Virus record (IMG/VR): IMGVR_UViG_3300021087_000027
Location: 1 to 43,781 of that record
Length of the DNA: 43,781 nucleotides
DNA from: a virus
Direction: 5' to 3' (one strand)
How positions within the stretch are numbered: position 1 is the stretch's first letter; the number at the start of each line of letters is the position of its first letter. The translations under genes were made by a program, and so were the position numbers. The notes under the pieces were generated by a model. That model did not search any database, was not told the DNA's origin, and saw only the letters and a program-made list of their open reading frames with translations. Positions 1 to 43,781 of this stretch are shown one piece after another.

Positions 1-2151
1 GGCGATTTCGCTTGGGGTCCAGCTAGAGAGTTAGTTTCAATCTCAGGTGAAAACGAATTAGTTGAGCGTTTCGGCAAGCCAGCAAAAGCAAACAATGTAG
101 ACTTCCTTACAGCTTCATCTTTCTTAGCATACGGTTCAAACCTTCTTGTATCGAGAGAAGTTGGCGCAACTGCAAGAAACGCTGTTGCAACGGCAAACGG
201 TGCTTTGACTGGTGTTGCGACAGTAACTGCTGCTGGTTCTGGTTATACCTCTGCCCCAACAGTCACAATCGCTGATCCAACTGGTGTAACACCAGCAAAT
301 GGCGGTCGAGCTGCAACGGCAACAGCAACTATCACAGGCGCAGCAGTATCAGCAATCACTATCACAGATGCAGGTTTCGGTTATGCAATCGATGGCACTG
401 ACCCAGTCGTAACCATTTCTGGTGGCGGTGGTTCTGGTGCAACTGCTACTGTTTTGATCGATGACGCCAACCCAATCGGTAAGCTGATCAGAAACGATGA
501 TGAATATGACGCATCGTACGCTGGTGAAACTAATGGTGTTGGTCCATTTGCCGCAAAATATGCAGGCATACTCGGAAACAGCCTGAAGGTTTCTGTCGGT
601 GACATCGGAACATTCGGTACTAGCGTTTCAATGACTGTCACTATAGGTGCTGGTGGTTCTGGTTATACCTCTGCTCCTACTGTAGCAATCGGTGCCTCGC
701 CTTCCAATGGCGGTACTGCTGTTGGTGTCGCTGCTCTAACTGGTGACGCTGTTAGTAGTGTTACAATTGCCTATCCAGGATTTGGGTACACTTCTGCTCC
801 TGCAGTCACTTTCTCTGGTGGCGGTGGCACAGGTGCTGCAGCTACTGTAACTTTGGTAACACAGTGGACATATGAGAAAGAGTTTGATACAGTTCCAGGA
901 ACTACTGACTGGGCGAATTCTAATGGTGTGAACTTTGACGAATTACATCTTATCGTAATTGACGAAAACGGTGCTATCACTGGTAAAGCTGGAACTGTTC
1001 TTGAGAAGTATGAAGGACTCTCAAAAATTCAAGGTGCTCGCGCTGATGACAACTCCGTAAATTACTACAAAGACGCGATTAATGCAAAATCTAAGTGGAT
1101 TCGTTTCACTGATCAGGTTGACACAACAGCAACTTCTGTTGGTACTCCTTGGGGACAAGACTTGGCGACAACATTAGCTAATATTTCAGCTGCTGGTACG
1201 TCACAACCGTATCCAAGAATTCTAACTTCGAATGACGTGGTTGCTTGGTCTTTCTCTGGTGGTGTACATGTTTCACCGACTGATGGAGATCTGCAGGCTT
1301 CTTACTTGAAGTTCGCTAATGACGAAGAAACTGATGTTAGCTTAATCTTTGCTGGTGCTCATAGTTCGACTGTTGGTGATTATATCATCGACAATATCAC
1401 TGAGATCCGTAAAGACTGCCTCGCGTTTGTTTCCCCTGCAAAAGCAAGTGTTGTAAATAACTCAGGTTCTGAAGTAACTGACATCAAAGCTGAGTTGGCA
1501 AACTACACAAGATCTTCTTTCGCTGTCATGGATAGTGGTTGGAAGTATATGTATGACCGATACAACGATGCTTATGCGTGGGTTCCTTGTAATGCTGACA
1601 CTGCTGGTTGCTGTGTAACTGCTGACCTTGAAGCTGATCCATGGTTCTCACCTGCTGGTGTAAATCGCGGTTCTATCAAGAACGCTGTTAAGTTGGCATT
1701 CAATCCTAAGAAGTCTGACCGCGACACATTATACTCTGCTGGCGTGAACCCAATCGTTCAGTCGTCTCAGCAAGGTATTATCTTGTTCGGTGATAAGACT
1801 CTACTGGCTAGATCCAGCGCATTTAACCGTATCAATGTTCGTAGACTGTTTATCGTTATCGAGAAAGCAGTGGCGGCAGCTGCTAAGTTCCAGTTGTTTG
1901 AATTCAACGATGCCTTTACTCGTGCCCAGTTCCGTTCTCTGGTAGAACCGTTCTTGCGTGATGTACAAGGTCGTCGCGGTGTTTATGACTTCCGCGTTGT
2001 TTGTGACGAAACAAATAACACTGGACAGGTTATTGACAGCAACGAATTCCGCGCTGACATCTTTATTAAGCCAGCGAAATCAATCAACTTTATCACTTTG
2101 ACATTCGTAGCGACTCGAACAGGTATCTCGTTCGAAGAGCTGGGTGCTTAA
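1..2151 (+). CDS. 18: Tail sheath protein gp18 (5' end outside window)
   Basis: This is the contractile sheath subunit that surrounds the tail tube and contracts to drive it into the host. The frame is open from base 1, so the gene starts upstream; 716 residues are visible, already longer than T4 gp18 (659 aa). The first residues, GDFAWGPARELVSISGENEL, match the N-terminal region of sheath proteins. The C-terminal part (about residues 600-716), with RINVRRLFIVIEKAV, FRSLVEPFLRDVQGRRGVYD and a final FVATRTGISFEELGA, is the conserved sheath core. The extra length comes largely from two glycine-rich beta modules at about residues 71-160 and 210-292, each carrying GSGYTSAPTV and SGGGG. They are probably surface insertions. 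It is followed by the tube gene 22 bases downstream, the usual sheath-tube order. The TTG at 205 is not the start. Family call is firm; the role of the inserted modules is inferred. Confidence 0.96.
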   Translation, partial: GDFAWGPARELVSISGENELVERFGKPAKANNVDFLTASSFLAYGSNLLVSREVGATARNAVATANGALTGVATVTAAGSGYTSAPTVTIADPTGVTPANGGRAATATATITGAAVSAITITDAGFGYAIDGTDPVVTISGGGGSGATATVLIDDANPIGKLIRNDDEYDASYAGETNGVGPFAAKYAGILGNSLKVSVGDIGTFGTSVSMTVTIGAGGSGYTSAPTVAIGASPSNGGTAVGVAALTGDAVSSVTIAYPGFGYTSAPAVTFSGGGGTGAAATVTLVTQWTYEKEFDTVPGTTDWANSNGVNFDELHLIVIDENGAITGKAGTVLEKYEGLSKIQGARADDNSVNYYKDAINAKSKWIRFTDQVDTTATSVGTPWGQDLATTLANISAAGTSQPYPRILTSNDVVAWSFSGGVHVSPTDGDLQASYLKFANDEETDVSLIFAGAHSSTVGDYIIDNITEIRKDCLAFVSPAKASVVNNSGSEVTDIKAELANYTRSSFAVMDSGWKYMYDRYNDAYAWVPCNADTAGCCVTADLEADPWFSPAGVNRGSIKNAVKLAFNPKKSDRDTLYSAGVNPIVQSSQQGIILFGDKTLLARSSAFNRINVRRLFIVIEKAVAAAAKFQLFEFNDAFTRAQFRSLVEPFLRDVQGRRGVYDFRVVCDETNNTGQVIDSNEFRADIFIKPAKSINFITLTFVATRTGISFEELGA
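211..860 (+). repeat. Two GSGYTSAPTV beta-repeat modules inside the sheath gene
   Basis: Two diverged copies of a glycine-rich module lie in the sheath reading frame. A 20-base identical stretch (ggttctggttatacctctgc) occurs at 235-254 and 655-674. Each copy continues through a second GxGY turn to an SGGGG(S/T)GA motif. Related modules occur in the gp7-like and gp8 genes of this window. Confidence 0.85.
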
Positions 2152-2173
2152 TCTAGAATTATAGGAGACAGAA

Positions 2174-2689
2174 ATGAATATTGAAGAATTTAAGGCTAGA
2201 TTAGGTGCGGGTGGAGCGAGACCAAATCAGTTTCGCGTAAGCCTAGCATTCCCAAGCTATGTGCCTAATGTTGACACAAGCTATAGTCTTTTGGTAACTG
2301 GGGCGGCACTTCCAGCCTCTAACGTAAACCCTGCAATCATCCAGTATCGTGGTCGTGAGATCAAACTGGCTGGTGAAAGAATCTTTGACCCGTTCACCGT
2401 AACAATCGTGAACGACTCTGGTTTCTCACTACGCCAGCCATTCGAGCAGTGGATGAATGGTTTGAATAATCGTGAAGACAATACTGGTATCCTCACTCCA
2501 AGCGAATACCAAGCTGACATTGGTGTCGAGCATTTGGATCGTAACGATGAAGTGTTGGTTGGAGGTAAGTATACCTTGCGTAATTGCTTCCCAATCAATA
2601 TGTCGGAAATCACCTTGCAGTATGCACAGAACGATATCTTTGAAGAGTTTACGGTGACCTTCCAATATACCCATTATGATGTAGTATAA
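2174..2689 (+). CDS. 19: Tail tube protein gp19
   Basis: This is the subunit of the rigid inner tail tube through which DNA passes. It is 171 residues, close to T4 gp19 (163 aa). The sequence has the family layout: an N-terminal NQFRVSLAFPSYV strand, VTGAALPASNV, an IQYRGREIKLAGER loop, FDPFTVTIVNDSGF, and the C-terminal strand pair CFPINMSEITLQYA and FEEFTVTFQYTHY. A clear ribosome site (aggaga, 2163-2168) precedes the ATG. It follows the sheath gene directly, as in T4, and its stop codon overlaps a late promoter for the portal gene. A second tube-fold protein is encoded at 12468-13094 and should not be confused with it. Confidence 0.95.
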   Translation: MNIEEFKARLGAGGARPNQFRVSLAFPSYVPNVDTSYSLLVTGAALPASNVNPAIIQYRGREIKLAGERIFDPFTVTIVNDSGFSLRQPFEQWMNGLNNREDNTGILTPSEYQADIGVEHLDRNDEVLVGGKYTLRNCFPINMSEITLQYAQNDIFEEFTVTFQYTHYDVV

Positions 2690-2692
2690 ATA
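2685..2692 (+). promoter_or_regulatory. Late promoter (TATAAATA) for portal gene
   Basis: An exact T4 late promoter box overlaps the gp19 stop codon. With the T4 spacing the start would be near 2698, giving a leader of about 28 bases that contains the gaggaaa ribosome site of the portal gene at 2726. Confidence 0.75.
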
Positions 2693-2725
2693 ATATAACA
2701 TCTATTAGGTATAGAGGAAAATATA

Positions 2726-4243
2726 ATGGAATTGTTTGGATTTGAAATCAATCGGAAAAAGGAGCCGAAAGCTGCACAGTCTTTCGTTGCTCCTGATTCT
2801 GATGGTGCATTGGAAGCCATCCGTGGTGGTGGTTACTATGGCACTTATTTCGATGTCGAGGGAGTTGCTAATACTGAAGAGCAACTCATCAAGCGTTATC
2901 GGGACATATCAATGTATGCCGATATCGACACTGCAATCGAAGATATTGTCAATGATAGTATCTCGAACCTTGACGACGAAAAGCCAGTAACGATTGACAC
3001 AGATGGTGTCCCAGCGTCAACAGCTGTTAAGAAAGCAATCGCTGATGAATTTGACAATGTATTATCGTTGATGGACTTCAACAATCGTGCACAAGATTAC
3101 TACAGACGTTGGTACATCGATGGAAGAATTTACTTCCACAAAGTTGTCGATAAAACCAACCCAAGAAAAGGTCTACACGATGTCAGGTATATTGACCCAC
3201 GCAAAATAAAGAAAGTGCGTGATGTCAAGAAGGAAAAAGATCCTAAGACTGGCGTCAGTATGGTCAAAGAGGTAAAAGAGTATTTCATTTATGACGACAA
3301 GGGTATCGCTAACAAACCTGGACAGTATAAAGCAGGAAACGCTAACGATAAATCTCTGAAGATCTCGAAGGATGCTGTTACCTACATTCCCTCAGGTCTC
3401 TTAGACCAAGATAAAAATATCCCGTTGTCATATTTACACAAAGCTATCCGTCCAGCAAATCAGCTGAGAATGATGGAGAATGCTGTTGTTGTATACCGTA
3501 TTACCCGCGCTCCAGAGCGCAGAGTTTTTTATGTAGATACTGGTAATCTGCCCACAATGAAGGCAGAGCAGTATCTCAAAGATATTATGAATCGCTATCG
3601 TAACAAATTAGTTTATGATGGTGAGTCTGGAGAGATCCGTGACGACAAGAAGTTTATGTCGATGCTTGAAGACTTCTGGATGCCAAGACGCGAAGGCGGT
3701 AGAGGCACAGAGATTCAAACACTTCCAGGAGGTTCTAATCTCGGAGAAACTGGTGACGTAGATTACTTCCAACGCAAACTTTATCAAGCGTTGAATGTCC
3801 CCATCTCTAGATTAGAAGGTGCACAACAAGGTCTTAATTTCGGACGTAGTGCTGAGATTAGCAGAGATGAATTAAAGTTTACCAAGTTTATCGCAAAACT
3901 TCGTAGACGTTTTTCTGCAATGTTTGACGACTTGGTCAAGACGCAGCTGATTCTTAAAGGCATAATCACAGAAGATGATTGGCCAAGTATCCGCGATGGT
4001 CTACAATATAAGTATGCTTCCGATGCATACTACACTGAGTCTAAAGAGCAAGAGATCTTGCGTAGTCGGGTAGAAGTGTTGAATGGTCTATCTAACTATG
4101 TCGGTGAATACTTCTCTAAAGAGTATGTGCAAAAAGAAATTTTAAAAATGCGCGATGATGAAATCGACGCAATCAACAAGCAAATAGATGGTGAGTCCTT
4201 GAAGGTCGAGCCGCAACAATATGAAGGTGGAAATGATGAGTGA
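2726..4243 (+). CDS. 20: Portal vertex protein gp20
   Basis: This is the dodecameric portal at the capsid vertex that initiates prohead assembly, is the DNA channel, and docks terminase and neck. It is 505 residues against 524 in T4. Recognisable conserved blocks include IRGGGYYGTYFD-VEG near residue 33, IDTAIEDIVNDSI near residue 69, YIDPRKIKKVRDVKKE, and the family signature LEDFWMPRREGGRGTEIQTL followed by PGGSNLGE at about residues 312-340. After that come RLEGAQQGLNFGRSAEISRDE and a C-terminal helical region. A late promoter and ribosome site sit just upstream. The end overlaps the next small gene, consistent with coupled translation of a head-core operon. Confidence 0.97.
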   Translation: MELFGFEINRKKEPKAAQSFVAPDSDGALEAIRGGGYYGTYFDVEGVANTEEQLIKRYRDISMYADIDTAIEDIVNDSISNLDDEKPVTIDTDGVPASTAVKKAIADEFDNVLSLMDFNNRAQDYYRRWYIDGRIYFHKVVDKTNPRKGLHDVRYIDPRKIKKVRDVKKEKDPKTGVSMVKEVKEYFIYDDKGIANKPGQYKAGNANDKSLKISKDAVTYIPSGLLDQDKNIPLSYLHKAIRPANQLRMMENAVVVYRITRAPERRVFYVDTGNLPTMKAEQYLKDIMNRYRNKLVYDGESGEIRDDKKFMSMLEDFWMPRREGGRGTEIQTLPGGSNLGETGDVDYFQRKLYQALNVPISRLEGAQQGLNFGRSAEISRDELKFTKFIAKLRRRFSAMFDDLVKTQLILKGIITEDDWPSIRDGLQYKYASDAYYTESKEQEILRSRVEVLNGLSNYVGEYFSKEYVQKEILKMRDDEIDAINKQIDGESLKVEPQQYEGGNDE

Positions 4244-4499
4244 AGAAAACGTAGAACGTGAAGTTGAAAATGCACGTGCAGACGCAGTTCGTAATATGAT
4301 GGATCAGTGGAAGGATGGTAAACTGACAGATGCTCAGGATACATTCAATAGTATGATGAATGACCGTGCTGATGCAATGGTAGCTGATAGAAAAGCTGAA
4401 GTTGCTGGAAGTATGTTCAATCAACAAATAGAATTACCAGAACCGACTGCTGGCGATGTTGATGCTGCAGTTCCAACAGAACCAGAAACGGAAGAATAA
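4236..4499 (+). CDS. Small acidic head-core-like protein (gp67 position)
   Basis: This small, charged, probably helical protein is encoded between portal and the prohead protease. I chose the ATG at 4236 (MSEENVEREVENARAD) because a ggtgg ribosome-site-like sequence precedes it by 5 bases. ATGs at 4221 and 4233 are in the same frame, and with any of them the gene overlaps the end of the portal gene. From 4236 the product is 87 residues: glutamate- and aspartate-rich, no cysteine, with an acidic tail (TEPETEE). In T4 this position holds gp67, an 80-residue prohead core protein. Size, acidity and place fit that role, but I see no diagnostic motif, so the function is inferred from context. It ends 2 bases before the next gene. 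Confidence 0.7.
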   Translation: MSEENVEREVENARADAVRNMMDQWKDGKLTDAQDTFNSMMNDRADAMVADRKAEVAGSMFNQQIELPEPTAGDVDAAVPTEPETEE

Positions 4500-4500
4500 A

Positions 4501-5538
4501 ATGAAACCACTACCTAAAGATTTAGTTGATGTAGTAAGCCGAGTAATGAAAGGCGCACATCCAGTCGTTAAAGAAAGTGTCGCAAAAGATGCTGCCCATA
4601 TGGCAAGACTGAGAACAAACGCATATATTGGCGATGGCAGTGAAGCCACTGTTAATAAGGCACACCAAGCCAATATTAAGAAACATGGTGAAAAGGTCGC
4701 CAAAGCCATTCACACAAATGCTGATCATGAAGCAGCACATAATGCTACTAGCGTTGGATCTGCTGGGCATAAAGTACACAACGACTTTGTTAAAAATCAT
4801 TTAGGCGGTCACGGTTCTGCTGGTCACAAAGATTACCATAAGCATATGGAAAAGAAGTATATGGACAGCATTTCTGAAGGTTATGTTCTAACAGAAAGCG
4901 AAGTTGCAAAATCTTCTGCAAACCTCACTGCACACATGATTGATCATAATATCGGTGAGGGCAGTCATGCTGCTGTTAAGATGGCACACCAAGCCAATAT
5001 TAAGAAACACGGTGCAGAGGTTGCCAACGCTATCCACGCAAATGCTTCCCACGAAGCTGCCCATAACGTCGGTGCTATTGGTGACGGCAACGCTTCCACT
5101 ACCGCTAAGAACTCCCATGAGAGTTTTGTTAAAACTCATTTAGGCGGTCATGGTTCTGCTACTCATAAAGCATACCATAAGCATATGGAAGCAAATCATA
5201 CATCTAGTTTGAGCCACCCAAAAGGTCGCGGTGTTAATGAAAATTATGCTCTAACAGAAGAAGAGGAATGTGTCAATAAGCCAGAAGCTGAAGAGCCAAC
5301 TGCGAACCATGGTGCAGCAGAGGCAGGTAATGCAGGAGATAAAACTCCTCCGACGCAAGGCAGTTCCGACACAACCAAATTTTACATGGCTCCAAATGCT
5401 CAAGTAATGCACGCCAAAGAAGGTAAGGGAAATGTTCTTGCTACTATGGGCGAAGGCGTTGATGCTGTTGCTGAAGTTATGTTCAAAGAATCATTAAAAC
5501 GTATCCCAGTTTGGGAACTAGAACCAGTAGAGGAATAA
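4501..5538 (+). CDS. His-rich duplicated protein in the head-core block (gp68 position), function unknown
   Basis: This 345-residue protein was not recognised as a named family. It contains two diverged copies of a unit of about 110 residues (roughly 37-132 and 145-252). Each has a conserved AHQANIKKHG segment (residues 54-63 and 162-171), a (D/S)HEAAHN segment, an HLGGHGSA(G/T)HK segment and a YHKHME segment. Histidines are unusually frequent. The tail (about 256-345) is different: acidic and Pro/Gly-rich, with a TQGSSD motif also found in the scaffold. The ATG at 4501 follows ggaag; an in-frame upstream ATG at 4456 lies inside the previous gene and is rejected. Several (I/L)xE-(S/G) sites that could suit the prohead protease occur at 126/127, 132/133 and 153/154. 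Its place suggests a prohead core or internal head protein, which is inference only. Confidence 0.75.
   Translation: MKPLPKDLVDVVSRVMKGAHPVVKESVAKDAAHMARLRTNAYIGDGSEATVNKAHQANIKKHGEKVAKAIHTNADHEAAHNATSVGSAGHKVHNDFVKNHLGGHGSAGHKDYHKHMEKKYMDSISEGYVLTESEVAKSSANLTAHMIDHNIGEGSHAAVKMAHQANIKKHGAEVANAIHANASHEAAHNVGAIGDGNASTTAKNSHESFVKTHLGGHGSATHKAYHKHMEANHTSSLSHPKGRGVNENYALTEEEECVNKPEAEEPTANHGAAEAGNAGDKTPPTQGSSDTTKFYMAPNAQVMHAKEGKGNVLATMGEGVDAVAEVMFKESLKRIPVWELEPVEE
4659..5009 (+). repeat. 27-base identical direct repeat within the His-rich gene
   Basis: The stretch beginning ggcacaccaagccaatatta is identical over 27 bases at 4659-4685 and 4983-5009, 324 bases (108 codons) apart. A second similar pair (catttaggcggtca) begins at 4798 and 5137. 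This marks an internal gene duplication. Confidence 0.85.
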
Positions 5539-5542
5539 TTAA

Positions 5543-5929
5543 ATGGCAGTCACAGTTGACACATTAAAATTGACGCAAACCCATGGCGTGGTCGCTGTCC
5601 GAGGGACTGCCGCTACTGGGACGATTGCGTTGGCTACAACTCTGAAGAAGTCTACAGAAACGCAAGCATCGCCTACTGTGAATATCAAGAACATTCAGTG
5701 GGCATTATCAAGCGGTGCTTCTGCGCAGGTAACAAGGAATTCTAAAGTATTATACGAACTTCAAGTTACAGGTCGTATGGACTTTTATGGGTTTACAGAC
5801 AACGATGAGAACACATCAGACATCGCAATTGTAATTGCTGGCGGTGCAGGCGGCACAGTTATTGTAGAGTGCGCCAAAGTTTCTGGATATGGTTCTCAGC
5901 AGCATCAGAATCAAGGAGATCTAGGATAA
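5543..5929 (+). CDS. Conserved phage structural protein between portal and protease, function unknown
   Basis: This is a 128-residue, beta-rich protein with no cysteine-rich or catalytic motif; one Cys lies near the end. The pattern is VVAVRGTAATGTIALATTL, then IKNIQWALSSGASAQVTRN, then LQVTGRMDFYGFTDNDENTS and VIAGGAGGTVIVECAKVSG. Small proteins of this layout are, as far as I recall, common in marine T4-like phages next to the head genes, usually listed as structural proteins of unknown function. It starts 4 bases after the His-rich gene and its TAA overlaps the ATG of the protease (TAATG), so it is translated in the same operon. A head surface or internal structural role is plausible but not shown by the sequence. 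Confidence 0.75.
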   Translation: MAVTVDTLKLTQTHGVVAVRGTAATGTIALATTLKKSTETQASPTVNIKNIQWALSSGASAQVTRNSKVLYELQVTGRMDFYGFTDNDENTSDIAIVIAGGAGGTVIVECAKVSGYGSQQHQNQGDLG

Positions 5930-6582
5930 TGAAACTTATTAAAGAACTCGTAGAGGATGTTCAATACATCCTCGAAGAAAAAGACGGGAAGAAAGAACTC
6001 TTCATCGAAGGTGTTTTTCTACAATCCAATCTAAAAAACCGCAACGGTCGTGTATATCCTAAAGAGATTATGGCGAAAGAAGTTGCACGTTACACCGAAG
6101 ACTGCATCAATAAGAACCGTGCTCTAGGCGAATTGGGTCATCCAGATGGTCCAACGGTAAATCTTGATCGCGTTTCTCATATGATTGTCTCTCTTAAAGA
6201 AGATGGAGACAACTGGATCGGTAAGGCAAAAGTCCTTGACACTCCTATGGGTAAGATTGCTGCAGGTTTAATTGAAGCAGGTTGTCAGCTTGGTGTAAGT
6301 TCTCGTGGTCTAGGATCTATCCGTGAGAAGTCAGGCATCAGCGAAGTACAAGACGACTTTATGTTGGCAACTGCTGCTGATATCGTATCAGACCCATCTG
6401 CTCCCGATGCCTTTGTACAAGGTATTATGGAAAGCCGTGAGTGGGTTATGGTTGACGGTATCTGGCAAGGAAGAGAAATGGAAAGGGCTCAAGAGATTAT
6501 CAAAGAAGCCAGTTCCCATGAACTAGAAGCCACCAAGATGGCGGTGTTTAGCTCATTCCTTAACAAAGTATCAAAGATTTAA
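5929..6582 (+). CDS. 21: Prohead core protease gp21
   Basis: This serine protease sits inside the prohead and cuts scaffold, core and capsid proteins during maturation. It is 217 residues from the ATG at 5929, close to T4 gp21 (212 aa). That start has an aaggag site at 5913-5918 and overlaps the previous stop; an in-frame extension to 5869 is rejected. The herpesvirus-assemblin-like catalytic positions are visible: His71 in GELGHPDGPTVNLDRVSH, and Ser124 or Ser125 in QLGVSSRGLGS. The following DIVSDPSAPDAFVQG block is also conserved. N-terminal SNLKNRNGRVYP is typical of the family. A late promoter follows before the scaffold gene. Confidence 0.95.
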   Translation: MKLIKELVEDVQYILEEKDGKKELFIEGVFLQSNLKNRNGRVYPKEIMAKEVARYTEDCINKNRALGELGHPDGPTVNLDRVSHMIVSLKEDGDNWIGKAKVLDTPMGKIAAGLIEAGCQLGVSSRGLGSIREKSGISEVQDDFMLATAADIVSDPSAPDAFVQGIMESREWVMVDGIWQGREMERAQEIIKEASSHELEATKMAVFSSFLNKVSKI

Positions 6583-6587
6583 GATAT

Positions 6588-6595
6588 TATAAATA
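6588..6595 (+). promoter_or_regulatory. Late promoter (TATAAATA) for scaffold gene
   Basis: An exact T4 late box lies 6 bases after the gp21 stop. The predicted start near 6601 gives a leader of about 29 bases with the aaggag ribosome site of the scaffold gene. Confidence 0.75.
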
Positions 6596-6629
6596 AAACT
6601 AGCAAAACGAACTCTACAAGGAGAATAAA

Positions 6630-7814
6630 ATGGCTGTAGAAAGCAAAATCAGAGAACTTCTGAAAGGTAAGCCAGAAATGGTGACTGAAGAAGTCAATGA
6701 ACTAGACGAGTCTGCATCACGTCCCGCAGACAGATCACAAGGCGATGCTTCTGCTCCAGCACAAGGTTCATCAGACGCTAATCCAGAACAAGAAACACTG
6801 GAAACTGATGGGTTGAGTGCTACTGCAGGAAAATCTGCCACCGCTAAAGCAAAGAAAGACAGTAGCAAGAACGCTTCTAGTCCTACTGCTGGCGATCAAA
6901 CCTCACCAACTCAAGGTTCTTCGAAAACTGCATCTACTGGAGGTCAGGTAAATAAGCCTGGAACTTCAGCTGATGTAAAAGCTGAAGACACTGAGTCTGA
7001 AGACGAAGTTCTTGAAGAAGAAATCACAGACGAAGAAGTTGAAGCTGAACTCGAAGAAGAGTCTGCTGAAGAAGTCGATGAAGTATTGGAAGAAGATACA
7101 TTGTTCCAAGATGACATGACTAACTTGTTCGCTGATGAAGAGCATCTGTCGGAAGAATTTAAAGTTAAAGCTGCTGGCTTGTTTGAAGCTGTTGTTACAG
7201 CCCGTGTTACTTCTGAAATGGAAGACATTAAAGCTGAACTAGCTGAAGAAGCTGCACTAGCACAAGATACATTCATGGAAGATATGGTACAGAAAATCGA
7301 TGGTTATCTGAACTATGTAGCCGAAAACTGGATGAAAGAAAATGAACTCGCTATTGAGCGCGGTCTGCGCAACGAGATCACTGAATCATTCGTCGGCTCC
7401 TTGAAAGAAGTTTTTGCCGAGCATTACATTGATATTCCTGAAGAGAAATACGATGTTCTGGGCGAAATGCAGGGTGAAATTGAATCACTCAAAGCCAAGC
7501 TGGATGAGTCGACTGAAGAGAAAGTCGCCCTATCCTCTGCCAATGTAGACCTCTCAAGAGATGCTGCACTCAAAGAAGCAACTGCTGACTTGACTGTAAC
7601 TGAAGCTGAGAAGTTTGCGAAACTCGTTGAAGACGTTGAGTTTGATGGCGATTACTCTGTTAAGCTGAGTGTGATTAAGGAAAATTATTTCCCTACACAG
7701 AAAGCATTGCAGGAAGAAGACAAATTGATTGACGACGAAAGTGTTGTGATCAATGAAGATTCTTCACCAATCAGCATCTATGCCCAAGCGATTTCGAAAT
7801 CGGTAAAAAGATAA
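6630..7814 (+). CDS. 22: Prohead scaffold (core) protein gp22
   Basis: This is the internal scaffold around which gp23 assembles; it is later degraded by gp21. It is 394 residues, longer than T4 gp22 (269 aa). The first 115 residues are low-complexity Ser/Ala/Thr/Gly with two QGSS motifs (45-48 and 95-98). Residues 117-160 are strongly acidic (many EE and DE pairs), and residues 160-335 are mostly charged and helix-forming, likely coiled coil. Candidate protease sites of the (L/I)xE-S kind occur at 27/28, 252/253 and 293/294. Position between gp21 and gp23, size, acidity and helical character identify it. The N-terminal low-complexity extension is unlike T4. Confidence 0.9.
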   Translation: MAVESKIRELLKGKPEMVTEEVNELDESASRPADRSQGDASAPAQGSSDANPEQETLETDGLSATAGKSATAKAKKDSSKNASSPTAGDQTSPTQGSSKTASTGGQVNKPGTSADVKAEDTESEDEVLEEEITDEEVEAELEEESAEEVDEVLEEDTLFQDDMTNLFADEEHLSEEFKVKAAGLFEAVVTARVTSEMEDIKAELAEEAALAQDTFMEDMVQKIDGYLNYVAENWMKENELAIERGLRNEITESFVGSLKEVFAEHYIDIPEEKYDVLGEMQGEIESLKAKLDESTEEKVALSSANVDLSRDAALKEATADLTVTEAEKFAKLVEDVEFDGDYSVKLSVIKENYFPTQKALQEEDKLIDDESVVINEDSSPISIYAQAISKSVKR

Positions 7815-7818
7815 TTTT

Positions 7819-7826
7819 TATAAATA
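7819..7826 (+). promoter_or_regulatory. Late promoter (TATAAATA) for major capsid gene
   Basis: An exact T4 late box lies just after the scaffold stop. The predicted start near 7832 gives a 40-base leader ending in the aaggaga ribosome site of gp23. It likely gives the capsid gene its own strong transcript, ended at the terminator 9155-9185. Confidence 0.8.
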
Positions 7827-7871
7827 ATAATAGTTAAAACTTAAAACAACCAAAAAGCAAGGAGACGAAAG

Positions 7872-9116
7872 ATGTATCTTTCAGAATCACAAATGGAAAA
7901 ATGGGCTCCAGTACTGGACCACCCAGAACTTCCACAAATTAAGGATGCGCACCGCAGAAATGTGACTGCTGTTATTCTTGAAAACCAAGAAAAAGCTCTT
8001 CGTCAAGAGAAAGTTGCTCTTCACGAAAGCGAAAACGCTGTAGCAAACGCTGACAACTACGATCCCGTATTGATCAGCCTTGTTCGTCGTGCGCTGCCAA
8101 ACTTGATGGCATACGATGTTTGTGGTGTTCAGCCAATGACTGGTCCAACTGGACTGATCTTTGCGATGAAATCGCACTACACTAGCAAAACTGGTACTGA
8201 AGCCCTGTTCAACGAAGCTGACACAGACTTCTCTGGTACTGGCACTCACGCTGGTTCTAACCCAGTTGACGGTACTTACACAACTGGTACTGGCATGGCT
8301 ACTGCCACTGGTGAAGCACTTGACCCTGCAGAGATGGCATTCTCGATCGAGAAAACTTCTGTAACTGCTAAGACACGCGCACTGAAAGCAGAGTACACAA
8401 TCGAACTGGCACAAGACTTGAAAGCAATCCACGGTCTTGACGCTGAGAGCGAATTGTCGAACATTCTGTCTCAGGAAATTTTGGCTGAAATCAACCGTGA
8501 GGTGATCCGCACAATCTATAAAGTTGCAAAACCTGGTTCTGCTTCTACTGCTACTGCTGGTACTTTTGACCTTGACGTCGACTCTAACGGTCGTTGGTCG
8601 GTTGAGCGTTTCAAAGGTCTTCTGTTCAACATTGAACGTGATGCCAACGTAATTGCTCAAGAGACTCGTCGCGGTAAAGGTAACTTCATCGTATGTTCTT
8701 CTGATGTTGCTTCTGCTCTGGCAATGGCTGGTGTTCTGGATTATGCTCCAGCACTGAACACAGATCTGAATGTTGATGATACTGGTAACACTTTTGCTGG
8801 TGTATTGAACGGTCGTTACAAAGTGTACATCGATCCATACTCCGCTAACACTGGTGCTGCTTCTCAGTTCTACACAGTTGGCTACAAAGGTACTTCGGCA
8901 TATGATGCTGGTATCTTCTACTGCCCATATGTGCCGCTGCAGCAAGTACGTGCAATCGATCCTGCCGACTTCCAGCCAAAAATCGGCTTCAAGACTCGTT
9001 ACGGTATGGTTGCTAATCCATTCGTTACCCAAGCTGACGGAACTACTGATGCTGCTACTTTCACTGCTGATCGTAACCAGTACTACAGAAGCGTTAAAGT
9101 AACAAACTTGATGTAA
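7872..9116 (+). CDS. 23: Major capsid protein gp23
   Basis: This HK97-fold subunit forms the hexamers of the head shell. It is 414 residues, shorter than T4 gp23 (521 aa). The conserved block LVRRALPNLMAYDVCGVQPM begins at residue 70, followed by GPTGLIFAM. C-terminal motifs include YVPLQQVRAIDPADFQPKIG and FKTRYGMVANPF. The N-terminal 52 residues are charged and resemble the propeptide removed by gp21. A likely cut is LHE|S at 52/53, placed like the T4 cut just before the conserved block (inference). No separate vertex gene gp24 follows. Its base composition (richer in GC, with many CGT, CTG and ATC codons) contrasts with the AT-rich genes to the right. Confidence 0.97.
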   Translation: MYLSESQMEKWAPVLDHPELPQIKDAHRRNVTAVILENQEKALRQEKVALHESENAVANADNYDPVLISLVRRALPNLMAYDVCGVQPMTGPTGLIFAMKSHYTSKTGTEALFNEADTDFSGTGTHAGSNPVDGTYTTGTGMATATGEALDPAEMAFSIEKTSVTAKTRALKAEYTIELAQDLKAIHGLDAESELSNILSQEILAEINREVIRTIYKVAKPGSASTATAGTFDLDVDSNGRWSVERFKGLLFNIERDANVIAQETRRGKGNFIVCSSDVASALAMAGVLDYAPALNTDLNVDDTGNTFAGVLNGRYKVYIDPYSANTGAASQFYTVGYKGTSAYDAGIFYCPYVPLQQVRAIDPADFQPKIGFKTRYGMVANPFVTQADGTTDAATFTADRNQYYRSVKVTNLM

Positions 9117-9154
9117 AAATAATAAGAGTTGGGTCAACCAACCACTTATTTGAG

Positions 9155-9185
9155 AGAGGCGGTCTTCGGATCGCCTCTTTTTTTT
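9155..9185 (+). terminator. Rho-independent terminator after gp23
   Basis: A 10-bp stem (agaggcggtc / gatcgcctct, one G-T pair) closes a TTCG tetraloop (9165-9168) and is followed by a run of seven T. This is a textbook intrinsic terminator ending the head operon. Confidence 0.95.
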
Positions 9186-9295
9186 GTATACATATATGTG
9201 TTCACGAACTGAACAAAGTAACAGTGTGGGGATGCCCTATATGGGTAAGCGTTCGGAATCTGGTTATCCAGTAATATAGAAAACAGGAGAATATT
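9186..9295 (+). other. Spacer with GTTCA-N5-TGAAC inverted repeat before the lipoprotein gene
   Basis: About 110 bases without a gene. It has a 10-base palindrome (acatatatgt), then at 9200-9214 an inverted repeat GTTCA-CGAAC-TGAAC, and a small CCC-TATAT-GGG hairpin near 9234. No TATAAATA box is present, so the lipoprotein may use another promoter. An aggag ribosome site lies at the end. Any operator role is speculative. Confidence 0.4.
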
Positions 9296-9502
9296 ATGCG
9301 TTTTATTGCAATTGCATTCGCATTAGTTTTGTCTGCTTGTTCAACTGTCGATGCAACTATCGATGGTACTGGTGGTGTTATTAAAGGTGTCGGTTCAGAT
9401 GTCTTTGGTGTAACCGCAGGTGTATTGGATGTAACATCTAATCTTATTAAAGATGTTGCAGACAAGACTGGCACAGATGCAACCAAACCAGAAGAGGAAT
9501 AG
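9296..9502 (+). CDS. Small lipoprotein, entericidin-like, probable accessory gene
   Basis: The product is 68 residues. It begins MRFIAIAFALVLSACSTVDA: a positive residue, a hydrophobic stretch, then the lipobox LSAC with Cys15 as the lipidation site. It should therefore be exported and anchored in the host envelope. The mature part is short, with Gly/Val-rich repeats (GGVIKGVGSDVFGV, LDVTSNLIKDVADKTG), similar in style to bacterial entericidin-type peptides. An aggag ribosome site precedes the ATG. It is alone between the head-operon terminator and the opposite-strand tail block. Phage-coded lipoproteins are known to act in blocking further infection, and host-like acquisition is also possible; neither is shown here. 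Confidence 0.75.
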   Translation: MRFIAIAFALVLSACSTVDATIDGTGGVIKGVGSDVFGVTAGVLDVTSNLIKDVADKTGTDATKPEEE

Positions 9503-9522
9503 AATTACTGCCAAGGATGGCT

Positions 9523-11217
9523 TTACTGATTGGCTAGGTTTAGATCTCTACGCTTTCTAGAACTTGTAGTATTACTGAATGAGGTTGTAGTAGTAGTTGT
9601 ATTAGATTGATTATTAACCTGTTGTACTACTATTTCTTTAGTGTACTCTTCCTTAATAGTTTGGTTCTCAGTAGATGTCTCACCAATCTGTTCACCTGTC
9701 ATAACTTGAGGACCAGCTCCTTCGATTTGATCAGTTGGCTCTGGAATCCTATCACCTGTCTCTGGATCAAGGCCAGCAAATTCGTATACACTATCAGGGA
9801 TAACGTTTGAAATAAGATTCATTGGATTATACCATGCACCTTCTCCCTTAGGGTCAGGTAGAATAAGTCTAAGTATGCTAGCATAAAACTTTTTCATTAT
9901 ATTACCTACACCACTAACCAACGATTTAAGTGCACCCATTGGATTACTAAATAGTGTTCCAAACCAATCTATAATACCAAATACTGCTTCTTTAATTTTA
10001 TCAAAGAGTTTACCGATCATATCTTTAAAGGAAAAGCTTTTAAGAGCTTCAGCACTATCATCAAATCCAAACTTACCCATTAACCATGCAATACCATCTT
10101 TAAGTAAATCTAAAGGCATACCAATTAATCCTTGTAGTAGTCCACTGAATCCACCGAATATACCAGCCATGATCTTTTTACCAAGACCACCTTCTTGTTC
10201 TGTAAACCCTTTAATAGCACCTTTAACAGTATCGACAATACCCATTATAATTTGTATTGGTAAGAATAGTTTACCAATAACACTACCAAATGATTTAAAG
10301 GCAGTAAAGAATGTTTTGAATGTTGCTGTTATAGGCTTAAGGAATTTCTTTATAGGATCAAGTAGTTTAGCACCTTTGGAAATACCACCGACCGCGCCTT
10401 TAAATGATTTAAAAGCCTGTGAAATAGCTGCAAATCCTTTAGTAATACCAGTGAATTTACCTACTGCTTTAAGTGCTGTAACTCCTTTACCTAAGAGAGC
10501 ACCTAACTTACCAAAGAATCCTAACTTACCAAATTGACCTACTGAAGTTCTAAATGTTTTTAAACCAGCAAATCCAGCCTTAAAGGCTTTAGGTATATCT
10601 TTAAAGAAGTTTTTAAATGTTTTAGCAGCAGCCCTAATGGAAGTTCTAATACCCTTTAATAGATTGGCTGTTTTAGGAAAGGCTTTGGCCAAAGAAGCAC
10701 CGAGCTTGGTAAATCCAAGTTTAAGTACTTTAGTAAAACCACCAAGAATTAATTTAACATTACCTAATAGACCAGCTGCGATACCTACGCCTAATCCAAT
10801 AAGTGCACCACCAATAGCAGCAATAAATCCACCTGCAGCTTGGCCAATTCCATCAAATTTAATGTTTTCTGCTTTAGGAATAGTGTTATCGAATATACCT
10901 TCAAGGTAATCAAGCATTCTGCTAAAGATATTTCCAGATTCTCTATCGTTTTCTGCATCTTTACCTTTTTTAGCCAGGTCTGCATCTCTAACTTGATCTT
11001 GAATTTGTACACTCTTTTCAGAAGCAGTGGTTAAAGCCTCGGCAGCTGAAACTTGTTCAGCACTCATGTTTAACCCTACTTGTAACAATGCTTGTTGCTT
11101 AGCCGATTCATCCTTAATGGATTTATCAGTAGTGTCTTGAGTCTTATCAACTGCTTCTAGTTTTTTAACAACTTCGGTTAATAATCCTGGAACTGTTTTA
11201 CCGGTATCTTCTGCCAT
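9523..11217 (-). CDS. 29: Tail tape measure protein (gp29-like)
   Basis: This protein probably fills the tail tube, sets its length and links to the baseplate hub. It is 564 residues (T4 gp29 is 590). The first 110 residues are polar, helical and coiled-coil-like. Residues about 120-460 carry several hydrophobic glycine-rich stretches (IGGALIGLGVGIAAGLLG, IFGGFSGLLQGLIGMPLDLL) alternating with Lys/Phe-rich segments (KTFKNFFKDIPKAFKAGF, FKTFFTAFKSFGSVIGKLF). The tail is low-complexity (NTTTTTTSFSNTTSS). Such a mix is typical of tape measure proteins. It lies last in a leftward block headed by tail and head completion genes, downstream of gp26 with its frameshift, which is the usual place for a tape measure. 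An aggaa site precedes the ATG. The gp29 assignment is by context and composition. Confidence 0.75.
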   Translation of the reverse strand: MAEDTGKTVPGLLTEVVKKLEAVDKTQDTTDKSIKDESAKQQALLQVGLNMSAEQVSAAEALTTASEKSVQIQDQVRDADLAKKGKDAENDRESGNIFSRMLDYLEGIFDNTIPKAENIKFDGIGQAAGGFIAAIGGALIGLGVGIAAGLLGNVKLILGGFTKVLKLGFTKLGASLAKAFPKTANLLKGIRTSIRAAAKTFKNFFKDIPKAFKAGFAGLKTFRTSVGQFGKLGFFGKLGALLGKGVTALKAVGKFTGITKGFAAISQAFKSFKGAVGGISKGAKLLDPIKKFLKPITATFKTFFTAFKSFGSVIGKLFLPIQIIMGIVDTVKGAIKGFTEQEGGLGKKIMAGIFGGFSGLLQGLIGMPLDLLKDGIAWLMGKFGFDDSAEALKSFSFKDMIGKLFDKIKEAVFGIIDWFGTLFSNPMGALKSLVSGVGNIMKKFYASILRLILPDPKGEGAWYNPMNLISNVIPDSVYEFAGLDPETGDRIPEPTDQIEGAGPQVMTGEQIGETSTENQTIKEEYTKEIVVQQVNNQSNTTTTTTSFSNTTSSRKRRDLNLANQ

Positions 11218-11226
11218 TTTTTATTC

Positions 11227-11550
11227 CTATTTTTTACCTAATGCTTGTGCACCAAAGAACGCTGCAACAATACCTGCAACAGCTACAAAATATGTTGGAG
11301 CCATACTTCCAAGAGTCTTTTGTGCTTCATCTAATCCTGCTAATGATGCCAATACAACTGCAAATGGGTATAGTAACATACCACCTAAAGAGAACCATGC
11401 CATCTTTCGTTGAGCATCTCTCATTGCATCTTGGTCTTCAAGCTCTTTACGCTTAAATTCTAAATACATTTCCTGTTCATTTGGTGTAACATATCCATCG
11501 CCATTTACATCAGCGGGATGATGGCCACTTTTCTTAATTTCTTCTTCCAT
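11227..11550 (-). CDS. EF-hand protein with two membrane helices, possible holin
   Basis: This 107-residue protein has one canonical 12-residue EF-hand loop at residues 14-25 (DVNGDGYVTPNE: Asp1, Asn3, Asp5, Thr9 and Glu12 all suitable for calcium). Next comes a charged helix (26-49), then two hydrophobic segments at about 50-72 (WFSLGGMLLYPFAVVLASLA) and 83-103 (APTYFVAVAGIVAAFFGAQA). A short KK end follows. The start overlaps the stop of the gp26 extension (TAATG on the minus strand). Two TM segments and small size fit a holin or other membrane protein, but the tail-gene context equally allows a tail-assembly or virion role. I do not recognise a named family. Confidence 0.75.
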   Translation of the reverse strand: MEEEIKKSGHHPADVNGDGYVTPNEQEMYLEFKRKELEDQDAMRDAQRKMAWFSLGGMLLYPFAVVLASLAGLDEAQKTLGSMAPTYFVAVAGIVAAFFGAQALGKK

Positions 11551-11746
11551 TATCGGTTCCTTTTTTGTTGCTCTTTTTGCAACCTTTCGTTTTCTTCCTT
11601 AATATGTTCCTGTAGAAGAGCGACATATATCTCTCGTTCCCACGGTACCATATCGTCAAGTTCACTTAACCTATATCCGTGATGTTGCATCATCGCGAAG
11701 TTAGTTTTATAATGGTTTACTAAACTATCGTGAGAGAGGCTTATGT
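11550..11746 (-). CDS. gp26 C-terminal extension, reached by -1 frameshift
   Basis: A reading frame -1 to gp26 continues without a stop from the T7 slip site to the TAA at 11550-11552. It adds YISLSHDSLVNHYKTNFA and then MMQHHGYRLSELDDMVPWER, followed by EIYVALLQEHIKEENERLQK and a short basic end. An ATG at 11693 could also give a free 47-residue product, but no ribosome site stands before it. The motif H-Y-K-T-N-F-A-M-M-Q-H-H and the PWERE(I)Y segment look like the C-terminal part of T4-like tail assembly proteins. The frame and exact length agree with a 298-residue fusion. Start given is the first shifted base region; the true product begins at 12445. Confidence 0.7.
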
Positions 11747-12445
11747 AAAAAAACTCTGCAGTCCTCTCAACTCGATTTCGTTCTTCTTATCGCACTTAAT
11801 ACAATTAAATTCTATCATATGTTTTAACACTGGTAGATTTTCAAAGAACGCTGTAAGTGCACCAAATTGCACATTGTTTAATCCATCTAAAAATTCTGTT
11901 AACGACTTATCCGTTTCATCCTTAGCTGGGTAAACTTTATCATCATCGTATATACCATCAATACAACTTTTAATTAATTTAAAAGCACCATCAACAGTTT
12001 CTAATTCGCCTTCTTTAAATTTCTCTAAATCAGCAGCCTTAGGGTAATTAAATTTAACACTAATTGTATCAGTTAATTCCACCATCCTATTAGTGTTAAC
12101 CTCAGGTGGTTTTATATCACTTAAGTTAATTCTGTAAGGGTTTACTGTTTCACATTCACTGCATTTAGAGTTAAGTGATACTATTTCTCCTACAGATTTA
12201 GCTCTTAAATTTAAAAATAAACTTTCTATATCAAATATAGCTAGTTTTTCCATATCAATATCTTCAAGTACACATGCCCTAATTACATCTTTTACAGCTC
12301 TCATTACTTGTTGTGAATCGCTGGATTCTAATGCTATCATTAAAATCTTTTCTTCCTTAACCAAGTATGGTCTGTATTCTATAGTTTGTCCTGTGGATGG
12401 AACAATTGTTTCATACCTAGAACTATTCAGTTTTGGTAAAGCCAT
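11741..12445 (-). CDS. 26: gp26-type baseplate hub / tail assembly protein (zero-frame product)
   Basis: This 234-residue protein is of the T4 base plate gp26 family, needed for hub and tape-measure assembly. It starts MALPKLNSSRYETIVPSTGQ, then IEYRPYLVKEEKILMIALES, the typical family opening. Two CxxC pairs (Cys95/Cys98 and Cys215/Cys218) could bind zinc. A good ggagaaata ribosome site precedes the ATG. The frame ends at a T7 run where a -1 shift opens an extension to 298 residues, which resembles the gpG/gpGT tail assembly chaperone arrangement of other tailed phages. Both forms are therefore expected, the long form in a minority. It is followed by the EF-hand gene and the tape measure. 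Confidence 0.85.
   Translation of the reverse strand: MALPKLNSSRYETIVPSTGQTIEYRPYLVKEEKILMIALESSDSQQVMRAVKDVIRACVLEDIDMEKLAIFDIESLFLNLRAKSVGEIVSLNSKCSECETVNPYRINLSDIKPPEVNTNRMVELTDTISVKFNYPKAADLEKFKEGELETVDGAFKLIKSCIDGIYDDDKVYPAKDETDKSLTEFLDGLNNVQFGALTAFFENLPVLKHMIEFNCIKCDKKNEIELRGLQSFFT
11747..11753 (-). promoter_or_regulatory. Probable -1 programmed frameshift site (T TTT TTT)
   Basis: On the minus strand the end of gp26 reads CAG AGT TTT TTT ACA TAA. The heptamer T-TTT-TTT fits the X-XXY-YYZ slip rule in the right frame. AGAGGA, a Shine-Dalgarno-like element, lies 8 bases upstream (11762-11767), as in known bacterial -1 sites such as dnaX. The zero-frame stop follows two codons after the slip site. 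Confidence 0.7.
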
Positions 12446-12467
12446 TATATATTTCTCCTAATATAAA

Positions 12468-13094
12468 TTATAATCCAAGTGCAGCACCGGCTCCGGATAT
12501 AGCACTTGTTAACCCATCCTCTACAACAAATTTGTCATATGAAAATGTCACGGTCAGTTTGTTTGGTGTATCAGCTGATTCATTTGAAAGAGCGATACCT
12601 CCAATTGTTGTTGGAAATGCATTTTCCAACTTCACTCCATAAATAGGAATGTTCTGTTTGTTCAGTTGCTGTATTACAACATCTGTAACAATATCTTTTT
12701 TATAAGCAACTCTGTATGTTTCTAGGTCGACGATTGATTGTCCCCATTTATCAAACATGTTCTTAATGTAATAATCGTTGGTAAGCAAGAATGTCATAGT
12801 GACCTCTTCTTGTATTACTGCGTATGGTATCTTAACGGTTTGCTTTTCTGCAATATGGTCAAGTGTAGTTATCTGTGAGCTTGGTAAATTAACTGATTCT
12901 GCAAGTAGTGATATATCCCTAGGATCGTTTATAACGTTTGAGAGTCCACCACCAGAAACCAATCCTCCAATGAGAGTAGCAGGGTCACTGTTTAAAAGAG
13001 ATCCTTGTGGGGGTGTAAACATAACATTAAACCTATTGGCCTGTGATAATCCACCCTTTTTGCTTATTGTAGCTTTTAATTGATCAATTGACAT
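12468..13094 (-). CDS. Second tail-tube-fold protein, probably gp54-like tube initiator
   Basis: This 208-residue protein has the same strand pattern as gp19: ANRFNVMFTPP near residue 19, an LAESVNLPSS turn, IPYAVIQEEVTMTFLLTNDY, a YIKNMFDKWGQSIV helix, and a C-terminal YGVKLENAFPTTIGGIAL with LTVTFSYDKF. That is a tube-type fold, but it is distinct in sequence from the gp19 at 2174-2689. In T4 the baseplate-end members of this fold are gp48 and gp54; gp48 is found at 14198, so gp54 (tube initiator, 320 aa in T4) is the best guess despite its shorter length. It ends in a Gly/Ala-rich tail (ISGAGAALGL). Confidence 0.65.
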   Translation of the reverse strand: MSIDQLKATISKKGGLSQANRFNVMFTPPQGSLLNSDPATLIGGLVSGGGLSNVINDPRDISLLAESVNLPSSQITTLDHIAEKQTVKIPYAVIQEEVTMTFLLTNDYYIKNMFDKWGQSIVDLETYRVAYKKDIVTDVVIQQLNKQNIPIYGVKLENAFPTTIGGIALSNESADTPNKLTVTFSYDKFVVEDGLTSAISGAGAALGL

Positions 13095-13097
13095 ATG

Positions 13098-13688
13098 TTA
13101 TCCTGCGTATTGTTTCCTTGAGTATCTCCATACTGATTCTTTCTTAACTTTCATGAACTGTTCAGTTGGTAAGAATACTGCGATTTCCCACTCTGGCATT
13201 GGCACTCTTGACATCCTAGATGCAACATGGCCCATAAGATAATGTTTATAACATGGTTGAAACTCTTTATATTTTGCAACACCGGTCAGTAGTTTATACC
13301 TCATTTTGGTTAAACGGCTACTGTCTGTCATATTCTTTGGTGCTAATTCCATCAACTCATCAAGGAATTGTGCTCTTACTCTTGGTGAAAGATAGTGTAG
13401 GTTTAAACCATGAAATCCACCTTTAGCTGGTTGTACCATAATAGTTAGAGGAAATCTATCGTAATATGGTAGGGTTGCTTTGGTCTTAGGATCATAGAAG
13501 TACATCATCATATCGCCAATCTGTGGCTTTGTTGTAGGGTCTAGAGCTTTATCTTTAAGGACCGTCCTTGGTGATACATCTCCTAATTCTTTTACCTTAC
13601 GTTCAAACCATTGACTCGATTTTTTAGTCCTTGCTTGAACTCCTGCCCTGAATGCACCTGTTTGTAATGTGTTAAATAAACTAGCCAT
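13098..13688 (-). CDS. Conserved virion assembly protein, unassigned (gp2-like position)
   Basis: This 196-residue basic protein has a distinct motif set: MMMYFYDPKTKATLPYYDRF at about residues 60-79, then PLTIMVQPAKGGFHGLNLHYL, and later MGHVASRMSRVPMPEWEIAV. I recall similar proteins in marine T4-like phages but cannot name the family with certainty. It directly follows gp4 on the same strand; in T4 gene 2 (DNA end protector) adjoins gene 4, so a head completion role is possible by position only. The ATG at 13688 lacks any ribosome site, and a late promoter box ends 5 bases upstream. No alternative start near it is obvious; the next Met is near residue 58. Confidence 0.7.
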   Translation of the reverse strand: MASLFNTLQTGAFRAGVQARTKKSSQWFERKVKELGDVSPRTVLKDKALDPTTKPQIGDMMMYFYDPKTKATLPYYDRFPLTIMVQPAKGGFHGLNLHYLSPRVRAQFLDELMELAPKNMTDSSRLTKMRYKLLTGVAKYKEFQPCYKHYLMGHVASRMSRVPMPEWEIAVFLPTEQFMKVKKESVWRYSRKQYAG

Positions 13689-13693
13689 AATAC

Positions 13694-13701
13694 TATTTAT
13701 A
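13694..13701 (-). promoter_or_regulatory. Late promoter (TATAAATA) directly before the 13688 start
   Basis: The box read on the minus strand follows the gp4 stop codon (13702-13704) immediately. The spacer to ATG is 5 bases (gtatt). With the T4 spacing, transcription would begin at 13688, the A of the ATG, giving a leaderless mRNA. Confidence 0.65.
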
Positions 13702-14145
13702 TCAATTCTTCAGTAGTTTTATGCCTAAATTCTTTAAAGTGTCCTCAGTCCATACCTGAAATTTCCATCCTTTCCTTTGTGCAAACTTATCAGCTGCAGT
13801 CCATTTGGATGTATTTTTGATATAGGTCGTGACCTCGTTGATATACTTCTTAGTTTTTCTCTGTTTCTTAGGTGCAACTGTGTGTTTCTTTGGCTTTATT
13901 TCAACCAATATACATTCACCATTGTCCATTTCAATAAAGAGATCTATAAAGTATCGATGTAGTTTTTGATCTGTCTTGCACTTATAGGGTATAACAACCT
14001 CTTCACTGTTCCATTTTACTATTCTAGGATTGCTTTCACACCATTTCATGGCCTGGCGTTCCCACATAGAGCGGTATGTTACCTTGGTTGAATCACCAAC
14101 ATACTTTGATTTGTTCTTTACTGTGTATTTACCCTTGTAAGCCAT
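13702..14145 (-). CDS. 4: Head completion nuclease-like protein gp4
   Basis: This 147-residue protein (T4 gp4 is 150) is needed to finish the filled head before tail joining. It has the family opening KYVGDSTKVTYRSMWERQAM, then NPRIVKWNSEEVVIPYKCK. The central part has the PD-(D/E)XK nuclease-like pattern, with Asp in HRYFIDLFIEM and Glu-X-Lys in CILVEIKPKK. Lys/Arg-rich segments follow (KKQRKTKKY), and it ends GWKFQVWTEDTLKNLGIKLL. It is the first gene of the leftward block and has its own minus-strand late promoter at 14179-14186. Its start codon abuts a plus-strand late promoter for gp48. Confidence 0.85.
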   Translation of the reverse strand: MAYKGKYTVKNKSKYVGDSTKVTYRSMWERQAMKWCESNPRIVKWNSEEVVIPYKCKTDQKLHRYFIDLFIEMDNGECILVEIKPKKHTVAPKKQRKTKKYINEVTTYIKNTSKWTAADKFAQRKGWKFQVWTEDTLKNLGIKLLKN

Positions 14146-14152
14146 ATAAATA
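14145..14152 (+). promoter_or_regulatory. Late promoter (TATAAATA), rightward, for gp48 and baseplate genes
   Basis: An exact box whose first base is the A of the gp4 start codon read on the other strand. The predicted start near 14158 gives a 40-base leader to the ATG at 14198. The leader crosses the leftward promoter box at 14179-14186. Confidence 0.75.
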
Positions 14153-14178
14153 GATATACCAAATAAGTTATTTACTAC

Positions 14179-14186
14179 TATTTATA
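14179..14186 (-). promoter_or_regulatory. Late promoter (TATAAATA), leftward, for gp4
   Basis: An exact box on the minus strand. The predicted start near 14173 gives a 28-base leader to gp4 at 14145. It faces the rightward promoter at 14145-14152, so the two transcripts overlap for about 16 bases. Confidence 0.75.
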
Positions 14187-14197
14187 CGGATAAAAAC

Positions 14198-14938
14198 ATG
14201 AAAATTTTAACGTTTCCAAAACATTTAAGAAAGCAGATCGATGATGGTACTGCAGCACATATGTCTTTCCAGGTGTTTCCTAAAGATAATCCTGAAGGAG
14301 GTGCAAAGGTGCATCTCTATATGCCAACTGGTATATCAGTACCAGATTCTGCAGGTTATACATCAGTAGATCTTGGTGCAATTGGTGCTGCAAAATCTGC
14401 AGGTAGTGGAGAAGCTGAAATGACTGAGGCTGATGTTGCAATTGGTGGCCTAAATCTACTAAAGGGTAAAGGCGGAACTGCAGAAGCATTTTCAACAACT
14501 GCTGGTTTGGAAAAGGGTATTGTATCTAATCCATTTACTAATATTGCATTTCAATCTACAACTGTTCGTACATTTGCATTTACATTTAAATTAGTATCAG
14601 AATCTGCAGATGAAGCTGAAGAAGCACGACAGATTGAAAACTTTTTTAGAAAGAATCTATACCCTAAGAAGTTAGGAGTGTTTGCATTACAATATCCACC
14701 AACATTTAAGATTAGATTCTATACATCAGGTGCAGATGAATCTAAATTCTTACCATTTATTCAAGATTGTTATCTAGTAAATGCAACAACTTCATATAAC
14801 GAAACTGCAAACATATTCCACGCAGATGGTGCACCGGTTGAAACATCCATTGCATTATCATTCCAGGAAACAAAGAACCTTACACGTGATGACCTATATG
14901 GTACAGGTGAAGGATACGATCAGGTACGAGGTAAATAA
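14198..14938 (+). CDS. 48: Baseplate tail tube cap gp48
   Basis: This is the layer joining the baseplate hub to the tail tube. It is 246 residues (T4 gp48 is 364). The match is in the C-terminal half: TVRTFAFTFKLVSESADEAE, IENFFRKNLYPKKLG, QYPPTFKIRFYTSG, FIQDCYLVNATTSYN and the final ETSIALSFQETKNLTRDDLY-G, paralleling the corresponding T4 order of strands and the closing (L/T)-R-x-x-L-Y-G. The middle is Ala/Gly-rich and variable. The ribosome site is weak (ggat 7 bases before ATG). It heads the rightward baseplate operon. Confidence 0.8.
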   Translation: MKILTFPKHLRKQIDDGTAAHMSFQVFPKDNPEGGAKVHLYMPTGISVPDSAGYTSVDLGAIGAAKSAGSGEAEMTEADVAIGGLNLLKGKGGTAEAFSTTAGLEKGIVSNPFTNIAFQSTTVRTFAFTFKLVSESADEAEEARQIENFFRKNLYPKKLGVFALQYPPTFKIRFYTSGADESKFLPFIQDCYLVNATTSYNETANIFHADGAPVETSIALSFQETKNLTRDDLYGTGEGYDQVRGK

Positions 14939-14940
14939 TC

Positions 14941-15768
14941 ATGTCATTCTTTAAACAATTTCCAACACAAAGCTATGATTTTAACCGTGATGGTATTATA
15001 CAACAGGTAGTTGACATATATCGATCAGTCAGAATTGAAGGTTCAAGTGTTGATAACCCTTCGTTATACCTAAACTATAATATTAAAGATGGTGAAAGAC
15101 CTGATATTGTATCTCAAAGGTTGTATAATACACCAGAATATTACTGGACATTCTTTGTAATTAACGATATGTTGCATGATGGCATGAGAGCATGGCCAAT
15201 GAGCCGTACTGTAATGGAAGATTACCTTGCAGAAGAATATAGTGGTGTCGTTATTACAACAAACCCTGTTACAGTAACCAATACTGACCTTGGTATAACA
15301 ACATTCAGAGACTCACTTGCAGGTAGATTTAGATTAAATGAAACAATCACAGGCCAGGCTTCTTTAAATCGCGCCACAACGCCATCAGGTACATTAGTTA
15401 AAAAGGATATTGACCTTAATCAATTAGTATTAAAGGACGTAACAGGTACATTTTTTGGCGATCCTGACCTTGTATCTAACAATTCTGAAACAATTTCTGG
15501 TAATCTTTCTAACGATAGTGTTGATACATATAAAGTATATCCCTACAGAGATGCACCACATCATTGGCATTTGATCACCGATCTAGAGAAAAGGCCAACA
15601 GACAATGGTGTATACGTCAGCGGTGGTGCATCTATAAACGATATTACATACCAATCCAATCAATCATTTGTATTTGATTTAAACGAGAAAAGATCTAGCA
15701 TTCGAGTCATATCGCCACAATATATCGATAGATTCGTAGAAGATTTTGAGACTATGATTAATGAGTAA
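14941..15768 (+). CDS. 53: Baseplate wedge protein gp53
   Basis: This wedge component joins neighbouring wedges around the hub. It is 275 residues (T4 gp53 is 196). The N-terminal third shows the family core: SFFKQFPTQSYDFNRDGI, VDIYRSVRIEGSS, then PDIVSQRLYNTPEYYWTFFV and INDMLHDGMRAWPMS at about residues 54-90. The C-terminal part has the HHWHLI strand and an SIRVISPQYIDRFVEDFETM ending like the T4 protein. The extra length is a central segment (about 105-195) of beta-like sequence. It begins 2 bases after the gp48 stop, and its end overlaps the next ATG. Confidence 0.88.
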   Translation: MSFFKQFPTQSYDFNRDGIIQQVVDIYRSVRIEGSSVDNPSLYLNYNIKDGERPDIVSQRLYNTPEYYWTFFVINDMLHDGMRAWPMSRTVMEDYLAEEYSGVVITTNPVTVTNTDLGITTFRDSLAGRFRLNETITGQASLNRATTPSGTLVKKDIDLNQLVLKDVTGTFFGDPDLVSNNSETISGNLSNDSVDTYKVYPYRDAPHHWHLITDLEKRPTDNGVYVSGGASINDITYQSNQSFVFDLNEKRSSIRVISPQYIDRFVEDFETMINE

Positions 15769-17065
15769 TCAACATTTCCTACAGCCAGGTACAAGTAAGA
15801 GTATTATACCCTCTTCATATCAGTTAAAGACTGCAACAATTGTATCAAATAGCGGTAAAGAGTTCAATATAATCGATCTTGTCGATTCATTTAAGGTCCT
15901 AGAATCACTCTATCAATCGTCTATTACGGTCAATCTAGTGATTGCAGATGGGGTTTCATTCCTTGAAGCTGCAAAGATAACAGGTAGCGAAGAGATTATA
16001 TTAGGTGTAACGCATACTTCTTTAAACGATAATAAGAAAAAACAATTCAATTTCTCAGTGTTTATCTCTGAGATCTATAATCATTCCAAGCCTAAGCCAG
16101 GGTTACAGGTATATCAGATAGAAGCATTCTCTGAACACATGTACATTTCACATACAAAACGAATGGTTAAACCCTTTGGAGGAACACTTGCATCATCAAT
16201 CAAAGAGTTAATGCGAGACGCTGGAGTGTCAAGAACTCATATTGTAGAGACAGATTCAAAGAGTACTGTTGAAGGTATATACCCTAGATTACATCCATTA
16301 GAGGCGATATCCTGGTTAATGCGTAATACATACGATAAAGGAACACCTTATTTCTTTTATGAGACTGCAAAAGATGGTGTCAGTCTACGTTCATATGCAT
16401 CTTTGTTAAATGACGAAGTGTACGATACCTATAATCATTTTCCATACTTTAAATCGCAGATAGGAGATGAAGAGTATTATGAAGAAGCACGTAAAAAGAT
16501 ACAAAAGCTTTCATCTGATTTAGATCTATCGCAACTTGCAACACTGGCTTCCGGCGGTTATTCCTCTACATTAACAGATATTGATATTGCTACAAAGACT
16601 GTAACAACACATGTCATGAAGGCAGACGATAATGCAACACGTTTAAATGCACATCCTGTATATGCCGATGCATCTACCTTTGGATCCGTATTATTAAAAG
16701 AAGCCACTGATTCATTTCACCATTATGTATCATCTAATAGTAAAGCCTTTCAGGGAGATAACTATTCAAATGCATCATCACCGACCGTAATGAATCAACA
16801 GGCAACGCTACAAACTTTAGATGCATTAACGCAACGGATTACACTGGCTGGCGATCTAAATCTTACTGTTGGTAGTATCATATACCTTGAGATTCCTCGT
16901 ACACAAGATCCAAGTGAAATAAAAGGTAACATAAAGATGGATAAAATGCTAAGCGGTAGACATATAGTAACACAAATAGAACATTCTTTTGACGAAGAGT
17001 ATAACATGACCGTATATTGCAATAAAGATTCTTATATAATGGACATGAATGGAGAGACAGAGTAA
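15761..17065 (+). CDS. 27: Baseplate central hub protein gp27-like
   Basis: This is the trimeric hub that carries the spike and connects to the tail tube. It is 434 residues (T4 gp27 is 391). The sequence has the hub layout: SYQLKTATIVSNSGKEFNII with DLVDSFKVLESLYQSSITVN, then beta-strands FNFSVFISEIYNHSKPKPGL and YQIEAFSEHMYISHTKR, a helix SSIKELMRDAGVS, and IYPRLHPLEAISWLMRNTYD. Toward the end it has LTVGSIIYLEIPRT and a DKMLSGRHIVTQIEHSFDEE segment typical of hub gpD/gp27-type proteins. It sits between gp53 and gp5, overlapping both by a few bases, which supports coupled expression with its partner gp5. Assignment rests on pattern and context. Confidence 0.82.
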   Translation: MSNQHFLQPGTSKSIIPSSYQLKTATIVSNSGKEFNIIDLVDSFKVLESLYQSSITVNLVIADGVSFLEAAKITGSEEIILGVTHTSLNDNKKKQFNFSVFISEIYNHSKPKPGLQVYQIEAFSEHMYISHTKRMVKPFGGTLASSIKELMRDAGVSRTHIVETDSKSTVEGIYPRLHPLEAISWLMRNTYDKGTPYFFYETAKDGVSLRSYASLLNDEVYDTYNHFPYFKSQIGDEEYYEEARKKIQKLSSDLDLSQLATLASGGYSSTLTDIDIATKTVTTHVMKADDNATRLNAHPVYADASTFGSVLLKEATDSFHHYVSSNSKAFQGDNYSNASSPTVMNQQATLQTLDALTQRITLAGDLNLTVGSIIYLEIPRTQDPSEIKGNIKMDKMLSGRHIVTQIEHSFDEEYNMTVYCNKDSYIMDMNGETE

Positions 17066-17787
17066 TGATTAGCCGTAAAGAAGATCAATTCATATCACCA
17101 AATAACAACTTTGTATGGTTTACAGGTATAGTAGAAGACGTAAGTGATCCATTATACATGAATAGAGTACGTGTTAGGTGCATTGGTTACCATACAACTG
17201 ACAAGGGAGTATTACCTACAGATAAACTACCATGGGCTACAGTGATGATGGGTAATGACGTTGCAAGTGTTGCAGGGGTCGGAAAAAACCATAGTTGCCG
17301 GGTCAATTCATGGATCCTAGGCTTCTTCCGAGATGGCAAAAGCGCACAGGATCCAATCATATTAGGGACGATAACAAGTAGCACAGGAGGCGTATCCGAT
17401 ATTCCACCAGAGGCGCATGTCGATGGTAACACAAATCATGTACATAGAACAGAGGCAGGTCATCTAATAGAGTATGATAACACTCCTAATAACAATCGTA
17501 TTAATATAACGCACTCTAGCGGAACGACTATTAATATTAATAACGCAGGAGATGTAGAGATCAATAGTATATCAGATGTGGTTAGTATAGACGGGAACAC
17601 TACAATCACTGGTACACTGCATGTAACAGAGGCTACTACTTGTGCAGAAGAGATTACAGCGAAGAGTGAAGGCGATGAGAGTGTTACACTAACAGGACAT
17701 ACACATACAGAAGTGCCAGGTACAGGTGGGGCAAGTTCTCCTACACCATCAACGGCACAGACAAGTAGTCCAAAGGCAGGTACATAA
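17065..17787 (+). CDS. 5: Baseplate spike gp5 without lysozyme domain
   Basis: This is the membrane-piercing spike. It is 240 residues, against 575 in T4. Residues 15-105 form the OB-type domain (FVWFTGIVEDVSDPLYMNRV, VRCIGYHT, DKLPWATVMMGN, SWILGFFRDGKSAQDPIILG). Residues 125-195 are short beta repeats fitting a triple-stranded helix (HLIEYDNTPNNNRINITHSS, GTTININNAGDVEINS, VVSIDGNTTITGTLHV). No lysozyme domain lies between them. A GHTHTE motif (His212, His214) near the end resembles the His-X-His iron site at the tip of other phage spikes. A Ser/Thr/Pro tail follows. The gene starts on the hub stop codon (TAATG). Cell-wall cutting, if needed, must be encoded elsewhere. Confidence 0.9.
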   Translation: MISRKEDQFISPNNNFVWFTGIVEDVSDPLYMNRVRVRCIGYHTTDKGVLPTDKLPWATVMMGNDVASVAGVGKNHSCRVNSWILGFFRDGKSAQDPIILGTITSSTGGVSDIPPEAHVDGNTNHVHRTEAGHLIEYDNTPNNNRINITHSSGTTININNAGDVEINSISDVVSIDGNTTITGTLHVTEATTCAEEITAKSEGDESVTLTGHTHTEVPGTGGASSPTPSTAQTSSPKAGT

Positions 17788-18052
17788 TGAGTACTACCTC
17801 TGCCCCCCATAGAACCTATTATATTATACCATACTTTCGAGCAAATGTACAGTGTTTCCGGAGAATATATGAGGCATCTGTGTACGCATATTGGCCATTA
17901 TATACTAGGGGAAATGCATGCAGGGGTGGCGGGGGGCTAGTACATGCATGTTCTTCGATATGAATCTGAGTTTTGCTTCGATATGCATTATATAAAAAAA
18001 ATTTCTCGAGAAAAATTTCTTTCCAGAACCTTGTCAACTATAACACAAAGGA
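17788..18052 (+). other. Non-coding gap with G-rich and palindromic sequence between gp5 and gp25
   Basis: Nearly 280 bases to gp25 without a convincing gene, unusual in this tightly packed region. It holds a G-rich stretch (caggggtggcggggggctag at 17921-17940, with another GGGG at 17908-17911), ATGCATGC-type palindromes near 17914 and 17942, and a direct repeat cttcgatatg at 17953-17962 and 17976-17985. An A-run is followed by the palindrome tttctcgagaaa (18002-18013). It ends at a late promoter. Termination, regulation or a decayed gene (T4 has a PAAR gene 5.4 after 5) are all possible; none is shown. Confidence 0.5.
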
Positions 18053-18060
18053 TATAAATA
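18053..18060 (+). promoter_or_regulatory. Late promoter (TATAAATA) directly before gp25 ATG
   Basis: An exact box with a 5-base spacer (gatac) to the ATG at 18066. With T4 spacing the start would be 18066 itself, giving a leaderless gp25 mRNA. aagg lies upstream of the box, too far to act as a normal ribosome site. Confidence 0.7.
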
Positions 18061-18065
18061 GATAC

Positions 18066-18518
18066 ATGGGAACAGTTAATAGACACAATTCAGGATTCGT
18101 TATATCAGATAGTGAGACCTCTTCGCGTACCTCTCGTAAGAAAGGATGGGCTGACCTTGATCTATCTCTCTATATAAACGATAAAACAAAAGATCTTTAT
18201 ATACCACAGGATGAACAGGCGATACGTAATGCAGTAAAGAACTTATTGTTATCTAACTTCTATGATAGACCTTTTGCTCCTACACTTGGTGCGAATATGA
18301 GAGGGTTGTTATTTGAACCTGCTGATACGATAACTAAGATAGCATTAAAAGAGAATATAGAGAATGTGTTGAATATACATGAGGGAAGGATTGAGTTATA
18401 TAATGTGTTTATTGATGATCTGGCAGATGATAACGCATATAGAATAACCGCACACTATAATATAAAGGAGTACGATATAGAACAAGAAGTTGAATTAGTA
18501 CTTCGAAGACTAAGGTAA
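18066..18518 (+). CDS. 25: Baseplate wedge protein gp25
   Basis: This wedge protein belongs to the family shared by all contractile systems and starts sheath assembly. It is 150 residues (T4 gp25 is 132). I chose the ATG at 18066 (MGTVNRHNSGFVIS) because the T4-like part follows it; an in-frame ATG at 17973 would put 31 unlikely residues coded by AT-rich non-coding DNA in front. Conserved parts: GWADLDLSLYINDKTKDLY, AIRNAVKNLLLSNFYDRPFA, PTLGANMRGLLFEP and the GRIELYNVFIDD strand, including the typical E-R-R-F/R-P-F-like turn (here YDRPFAPTLG). It begins a wedge operon with gp6 and gp7-like genes. Confidence 0.93.
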   Translation: MGTVNRHNSGFVISDSETSSRTSRKKGWADLDLSLYINDKTKDLYIPQDEQAIRNAVKNLLLSNFYDRPFAPTLGANMRGLLFEPADTITKIALKENIENVLNIHEGRIELYNVFIDDLADDNAYRITAHYNIKEYDIEQEVELVLRRLR

Positions 18519-18524
18519 AGAATT

Positions 18525-20405
18525 ATGGCAACAAATTTTAAAGTAACGGAATTAGATTTCGACCAAATTAAAAAGAATCTTAAGAACTATCTGAAGACAC
18601 AGTCGACATTTAATGATTATGATTTCGAAGGAAGTGGTATGAGTGTACTCTTAGATGTATTAGCATATAATACACACTATAATGCAATGGCTGCTCACTT
18701 CAGTTTAAACGAGGCCTTTTTAGACTCAGCACAGATACGTGGTAATGTAGTCTCTCGGGCAAGGTTGCTTGGATATACTCCAAGGTCTAAACTCGCTTCT
18801 CGTGCAGTTGTTAATATTGCGGTCACAGGATTCACTGGTGATCAGGCTTCGAATAATCCTGCAAACCTAACACTCGCACGAGGAACGCAGTTAGTCACAA
18901 CTGTTGGCGGTAGAGAATTTTCGTTCGTCGTCCTCTCTGCAGATAACGCTACAATCGATTCAGCCACAAATGTATATACCTTTAATAATGTGGAGATCGC
19001 AGAAGGTACATTAAAGACTTTAAAGTTTAGAGTAGACAATGATTTAACGAATCAGAAGTATCAGATATCAGATAAGGATGCAGATACATCTACAATGCGC
19101 GTTCGTGTACAGGCTAACGATTTATCTTCTGCATTCGATATCTATACTAAGTATACTACGCTACTGAATGTCGACGCTGCAACTCGAATCTTTCATCTAC
19201 AAGAGAATGCAAATGAATATTACGAAGTGTTCTTTGGCGATGGTGTCATTGGTGCTCGTCCTCAGTCAAATAATATCGTAACGCTCGACTATGTGTATAC
19301 AAATGGTAAGGATGTAAATGGTGCGACAAATTTCGGAATGGGATCTAATATTAATATCGGACCATTCAGTGCATCATCAGTCGCAATAAGCCTGGTCAGT
19401 AAGTCTACTGGCGGCGCGGACAGAGAGACATTAGAGTCAATACGATATAATGCTCCGCTAACATTTACTTCTCAGAACAGAGCGGTAACCACAGATGACT
19501 ATCGTGCTATTATTCAAAGAGAGTTCTCAGACATCGATGCGATTAGTACCTGGGGTGGTGAAGATAATGATCCACCAGATTATGGTAGCGTATATGTCTG
19601 TGTTAAACCAGTACAGAACGAAAAACTAACAGACGCTCAAAAGAATACAATTAAGAATACTATCCTTAAAGGTAAGAACGTGGTCTCTATTACTCCGGTC
19701 ATGGTTGATCCTAACTATACTTACCTAGAGTTAGATGTATTCTTTAAATATAATAATAACCTGACTGACAGAAGTGCAAGTGATCTACTTAGCGTGGTCA
19801 GTGATACAGTAGAAGATTATAACTTTAATAACCTTAACAAATTTGATGGAGTGTTCAGACATTCACAGCTATTAAAAGCAATCGATAACGCTGATCCATC
19901 AATTGTTAACTCTACTGTACGTCCTATGTTATTCAAAACAATTACACCTAGTTTAAATCGAGCAGAAAATAGTTTTACTTTATTCTTTACAGGTTCTTTC
20001 TATGTCACTGGTAGTAGTACTGATTCAGTTATTACATCATCAGGATTCCAAGTTGGTGGAGTTGATCACTTCTTTGGAGATGAAGCAGTGGAAGGACAAG
20101 ACGAACGTAGAGTATATGTTTATAAAATCGTAAGTGGTAAAGAAAATATTGTAGTTGCTGATGCAGGTACTGTAAATTCTACTACAGGTAAAGTTGTATT
20201 AAATAACTTTGCTCCTTCAGTTCTTCCAACAGGTGGAATTAAAATTACGGCGACACCAGCTTCTTTAGACATTGCTCCTAAGAGAGATCAGCTAATCGCA
20301 ATCGATCCATTAAAGACTTCTATTAATCCAGAGATTGATTCAATCGCTGTATCAGGAAGTACTGGTACTATATCATATAACACAACATCAAGACTTAGAG
20401 GATAA
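18525..20405 (+). CDS. 6: Baseplate wedge protein gp6
   Basis: This is the main wedge subunit that dimerises to build the baseplate ring. It is 626 residues (T4 gp6 is 660). It opens with the hallmark TELDFDQIKKNLKNYLKTQ, then FNDYDFEGSGMSVLLDVLAY, NTHYNAMAAHFSLNEAFLDS and SRARLLGYTPRS. The mid part contains YYEVFFGDGVIGARPQSNNI, RETLESIRYNAPLTFTSQNR-type sequence and AVTTDDYRAIIQREFSDIDA, all typical of gp6/gpJ-type baseplate proteins. It starts 6 bases after gp25, as in many T4-like phages, and runs closely into the gp7-like gene. Confidence 0.95.
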   Translation: MATNFKVTELDFDQIKKNLKNYLKTQSTFNDYDFEGSGMSVLLDVLAYNTHYNAMAAHFSLNEAFLDSAQIRGNVVSRARLLGYTPRSKLASRAVVNIAVTGFTGDQASNNPANLTLARGTQLVTTVGGREFSFVVLSADNATIDSATNVYTFNNVEIAEGTLKTLKFRVDNDLTNQKYQISDKDADTSTMRVRVQANDLSSAFDIYTKYTTLLNVDAATRIFHLQENANEYYEVFFGDGVIGARPQSNNIVTLDYVYTNGKDVNGATNFGMGSNINIGPFSASSVAISLVSKSTGGADRETLESIRYNAPLTFTSQNRAVTTDDYRAIIQREFSDIDAISTWGGEDNDPPDYGSVYVCVKPVQNEKLTDAQKNTIKNTILKGKNVVSITPVMVDPNYTYLELDVFFKYNNNLTDRSASDLLSVVSDTVEDYNFNNLNKFDGVFRHSQLLKAIDNADPSIVNSTVRPMLFKTITPSLNRAENSFTLFFTGSFYVTGSSTDSVITSSGFQVGGVDHFFGDEAVEGQDERRVYVYKIVSGKENIVVADAGTVNSTTGKVVLNNFAPSVLPTGGIKITATPASLDIAPKRDQLIAIDPLKTSINPEIDSIAVSGSTGTISYNTTSRLRG

Positions 20406-20408
20406 CAC

Positions 20409-22754
20409 ATGGCTCGATATGGAGGAGAAGCACAAACACCTGGTTATATCGAATCAGTTGCTTCGAGTAAGCGTAAGACAAAAGAAAATCTTAGACTTGA
20501 TGAACTTATCCCTACTAATATTCTTCAGGACCAAGTTGGTAGTGGAGATCAGTCTAATCAAAGAGGCATTAAAGAATTACTTAAATCATATTATGAATTT
20601 AATAATATGGAAGAGTTTATATATCAAGAGACCGAAGTCTTCCTTGATACTATTTTAAGTAAGCAAGCTATCTTTAGAGTTAAGGATCCTGAGAATTCTA
20701 ATGATCATTTCTTTTCAGACTTTCAGGGAGCAAGTAGTACATTACTAATTAAGAATACTACTGATGCTGATATGACAGTTGACAATGTTGTATATAACCC
20801 AGGACAAAGTATACCAATATCATTTACTGGCGCTAATGCACCACAGCTTAATATTACTAATGGTAACGAACTTCCTGGCTCGCTTAAAAATAATACTAAC
20901 CCTCACGGCAAAACCTTTAGAATTGTTTTTGGCGATGATACCTTTGATGGTTTACAAGCTACCTTTACAACTGTAATTACATATTGGGTAGGACCTGGTC
21001 CATCATATGTGCTGAACGCAATTGAAGAAGCGTTAGACATCGATGCGAACACAGAAGATTATTTAGAGATGATGCAGAAAGAAGTAGCAGCTGCTATTCC
21101 TAGAGACTTATCTAATGTAGATAAAAGGTCTCTTTATAAAAAGATAGTTGACTTCTATAAAGTTAGAGGTTCTTCAGATTCTATTGAAATATTCTTTAGG
21201 TTATTGTTTAACGAGGAAGTTGAAGTAGAAAGACCATGGGATAAAACTTTAATACCTTCGTCAGGTGCATGGGATGCATCCCAAGGACAGTACCTAGATC
21301 ATAAAGGTTGGCTATCAGACGAAATCAAAATACAAGACAGCGACTTTTATCAAAAGTTTTCATACCTTATTAGAACTGGTAGGAACGTAACAGATTGGTC
21401 ATCAGCATTTAGTAAATTAGTTCACCCTGCAGGATTTAAATTCTTTGGAGAGATTCTAATATTACTACAATTAACTAGAAAGGCTTTAGGAGATAACACC
21501 AAAGCTATGTACGAGGTTCCTCATATTGGTGGACCAAAACATGGTCAGGGCACAGGGCAATTCTTTTATGGTTATCCTAGAATTAATAGATTAACTTTAT
21601 CATCTATGCCTGACAGACAGCCTGGTGTGATTGGAATAGAAGATGTTCCAGTTCTAGTTAAAATGTTTGCGTCAATGTTTGAACCAAGACCATCTGCATT
21701 TATTAAAAGAAGTGGACAAATTAGTATTAATTTACAACCAACCACATTACCGAATGGGCAAGCTAATCCAAATGTTGGTAAAATTCTTTCAGCTGAAATT
21801 GCTAAAGCAGGTTATGGTTATCCAATAAATCTTAGCACTGAAACAATAGTTAATGGCGAAAAGCTTTATGCTGGGCCAACTGTTACTATAACAGGAGCAG
21901 GTGGATCGGCCGGAGCTGTTACATGTAAGGTTACAGCATCTGGTTCATTATCACCAGATGGATTTGTTATTACTAATGTAGGATCAGGTTACACAGAAAT
22001 TGCGGCTTCAATACCAGCAGTAAGTAATCCTGGAAGTATAAGTAAAATATTTTTACATGGTCTTTCAGACGTTAATCATAAATACAGAATTGCACCTAAG
22101 GTAGTTATAGATGCGCCAACAGCAAAGAATGCTTTAGGACAACCACTATCAACTAACGTTCAAGCAACAGCATCACTTTTACTTCAGCCAACAACGATTA
22201 ATAATATACAAATAGTAAATGGTGGTAGTGGCTATTCATCAGCACCGACAGTAACAATAAGTGGCGGCGGCGGATCCAATGCTACTGCAGTAGCACAGAT
22301 GGATAATGGTAATATAAGTAGAATTGTTATGACGAACCATGGAAGTGGTTACACATCAGTTCCAACAGTAACAGTTACTGGTAATGGTATATTAAGAGCT
22401 GAATTAGTTCCTTCATCATTAGCAGATACCACGATTATAACTCCTACTAATGCTGGTAACGGATATATATTTGAACCTGAGGTAAGACTTGGCTCTGGTG
22501 TTCAAGACGAAGTAAGAGCTAAAGACACTACTATGATATTACAATTAGTAATGAATCTATTTGAAGATACCTTTGAAATTAATCATGATAATAATTTTTA
22601 TAATATTAAAAAGAACAACTGGTTTCCAACCAGAAAATTTAGAGATAATGTGCCATTAAAAGAATATGGTGCAAATTTACTTACAACTACATCTATAACT
22701 AATATAAATAGATATAACGGTATGAGTAGCATAACATATAAGTCTACAACATAA
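20409..22754 (+). CDS. 7: Baseplate wedge protein, gp7-like
   Basis: This 781-residue structural protein lies between gp6 and gp8, the gp7 position in T4 (1032 aa). The N-terminal 380 residues look like the conserved domain of marine T4-like wedge proteins: ELLKSYYEFNNMEEFIYQET, DKRSLYKKIVDFYKVRGSSD, SIEIFFRLLFNEEVEVERPW, FYQKFSYLIRTGRNVTDW and KLVHPAGFKFFGEILI. From about residue 465 to 680 it carries several copies of the GxGY...PTVTI...GGGG beta module (for example GGSGYSSAPTVTISGGGGSN near 605 and GSGYTSVPTVTVTGNG after it). The last 80 residues, ending in ITNINRYNGMSSITYKSTT, return to ordinary sequence. The gp7 name is by position. Confidence 0.75.
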   Translation: MARYGGEAQTPGYIESVASSKRKTKENLRLDELIPTNILQDQVGSGDQSNQRGIKELLKSYYEFNNMEEFIYQETEVFLDTILSKQAIFRVKDPENSNDHFFSDFQGASSTLLIKNTTDADMTVDNVVYNPGQSIPISFTGANAPQLNITNGNELPGSLKNNTNPHGKTFRIVFGDDTFDGLQATFTTVITYWVGPGPSYVLNAIEEALDIDANTEDYLEMMQKEVAAAIPRDLSNVDKRSLYKKIVDFYKVRGSSDSIEIFFRLLFNEEVEVERPWDKTLIPSSGAWDASQGQYLDHKGWLSDEIKIQDSDFYQKFSYLIRTGRNVTDWSSAFSKLVHPAGFKFFGEILILLQLTRKALGDNTKAMYEVPHIGGPKHGQGTGQFFYGYPRINRLTLSSMPDRQPGVIGIEDVPVLVKMFASMFEPRPSAFIKRSGQISINLQPTTLPNGQANPNVGKILSAEIAKAGYGYPINLSTETIVNGEKLYAGPTVTITGAGGSAGAVTCKVTASGSLSPDGFVITNVGSGYTEIAASIPAVSNPGSISKIFLHGLSDVNHKYRIAPKVVIDAPTAKNALGQPLSTNVQATASLLLQPTTINNIQIVNGGSGYSSAPTVTISGGGGSNATAVAQMDNGNISRIVMTNHGSGYTSVPTVTVTGNGILRAELVPSSLADTTIITPTNAGNGYIFEPEVRLGSGVQDEVRAKDTTMILQLVMNLFEDTFEINHDNNFYNIKKNNWFPTRKFRDNVPLKEYGANLLTTTSITNINRYNGMSSITYKSTT
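22703..22710 (+). promoter_or_regulatory. Late promoter (TATAAATA) for gp8, inside the end of gp7-like gene
   Basis: An exact box within the last codons of the gp7-like gene. The predicted start near 22716 gives a leader of about 64 bases to gp8 at 22780. Position before a gene makes it more likely real than chance. Confidence 0.6.
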
Positions 22755-22779
22755 TGTATAAACAACGGGAATTAGAAAA

Positions 22780-24297
22780 ATGACAGCAATAGTAACTTCA
22801 CAATTTAGAGTAGTAAATGCTCAAAATTTTAAAGAGGACGTAGAAACTAGTAGTGTATATGTTGGCATCGGTAAAGCAGACGTTTGGTCAAACAGCACAT
22901 CCGATAAAACAGACACTGATGCTTTTACTCCATACGACAACCAAACAAACGTAGCAGAAGCTTGGCAGAACATGATCGGTCTTAAAAAGATTGCGGCCGG
23001 TGATGTATCACACGTAGTACCAAGACATAATTGGACTGCAGGAGATAGTTATCAACCATGGGATTCAAATTATAAAGAATCTGTTAGTGGTGTAATAACA
23101 CCTACATCTATCTTTGATTCTCAAAGCCCGTTCTATGTTATGACTTCTCAGTTTAAAGTTTATAAATGTATTATTGCTGGCCCTGCAGGTGTTTCAGTTG
23201 AACCTGTACATACGTCAGAACAACCTATAGGTGCTGCAGAGGATGGTTACCAATGGAAATATATGTATACAGTTACCGTTGCTGATTCAGAAAAATTCCT
23301 AACCACTTCATACATGCCAGTTAAAACTTTAGCATTAACTCCAGCTCTTGCAGCTACTGATCCTAATCAGCCTCAACAAGCTGCGCAGATAGCTTCAAAT
23401 GCTAGTGCTAACCGCGAAGGAATTGAAAGATTAGTTCTTGTTACTAACGGCGTTGATAGCGTTACTTCAGGCTCTGGTTATAGTACAACTAATAGGCCGA
23501 CTGTTACTATTACGGGTGACGGAATTAATGCTGCTGCTGATATTACTGCACAGGATATTGATTCTAGTGGTAGAATTACTAGTATTACTATTACTAATAA
23601 AGGAAGCAATTACACAGTAGCAGATGTTGTTATAACAAAAAACACAAGTGATAGTGGAACTCCAGTTATTGCAGAAGCTAGAGCAGTCCTTGCTCCTGCA
23701 GGCGGACATGGTGTAGATCCAGTAGCAGAACTTGGAGCTTTCTATGTTGGTATTAATAGTTTACTTACAGGTAATGAAGGATCTGGTAATGATCTTACAA
23801 TTAATCAAGATTTTAGACAAGTTAGTTTAATTAAGAATCCATCATCAATTGCTAGTGGAGTTTCTGTTGGAGCTATTGTAGCAGGAAATTTAACTACACC
23901 TGCCACAGCAACTACTCTAAAAGGAACACAGTTTTTAAAAATCGCATCTGGTCAATCCTCAGTAAACTTCAATGCTGATCAAGTTATTGTAGGTGGAGCA
24001 AGTGGAGCTAGAGCATTCGTCGTAGAAGCACCGCAGACCGGTGCACAGGCTGGCAGAATTTATTACCACCAAAATGAAAAGACTGGTTATACTAAGTTCA
24101 CTACAGGTGAGACAGTTAGTACTACAGCTGATGGCGGAGCAGGTTCAGCATCATTAGATACTACAGGAAACGGTGGATTTAATTTTACAGCAGAAGCACA
24201 TAAAGGTAGCGGCGAAATGGTATTCCTAGAAAACAGAGCACCTATTAGTAGAACAGCTACACAGATTGAAGATATTAAACTCATAATTGAATTCTAA
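22780..24297 (+). CDS. 8: Baseplate wedge protein gp8
   Basis: This wedge protein links the inner wedge to fibre-bearing parts. It is 505 residues against 334 in T4. The start TAIVTSQFRVVNAQNF and VYVGIGKADVWSNSTSD correspond to the T4 opening; VVPRHNWTAGD and DGYQWKYMYTVTVADSEKF follow. The end, HKGSGEMVFLENRAPISRTA then QIEDIKLIIEF, is closely alike to the T4 ending. The extra 170 residues are mainly in the middle (about 216-420), including a GSGY...RPTVTITGDG and GSNYTVADVVIT module of the type also present in sheath and gp7-like. A late promoter in the previous gene serves it. Confidence 0.93.
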   Translation: MTAIVTSQFRVVNAQNFKEDVETSSVYVGIGKADVWSNSTSDKTDTDAFTPYDNQTNVAEAWQNMIGLKKIAAGDVSHVVPRHNWTAGDSYQPWDSNYKESVSGVITPTSIFDSQSPFYVMTSQFKVYKCIIAGPAGVSVEPVHTSEQPIGAAEDGYQWKYMYTVTVADSEKFLTTSYMPVKTLALTPALAATDPNQPQQAAQIASNASANREGIERLVLVTNGVDSVTSGSGYSTTNRPTVTITGDGINAAADITAQDIDSSGRITSITITNKGSNYTVADVVITKNTSDSGTPVIAEARAVLAPAGGHGVDPVAELGAFYVGINSLLTGNEGSGNDLTINQDFRQVSLIKNPSSIASGVSVGAIVAGNLTTPATATTLKGTQFLKIASGQSSVNFNADQVIVGGASGARAFVVEAPQTGAQAGRIYYHQNEKTGYTKFTTGETVSTTADGGAGSASLDTTGNGGFNFTAEAHKGSGEMVFLENRAPISRTATQIEDIKLIIEF

Positions 24298-24304
24298 TAT
24301 ACTA

Positions 24305-24312
24305 TATAAATA
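24305..24312 (+). promoter_or_regulatory. Late promoter (TATAAATA) for the 1828-aa structural gene
   Basis: An exact box 7 bases after the gp8 stop. The predicted start near 24318 gives a short leader of 17 bases holding the agaagagag ribosome site of the gene at 24335. Confidence 0.75.
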
Positions 24313-24334
24313 ATAGTAAGAAGAGAGAAAAAAG

Positions 24335-27300
24335 ATGACAATAAGTAAAAGCCTTTATAACAATCCAGATAAACCATATCATGATGATTTTGATGAGTCA
24401 AAAAATTATCATAGAATCTTATTTAAGCCTGGCTATTCAGTTCAAGCTAGAGAACTTACTCAGTTACAAACAGCGCTACAAGCACAGATTGATAAGTATG
24501 GTCAATGGGCTTTTAATAATGGCTCAAGAGTTATAGGCGGTAAGGTCACAGTAAATATCGATTATGATTTTATAAAAGTAGAAGATGTATTTAATTCTAC
24601 AATTGCTACTGGCAGTGCAGCAACATATACTACTTCTACAAACCTAAATGATTTTGTAGGTAAAACAATTACTGGTACAGGTAATACTGGTAACCAAGTT
24701 CAAGCAAAGGTTATTGCAGTAAGCACTTACGTTAGTCCAGGAGAACCAATAACGCTGTTTATTAAATACTTAAGTTCTGGAGGCCCAGATAAAAATGTAA
24801 AAGCATTTGGTACTGGAGAAGTTTTTGTTACTAATACTGGATCCAGGTATGGTAAAGTTGGCGGTGGTACAGGAAGTGCAACTGAATATGTTGGAGCTGA
24901 TGTTAATAATGGCGACTCATTAATAACTGGCGATTCAGTTGGAACTGGTTCTAGTGTAAGTATAGAAGAAGGCGTGTATTTCTTACATGGATCATTTGTG
25001 CATATTCCAACAAGTACTTTGATATTAGATAAGTATACTAATACTCCTTCATACTCAATCGGACTGAGTGTCGTTCAATCAATAGTTACTTCTGGCTCTG
25101 ACCAATCACTTAATGATAACGCGTCAGGAACACCTAATCATACAGCGCCAGGCGCAGACAGACTAAAAATAGTTGCTACACTAATAAAAGAAAATGTTGT
25201 AGTAGCATCACAAACAACTACTAACTTTATACCATTAGTCCTCGTCAAAAATGGTGTAACACAAACAACATCAACTGATCCAATTGATACAACATTATCG
25301 GATCGATTTGCTACAAGAACATTCGAAGAGTCTGGCAACTATGCAGTAAGACCATTCATCCTAGATATTAACGAACATTTAAATGATGAAGCTGGAAACA
25401 ATGGTTACTTATCAGCTGCTGACGGTGGTGATTCTAGTAAAATGGCTATTACTGTTGAGCCTTCAGTGGCTTATGTCCAAGGATACCGAGTCGAAAAGAC
25501 TGCATCGGATCCTATTGTAATTGATAAACCAAGAAGCATTAGCGATACAGCTACTGCAGCTGGAGCTACAACTTCAACTCCACTAGGCAATTATATTAAG
25601 TTAACTACTGATAGTACAACAGGTATTCCAGACATTAATAATTTAGCAACTGTAACTTTATATAGTGCAGTAAATCAATCGACACCAATAGGTACAGCAA
25701 GAGCTAGAGGACTTGAATATATCGGTGTTAATCCAGCCCATTACAGATTATACTTATTTGACTTGCAAATGACTGGCACTAATATATTTTCTTCTGTAAA
25801 AAGCGTAGGACAAGTATTATCTGGCGTTGACTTTAAAGGAAACTTAGGAACTGGAGCAAGTGGTAATATTACTGCTGGTGCAACATTGTTTGATACATCT
25901 AATAACACATTAGTATTTAAGTTACCTTATGACACAGTAAAAACTTTAGAAACTAGTGGTTCTACTACAGGTGCTTATAGAGTTAGACAAAGAGTTAATA
26001 CTACTATTGGTGGTACTGGAGAAGCGGTATTTACTATTACTAATGGAGTTTTAGCAAATGACGACGATATTCAAATATCAATTGCTAATCATAATTCAGG
26101 AAGAACATTTGAAATAAGTGAAGTTGATTCTACATCTGGTGGTGTTAATAACTCACAGTTTACTTTAACTGCTACAGAAACTGGCCAAACAATGACTTCT
26201 GGAATACAAATTTCAGCTATTGTTACAGTGTTAAGAACTAACTTTCAACCTAAAACTAAATCTCGACAAACCGTTACAAAAACTATTGCATATTCTGCTG
26301 GAACTTCTACTTACGAGTTAGGAGTAGCTGATGTAATTAGAGTAACCTCAATTATAGATGGAGCAAATACTCTGGTAACAGATAAATTTGTTGTTGACAA
26401 TGGCCAAAGAGCAAACTTTTATGACGAGGCTTCAATCATATTAAAAGGTGGCGAATCAATAGCTCCTGGTAATATGACTATTATCTTAGATCATTATACA
26501 CATACTGGCGGAGATTATTTCTCAGTTGATTCATATTACACACCTGGTAATCCTACACCTTCAGCTCTTGAAGCTGCTAAGTACGAAGAGATTCCAAGTT
26601 TTAAAAGCTCAACCGGAGTTGTAGATTTAAGAGATTGTTTAGACTTCAGACCAGTTAAAGATTTAGATGGAGATTTTGCTGGAGGAATATCATCACTTAG
26701 TTCTCCAATAGCTCCAAACAATATTGCTACTAATGATGTTACAATATTCCTTCCAAGAAAAGATAAATTATTTATAACTAAGGAAGGTGCATATAAGTAT
26801 ATAACTGGTGTATCAGATCTTAATCCAGTAGCTCCTGAAAATGTTAAAGATGCAATGCCATTATATACATTAAACATATCACCATACGTATTCAATAAGT
26901 TAGATATTAAACCAGTACCATTTGACAACAAACGATACACAATGAGAGATATTGGCAAGCTAGATAAACGAATTAAAACACTAGAATATTATACATCGCT
27001 TTCTTTATTAGAAAAGTCAGCACAAGGAACACCTTTACTAGATAGCGATGGAAACCCAAGAATTAAAAACGGATTTATAGTAGATAACTTTACAGGACAT
27101 AACATTGGTAATTCAAATGATCCTGATTATCAAATTTCAGTTGACAAAGATGCTGGAATTGCTAGACCATCATTTGATGAAAGAGGCGTTAACCTTGTAA
27201 GAAAGTCTAATGATACTGGTACATGTGTTAACTCTTCAGTCGAAAGTGGAGTAAAAGGAAACACACTTGCTGGTTCAGGTGATATGGTTACACTACCATA

Positions 27301-29821
27301 TACTACAGCTAATTATATCGATCAACCATTTTCTACTTATGCTGAATTTGTAAATCCATATGATATCTTTGTATGGGAAGGAAAGATTGAACTATCTCCT
27401 GCATCGGATGAATGGAAAGAAGTAGATGTAAGACCAGATATTATCATAGATGATACTAGTGTTTATGATCAGTTCGTTGCTATGGCTAAGCAAGAAGGCA
27501 TATTAGGAACAGTATGGAACGAATGGGAAACTAACTGGACTGGTAGAGAAGTAACAGAAACCACATCTAATAAAAGATTAGTTAGCAGAAACAAAGCTGA
27601 GGCTATGGGTTTTGTAGCACCAGGTAGAAACGGTGGCCGTAGAGCTGAAGTTCAAGATGTTCAAAAAGCTATAACTGAAACTGGTTCTCAATCAAGATCT
27701 GGGCTAACAACTTCAGTTGCATCAGATACACAATTTAAAGAAGTTGGCGATTACGTAGTAGAAACAAACTTTATACCATTTATTAGATCAAGAAAAATAT
27801 TCTTTAACGCAGAACTTCTTAAGCCGAATTCAAAGCTAGATGCTTTCTTCAATGGTACTAAAGTAACATCCTATTGTAGACAAGAATCATCATTTGTTAA
27901 ATTTTCAACAAGAAGCAATGTTAAAAGTCATACAGGAGAAAGTGCACATCCCGATTCTAATTCAGGAGCACTAGTAACTGATGCTGCTGGTCGATGCATA
28001 GGATCATTTATTATTCCTAGAAACGATGTACTAAAATTTAAAACTGGTACTAGAGAATTTAAACTAACAGATAGCCCTACAAACGATTCATCAGAAGCTG
28101 ATACTTATGCATCAGCAAATTATTATGCACAAGGATTACTAGAAGTTCATCAGAAAACAATTATTGCTACTAAGGTTCCAAGGTTAGTTACTAGGGAAGT
28201 TAGTTCAGCAAGTAAAGCAGTTAGTCGAACTACATTTGAAAGATCGACTGAACTAATCAGATGGACAGATCCAGTAGCACAAACATTTACAATTACTGAT
28301 CCAGACTCTACAGGAGCTGGTGTATTTTTAAATGAGATAGAATTATTCTTTGAATCTATAGATGCTAACATTCCATTGGAAGTTTCTATACGATCTGTTG
28401 ATAATGGTTATCCAACACAAAAGGTTATACCTGGCTCTGACGTAACAGTTTATCCAGCTAACATTAATATATCAAGTGATGCATCAGCAGGAACTGTTAT
28501 AAGATTTAAACATCCAGTTTATTTGGAAAGAGACTCTGAGTATTCTATTGTATTAATTGCAAACTCAGCTGATTATAAAGTATATGTATCAGAAGTTGGC
28601 GGAATGGATTTAACCATTACAAATAAAAGAGTTAATAAACAACCATATAACGGTGTATTCTTTACATCAGCTAATGCTTCAACATGGACAGCAGAGCAAA
28701 CTAAGGATCTTAAATTTAAACTTAATAGATGCCAATTTAGTACTACGGCTAATCAATTTGTTACATTAGTCAATGACTCAATAGAACCTAAGAAGCTTAA
28801 TCCAGATTCATTAGAATATATTGCTACAAATAAAATTAGAGTTTATCATTCTAACCATGGACACTATGGTAGTGGATCTCATCAAGTTATAATTGCTGGT
28901 TATGTTGCTGGTAATGGTATTACTAATGTAGCACACATCAATAAAGCTCACACTATTACAGAGATAGAACATGACTCATATGTTATAACACATGCAGGAA
29001 CTGCTACTACAGTTGGAATATTTGGCGGTGGAGATAATGTTACTGCTACTGAAAATATGTTATATAATACATTAGTATTAAAAATGGAAAACACTCAAGT
29101 TCCTGGAACTTCAATACAAACAGATTTAACTGGTATTTCAGCAGCATCTCAAGATAGTACAACACAACAATCATATACTGCTCAAACTCAAATTGAAATA
29201 TTACCTAATAGTAACTTTGTTCCAGAAAAACCATATATGGTTATGTCACCTAATGCAAATGGTGGAGCTACAACACTTACAGAAATTAAATGTACATTAA
29301 ATAACAATGGAAACGATAGAATATCTCCAACCATTGATTTGGAAAGAACTTCATTGTTTACTATTCAAAATAGAATCAATGACGCTACTGCACCTTATTA
29401 TGCTACCAATAGTAGATTAGTAGCTGAGACACAACCTTCTGGTACTACAAACTTAGCTAAATATATAACTAAGAAAATTGAATTAGAAAACGAAGCTGAT
29501 TTAATCGATGTTTATATGTCAGTAGCAAGGCCAGCTGATTCTTCAGTTGACTTATATTATAAAGTACAATCAGGTGCAGACGATTCAGATTTTACACAGT
29601 TAAATTGGAGACCAGCTAATCCAGTAAACACAATTCCAGTATCTGATAGTGGAATGAGTGAAGCACATTTTGAAATTAATCCTACAGTTGCAAATAGTTT
29701 AGCAGGTGGCGTAGTAGATGGAGCATTCTCAAAATTTGCAATTAAGGTAGTACTAAGATCACGTAACAGCTCTAATGTTCCAATGTTGGGAGACTTTAGA
29801 GCAATAGCAACGACGGCATAA
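24335..29821 (+). CDS. Very large virion structural protein with DUF4815-type N-terminus
   Basis: At 1828 residues this is one of the largest genes. The N-terminal part has the pattern ILFKPGYSVQARELTQLQTA then LQAQIDKYGQWAFNNGSRVI-GG at about residues 30-70, which I recognise as the DUF4815 type seen in marine T4-like phages. Further conserved-looking parts include SFKSSTGVVDLRDCLDFRPV near residue 755-775, RYTMRDIGKLDKRIKTLEYY near 870 and DPVAQTFTITDPDSTGAGVF near 1312. The rest is beta-rich. It follows gp8, where T4 has gp9/gp10 connecting tail fibres to the baseplate, so a peripheral baseplate or fibre-attachment role is likely. Exact function is unknown to me. Confidence 0.8.
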   Translation: MTISKSLYNNPDKPYHDDFDESKNYHRILFKPGYSVQARELTQLQTALQAQIDKYGQWAFNNGSRVIGGKVTVNIDYDFIKVEDVFNSTIATGSAATYTTSTNLNDFVGKTITGTGNTGNQVQAKVIAVSTYVSPGEPITLFIKYLSSGGPDKNVKAFGTGEVFVTNTGSRYGKVGGGTGSATEYVGADVNNGDSLITGDSVGTGSSVSIEEGVYFLHGSFVHIPTSTLILDKYTNTPSYSIGLSVVQSIVTSGSDQSLNDNASGTPNHTAPGADRLKIVATLIKENVVVASQTTTNFIPLVLVKNGVTQTTSTDPIDTTLSDRFATRTFEESGNYAVRPFILDINEHLNDEAGNNGYLSAADGGDSSKMAITVEPSVAYVQGYRVEKTASDPIVIDKPRSISDTATAAGATTSTPLGNYIKLTTDSTTGIPDINNLATVTLYSAVNQSTPIGTARARGLEYIGVNPAHYRLYLFDLQMTGTNIFSSVKSVGQVLSGVDFKGNLGTGASGNITAGATLFDTSNNTLVFKLPYDTVKTLETSGSTTGAYRVRQRVNTTIGGTGEAVFTITNGVLANDDDIQISIANHNSGRTFEISEVDSTSGGVNNSQFTLTATETGQTMTSGIQISAIVTVLRTNFQPKTKSRQTVTKTIAYSAGTSTYELGVADVIRVTSIIDGANTLVTDKFVVDNGQRANFYDEASIILKGGESIAPGNMTIILDHYTHTGGDYFSVDSYYTPGNPTPSALEAAKYEEIPSFKSSTGVVDLRDCLDFRPVKDLDGDFAGGISSLSSPIAPNNIATNDVTIFLPRKDKLFITKEGAYKYITGVSDLNPVAPENVKDAMPLYTLNISPYVFNKLDIKPVPFDNKRYTMRDIGKLDKRIKTLEYYTSLSLLEKSAQGTPLLDSDGNPRIKNGFIVDNFTGHNIGNSNDPDYQISVDKDAGIARPSFDERGVNLVRKSNDTGTCVNSSVESGVKGNTLAGSGDMVTLPYTTANYIDQPFSTYAEFVNPYDIFVWEGKIELSPASDEWKEVDVRPDIIIDDTSVYDQFVAMAKQEGILGTVWNEWETNWTGREVTETTSNKRLVSRNKAEAMGFVAPGRNGGRRAEVQDVQKAITETGSQSRSGLTTSVASDTQFKEVGDYVVETNFIPFIRSRKIFFNAELLKPNSKLDAFFNGTKVTSYCRQESSFVKFSTRSNVKSHTGESAHPDSNSGALVTDAAGRCIGSFIIPRNDVLKFKTGTREFKLTDSPTNDSSEADTYASANYYAQGLLEVHQKTIIATKVPRLVTREVSSASKAVSRTTFERSTELIRWTDPVAQTFTITDPDSTGAGVFLNEIELFFESIDANIPLEVSIRSVDNGYPTQKVIPGSDVTVYPANINISSDASAGTVIRFKHPVYLERDSEYSIVLIANSADYKVYVSEVGGMDLTITNKRVNKQPYNGVFFTSANASTWTAEQTKDLKFKLNRCQFSTTANQFVTLVNDSIEPKKLNPDSLEYIATNKIRVYHSNHGHYGSGSHQVIIAGYVAGNGITNVAHINKAHTITEIEHDSYVITHAGTATTVGIFGGGDNVTATENMLYNTLVLKMENTQVPGTSIQTDLTGISAASQDSTTQQSYTAQTQIEILPNSNFVPEKPYMVMSPNANGGATTLTEIKCTLNNNGNDRISPTIDLERTSLFTIQNRINDATAPYYATNSRLVAETQPSGTTNLAKYITKKIELENEADLIDVYMSVARPADSSVDLYYKVQSGADDSDFTQLNWRPANPVNTIPVSDSGMSEAHFEINPTVANSLAGGVVDGAFSKFAIKVVLRSRNSSNVPMLGDFRAIATTA

Positions 29822-29825
29822 AATT

Positions 29826-30059
29826 ATGGCAAGAAAAAAACAAACAGTAAAAATAGTTGATGAACCTAACCTAGTTAAAGATCTATCCACTGGTGCAGTT
29901 ATAAATACTAATAGGTCGGCATATGAAGCAAGAATCGAAGCAAGAGATCGTAAAGCCAAAAAGGCTGAAATAGATCTTCAGCAAAGTAAAGACATCGATT
30001 CATTAAAAGCTGATATGGCAGAAATAAAGAAATTACTAAAAAGTATAGCGAGTAAATAA
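29826..30059 (+). CDS. Small coiled-coil protein between baseplate and fibre genes
   Basis: This 77-residue, strongly charged protein begins MARKKQTVKIVDEPNLVKDL then STGAVINTNRSAYEARIEAR and ends in a heptad-like helix (IDSLKADMAEIKKLLKSIAS), a probable coiled coil. It starts 5 bases after the large structural gene and its TAA overlaps the ATG of the fibre gene (TAATG), so it is probably translated with them. Such a small protein in this place may be a fibre assembly helper or linker. I recall comparable short genes in related marine phages but know no function for them. Confidence 0.7.
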   Translation: MARKKQTVKIVDEPNLVKDLSTGAVINTNRSAYEARIEARDRKAKKAEIDLQQSKDIDSLKADMAEIKKLLKSIASK

Positions 30060-33000
30060 TGGCTAATAAAGAAACTAGAGTATTACAATCAGATTCATTA
30101 GAAGGTTTAAGACAGAAGGGTAACGAAGTATCTCTTCACTTAGGCGATAATGAACAGCTTAATTCTAATTTAAAAGATAAAACATATCTATTTGATAATG
30201 TTACTGCAGGTGATACAGTATTCTATGGAAACGATGACGACAGTAAAACTGTAAGGTTTGAAATTAAACCACAGGAAACAGTTGACAATACTGGTGGTTA
30301 TATTATTCTTAAAGGAAATCCTACTATTCCATCATCATTTGTATCTGGCGTAGAGATGACACAGACTGGTGGATTCGCTTGTACAATCGTATCTATCGAT
30401 AGCACTAAGATCTTAGTTAAAAATACTACTGGCACATTTAGTGCTTCAAGTAAACTTACAGCTGGTGGATCAGATATTGTTGCATCTAAAATTGTTAGTA
30501 GAATTGGTGAAGCATATCCTTTAGGTGTTGTAAGAGTTTATAAAAATGGAACTGAACTTACACAAAGCACAACTGCAGTAAATGGATTCCACGGTATTAA
30601 TTTAAGAGCTAGGATTCCTTTAACTGGAAATCCTACTGTAACAGAATTTGTTGAAGGCCGTACTGTTTATATTCACAGCAGCCAATTATCTACACAGGCA
30701 AGTGTAGAATCAACTTCTGCTTGGTATGGTACTATTTTAAGAACTACTGCAACCGAAATGCTACTTAAAGTAAGTAGTGGTTCATTTGTTGATAGTGATG
30801 ATATAAGAGTTCTTGGACAATCATCAGTAATTGCTGGTAATAAGCATGGTGCTGTTGTTAACTATGATACAACATACGGAAATGGTATTGAATTAAATAC
30901 ACCAGCTGCAGCCAATGACGATATTAAAATATTTAGTATGGACGTTATTGCTGCTATTAACGAACTTCAAGATGATGTTGGTGTTACTGAAAACTTAGCT
31001 ACATCTGCTAATGATTTAGTATTATCAATTAACGAACACGAAACAGATTTATATGGTACTACTAATGTATCATTTACTGGATTATCTTCTGGTGGATTCC
31101 AAGATGCTATTGAAGAATTAAGAGCTGAACTTGGTGATCACAATGATATTAATAATGCTGCAGGGTATTCTTCAACAACAGCTGTTACCGGTATTCAAGA
31201 AATTCAAGGCGACATTGGTGATATTACTGGATTAGGAACAACAGTAAAATCTACATTGGTTGGATCTATTAACGAAATAGAAACTGCAGTAAGAGGTAGT
31301 TTAGGTAACTATACATTAACAACTGCACAGACTACTCACGGATTAATTGGTGCAGTTAATGAAATTGAATCAGTATTCGACGCATCAACACATGAGATTA
31401 GTGCAGGTTCAAATGCATTTACAATTAATTCAGGTGCATTTACAATTAACTCATCAGGTGATATTGTATTAGATGCTGATGGTGGTGATATAAAATTAAA
31501 TGATGGTCCTGGTGCTAGTCAATATGGTGCTTTAACTAGTTCTGGTACTAATCTAGTTATTAAATCTGGTACTACTACAATGCTTACAGGTAGTGGTGCT
31601 AATGCAACATTTGCTAATAATGTAACAGTAGAAAATAATTTAGAAGTTGATGGTACAGCAGGAATAGATGGTAGCCTAAGAGTAGGTGCTAATAAATTCA
31701 ATGTTGATGCTGCAACCGGTGATACACAAATTGATAGAAATTTAGAAGTAGACGGAACAGTTGGTGTCGACGGTAACTTTAGAGTTGGTGGTACTCAATA
31801 TAGTAATGCTACTTTCAAGGTAGACGAATCAAATGGTAACACACAAGTTGCTGGAACATTTAACGTAGATAGTACTACAACATTAAATGGTACAACCATT
31901 GATGGCAACTTAGATTTAAACGGCTCAGTAGATGTTTCTACTAATGCGACTATTCATGGAGTCTTAGATGTTGATGGTGTTTCTAACCTAGATGTTGTTG
32001 ACATTGATGGCGCAGTAGATATGGCTTCTACGCTACAGGTTGATGGTAATACTACTATTGGTGGTGTATTAGATATTGGAAACCTTAATGGTAAATTTAC
32101 AAATACTAATAATATTAAGTTAGCACTTAACGAGTTACATGACGAAGTTGGAGTTGGTGGTAACGCATTTAGTTCACTTGCCGATCACTCAACAAACGGA
32201 CAGACAAATATTACAAACGCAATCCAAGCTATCGTAGCAGACCTTGGACCAGTTAATACGACAAATGGTATTACACACAGTGGCGGAACTCACGCACATA
32301 AATCTGCTACAATATTCGGAGTATTAGATAACCTAAGTGGTGCTATTGTTTCTAACGATGGAGAACTTAATACTCTTAGAGCAATTACTTTATCTGGCGG
32401 TAGCGGTATTACTACTACTATTGGAAACCTAACAGCGAATAGATCAATATCAGTTGATAGCACAGTTGTTAGAACTTCAGGTGCACAGACAATTGCTGGA
32501 GCTAAAACTTTCAGTAATGCAATGACAGTTAATAACAATTTATCAGTCGATGCTACTACAATAGATTTTACTGGTAATATGAACATCGGAGAAGATGGTG
32601 GATCTGATCTAATAAAATATAGAAATGGAACACAGGTTGATTTCTCAGATGCTACTGTGTTATTCTCATCAGCAGGTGGAGTTGCAAACTTCGGATCAGC
32701 ATTCTTAAAATTAGATGCTAACATTAGTACTCAAATGGGATTACAAGTAGATAGAGATCATATTTCTGGTAGTAACGATCACGATGTTAAACTGCAATGG
32801 GACGAAACAAAAGTATCAGCTGATCCATCAAGAGCATGGACAGTGGTTGGAATGAAGAACGATGGTACTACAGTAACATCACCTCTTGTTAACTTCTATA
32901 ATGCTAGGCATTTAATTAGCAGTAGTGCTAGTAATGGACTTACTACTACTTGGGTACAAACTGGTACATCACCAGACCTATCTGGTTATTGGGATCTTGA

Positions 33001-36000
33001 TGTTAACCTCAATGGTACTTCACTTGAAATTAGTTCGGACGGTTTAAAGGTTAAAGCACTTGGTGTTGCGACTGGAATGATTGCAAACCTTGCAGTTACT
33101 ACTGGAAAGATTGCGACCAATGCTGTAACACTAGGAACTAAAACATCTGGTAATTATGTTGCAACAATAGCAGGAACTGCAAATGAAGTTGAGGTAACTG
33201 GTTCAGGAACAGAAGGAAGAGCTGTTACTGTTGGATTACCGAATGATGTAACAATCGCAAATGATTTAACAGTTACAGGTGATCTATATGTTAATGGAAC
33301 TGAAACTAAATTAAATGTTTCAACACTAGAAGTAGAAGATACTTTAATTTTAGCAGGTAACAATTTAGGTTCAACTGAACCAACAACTGGCGGATTTGGA
33401 CTCGAAACAAAACCATTCGCTGGTGTTCATAGTAACGCGGCTGGTGGAGTAACAGGTGCTCACTCAATTGTATATAACTTTGCAACTGATAGATGGGAAG
33501 CAGATGGATCATTAATTCTTTCTACTGCTACACTAGATACTCCTAATATTGAGGGTGTTTCTTTTGGTCCTGGTGATAATTTAACATTTAGTGCAGGAGC
33601 TGGATTAAGCGAAAGCGTATCAGGATTTGCTGTAACATATAATAATACCGATAGAGGTTCATCACAGTATATCTGGAAAAATATTGCAACTGATAGCGGT
33701 ACAGCTGTAGCAAATAGTAATAATGATACACTAACTATTCATGGCGGCACGATGCTAGAGTCAGCAAGATCTGGCGATACGATTACAATTAATCACTCTG
33801 ATACTTCCACATTAAACGGAGCATACGGTAACCTTTCAACACAGAATGGTATATATGTTTCAGGACTTGTTGTTGATGACAGAGGTCATTTAACAAATAT
33901 TCAAACTGGAAACTTCGATACTAGATATATTCAATCATTCCAAGTAGAAGACGGAGATGGTACTGAACTATCTATTACTCAAGGTAAAGAATGGAAATTC
34001 GTTGAAGGTGCTGGTTCAGGTGCATCCATTGATATTAATTGGACAGACACTTCTCCTGGTTCAGATGCAGATCCATTCGATCTTACCTTTGCTGTTACAA
34101 ATACAGATAAAGGTTCATCACAGAATATCTTTAAGAATATCGTAGTTAGGAATTTAGCAGATAGCGTACTAGGAACAGTAGTAGCAGATAATAACAATGA
34201 TACTCTTTATCTTGATGCTGGAAACTCTGGTATTACATTATCGGTTAGTGCATCATCAGATCATATTTCTATTAATCATGCTGATACATCAAGTCAAGCT
34301 GATATTAATAATTCTGGTAATACATTTATACAAGATTTAACCTTTGATACATACGGTCACGTAACTGGTGCAACTAGTGCTGCTGTTGTAATAGGTGACG
34401 GAACTACCACAGTTACAACAGCATCTGGCAGTGGTATATCTCTTGGTGGTGATACTAACTGGTCAGCTAATCAATCGGGCGCTAGTACTTTTAGCGTATC
34501 TCACGCAGATACTTCAAGTCAAGCCAGTGTTAATAATAGCGGTAACAATGTTATCCAAGATATTACTCTTGATGGATTTGGACATATTACTGATCTTGTT
34601 AGTAAAGATATTACAAGTGTTGGTCATGCAACAAATGCTGATAACATTAATATTGACGAAGCAAATGGTAATACTAACTACCAAGTAACATTTAGTGCTA
34701 ACAACAATGCTGGATATAATAGACAATATATCGATACTGATAATGGCCACTTTAACTATAATCCAAGCACAAATCATCTTCATGGTTTTGCTGAAATTTC
34801 AGCAACAAAATTTGATGGTGCTCTAGAAGGAAATGCTGATACAGCTACTTGGGCTGATACAGTAGATGTTAATGATTCAAATGCAAACAGCAATTACCGC
34901 GCAGTTTGGCATAGTGGTGATACTCTATATTCTACTGCTGGAATAACATTTCAGCCGAATGATAATACAATATCTGCGACTACATTTATTGGTGCTTTAT
35001 CAGGTAATGCTACAACAGCCACATCTGCTACAACAGCTGGAAGTGCTACAACAGCTACAACAGCTGGAAGTGCTACTAATGCTACTAATGCTACTAATTC
35101 TGATAAGGTGTATGTAAACCAATATAATAGTACCACTGTTATGAGAATTTTAGGTTCTCATAATGGTATTAATACCCAGGGTAATGTTTATTCAACTTCA
35201 GGAATAACTGCAAGGATGGATACAAATACTCTATATGCTACAACATTTAGTGGTGCTTTAAGTGGTAATGCTACAACAGCAACGACAGCAACGACAGCAA
35301 CAAATGCTCATAACATTAATGTTGATGAAACAAATACTAATGCTAATTATCAAGTATACTTTGGTACACTCAATGGTTCATCATATCAAAGGCCTTATAT
35401 TGATACTGACAATTCTCACTTTAATTATAATCCACATACAGCTCATCTTCATGGTTTTGCTGAAATCACAGCAACAAAATTTGATGGTGATCTAGAAGGA
35501 AATGCCGATACAGCAACACATGCATCTACAGCAACAAGTGCAACTAATAGCTCAAACATATATACCACGCAAACTGCAGGAACAGCTGGAGTACATTACC
35601 CTACGTTTGTAAGCGTTAACTCATCAGGAAACAAATCATTAAAATACGATCCTGGTATGATGTATGATCCAAGCACAAATATCTTAGGTGATGTTAACTT
35701 TAACTTCCAAGGGGATTTATCAAGGTGTACTGGTTATGATTACAGTGATTTAACGAGTAAACCTAGTATACCAAGTGCGGCAAATAATGGTACAATTACT
35801 ATAGTCCAACCTGGAATATCTAATCAAGCATTTACAGTTGATCAATCAGGTAATACAACAATTACTTTAGTAGACAGTAATACAACATATTCTGCAGGTG
35901 GCGGATTAGATCTTAATGGTACAGTATTTAGTGTAGAGAGCGATCTAAGAGGTGATGTATCATATATCGGTACTACTAGTTACTACATGTATCCTCAGGG

Positions 36001-36526
36001 ATTATCCAAACTTTCAATGGGAAGTGGTGGCGGCGGTTTCCATTGGGATCACAGTATGGGCCCAGCTATTGAAATTGTTGGCACCGGCGGGACGGGCAAT
36101 TCTAGGATTAGTATTAATGCTGAAGTAAGTGGCAGTATGCGAGAAGAATTCAGGTTTGGCAATGATGGAACATTTCATGCTTCCGACGATATTGTTGCAG
36201 TCTCAAATACTACTGCATCAGATGCTAAACTAAAAGATAACATCCAAAAAGTTGAAGGTGCCTTAGAATTAGTTTCACAATTAGATGGTGTAACATTTAA
36301 TTGGAAGAAAGATGGTAAAGCTTCAGCTGGTGTAATTGCTCAAAACATGGAAAAGGTAATCCCAAGTGCTGTTAAAGAAGTAGAAACACTTGGTACTGAT
36401 GAGACACATAAAGTTGTAGATTATAACCAACTATCTGCATTCTTTATTGAAGCAATAAAAGAATTAAAAGAAGAAAATAAATATCTTAGAGATGAGATTG
36501 AAAATCTTAAAAGTATAAATAGATAG
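30059..36526 (+). CDS. Giant tail fibre with C-terminal S74 chaperone domain
   Basis: This 2155-residue fibre protein probably contacts the host. The first 300 residues form an attachment-type region. A long middle is made of beta-rich repeats (VDGTAGIDGSLRVGANKFNV, NLEVDGTVGVDGNFRVGG and similar), helical INELQDDVGVTENLATSAND-type units, and a NGTETKLNVSTLEVEDTLIL module near 1080. Residues about 1560-1840 hold two diverged copies of a 223-residue unit with Ala/Thr-rich linkers. The end (2054-2155) is a Peptidase_S74 intramolecular chaperone: SDAKLKDNI gives Ser2054 and Lys2059 as catalytic dyad, followed by FNWKKDGKASAGVIAQNMEK and a C-terminal coiled coil. It should self-cleave before Ser2054 after trimer folding. 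Confidence 0.92.
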   Translation: MANKETRVLQSDSLEGLRQKGNEVSLHLGDNEQLNSNLKDKTYLFDNVTAGDTVFYGNDDDSKTVRFEIKPQETVDNTGGYIILKGNPTIPSSFVSGVEMTQTGGFACTIVSIDSTKILVKNTTGTFSASSKLTAGGSDIVASKIVSRIGEAYPLGVVRVYKNGTELTQSTTAVNGFHGINLRARIPLTGNPTVTEFVEGRTVYIHSSQLSTQASVESTSAWYGTILRTTATEMLLKVSSGSFVDSDDIRVLGQSSVIAGNKHGAVVNYDTTYGNGIELNTPAAANDDIKIFSMDVIAAINELQDDVGVTENLATSANDLVLSINEHETDLYGTTNVSFTGLSSGGFQDAIEELRAELGDHNDINNAAGYSSTTAVTGIQEIQGDIGDITGLGTTVKSTLVGSINEIETAVRGSLGNYTLTTAQTTHGLIGAVNEIESVFDASTHEISAGSNAFTINSGAFTINSSGDIVLDADGGDIKLNDGPGASQYGALTSSGTNLVIKSGTTTMLTGSGANATFANNVTVENNLEVDGTAGIDGSLRVGANKFNVDAATGDTQIDRNLEVDGTVGVDGNFRVGGTQYSNATFKVDESNGNTQVAGTFNVDSTTTLNGTTIDGNLDLNGSVDVSTNATIHGVLDVDGVSNLDVVDIDGAVDMASTLQVDGNTTIGGVLDIGNLNGKFTNTNNIKLALNELHDEVGVGGNAFSSLADHSTNGQTNITNAIQAIVADLGPVNTTNGITHSGGTHAHKSATIFGVLDNLSGAIVSNDGELNTLRAITLSGGSGITTTIGNLTANRSISVDSTVVRTSGAQTIAGAKTFSNAMTVNNNLSVDATTIDFTGNMNIGEDGGSDLIKYRNGTQVDFSDATVLFSSAGGVANFGSAFLKLDANISTQMGLQVDRDHISGSNDHDVKLQWDETKVSADPSRAWTVVGMKNDGTTVTSPLVNFYNARHLISSSASNGLTTTWVQTGTSPDLSGYWDLDVNLNGTSLEISSDGLKVKALGVATGMIANLAVTTGKIATNAVTLGTKTSGNYVATIAGTANEVEVTGSGTEGRAVTVGLPNDVTIANDLTVTGDLYVNGTETKLNVSTLEVEDTLILAGNNLGSTEPTTGGFGLETKPFAGVHSNAAGGVTGAHSIVYNFATDRWEADGSLILSTATLDTPNIEGVSFGPGDNLTFSAGAGLSESVSGFAVTYNNTDRGSSQYIWKNIATDSGTAVANSNNDTLTIHGGTMLESARSGDTITINHSDTSTLNGAYGNLSTQNGIYVSGLVVDDRGHLTNIQTGNFDTRYIQSFQVEDGDGTELSITQGKEWKFVEGAGSGASIDINWTDTSPGSDADPFDLTFAVTNTDKGSSQNIFKNIVVRNLADSVLGTVVADNNNDTLYLDAGNSGITLSVSASSDHISINHADTSSQADINNSGNTFIQDLTFDTYGHVTGATSAAVVIGDGTTTVTTASGSGISLGGDTNWSANQSGASTFSVSHADTSSQASVNNSGNNVIQDITLDGFGHITDLVSKDITSVGHATNADNINIDEANGNTNYQVTFSANNNAGYNRQYIDTDNGHFNYNPSTNHLHGFAEISATKFDGALEGNADTATWADTVDVNDSNANSNYRAVWHSGDTLYSTAGITFQPNDNTISATTFIGALSGNATTATSATTAGSATTATTAGSATNATNATNSDKVYVNQYNSTTVMRILGSHNGINTQGNVYSTSGITARMDTNTLYATTFSGALSGNATTATTATTATNAHNINVDETNTNANYQVYFGTLNGSSYQRPYIDTDNSHFNYNPHTAHLHGFAEITATKFDGDLEGNADTATHASTATSATNSSNIYTTQTAGTAGVHYPTFVSVNSSGNKSLKYDPGMMYDPSTNILGDVNFNFQGDLSRCTGYDYSDLTSKPSIPSAANNGTITIVQPGISNQAFTVDQSGNTTITLVDSNTTYSAGGGLDLNGTVFSVESDLRGDVSYIGTTSYYMYPQGLSKLSMGSGGGGFHWDHSMGPAIEIVGTGGTGNSRISINAEVSGSMREEFRFGNDGTFHASDDIVAVSNTTASDAKLKDNIQKVEGALELVSQLDGVTFNWKKDGKASAGVIAQNMEKVIPSAVKEVETLGTDETHKVVDYNQLSAFFIEAIKELKEENKYLRDEIENLKSINR
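34697..35520 (+). repeat. Duplicated 223-codon unit with Ala/Thr simple repeats in the fibre
   Basis: The sequence catcttcatggttttgctg, identical over 23 bases, lies at 34775-34797 and 35444-35466, 669 bases (223 codons) apart. The flanks code for NYNPxTxHLHGFAEI and ATKFDGxLEGNADTAT in both copies. Between them lie simple repeats of gctacaacagct and gctactaat type (about 35009-35100) and gcaacgaca (about 35279-35300). Confidence 0.85.
36514..36521 (+). promoter_or_regulatory. Late promoter (TATAAATA) at the end of the giant fibre gene
   Basis: An exact box overlapping the last codons of the fibre gene. The predicted start near 36527 leaves a 10-base leader (ggtaaaagtta area) to the ATG at 36537. 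Confidence 0.7.
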
Positions 36527-36536
36527 GTAAAAGTTA

Positions 36537-36869
36537 ATGGCTATATACTCAAATTTAAATATTGACCAAGGTAGTACCTTTGATATAAAAGTAGATATTA
36601 CTGATGCGGAAGATGCTATATTAAATTTAACGAATTACACTGTAGCAGGACAGATTAGAAAAAACTTTAGTTCCTCTACAGCTGTAGCCTTTGTTGCAAC
36701 GGTATTTAATACAAGTGCTGGAACTATTAAGTTACTTCTAGATGCTTCTACTACTAATGCTATGAAGGCTGGACGATATGTATATGATGTCGAAATTACA
36801 TCATCTACAGGAGTCGTTACAAGAGTTTTAGAAGGACAAGTAGAAGTTTCACCAGGTGTAACAAGATAA
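36537..36869 (+). CDS. Small beta-rich fibre-cluster protein, function unknown
   Basis: This 110-residue protein begins AIYSNLNIDQGSTFDIKVDI then TDAEDAILNLTNYTVAGQIR and ends YVYDVEITSSTGVVTRVLEG and QVEVSPGVTR. It is a single Ig-like or beta-sandwich unit with no catalytic motif and no cysteine. Small proteins of this pattern (fixed NIDQGS(T/D)F opening, G-x-x-xYDVEI strand, final V-x-PGVTR) are common in phage tail and fibre clusters and may bind fibres or baseplates. It has its own late promoter, and is followed by another small gene 12 bases downstream. Role is inferred from context. Confidence 0.75.
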   Translation: MAIYSNLNIDQGSTFDIKVDITDAEDAILNLTNYTVAGQIRKNFSSSTAVAFVATVFNTSAGTIKLLLDASTTNAMKAGRYVYDVEITSSTGVVTRVLEGQVEVSPGVTR

Positions 36870-36881
36870 GGTAAAGAATAA

Positions 36882-37130
36882 ATGGCTAACATGAAAGCAA
36901 AAATTCAGACAGGCGGAAGAGTTAAAGGTAAATCTAAAGCTCAACAAGAAATACAAGCTAAGTCTGTAACGGTTGGTAATTTCGAATTAACGCTAGGAGA
37001 TCTAACAGACGTAACTGTTAATGGAAATCCTGATGGCGGAATGCTACAAAGAAATGGATCTTCGGGTAAATACGAAGTCATAACAAGTTTAGAGAATCAA
37101 AATCTCAATATAATTGGAGGCACATACTAG
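36882..37130 (+). CDS. Small fibre-related protein ending in GGTY
   Basis: This 82-residue protein has a basic start (MANMKAKIQTGGRVKGKSKA) and then KSVTVGNFELTLGDLTDVTV and a GGMLQRNGSSGKYEVIT segment of the kind seen in phage fibre proteins. It ends IIGGTY. The following 537-residue fibre ends VIDGGTY, so both share a closing motif. Its stop overlaps the GTG start of that gene (TAGTG), implying coupled translation. It may be a separated fibre tip or connector domain; no function is known to me. Confidence 0.65.
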   Translation: MANMKAKIQTGGRVKGKSKAQQEIQAKSVTVGNFELTLGDLTDVTVNGNPDGGMLQRNGSSGKYEVITSLENQNLNIIGGTY

Positions 37131-38743
37131 TGGCTAATTTAACAAGAATAAAAATCTTAACTACGGGTGCAACCACCAATGCCCCTAGTAATATTAAAAC
37201 AGGTGAATTAGCATACTCATATGTAGCTGGTACACAAGCAAACAATGGTGATAGATTATATATTGGTACTGGAACAGAATCTGGTGGGGTTGCTTCTAGT
37301 GTCGATTTAATTGGCGGTAAGTATTTTGTAGGATTACTCGATCATGTACATGGTGCTACAACAGCCAATAAAGCGTTAATCGTAGATGTTAATAAACATG
37401 TAACAGAATTAAATATTGGATCTCTTGCTCTTGAAGCAACTGGAGGTTCAGGTCAAGTAGTAACAAGCATATCAACATCAACAACTTTAGCAGGTGCTAC
37501 TAACTCTCAGTTAGTTACAGCACTAGCTGCTAAGACATATATTGATAGTGTTGTTACAGCACAAGACTTAGACTTCCAAGGTGATAATGGTGGTGCATTA
37601 TCTATTGACCTTGATTCAGAAACACTTACTATTTCAGGTGATACTGGTATTACAACAACCGGTTCAGGTAATACAATTGAAATTGACCTAGATGATACTG
37701 CAGTAACTCCAGGGTCTTATGGTTCAGCTACACAAATTCCAACCTTTACAGTTGACCAACAAGGTCGTTTAATAGCTGCTAACCAAGTTGCTGTTGCAAC
37801 AGCATTAACAGTTGACGGTGATACTGGTGCACAAGATGTAGATATTCTAACAGATGATTTACAGATACTTGGAACAACTAATGAAATTGAAACTGCTGTA
37901 ACTAAAGTAGGTACAGATGTAAAAGTCGTAGTTGGATTACCTAATGATGTTACTGTAGGAAACGATTTAACAGTAACAACAGATTTAGTAGTAGGTTCAA
38001 ACAAATTAACAGTCGCAGGTGCTACTGGTAATACAGTTATTGATGGCAACTTAAATGTCAATGGCTCTTCTATTAATCTTGGTAATGGTCTTACAGATAA
38101 CGTAGTTATTTCGGGTAACCTTACAGTACAAGGTACAACAACCACAGTTGAATCAACAACTGTAACATTAGACGACCCAGTAATCGCATTAGCAGATAAC
38201 ACTTCTTCAAATACATCAGATGGTCTTGATCGTGGTGTAAGATTTAAATGGGGAACTGGTTCTGCAGTTGCTACTGGATTCTTTGGATTTGATATACAAA
38301 CAGAAAGATTTGTATTTACTAAAGACGAAGATTTAAGTGGTGGAGAAGACGCTTCCGCACCATGGAGTGATGCTGAATTTGGAAACATTTATGGTACAGG
38401 TGCTGATCTTGGTAATATCACAGTTGGTATTGCTGATGACCAAACTATTACCACAACGGCTGGTAAGTTAGTACTTGATTCAGCTACTAATGAAGTTGAA
38501 GTAAATGCAGACCTTGATCTTAATGGTAACCTAGATGTATCAGGAACTGTAACACTTGGTAATGACCTTGCAGTTGTTCACGGTGGTACTGGAGTATCAA
38601 GCTTTACAGGTAACGGTGTATTTATATCAAACGGTGCAGGTACTGCTTTATCGCAAGTAACTGGTACTCAAGGAGATCTGATTCAGTTTAATGGTTCAGG
38701 TGTTCCATTCGCTTCTGATGTAATAGATGGCGGAACTTACTAA
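37130..38743 (+). CDS. Tail fibre protein (537 aa)
   Basis: This fibre protein starts at a GTG that overlaps the previous stop. It begins ANLTRIKILTTGATTNAPSN then IKTGELAYSYVAGTQANNGD, the typical head of fibres that attach through a small N-terminal domain. The shaft contains FTVDQQGRLIAAN and repeated VGNDLTVTTDLVVGSNKLTV units. A module VQGTTTTVESTTVTLDDPVI starts near residue 333, and GVRFKWGTGSAVATGFFGFD follows it. The C-terminus is GDLIQFNGSGVPFASDVIDG-GTY. It lacks the S74 chaperone domain. It is last in the transcription unit starting at 36514; a new promoter follows. Confidence 0.85.
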   Translation: MANLTRIKILTTGATTNAPSNIKTGELAYSYVAGTQANNGDRLYIGTGTESGGVASSVDLIGGKYFVGLLDHVHGATTANKALIVDVNKHVTELNIGSLALEATGGSGQVVTSISTSTTLAGATNSQLVTALAAKTYIDSVVTAQDLDFQGDNGGALSIDLDSETLTISGDTGITTTGSGNTIEIDLDDTAVTPGSYGSATQIPTFTVDQQGRLIAANQVAVATALTVDGDTGAQDVDILTDDLQILGTTNEIETAVTKVGTDVKVVVGLPNDVTVGNDLTVTTDLVVGSNKLTVAGATGNTVIDGNLNVNGSSINLGNGLTDNVVISGNLTVQGTTTTVESTTVTLDDPVIALADNTSSNTSDGLDRGVRFKWGTGSAVATGFFGFDIQTERFVFTKDEDLSGGEDASAPWSDAEFGNIYGTGADLGNITVGIADDQTITTTAGKLVLDSATNEVEVNADLDLNGNLDVSGTVTLGNDLAVVHGGTGVSSFTGNGVFISNGAGTALSQVTGTQGDLIQFNGSGVPFASDVIDGGTY

Positions 38744-38769
38744 AACATAGCAATTGGCTTCCTAAACAT

Positions 38770-38777
38770 TATAAATA
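38770..38777 (+). promoter_or_regulatory. Late promoter (TATAAATA) for the 1335-aa fibre
   Basis: An exact box in the 115-base gap between two fibre genes. The predicted start near 38783 gives a leader of 76 bases, the longest of the clear cases, which contains two perfect palindromes. Confidence 0.75.
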
Positions 38778-38784
38778 GATATAC

Positions 38785-38838
38785 GCTAATATATATTAGC
38801 AGAAATTTTATTTTTAATTAATATCTCTTATATAAGAG
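38785..38838 (+). other. Two perfect palindromes in the leader of the 1335-aa fibre gene
   Basis: gctaatatatattagc (38785-38800, 16 bases) and ctcttatataagag (38825-38838, 14 bases) are each perfectly self-complementary. The first is followed by an agaaattttattttt tract. They lie right after the predicted transcription start and before the aggag ribosome site, so they could form leader hairpins, a weak terminator for the upstream unit, or protein-binding sites. Confidence 0.6.
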
Positions 38839-38858
38839 TTGAAACATAGGAGCCAACA

Positions 38859-41800
38859 TTGGCCAGATTATCAGACATTCGTTTACGACGCTCAGCCGTC
38901 AGTGGGTCTATACCCAGCACATCTAATTTAAACCTAGGGGAACTCGCACTTAATACTGCAGACGGTAAAGTCTACATGAAGAAGAGCGTAGGCGGTACTG
39001 ATACTATTGTAGAGGTTGGAGGTAGTGCCTCAGGAATAGCATCCAGCTTTATTGCGTATGAATATACAGCAACTGCTAACCAAACAACGTTTTCTGGTAC
39101 TGACAATAATTCAAATACTCTAGCCTATAACACAGGCACTCCTCCTTCCGTTCAAGTCTTTATGAATGGTATTCTTCTTGATGAAGGTTCTTCTCAAGAT
39201 TACACTGGCACTAATGGAACATCGGTAGTATTAACTACTGCTGCAGATGCTGGCGACTTAATTCAAATTCATGCTTATAAATCAGATGTCTCTATTGTAA
39301 ACAATTTAAACTTTAATGATAATCAAAAATTACAGTTTGGTGATTCTCAAGACTTACAAATCTATCATAATGGTAGCAATAGCGTAATTAAAGATGCAGG
39401 TACTGGTAAATTATTAATAGGTTCAGATGTACTTGCTATAAGAAATGTGGCATTAAATGAAGATATGCTTACTGCAACACAAAATGGTGCAGTTAAATTA
39501 TTCTATGATAATTCTAAAAAGCTAGAAACAACCTCAACAGGTATAGATGTTACAGGAACAATTACTTTTGATGGTGGTACTACATCTGCTAACTTAAACT
39601 TCGGCGATGGTGACAAAGCAGTATTTGGTAACTCTTCAGATTTACAAATCTACCATGATGGCAGTAATAGTTACATAAAAGAAAATGGCACAGGTAATTT
39701 GTATTTACAAGGTACGTCACTGGTTGTAAGTAATTCAGTGGGTGCTAATTATTTGGTAGCTTATGATGGTGGTAGTGTAAATCTATATCACAATGCAAAC
39801 CAAAAACTAGCAACAACCAGCTTAGGTATAGACATAACAGGAGAAGTACAAGCTGATTCATTAGATATTGATGGTCTATCAGTTTTAACATCTAATAATA
39901 ATGCAACACCTCTTACATTAGAAAGAGCTAGTCCTACTAGTAATCAAGTTGGTATACAATTTAGTGCAGGTAACTCAAGGTATTTTGGTAAAGGTACAGA
40001 TGACGAACCATACTGGGCCACTTCCGCAAACCTAACCGGAGGAAGTAAAATTGTTACTGCAGGTAATTTTACTGGTATTTTAGATTCCACATATTACCAA
40101 TCGGGTGATAATATTTCAGTTGGAACTATCTCTAGTGGTGCTATTACCACATCCGGTGATTTACTTATTTCAAAAACAGATCCAACAATTACTCTGCTTG
40201 ATAATTCTGGAGCAAACACAAATCCGAATGGCACAATTATATTTTCCGAAGTCTCTGGTACAAGTAACTTTAAAATTAATTACAATGGGCAGAATGATAG
40301 ACTAGAGTTTAGAGGGCTTATTGGAAGTACAGACACTGAGCTAGTACGAATAAACAGATCAACGAATCCTGCTCTACACACTTTTGGTCGCCAGTACATA
40401 GAGTATTCAGTTCAAGCAACAGCAAATAAAGCTTACGGTCTAGTTGTACGAGGAAATGACTCTGGCTCCACTGGAGAAGCAAGTAGTATTTTCTTAGGGG
40501 GTATTCAAAATACCGTACGAGGTGCTTACCTTGCGGCAGAGATTCAAAGTACAGCAAATGACCATGATTTAATTATTGCTACTTCAGGCCCTTCTGCTGA
40601 ACCTTCTGAGCGTATGCGAGTTACTGGAGACGGTAACGTAGCAATTGGAAATACTACTGCTGGTGCAAAACTCGATATTAGACAAGATTCAGGATATGCT
40701 ATTAGAGCAGAGAATAGTTCTGGCCACTACTTTAGAGTAGCGGCAGGAGGAGCAATAGAAGTAGGCGGATCTGCTTTTGTCGATGCAAGTAGAAATATTA
40801 GTGCGGCCAATATCACAACAACTGGATACCTAAGAGGTCCTTCCACATTTACGATTGACCCTGCAGCTCATGGGGATGATACAGGAACTGTCGTTATAGC
40901 AGGTAATCTACAAATAGATGGTACTACCACAACGATTAATTCTACTACATTAACGGTAGACGATAAGAATATTACTCTTGCAAGTGGATCTGCAAACAAA
41001 GCAGCAGCAAATAGTGCAGGGATTACAGTTGATTGTGGATCTGACACAGATGCCAGAATCACATATGCAAGCACAACTGATGAATGGGACATTAATAAAA
41101 GTATTCATGTAAGTGGTGCAGCAGGATCCGGGGTTAAAATTAATTCTGGTGCTGCTATTGTTGGTGGTGGTGCAACGGGCGGAGATACTCAGTTAATGTA
41201 TTGGAACGGTTCCGCTGTAGCTTATGGTAGAAGCTCTTTAGGTGGAACAGTATCTGGTCATGAATTCAGAGTTGGTGGTGTTACTAAATTAAATGTAAAT
41301 TCAAGTGGTAATACTATTGCTTCTGGAACTGTTAGTGTTTTAGGCGGAGAAATATACCTAGGTACTGCTGATTCAAGCAGTGGTCATATCAATGCTTTTG
41401 AGAATATGACATTTAATATTGATAGTGATAACGATGATACAAACCGATCTTTTGAATGGAATATAAACGGAAATAGTAGTTCTGGTACAGAACTAATGCG
41501 TCTTACAGAAGCTGGAAATCTTGGAATTGGTACAAATAATCCATCAGCAGCGCTTCATATATCTGGCACAAGTGCAGACCAAATAAGATTAGAAAGAACC
41601 AACCATGATACATTTAGAATAGGACTACAAAGTGCAGTTGGTTTAGGATTTCATAACGTAACAGACAATCGCACAGACATGATGATAAAAGGCGATGGCA
41701 AGGTTGGAATTGGCACAACTTCGCCAACTGAAAAACTCCATATTCATGCTGGAGGAATATATTCTACTCCTATCACTTATGCAGCTAACCAAGATAATTG

Positions 41801-42866
41801 GGGATTAAAACTTGGTGCTTCAAATAACGCAGGTTGGGACTATGCAGGTATAAAACTTAGAGTAGACGGCACTGGCAGTCCTCGTATGGCGCTTATGAGC
41901 GCCGGCTCATTAGAGACTATATCTCTTTGGGGCGGTAAGGTTGGAATCGGAACGACTGCTCCTACTCATAAACTACATGTTGCTGGTGATATTAGAATTG
42001 ATAACGGTAGCGCATTAAAACTTTATAACTCGGCAGGAAATGCTTGGGCTCAGATAGCATATAATAATACACTAGACCATATTGAAATTCAAAGGTCTTT
42101 TCAATCTTCTACAGATAGTTATTATAATTTAGGTTCTTCTGGTAAGAAGTGGTTAAGTGTATATTCGGATACTATAAAAGCAAGTAATGGTACTCCTGCT
42201 GCTCCAACTTATACTTTTGATAGTGATCAAAATACTGGAATGTATATTGATAGCCAGGCAGATACGTTAAGATTTTCTGCTGGCGGTGCTCAAAGAATGT
42301 ATCTTAATACCGCTGGTATTACATCTGCTTCTAACGTATATACAGCATCAGTTGGTGAATTTAGAAACTATGGTGGAACTTGGAAAGCAACAACGGGTAC
42401 AGCAGCTGGTGACTTTGAGTTCCGTGGAAATACTGGTGGAACAAACACTGGTCTTATGTACATGGACACATCAACCGGCCGAGTTGCAGTAGGTGATGGA
42501 TTTAATTCCACTAATGTTAAATCAGAATTTCAAGTGGATCATGCTGGTATCGATACATACGCTGTTAACACTTCAGCGACTAGTGCGGCTCAGGTAGATA
42601 CATTCCCTGCAGCCGATTTTAGATCAGCTAGATTTACAGTACAAATTACTAACACAACTGATAGCACATATCAGATTACAGAAATACTTTTAATACATGA
42701 TGGTACAACTCCATCAATGACAGAATACGGTACAATATTTACAGGTAGTGCTGCAGAGGCCACATTCGATGCTGATATAGTTTCGGGTAATATAAGACTT
42801 CTTGCAACTCCAGCATCTGCAGATTCAATGCAATTTAAGGTTGTTAGACATTCCATCTTAGTTTAG
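38859..42866 (+). CDS. Tail fibre protein (1335 aa), TTG start
   Basis: This long fibre protein starts at TTG (38859), preceded by an aggag ribosome site at a good distance. It begins ARLSDIRLRRSAVSGSIPST then LNLGELALNTADGKVYMKKS, a baseplate-side attachment domain. Several DLQIYH(N/D)GSNS(V/Y)IK units (near residues 165 and 260) and a QIDGTTTTINSTTLTVDDKN module at 685 form the shaft. GNLGIGTNNPSAALHISG and KVGIGTTSPTEKLHIHAGG-type units occupy about 880-1045. No S74 domain is present; the end is a beta-rich domain (FTVQITNTTDSTYQITEILL, then MQFKVVRHSILV). These repeat types are known from marine phage fibres. Confidence 0.88.
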   Translation: MARLSDIRLRRSAVSGSIPSTSNLNLGELALNTADGKVYMKKSVGGTDTIVEVGGSASGIASSFIAYEYTATANQTTFSGTDNNSNTLAYNTGTPPSVQVFMNGILLDEGSSQDYTGTNGTSVVLTTAADAGDLIQIHAYKSDVSIVNNLNFNDNQKLQFGDSQDLQIYHNGSNSVIKDAGTGKLLIGSDVLAIRNVALNEDMLTATQNGAVKLFYDNSKKLETTSTGIDVTGTITFDGGTTSANLNFGDGDKAVFGNSSDLQIYHDGSNSYIKENGTGNLYLQGTSLVVSNSVGANYLVAYDGGSVNLYHNANQKLATTSLGIDITGEVQADSLDIDGLSVLTSNNNATPLTLERASPTSNQVGIQFSAGNSRYFGKGTDDEPYWATSANLTGGSKIVTAGNFTGILDSTYYQSGDNISVGTISSGAITTSGDLLISKTDPTITLLDNSGANTNPNGTIIFSEVSGTSNFKINYNGQNDRLEFRGLIGSTDTELVRINRSTNPALHTFGRQYIEYSVQATANKAYGLVVRGNDSGSTGEASSIFLGGIQNTVRGAYLAAEIQSTANDHDLIIATSGPSAEPSERMRVTGDGNVAIGNTTAGAKLDIRQDSGYAIRAENSSGHYFRVAAGGAIEVGGSAFVDASRNISAANITTTGYLRGPSTFTIDPAAHGDDTGTVVIAGNLQIDGTTTTINSTTLTVDDKNITLASGSANKAAANSAGITVDCGSDTDARITYASTTDEWDINKSIHVSGAAGSGVKINSGAAIVGGGATGGDTQLMYWNGSAVAYGRSSLGGTVSGHEFRVGGVTKLNVNSSGNTIASGTVSVLGGEIYLGTADSSSGHINAFENMTFNIDSDNDDTNRSFEWNINGNSSSGTELMRLTEAGNLGIGTNNPSAALHISGTSADQIRLERTNHDTFRIGLQSAVGLGFHNVTDNRTDMMIKGDGKVGIGTTSPTEKLHIHAGGIYSTPITYAANQDNWGLKLGASNNAGWDYAGIKLRVDGTGSPRMALMSAGSLETISLWGGKVGIGTTAPTHKLHVAGDIRIDNGSALKLYNSAGNAWAQIAYNNTLDHIEIQRSFQSSTDSYYNLGSSGKKWLSVYSDTIKASNGTPAAPTYTFDSDQNTGMYIDSQADTLRFSAGGAQRMYLNTAGITSASNVYTASVGEFRNYGGTWKATTGTAAGDFEFRGNTGGTNTGLMYMDTSTGRVAVGDGFNSTNVKSEFQVDHAGIDTYAVNTSATSAAQVDTFPAADFRSARFTVQITNTTDSTYQITEILLIHDGTTPSMTEYGTIFTGSAAEATFDADIVSGNIRLLATPASADSMQFKVVRHSILV
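40122..40147 (+). repeat. 26-base repeat shared by two fibre genes (copy 1)
   Basis: The stretch starting ggaactatctctagtggtgc is identical over 26 bases to 43705-43730 in the next fibre gene; both code for GTISSGAIT. A shorter match (ggaactatctctagtg) is at 43353. Such identity between neighbouring fibre genes can support recombination. Confidence 0.85.
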
Positions 42867-42872
42867 TAAATG

Positions 42873-42880
42873 TATAAATA
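42873..42880 (+). promoter_or_regulatory. Late promoter (TATAAATA) for the last fibre gene
   Basis: An exact box 6 bases after the stop of the 1335-aa fibre. The predicted start near 42886 gives a 42-base leader with ggagag before the ATG at 42928. Confidence 0.75.
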
Positions 42881-42927
42881 GAAGTATAATAAATTTATTA
42901 ACGCTAAACGGTGGAGAGTGAAACCTT

Positions 42928-43781
42928 ATGGCAACACATCATAATTTCAGAATAAAGAACGGCCTCGAAGTGGGCGGTGTTCTTATAGTCAATTCGAGCG
43001 GACAACTTCAAGCAACCACAATATCTGGTGCAATATCGGCAACATCTATCGGTGTCACAAATATTGTTACTAATAAAGTAGTCAAATTCAATGGCACAAT
43101 ATTAGACGATTCAAACATTACAGATACTGGTTCACTAATCACACTTGGTTCTAATACTGCAGTAACAGGTAAAATACAACTAAATGATGGTGCAGATATC
43201 CAATGGGCAGGTGGATATGGTTCTAATAAACCTTTAATTGCAGCTAATAGTAATGTCTTAAATTTTTACACGCACGGAGCTAGTGGCGGCGTAGAGTTTG
43301 CGTTAACTGGAAGTGCAGTAGATTTTAAAAATAACCCAGCCACAAATGTAGGAACTATCTCTAGTGCTAGACTTATTGTAAATTCAGGAGCAAATGTAAG
43401 TCAATTTCATTCGCACCATACTACTGGTCATGATGATTGGCAGGTGTCACCTATCTCTATAAGAGAAAGAGGATTAAATACCAATAACTCAACCAATAAT
43501 CAGTATTCTCCAAACTTAAACTTCCATTGGGCAAGTGTAGTATCAAGAAGTTTAACGATGACTAGCGATGGTAATTTTACCTTAGGTGAATGGACTTCTT
43601 CAGGTTCACCTGAAATGTCAGGCAATTTATCTTTCTTAAATACTGCAGGTTATAGAGTTAATAATACCAATGTAATAGACTCGTCTCGTAATCTAACCAA
43701 CATAGGAACTATCTCTAGTGGTGCTATTACAAGTACAGGAACATCTACTTTTGGCGTAGTTACATCTTCTTCTTATAAGGT
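42928..43781 (+). CDS. Fibre protein, 3' end outside window
   Basis: An open frame from the ATG at 42928 to the window end gives 284 residues so far. It begins MATHHNFRIKNGLEVGGVLI then VNSSGQLQATTISGAISATS, a fibre N-terminal pattern, followed by VVKFNGTILDDSNITDTGSL and beta repeats. VGTISSARLIVNSG and IGTISSGAITSTGTSTFG resemble units in the preceding fibre, including the 26-base DNA match. A ggagag ribosome site and a late promoter lie upstream. It is a further member of the fibre cluster; whether it has a chaperone domain cannot be seen. Confidence 0.85.
   Translation, partial: MATHHNFRIKNGLEVGGVLIVNSSGQLQATTISGAISATSIGVTNIVTNKVVKFNGTILDDSNITDTGSLITLGSNTAVTGKIQLNDGADIQWAGGYGSNKPLIAANSNVLNFYTHGASGGVEFALTGSAVDFKNNPATNVGTISSARLIVNSGANVSQFHSHHTTGHDDWQVSPISIRERGLNTNNSTNNQYSPNLNFHWASVVSRSLTMTSDGNFTLGEWTSSGSPEMSGNLSFLNTAGYRVNNTNVIDSSRNLTNIGTISSGAITSTGTSTFGVVTSSSYK
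43705..43730 (+). repeat. 26-base repeat shared by two fibre genes (copy 2)
   Basis: Identical to 40122-40147. Here it codes for GTISSGAIT in the truncated last fibre gene. Confidence 0.85.

Follow-up and report, generated by a model that had tools for sequence, protein, structure and literature searches.

A His-rich protein in the head operon

The window analysed here is the whole 43,781-nucleotide stretch of IMG/VR virus record IMGVR_UViG_3300021087_000027. It contains an open reading frame that begins with ATG at 4501, encodes 345 amino acids and has a stop codon ending at 5538. We refer to its product as the slot protein. The gene belongs to a run of head genes in the order gp20, gp67-like, slot protein, 128-aa ORF, gp21, gp22 and gp23, with the following features (here and below, ↓ marks a known or candidate cleavage junction):

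2726..4243, + strand: gp20 portal, context (phrog_213, E 5e-201)
4221..4499, + strand: gp67-like acidic core protein, context (weak match, phrog_1064, E 5e-4)
4501..5538, + strand: slot protein, 345 aa, comprising an N-terminal segment, two His-rich units, an acidic linker and a Tudor-like domain
4501..4572, + strand: N-terminal segment, residues 1-24, MKPLPKDLVDVVSRVMKGAHPVVK; replaces the CTS-like N-terminus (MKTF..F or MKTLKTLIAE) of relatives
4573..4896, + strand: His-rich unit 1, residues 25-132, with C-terminal LTE
4875..4896, + strand: seam repeat copy 1, coding for EGYVLTE; predicted gp21 cut after E132
4897..5259, + strand: His-rich unit 2, residues 133-253, with C-terminal LTE; missing in contig L004
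5238..5259, + strand: seam repeat copy 2, coding for ENYALTE; predicted gp21 cut after E253
5260..5376, + strand: acidic linker, EECVNKPEAEEPTANHG...GDKTPPTQGSS; similar motif in the gp22 N-terminus
5377..5535, + strand: predicted UvrD/PcrA-type Tudor-like beta-barrel, residues 293-345
5543..5929, + strand: 128-aa ORF, context; near-constant length among relatives
5929..6582, + strand: gp21 prohead protease, family S77, context (PF03420)
6630..7814, + strand: gp22 scaffold, context (PF25623)
7872..9116, + strand: gp23 major capsid protein, context (PF07068); propeptide junction VALHE↓SENAV

Because the gene is flanked by genes for the portal, a gp67-like protein, the S77 protease, the scaffold and gp23, we assign it to the slot that corresponds to the gp67/gp68 region of the T4-like head operon. 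The closest named phages are marine Kyanoviridae, with ~54% identity in the portal. The earlier note had set the gene between portal and protease, in the place of the T4 core proteins gp67 and gp68, and this proved right in kind; the equation with gp68 itself found no sequence support. As in T4, the slot gene lies between portal and gp21 and its product is a probable gp21 substrate. Like gp68, it follows gp67 and precedes gp21, the gp67-like assignment being itself weak (the ORF at 4221..4499 gave no BLASTP match to T4 gp67). However, T4 gp68 has no repeat of the slot-protein type, and homology to gp68 was rejected: hhalign of slot family A6 against T4 gp68 gave a probability of 0.1%. By tblastn with the window protein and two unit-less members, the slot family was absent from GenBank phages.

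The 128-aa ORF (5543-5929), directly 5' of gp21, is probably beta-rich and its length is strongly conserved; it had no significant match in Pfam or PHROG.

Two duplicated His-rich units

Histidine accounts for 32 of the 345 residues of the slot protein (9.3%), compared with an average of 1.6% across the window's ORFs and 4.2% in the second-highest. The earlier note had described two diverged His-rich units with conserved AHQANIKKHG, HEAAHN, HLGGHGSA and YHKHME segments, and our analysis confirmed this description: the units, of ~107-120 aa each, share these segments and are 57% identical. They make up residues ~25-253 alone; the last 92 residues form the acidic linker and a separate beta-barrel domain. 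At the DNA level, the units are 81% identical across 118 nt and 89% identical across 66 nt. The dN/dS ratio between them is 0.39 overall and 0.18 in the AHQANIKKHG...HEAAHN core, and 11 of the 13 aligned His residues of unit 1 are retained in unit 2, as against 53% identity elsewhere (Fisher P 0.038). Together, unit identity, dN/dS and His retention indicate that the duplication is real and old, and that the protein is under purifying selection.

Searches with the His units against Pfam, PHROGs, NCBIfam, PDB sequences, GenBank phages and GTDB genomes returned no match that passed a useful threshold. AlphaFold modelled one unit as all-helical with a pLDDT of 53 (low confidence), which is too weak for the single-unit model to be suited to a fold search. 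The previous view that the protein has no described family holds for the His units, whereas the C-terminus resembles a UvrD/PcrA Tudor domain.

A predicted Tudor-like domain at the C-terminus

The AlphaFold model of residues ~300-342 is a five-strand barrel with pLDDT values mostly of 72-87. With this predicted model as the query, the best PDB matches in Foldseek were the Tudor domains of UvrD/PcrA, followed by Mfd and CarD/CdnL, all of them RNA polymerase-binding parts of bacterial proteins; 9dqs_A matched with an rmsd of 1.5 and a TMt of 0.84, and 5dma with a TMt of 0.78. Across the PcrA/UvrD Tudor comparisons, the rmsd was 1.4-1.6 A over ~50 residues, and a V-x-H-x-K-x-G-x-G signature was shared. 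VIA-align gave Z 8.0 with the UvrD Tudors (7egs_B, 9dqs_A); because unrelated Tudors reach Z 7.0-7.6, we accept the Tudor fold and are less sure of the UvrD subfamily. The corresponding Pfam family, PF21196, matched 7 of 7 members tested (best E 5.4e-4), with listed scores of 13.0 to 18.2 bits that did not reach its gathering score of 23.9 bits. These models predict a UvrD/PcrA-type Tudor barrel at the C-terminus of the slot protein, one that, unlike its namesakes, is not attached to a helicase.

Alignment with E. coli UvrD sets VMHAKEGKGNVL of the window against VRHAKFGEGTIV, and SLKRI against GIKWL. We carried these positions over to PcrA numbers by a mapping that is in part our assumption. 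By this mapping, the positions of PcrA H681, W684, K712 and L714 hold H, E, K and I in the window, and the K712 position holds N, Q or E in other family members. These are the four PcrA residues mutated for RNA polymerase contact (PMC5397179). Because W is replaced by E and L by I, and K is changed in other members, RNA polymerase binding by the slot protein is a prediction.

The motif at the end of the acidic linker has a counterpart in gp22, whose N-terminus (window positions 6630-7000) carries QGDASAPAQGSS and GDQTSPTQGSS, close to the GDKTPPTQGSS of the slot protein. This linker motif is thus common to two head-core proteins.

The His-rich units as a swappable cassette

Near-identical IMG/VR contigs differ in their number of units (none in L007, one in L004, and two in L001, L002 and the window) within flanking DNA that is ~97% identical. 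These alleles are drawn from metagenome assemblies, each close allele representing one or few contigs, and the 1-unit and 0-unit forms were each seen as a single example. A 22-nt repeat at each unit end codes for E-G/N-Y-V/A-L-T-E, and what is missing from the L004 allele is precisely unit 2, with the junction inside this LTE-coding repeat. More distant relatives retain the N- and C-terminal parts only. In L040, which belongs to another phage group, the corresponding region of the slot protein contains a different ~90-aa insert (3984-4280, KFQKQWRQGARQVKKGNITLVRGARGG...), with no match in PHROG or GenBank phages. Among 60 distinct slot proteins, length ranged from 99 to 345 aa (CV 0.29), compared with a CV of 0.012 for the next ORF. 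As judged from these alleles, the His-rich units are a swappable cassette.

We also observed, in the slot region of L077 (1376-2281), a different 301-aa protein (phrog_5709) with its own duplicated LDELSKxTLxxY units.

Predicted gp21 sites and CTS-like N-termini

The cleavage motif of T4 gp21 is L/I-x-E (PMC9026906), and T4 Alt is cleaved at ITE and LTE (PMC5694885). LTE132 and LTE253, at the ends of the units, match in sequence the gp21-type L/I-x-E that stands between propeptide and mature part. The gp23 proteins of the clade have [LIF]xE↓[AS] at the propeptide junction, a pattern that the window's VALHE↓SENAV fits; the P1' residue is E or S at the slot-protein sites and mostly A, S or T in gp23. 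Because the count of L/I-x-E sites in the slot protein (four) is not above chance (P 0.12), the case for cut sites rests on position and conservation. No L/I-x-E site occurs upstream of unit 1, and within the units the only ones beyond the unit-end LTE are IGE153 and ISE126, near the unit ends. At the seam, [LIM]-T-E is kept in every close form, and the site of seam copy 2 is kept as [LI]xE↓E in close relatives without units. The final LTE↓EEE is homologous both to the LTE↓EEE of the 0-unit allele and to MKTLKTLIAE↓EE, MKTLKTLITE↓EE and MKTLKTLISE↓EE of relatives. From this arrangement we infer that the units lie on the propeptide side of a conserved cut site, and each His-rich module likely ends in a site for the protease.

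The T4 CTS comprises 10 residues, with cleavage determined at residues 8 and 10 (PMC9026906); T4 IPII and IPIII begin MKTYQEFIAE↓A. The MKTLKTLI(A/T/S)E start of close unit-less relatives has the layout of the T4 CTS MKTYQEFIAE, and 49 of the 60 slot-family members begin with MK[TKI][FY]..[FL]. When a strict CTS regex was applied to 3175 distinct N-termini, it matched the slot family, T4 IPII/IPIII, one S-H38 enzyme and nothing else, against a background that is not neutral because the contigs behind it were partly picked for carrying the slot gene. The window protein itself starts MKPLPKDLV, which matches neither the CTS consensus nor the T4-type targeting peptide (10-19 residues, with aromatics at positions 4 and 7), and a looser CTS regex matched 0 of the 31 window ORFs. 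These comparisons indicate that the CTS consensus has been lost from the window N-terminus.

Distant relatives of the His-rich unit

We used the pattern HLGGxGSAxHxxY to find distant relatives of the unit and obtained matches, beyond the known contigs, in L184, L188, L189 and L190-L192. In L184, the gene for the unit-like protein is followed by one ORF and then gp21, gp22 and gp23, which is the same slot. In L190-L192, the unit-like protein is free-standing, is 127 aa long and has a CTS-like start, MKTFDEIRGNLINE↓N.... A 17-residue motif is common to the window unit, the L184 slot protein and the stand-alone protein of L190 and L192. Full-length HMM E-values were 4e-12 for L184, 1e-8 for L190 and 4e-6 for L189, compared with ~5e-3 for chance motif matches. 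The sequence before the motif in L184, L189 and L190 showed no significant similarity in either search direction, so homology of these proteins to the window units is likely but unproven, the link being mainly the search motif HLGGHGSAxHKxY. Further pattern matches, in L187, L193-L198 and L186, fell in unrelated ORFs and were rejected as chance.

The stand-alone His-unit protein is encoded in a gene cluster with CTS-like N-termini (L190:4581-8884 and L192:2-4585). The cluster includes a DUF6267 protein (MNFIDFIAE↓Q), a 273-aa protein (MMKFKSYLRE) and a cytidylyltransferase (VNSFRSYLIEE↓S, if an upstream GTG is the start). It may be a group of enzymes that a T4-like phage packages.

Proposed role of the slot protein

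The earlier note had suggested a core or packaged internal protein. Gene order, the LTE sites, the CTS-like N-termini of relatives and the CTS-like stand-alone relative go some way toward supporting this suggestion. We favor, with a probability of roughly 0.58, a CTS-type prohead-core or internal protein in which a His-rich cassette releasable by gp21 is combined with a Tudor domain that binds protein. The N-terminal part would carry the protein into the prohead core, and the two ~12-kDa helical His-rich units would form a cassette within the propeptide region, every unit carrying its own gp21 site (LTE). During maturation, gp21 would cut after E132 and E253 to yield three products: the N-terminus joined to unit 1, unit 2 on its own, and the Tudor part. 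Most likely the His units would be retained in the head as internal proteins alongside the packed DNA, and the Tudor part may bind a partner, which could be a further core protein or, following ejection, the RNA polymerase of the host. Packaging, cleavage and release, along with every binding activity (metal, polymerase), are what we infer from the features described above.

Among known systems, T4 IPII and IPIII share with the slot family an N-terminus (MKTF..F or MKTLKTLI(A/T/S)E, resembling MKTYQEFIAE↓A), L/I-x-E sites, the character of a small, variable and dispensable cassette, and a relation to the head. In contrast to these T4 proteins, the slot protein is encoded within the head operon, and is fused to a Tudor-like domain; its units are arranged in tandem, carry one site apiece and are His-rich rather than Lys/Arg-rich, and its N-terminus in the window has diverged.

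The main rival is a pure core scaffold. In such a scaffold, the units would be bulk that gp21 degrades and expels, as happens to T4 gp67, gp68 and gp22, and their copy number would tune core volume with nothing functional delivered. We consider this possible, though doubtful. It would account for the location of the gene in the gp67/gp68 region and for the unit-less alleles, which indicate that the units are dispensable, and T4 core proteins are indeed cut into fragments that exit the head (PMC9026906). However, purifying selection with preferential retention of His exceeds the needs of bulk, the unit cores contain no L/I-x-E other than the two sites near their ends, and a motif-sharing unit stands free behind a CTS-like N-terminus, away from head genes.

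A more ambitious version of delivery, which we hold to be unlikely, is a two-part device brought in by the virion, in which tandem His cargo would be joined to a Tudor domain of the UvrD type that would engage the RNA polymerase of the host on genome entry. With a protease site for each module, copies could be gained or lost without breaking processing, and by analogy the device would parallel T4 Alt without being enzymatic.

Alternatively, the protein might stay full-length in the capsid as an uncleaved structural component, with His clusters that bind metal or DNA and stabilise the head or the packed genome. The high His content, the conservation of His between units and a predicted charge that shifts from ~0 at pH 7.5 to ~+7 at pH 6 per unit are compatible with such a role. 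We regard it as improbable, given that [LI]xE is conserved at the seams of the modules, next to a gp21 gene, and that the i,i+4 spacing of His in the units is slightly above chance but non-significant (P 0.10-0.14); metal-site geometry inferred from His spacing was rejected on the latter ground. Just as improbable is a delivered enzyme or antidefence effector, for instance a small zinc hydrolase of the HExxH type or an inhibitor of restriction similar to T4 IPI*: a host-restriction arms race may explain why T4-like internal proteins are poorly conserved (PMC9026906), and HEAAH (HExxH) is retained in both window units, but HExxH also occurs in 9-13% of shuffled units and is missing from the unit-like proteins of L184, L189 and L192, which makes a zinc peptidase unconvincing, and the units have an all-helical, low-confidence model, and searches of Pfam, PHROG, NCBIfam and PDB gave them no useful match.

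If the favored reading of a prohead-core protein with a releasable cassette is true, a single head-core gene serves T4-like marine phages as a docking slot for cargo that can be exchanged and released by protease, prohead-protease sites double as recombination seams, and there is a simple evolutionary route to new packaged proteins. A domain of the polymerase-binding type would point to a role in early host takeover. The gene group is currently annotated as 'hypothetical' or mislabelled as cytidylyltransferase.

The Tudor-like domain of more distant slot members also occurs in cyanophage T4-GC 534 proteins (P-HM1_163 and the S-H38 774-aa protein; phrog_22379, phrog_11470). These proteins adjoin a cytidylyltransferase, with a CTS-like N-terminus in S-H38, and differ from the slot protein in being large multidomain proteins outside the head operon in which no His-rich unit was seen. 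In S-H38 (L097:2571-6052), the cytidylyltransferase MKSYKEFLSE↓A adjoins the 774-aa protein with the Tudor-like domain. P-HM1_163 (L098:3470-4777) is labelled 'possible cytitidyltransferase'; the part that it has in common with other phages is the Tudor-like domain, and the label was apparently transferred from the adjacent gene.
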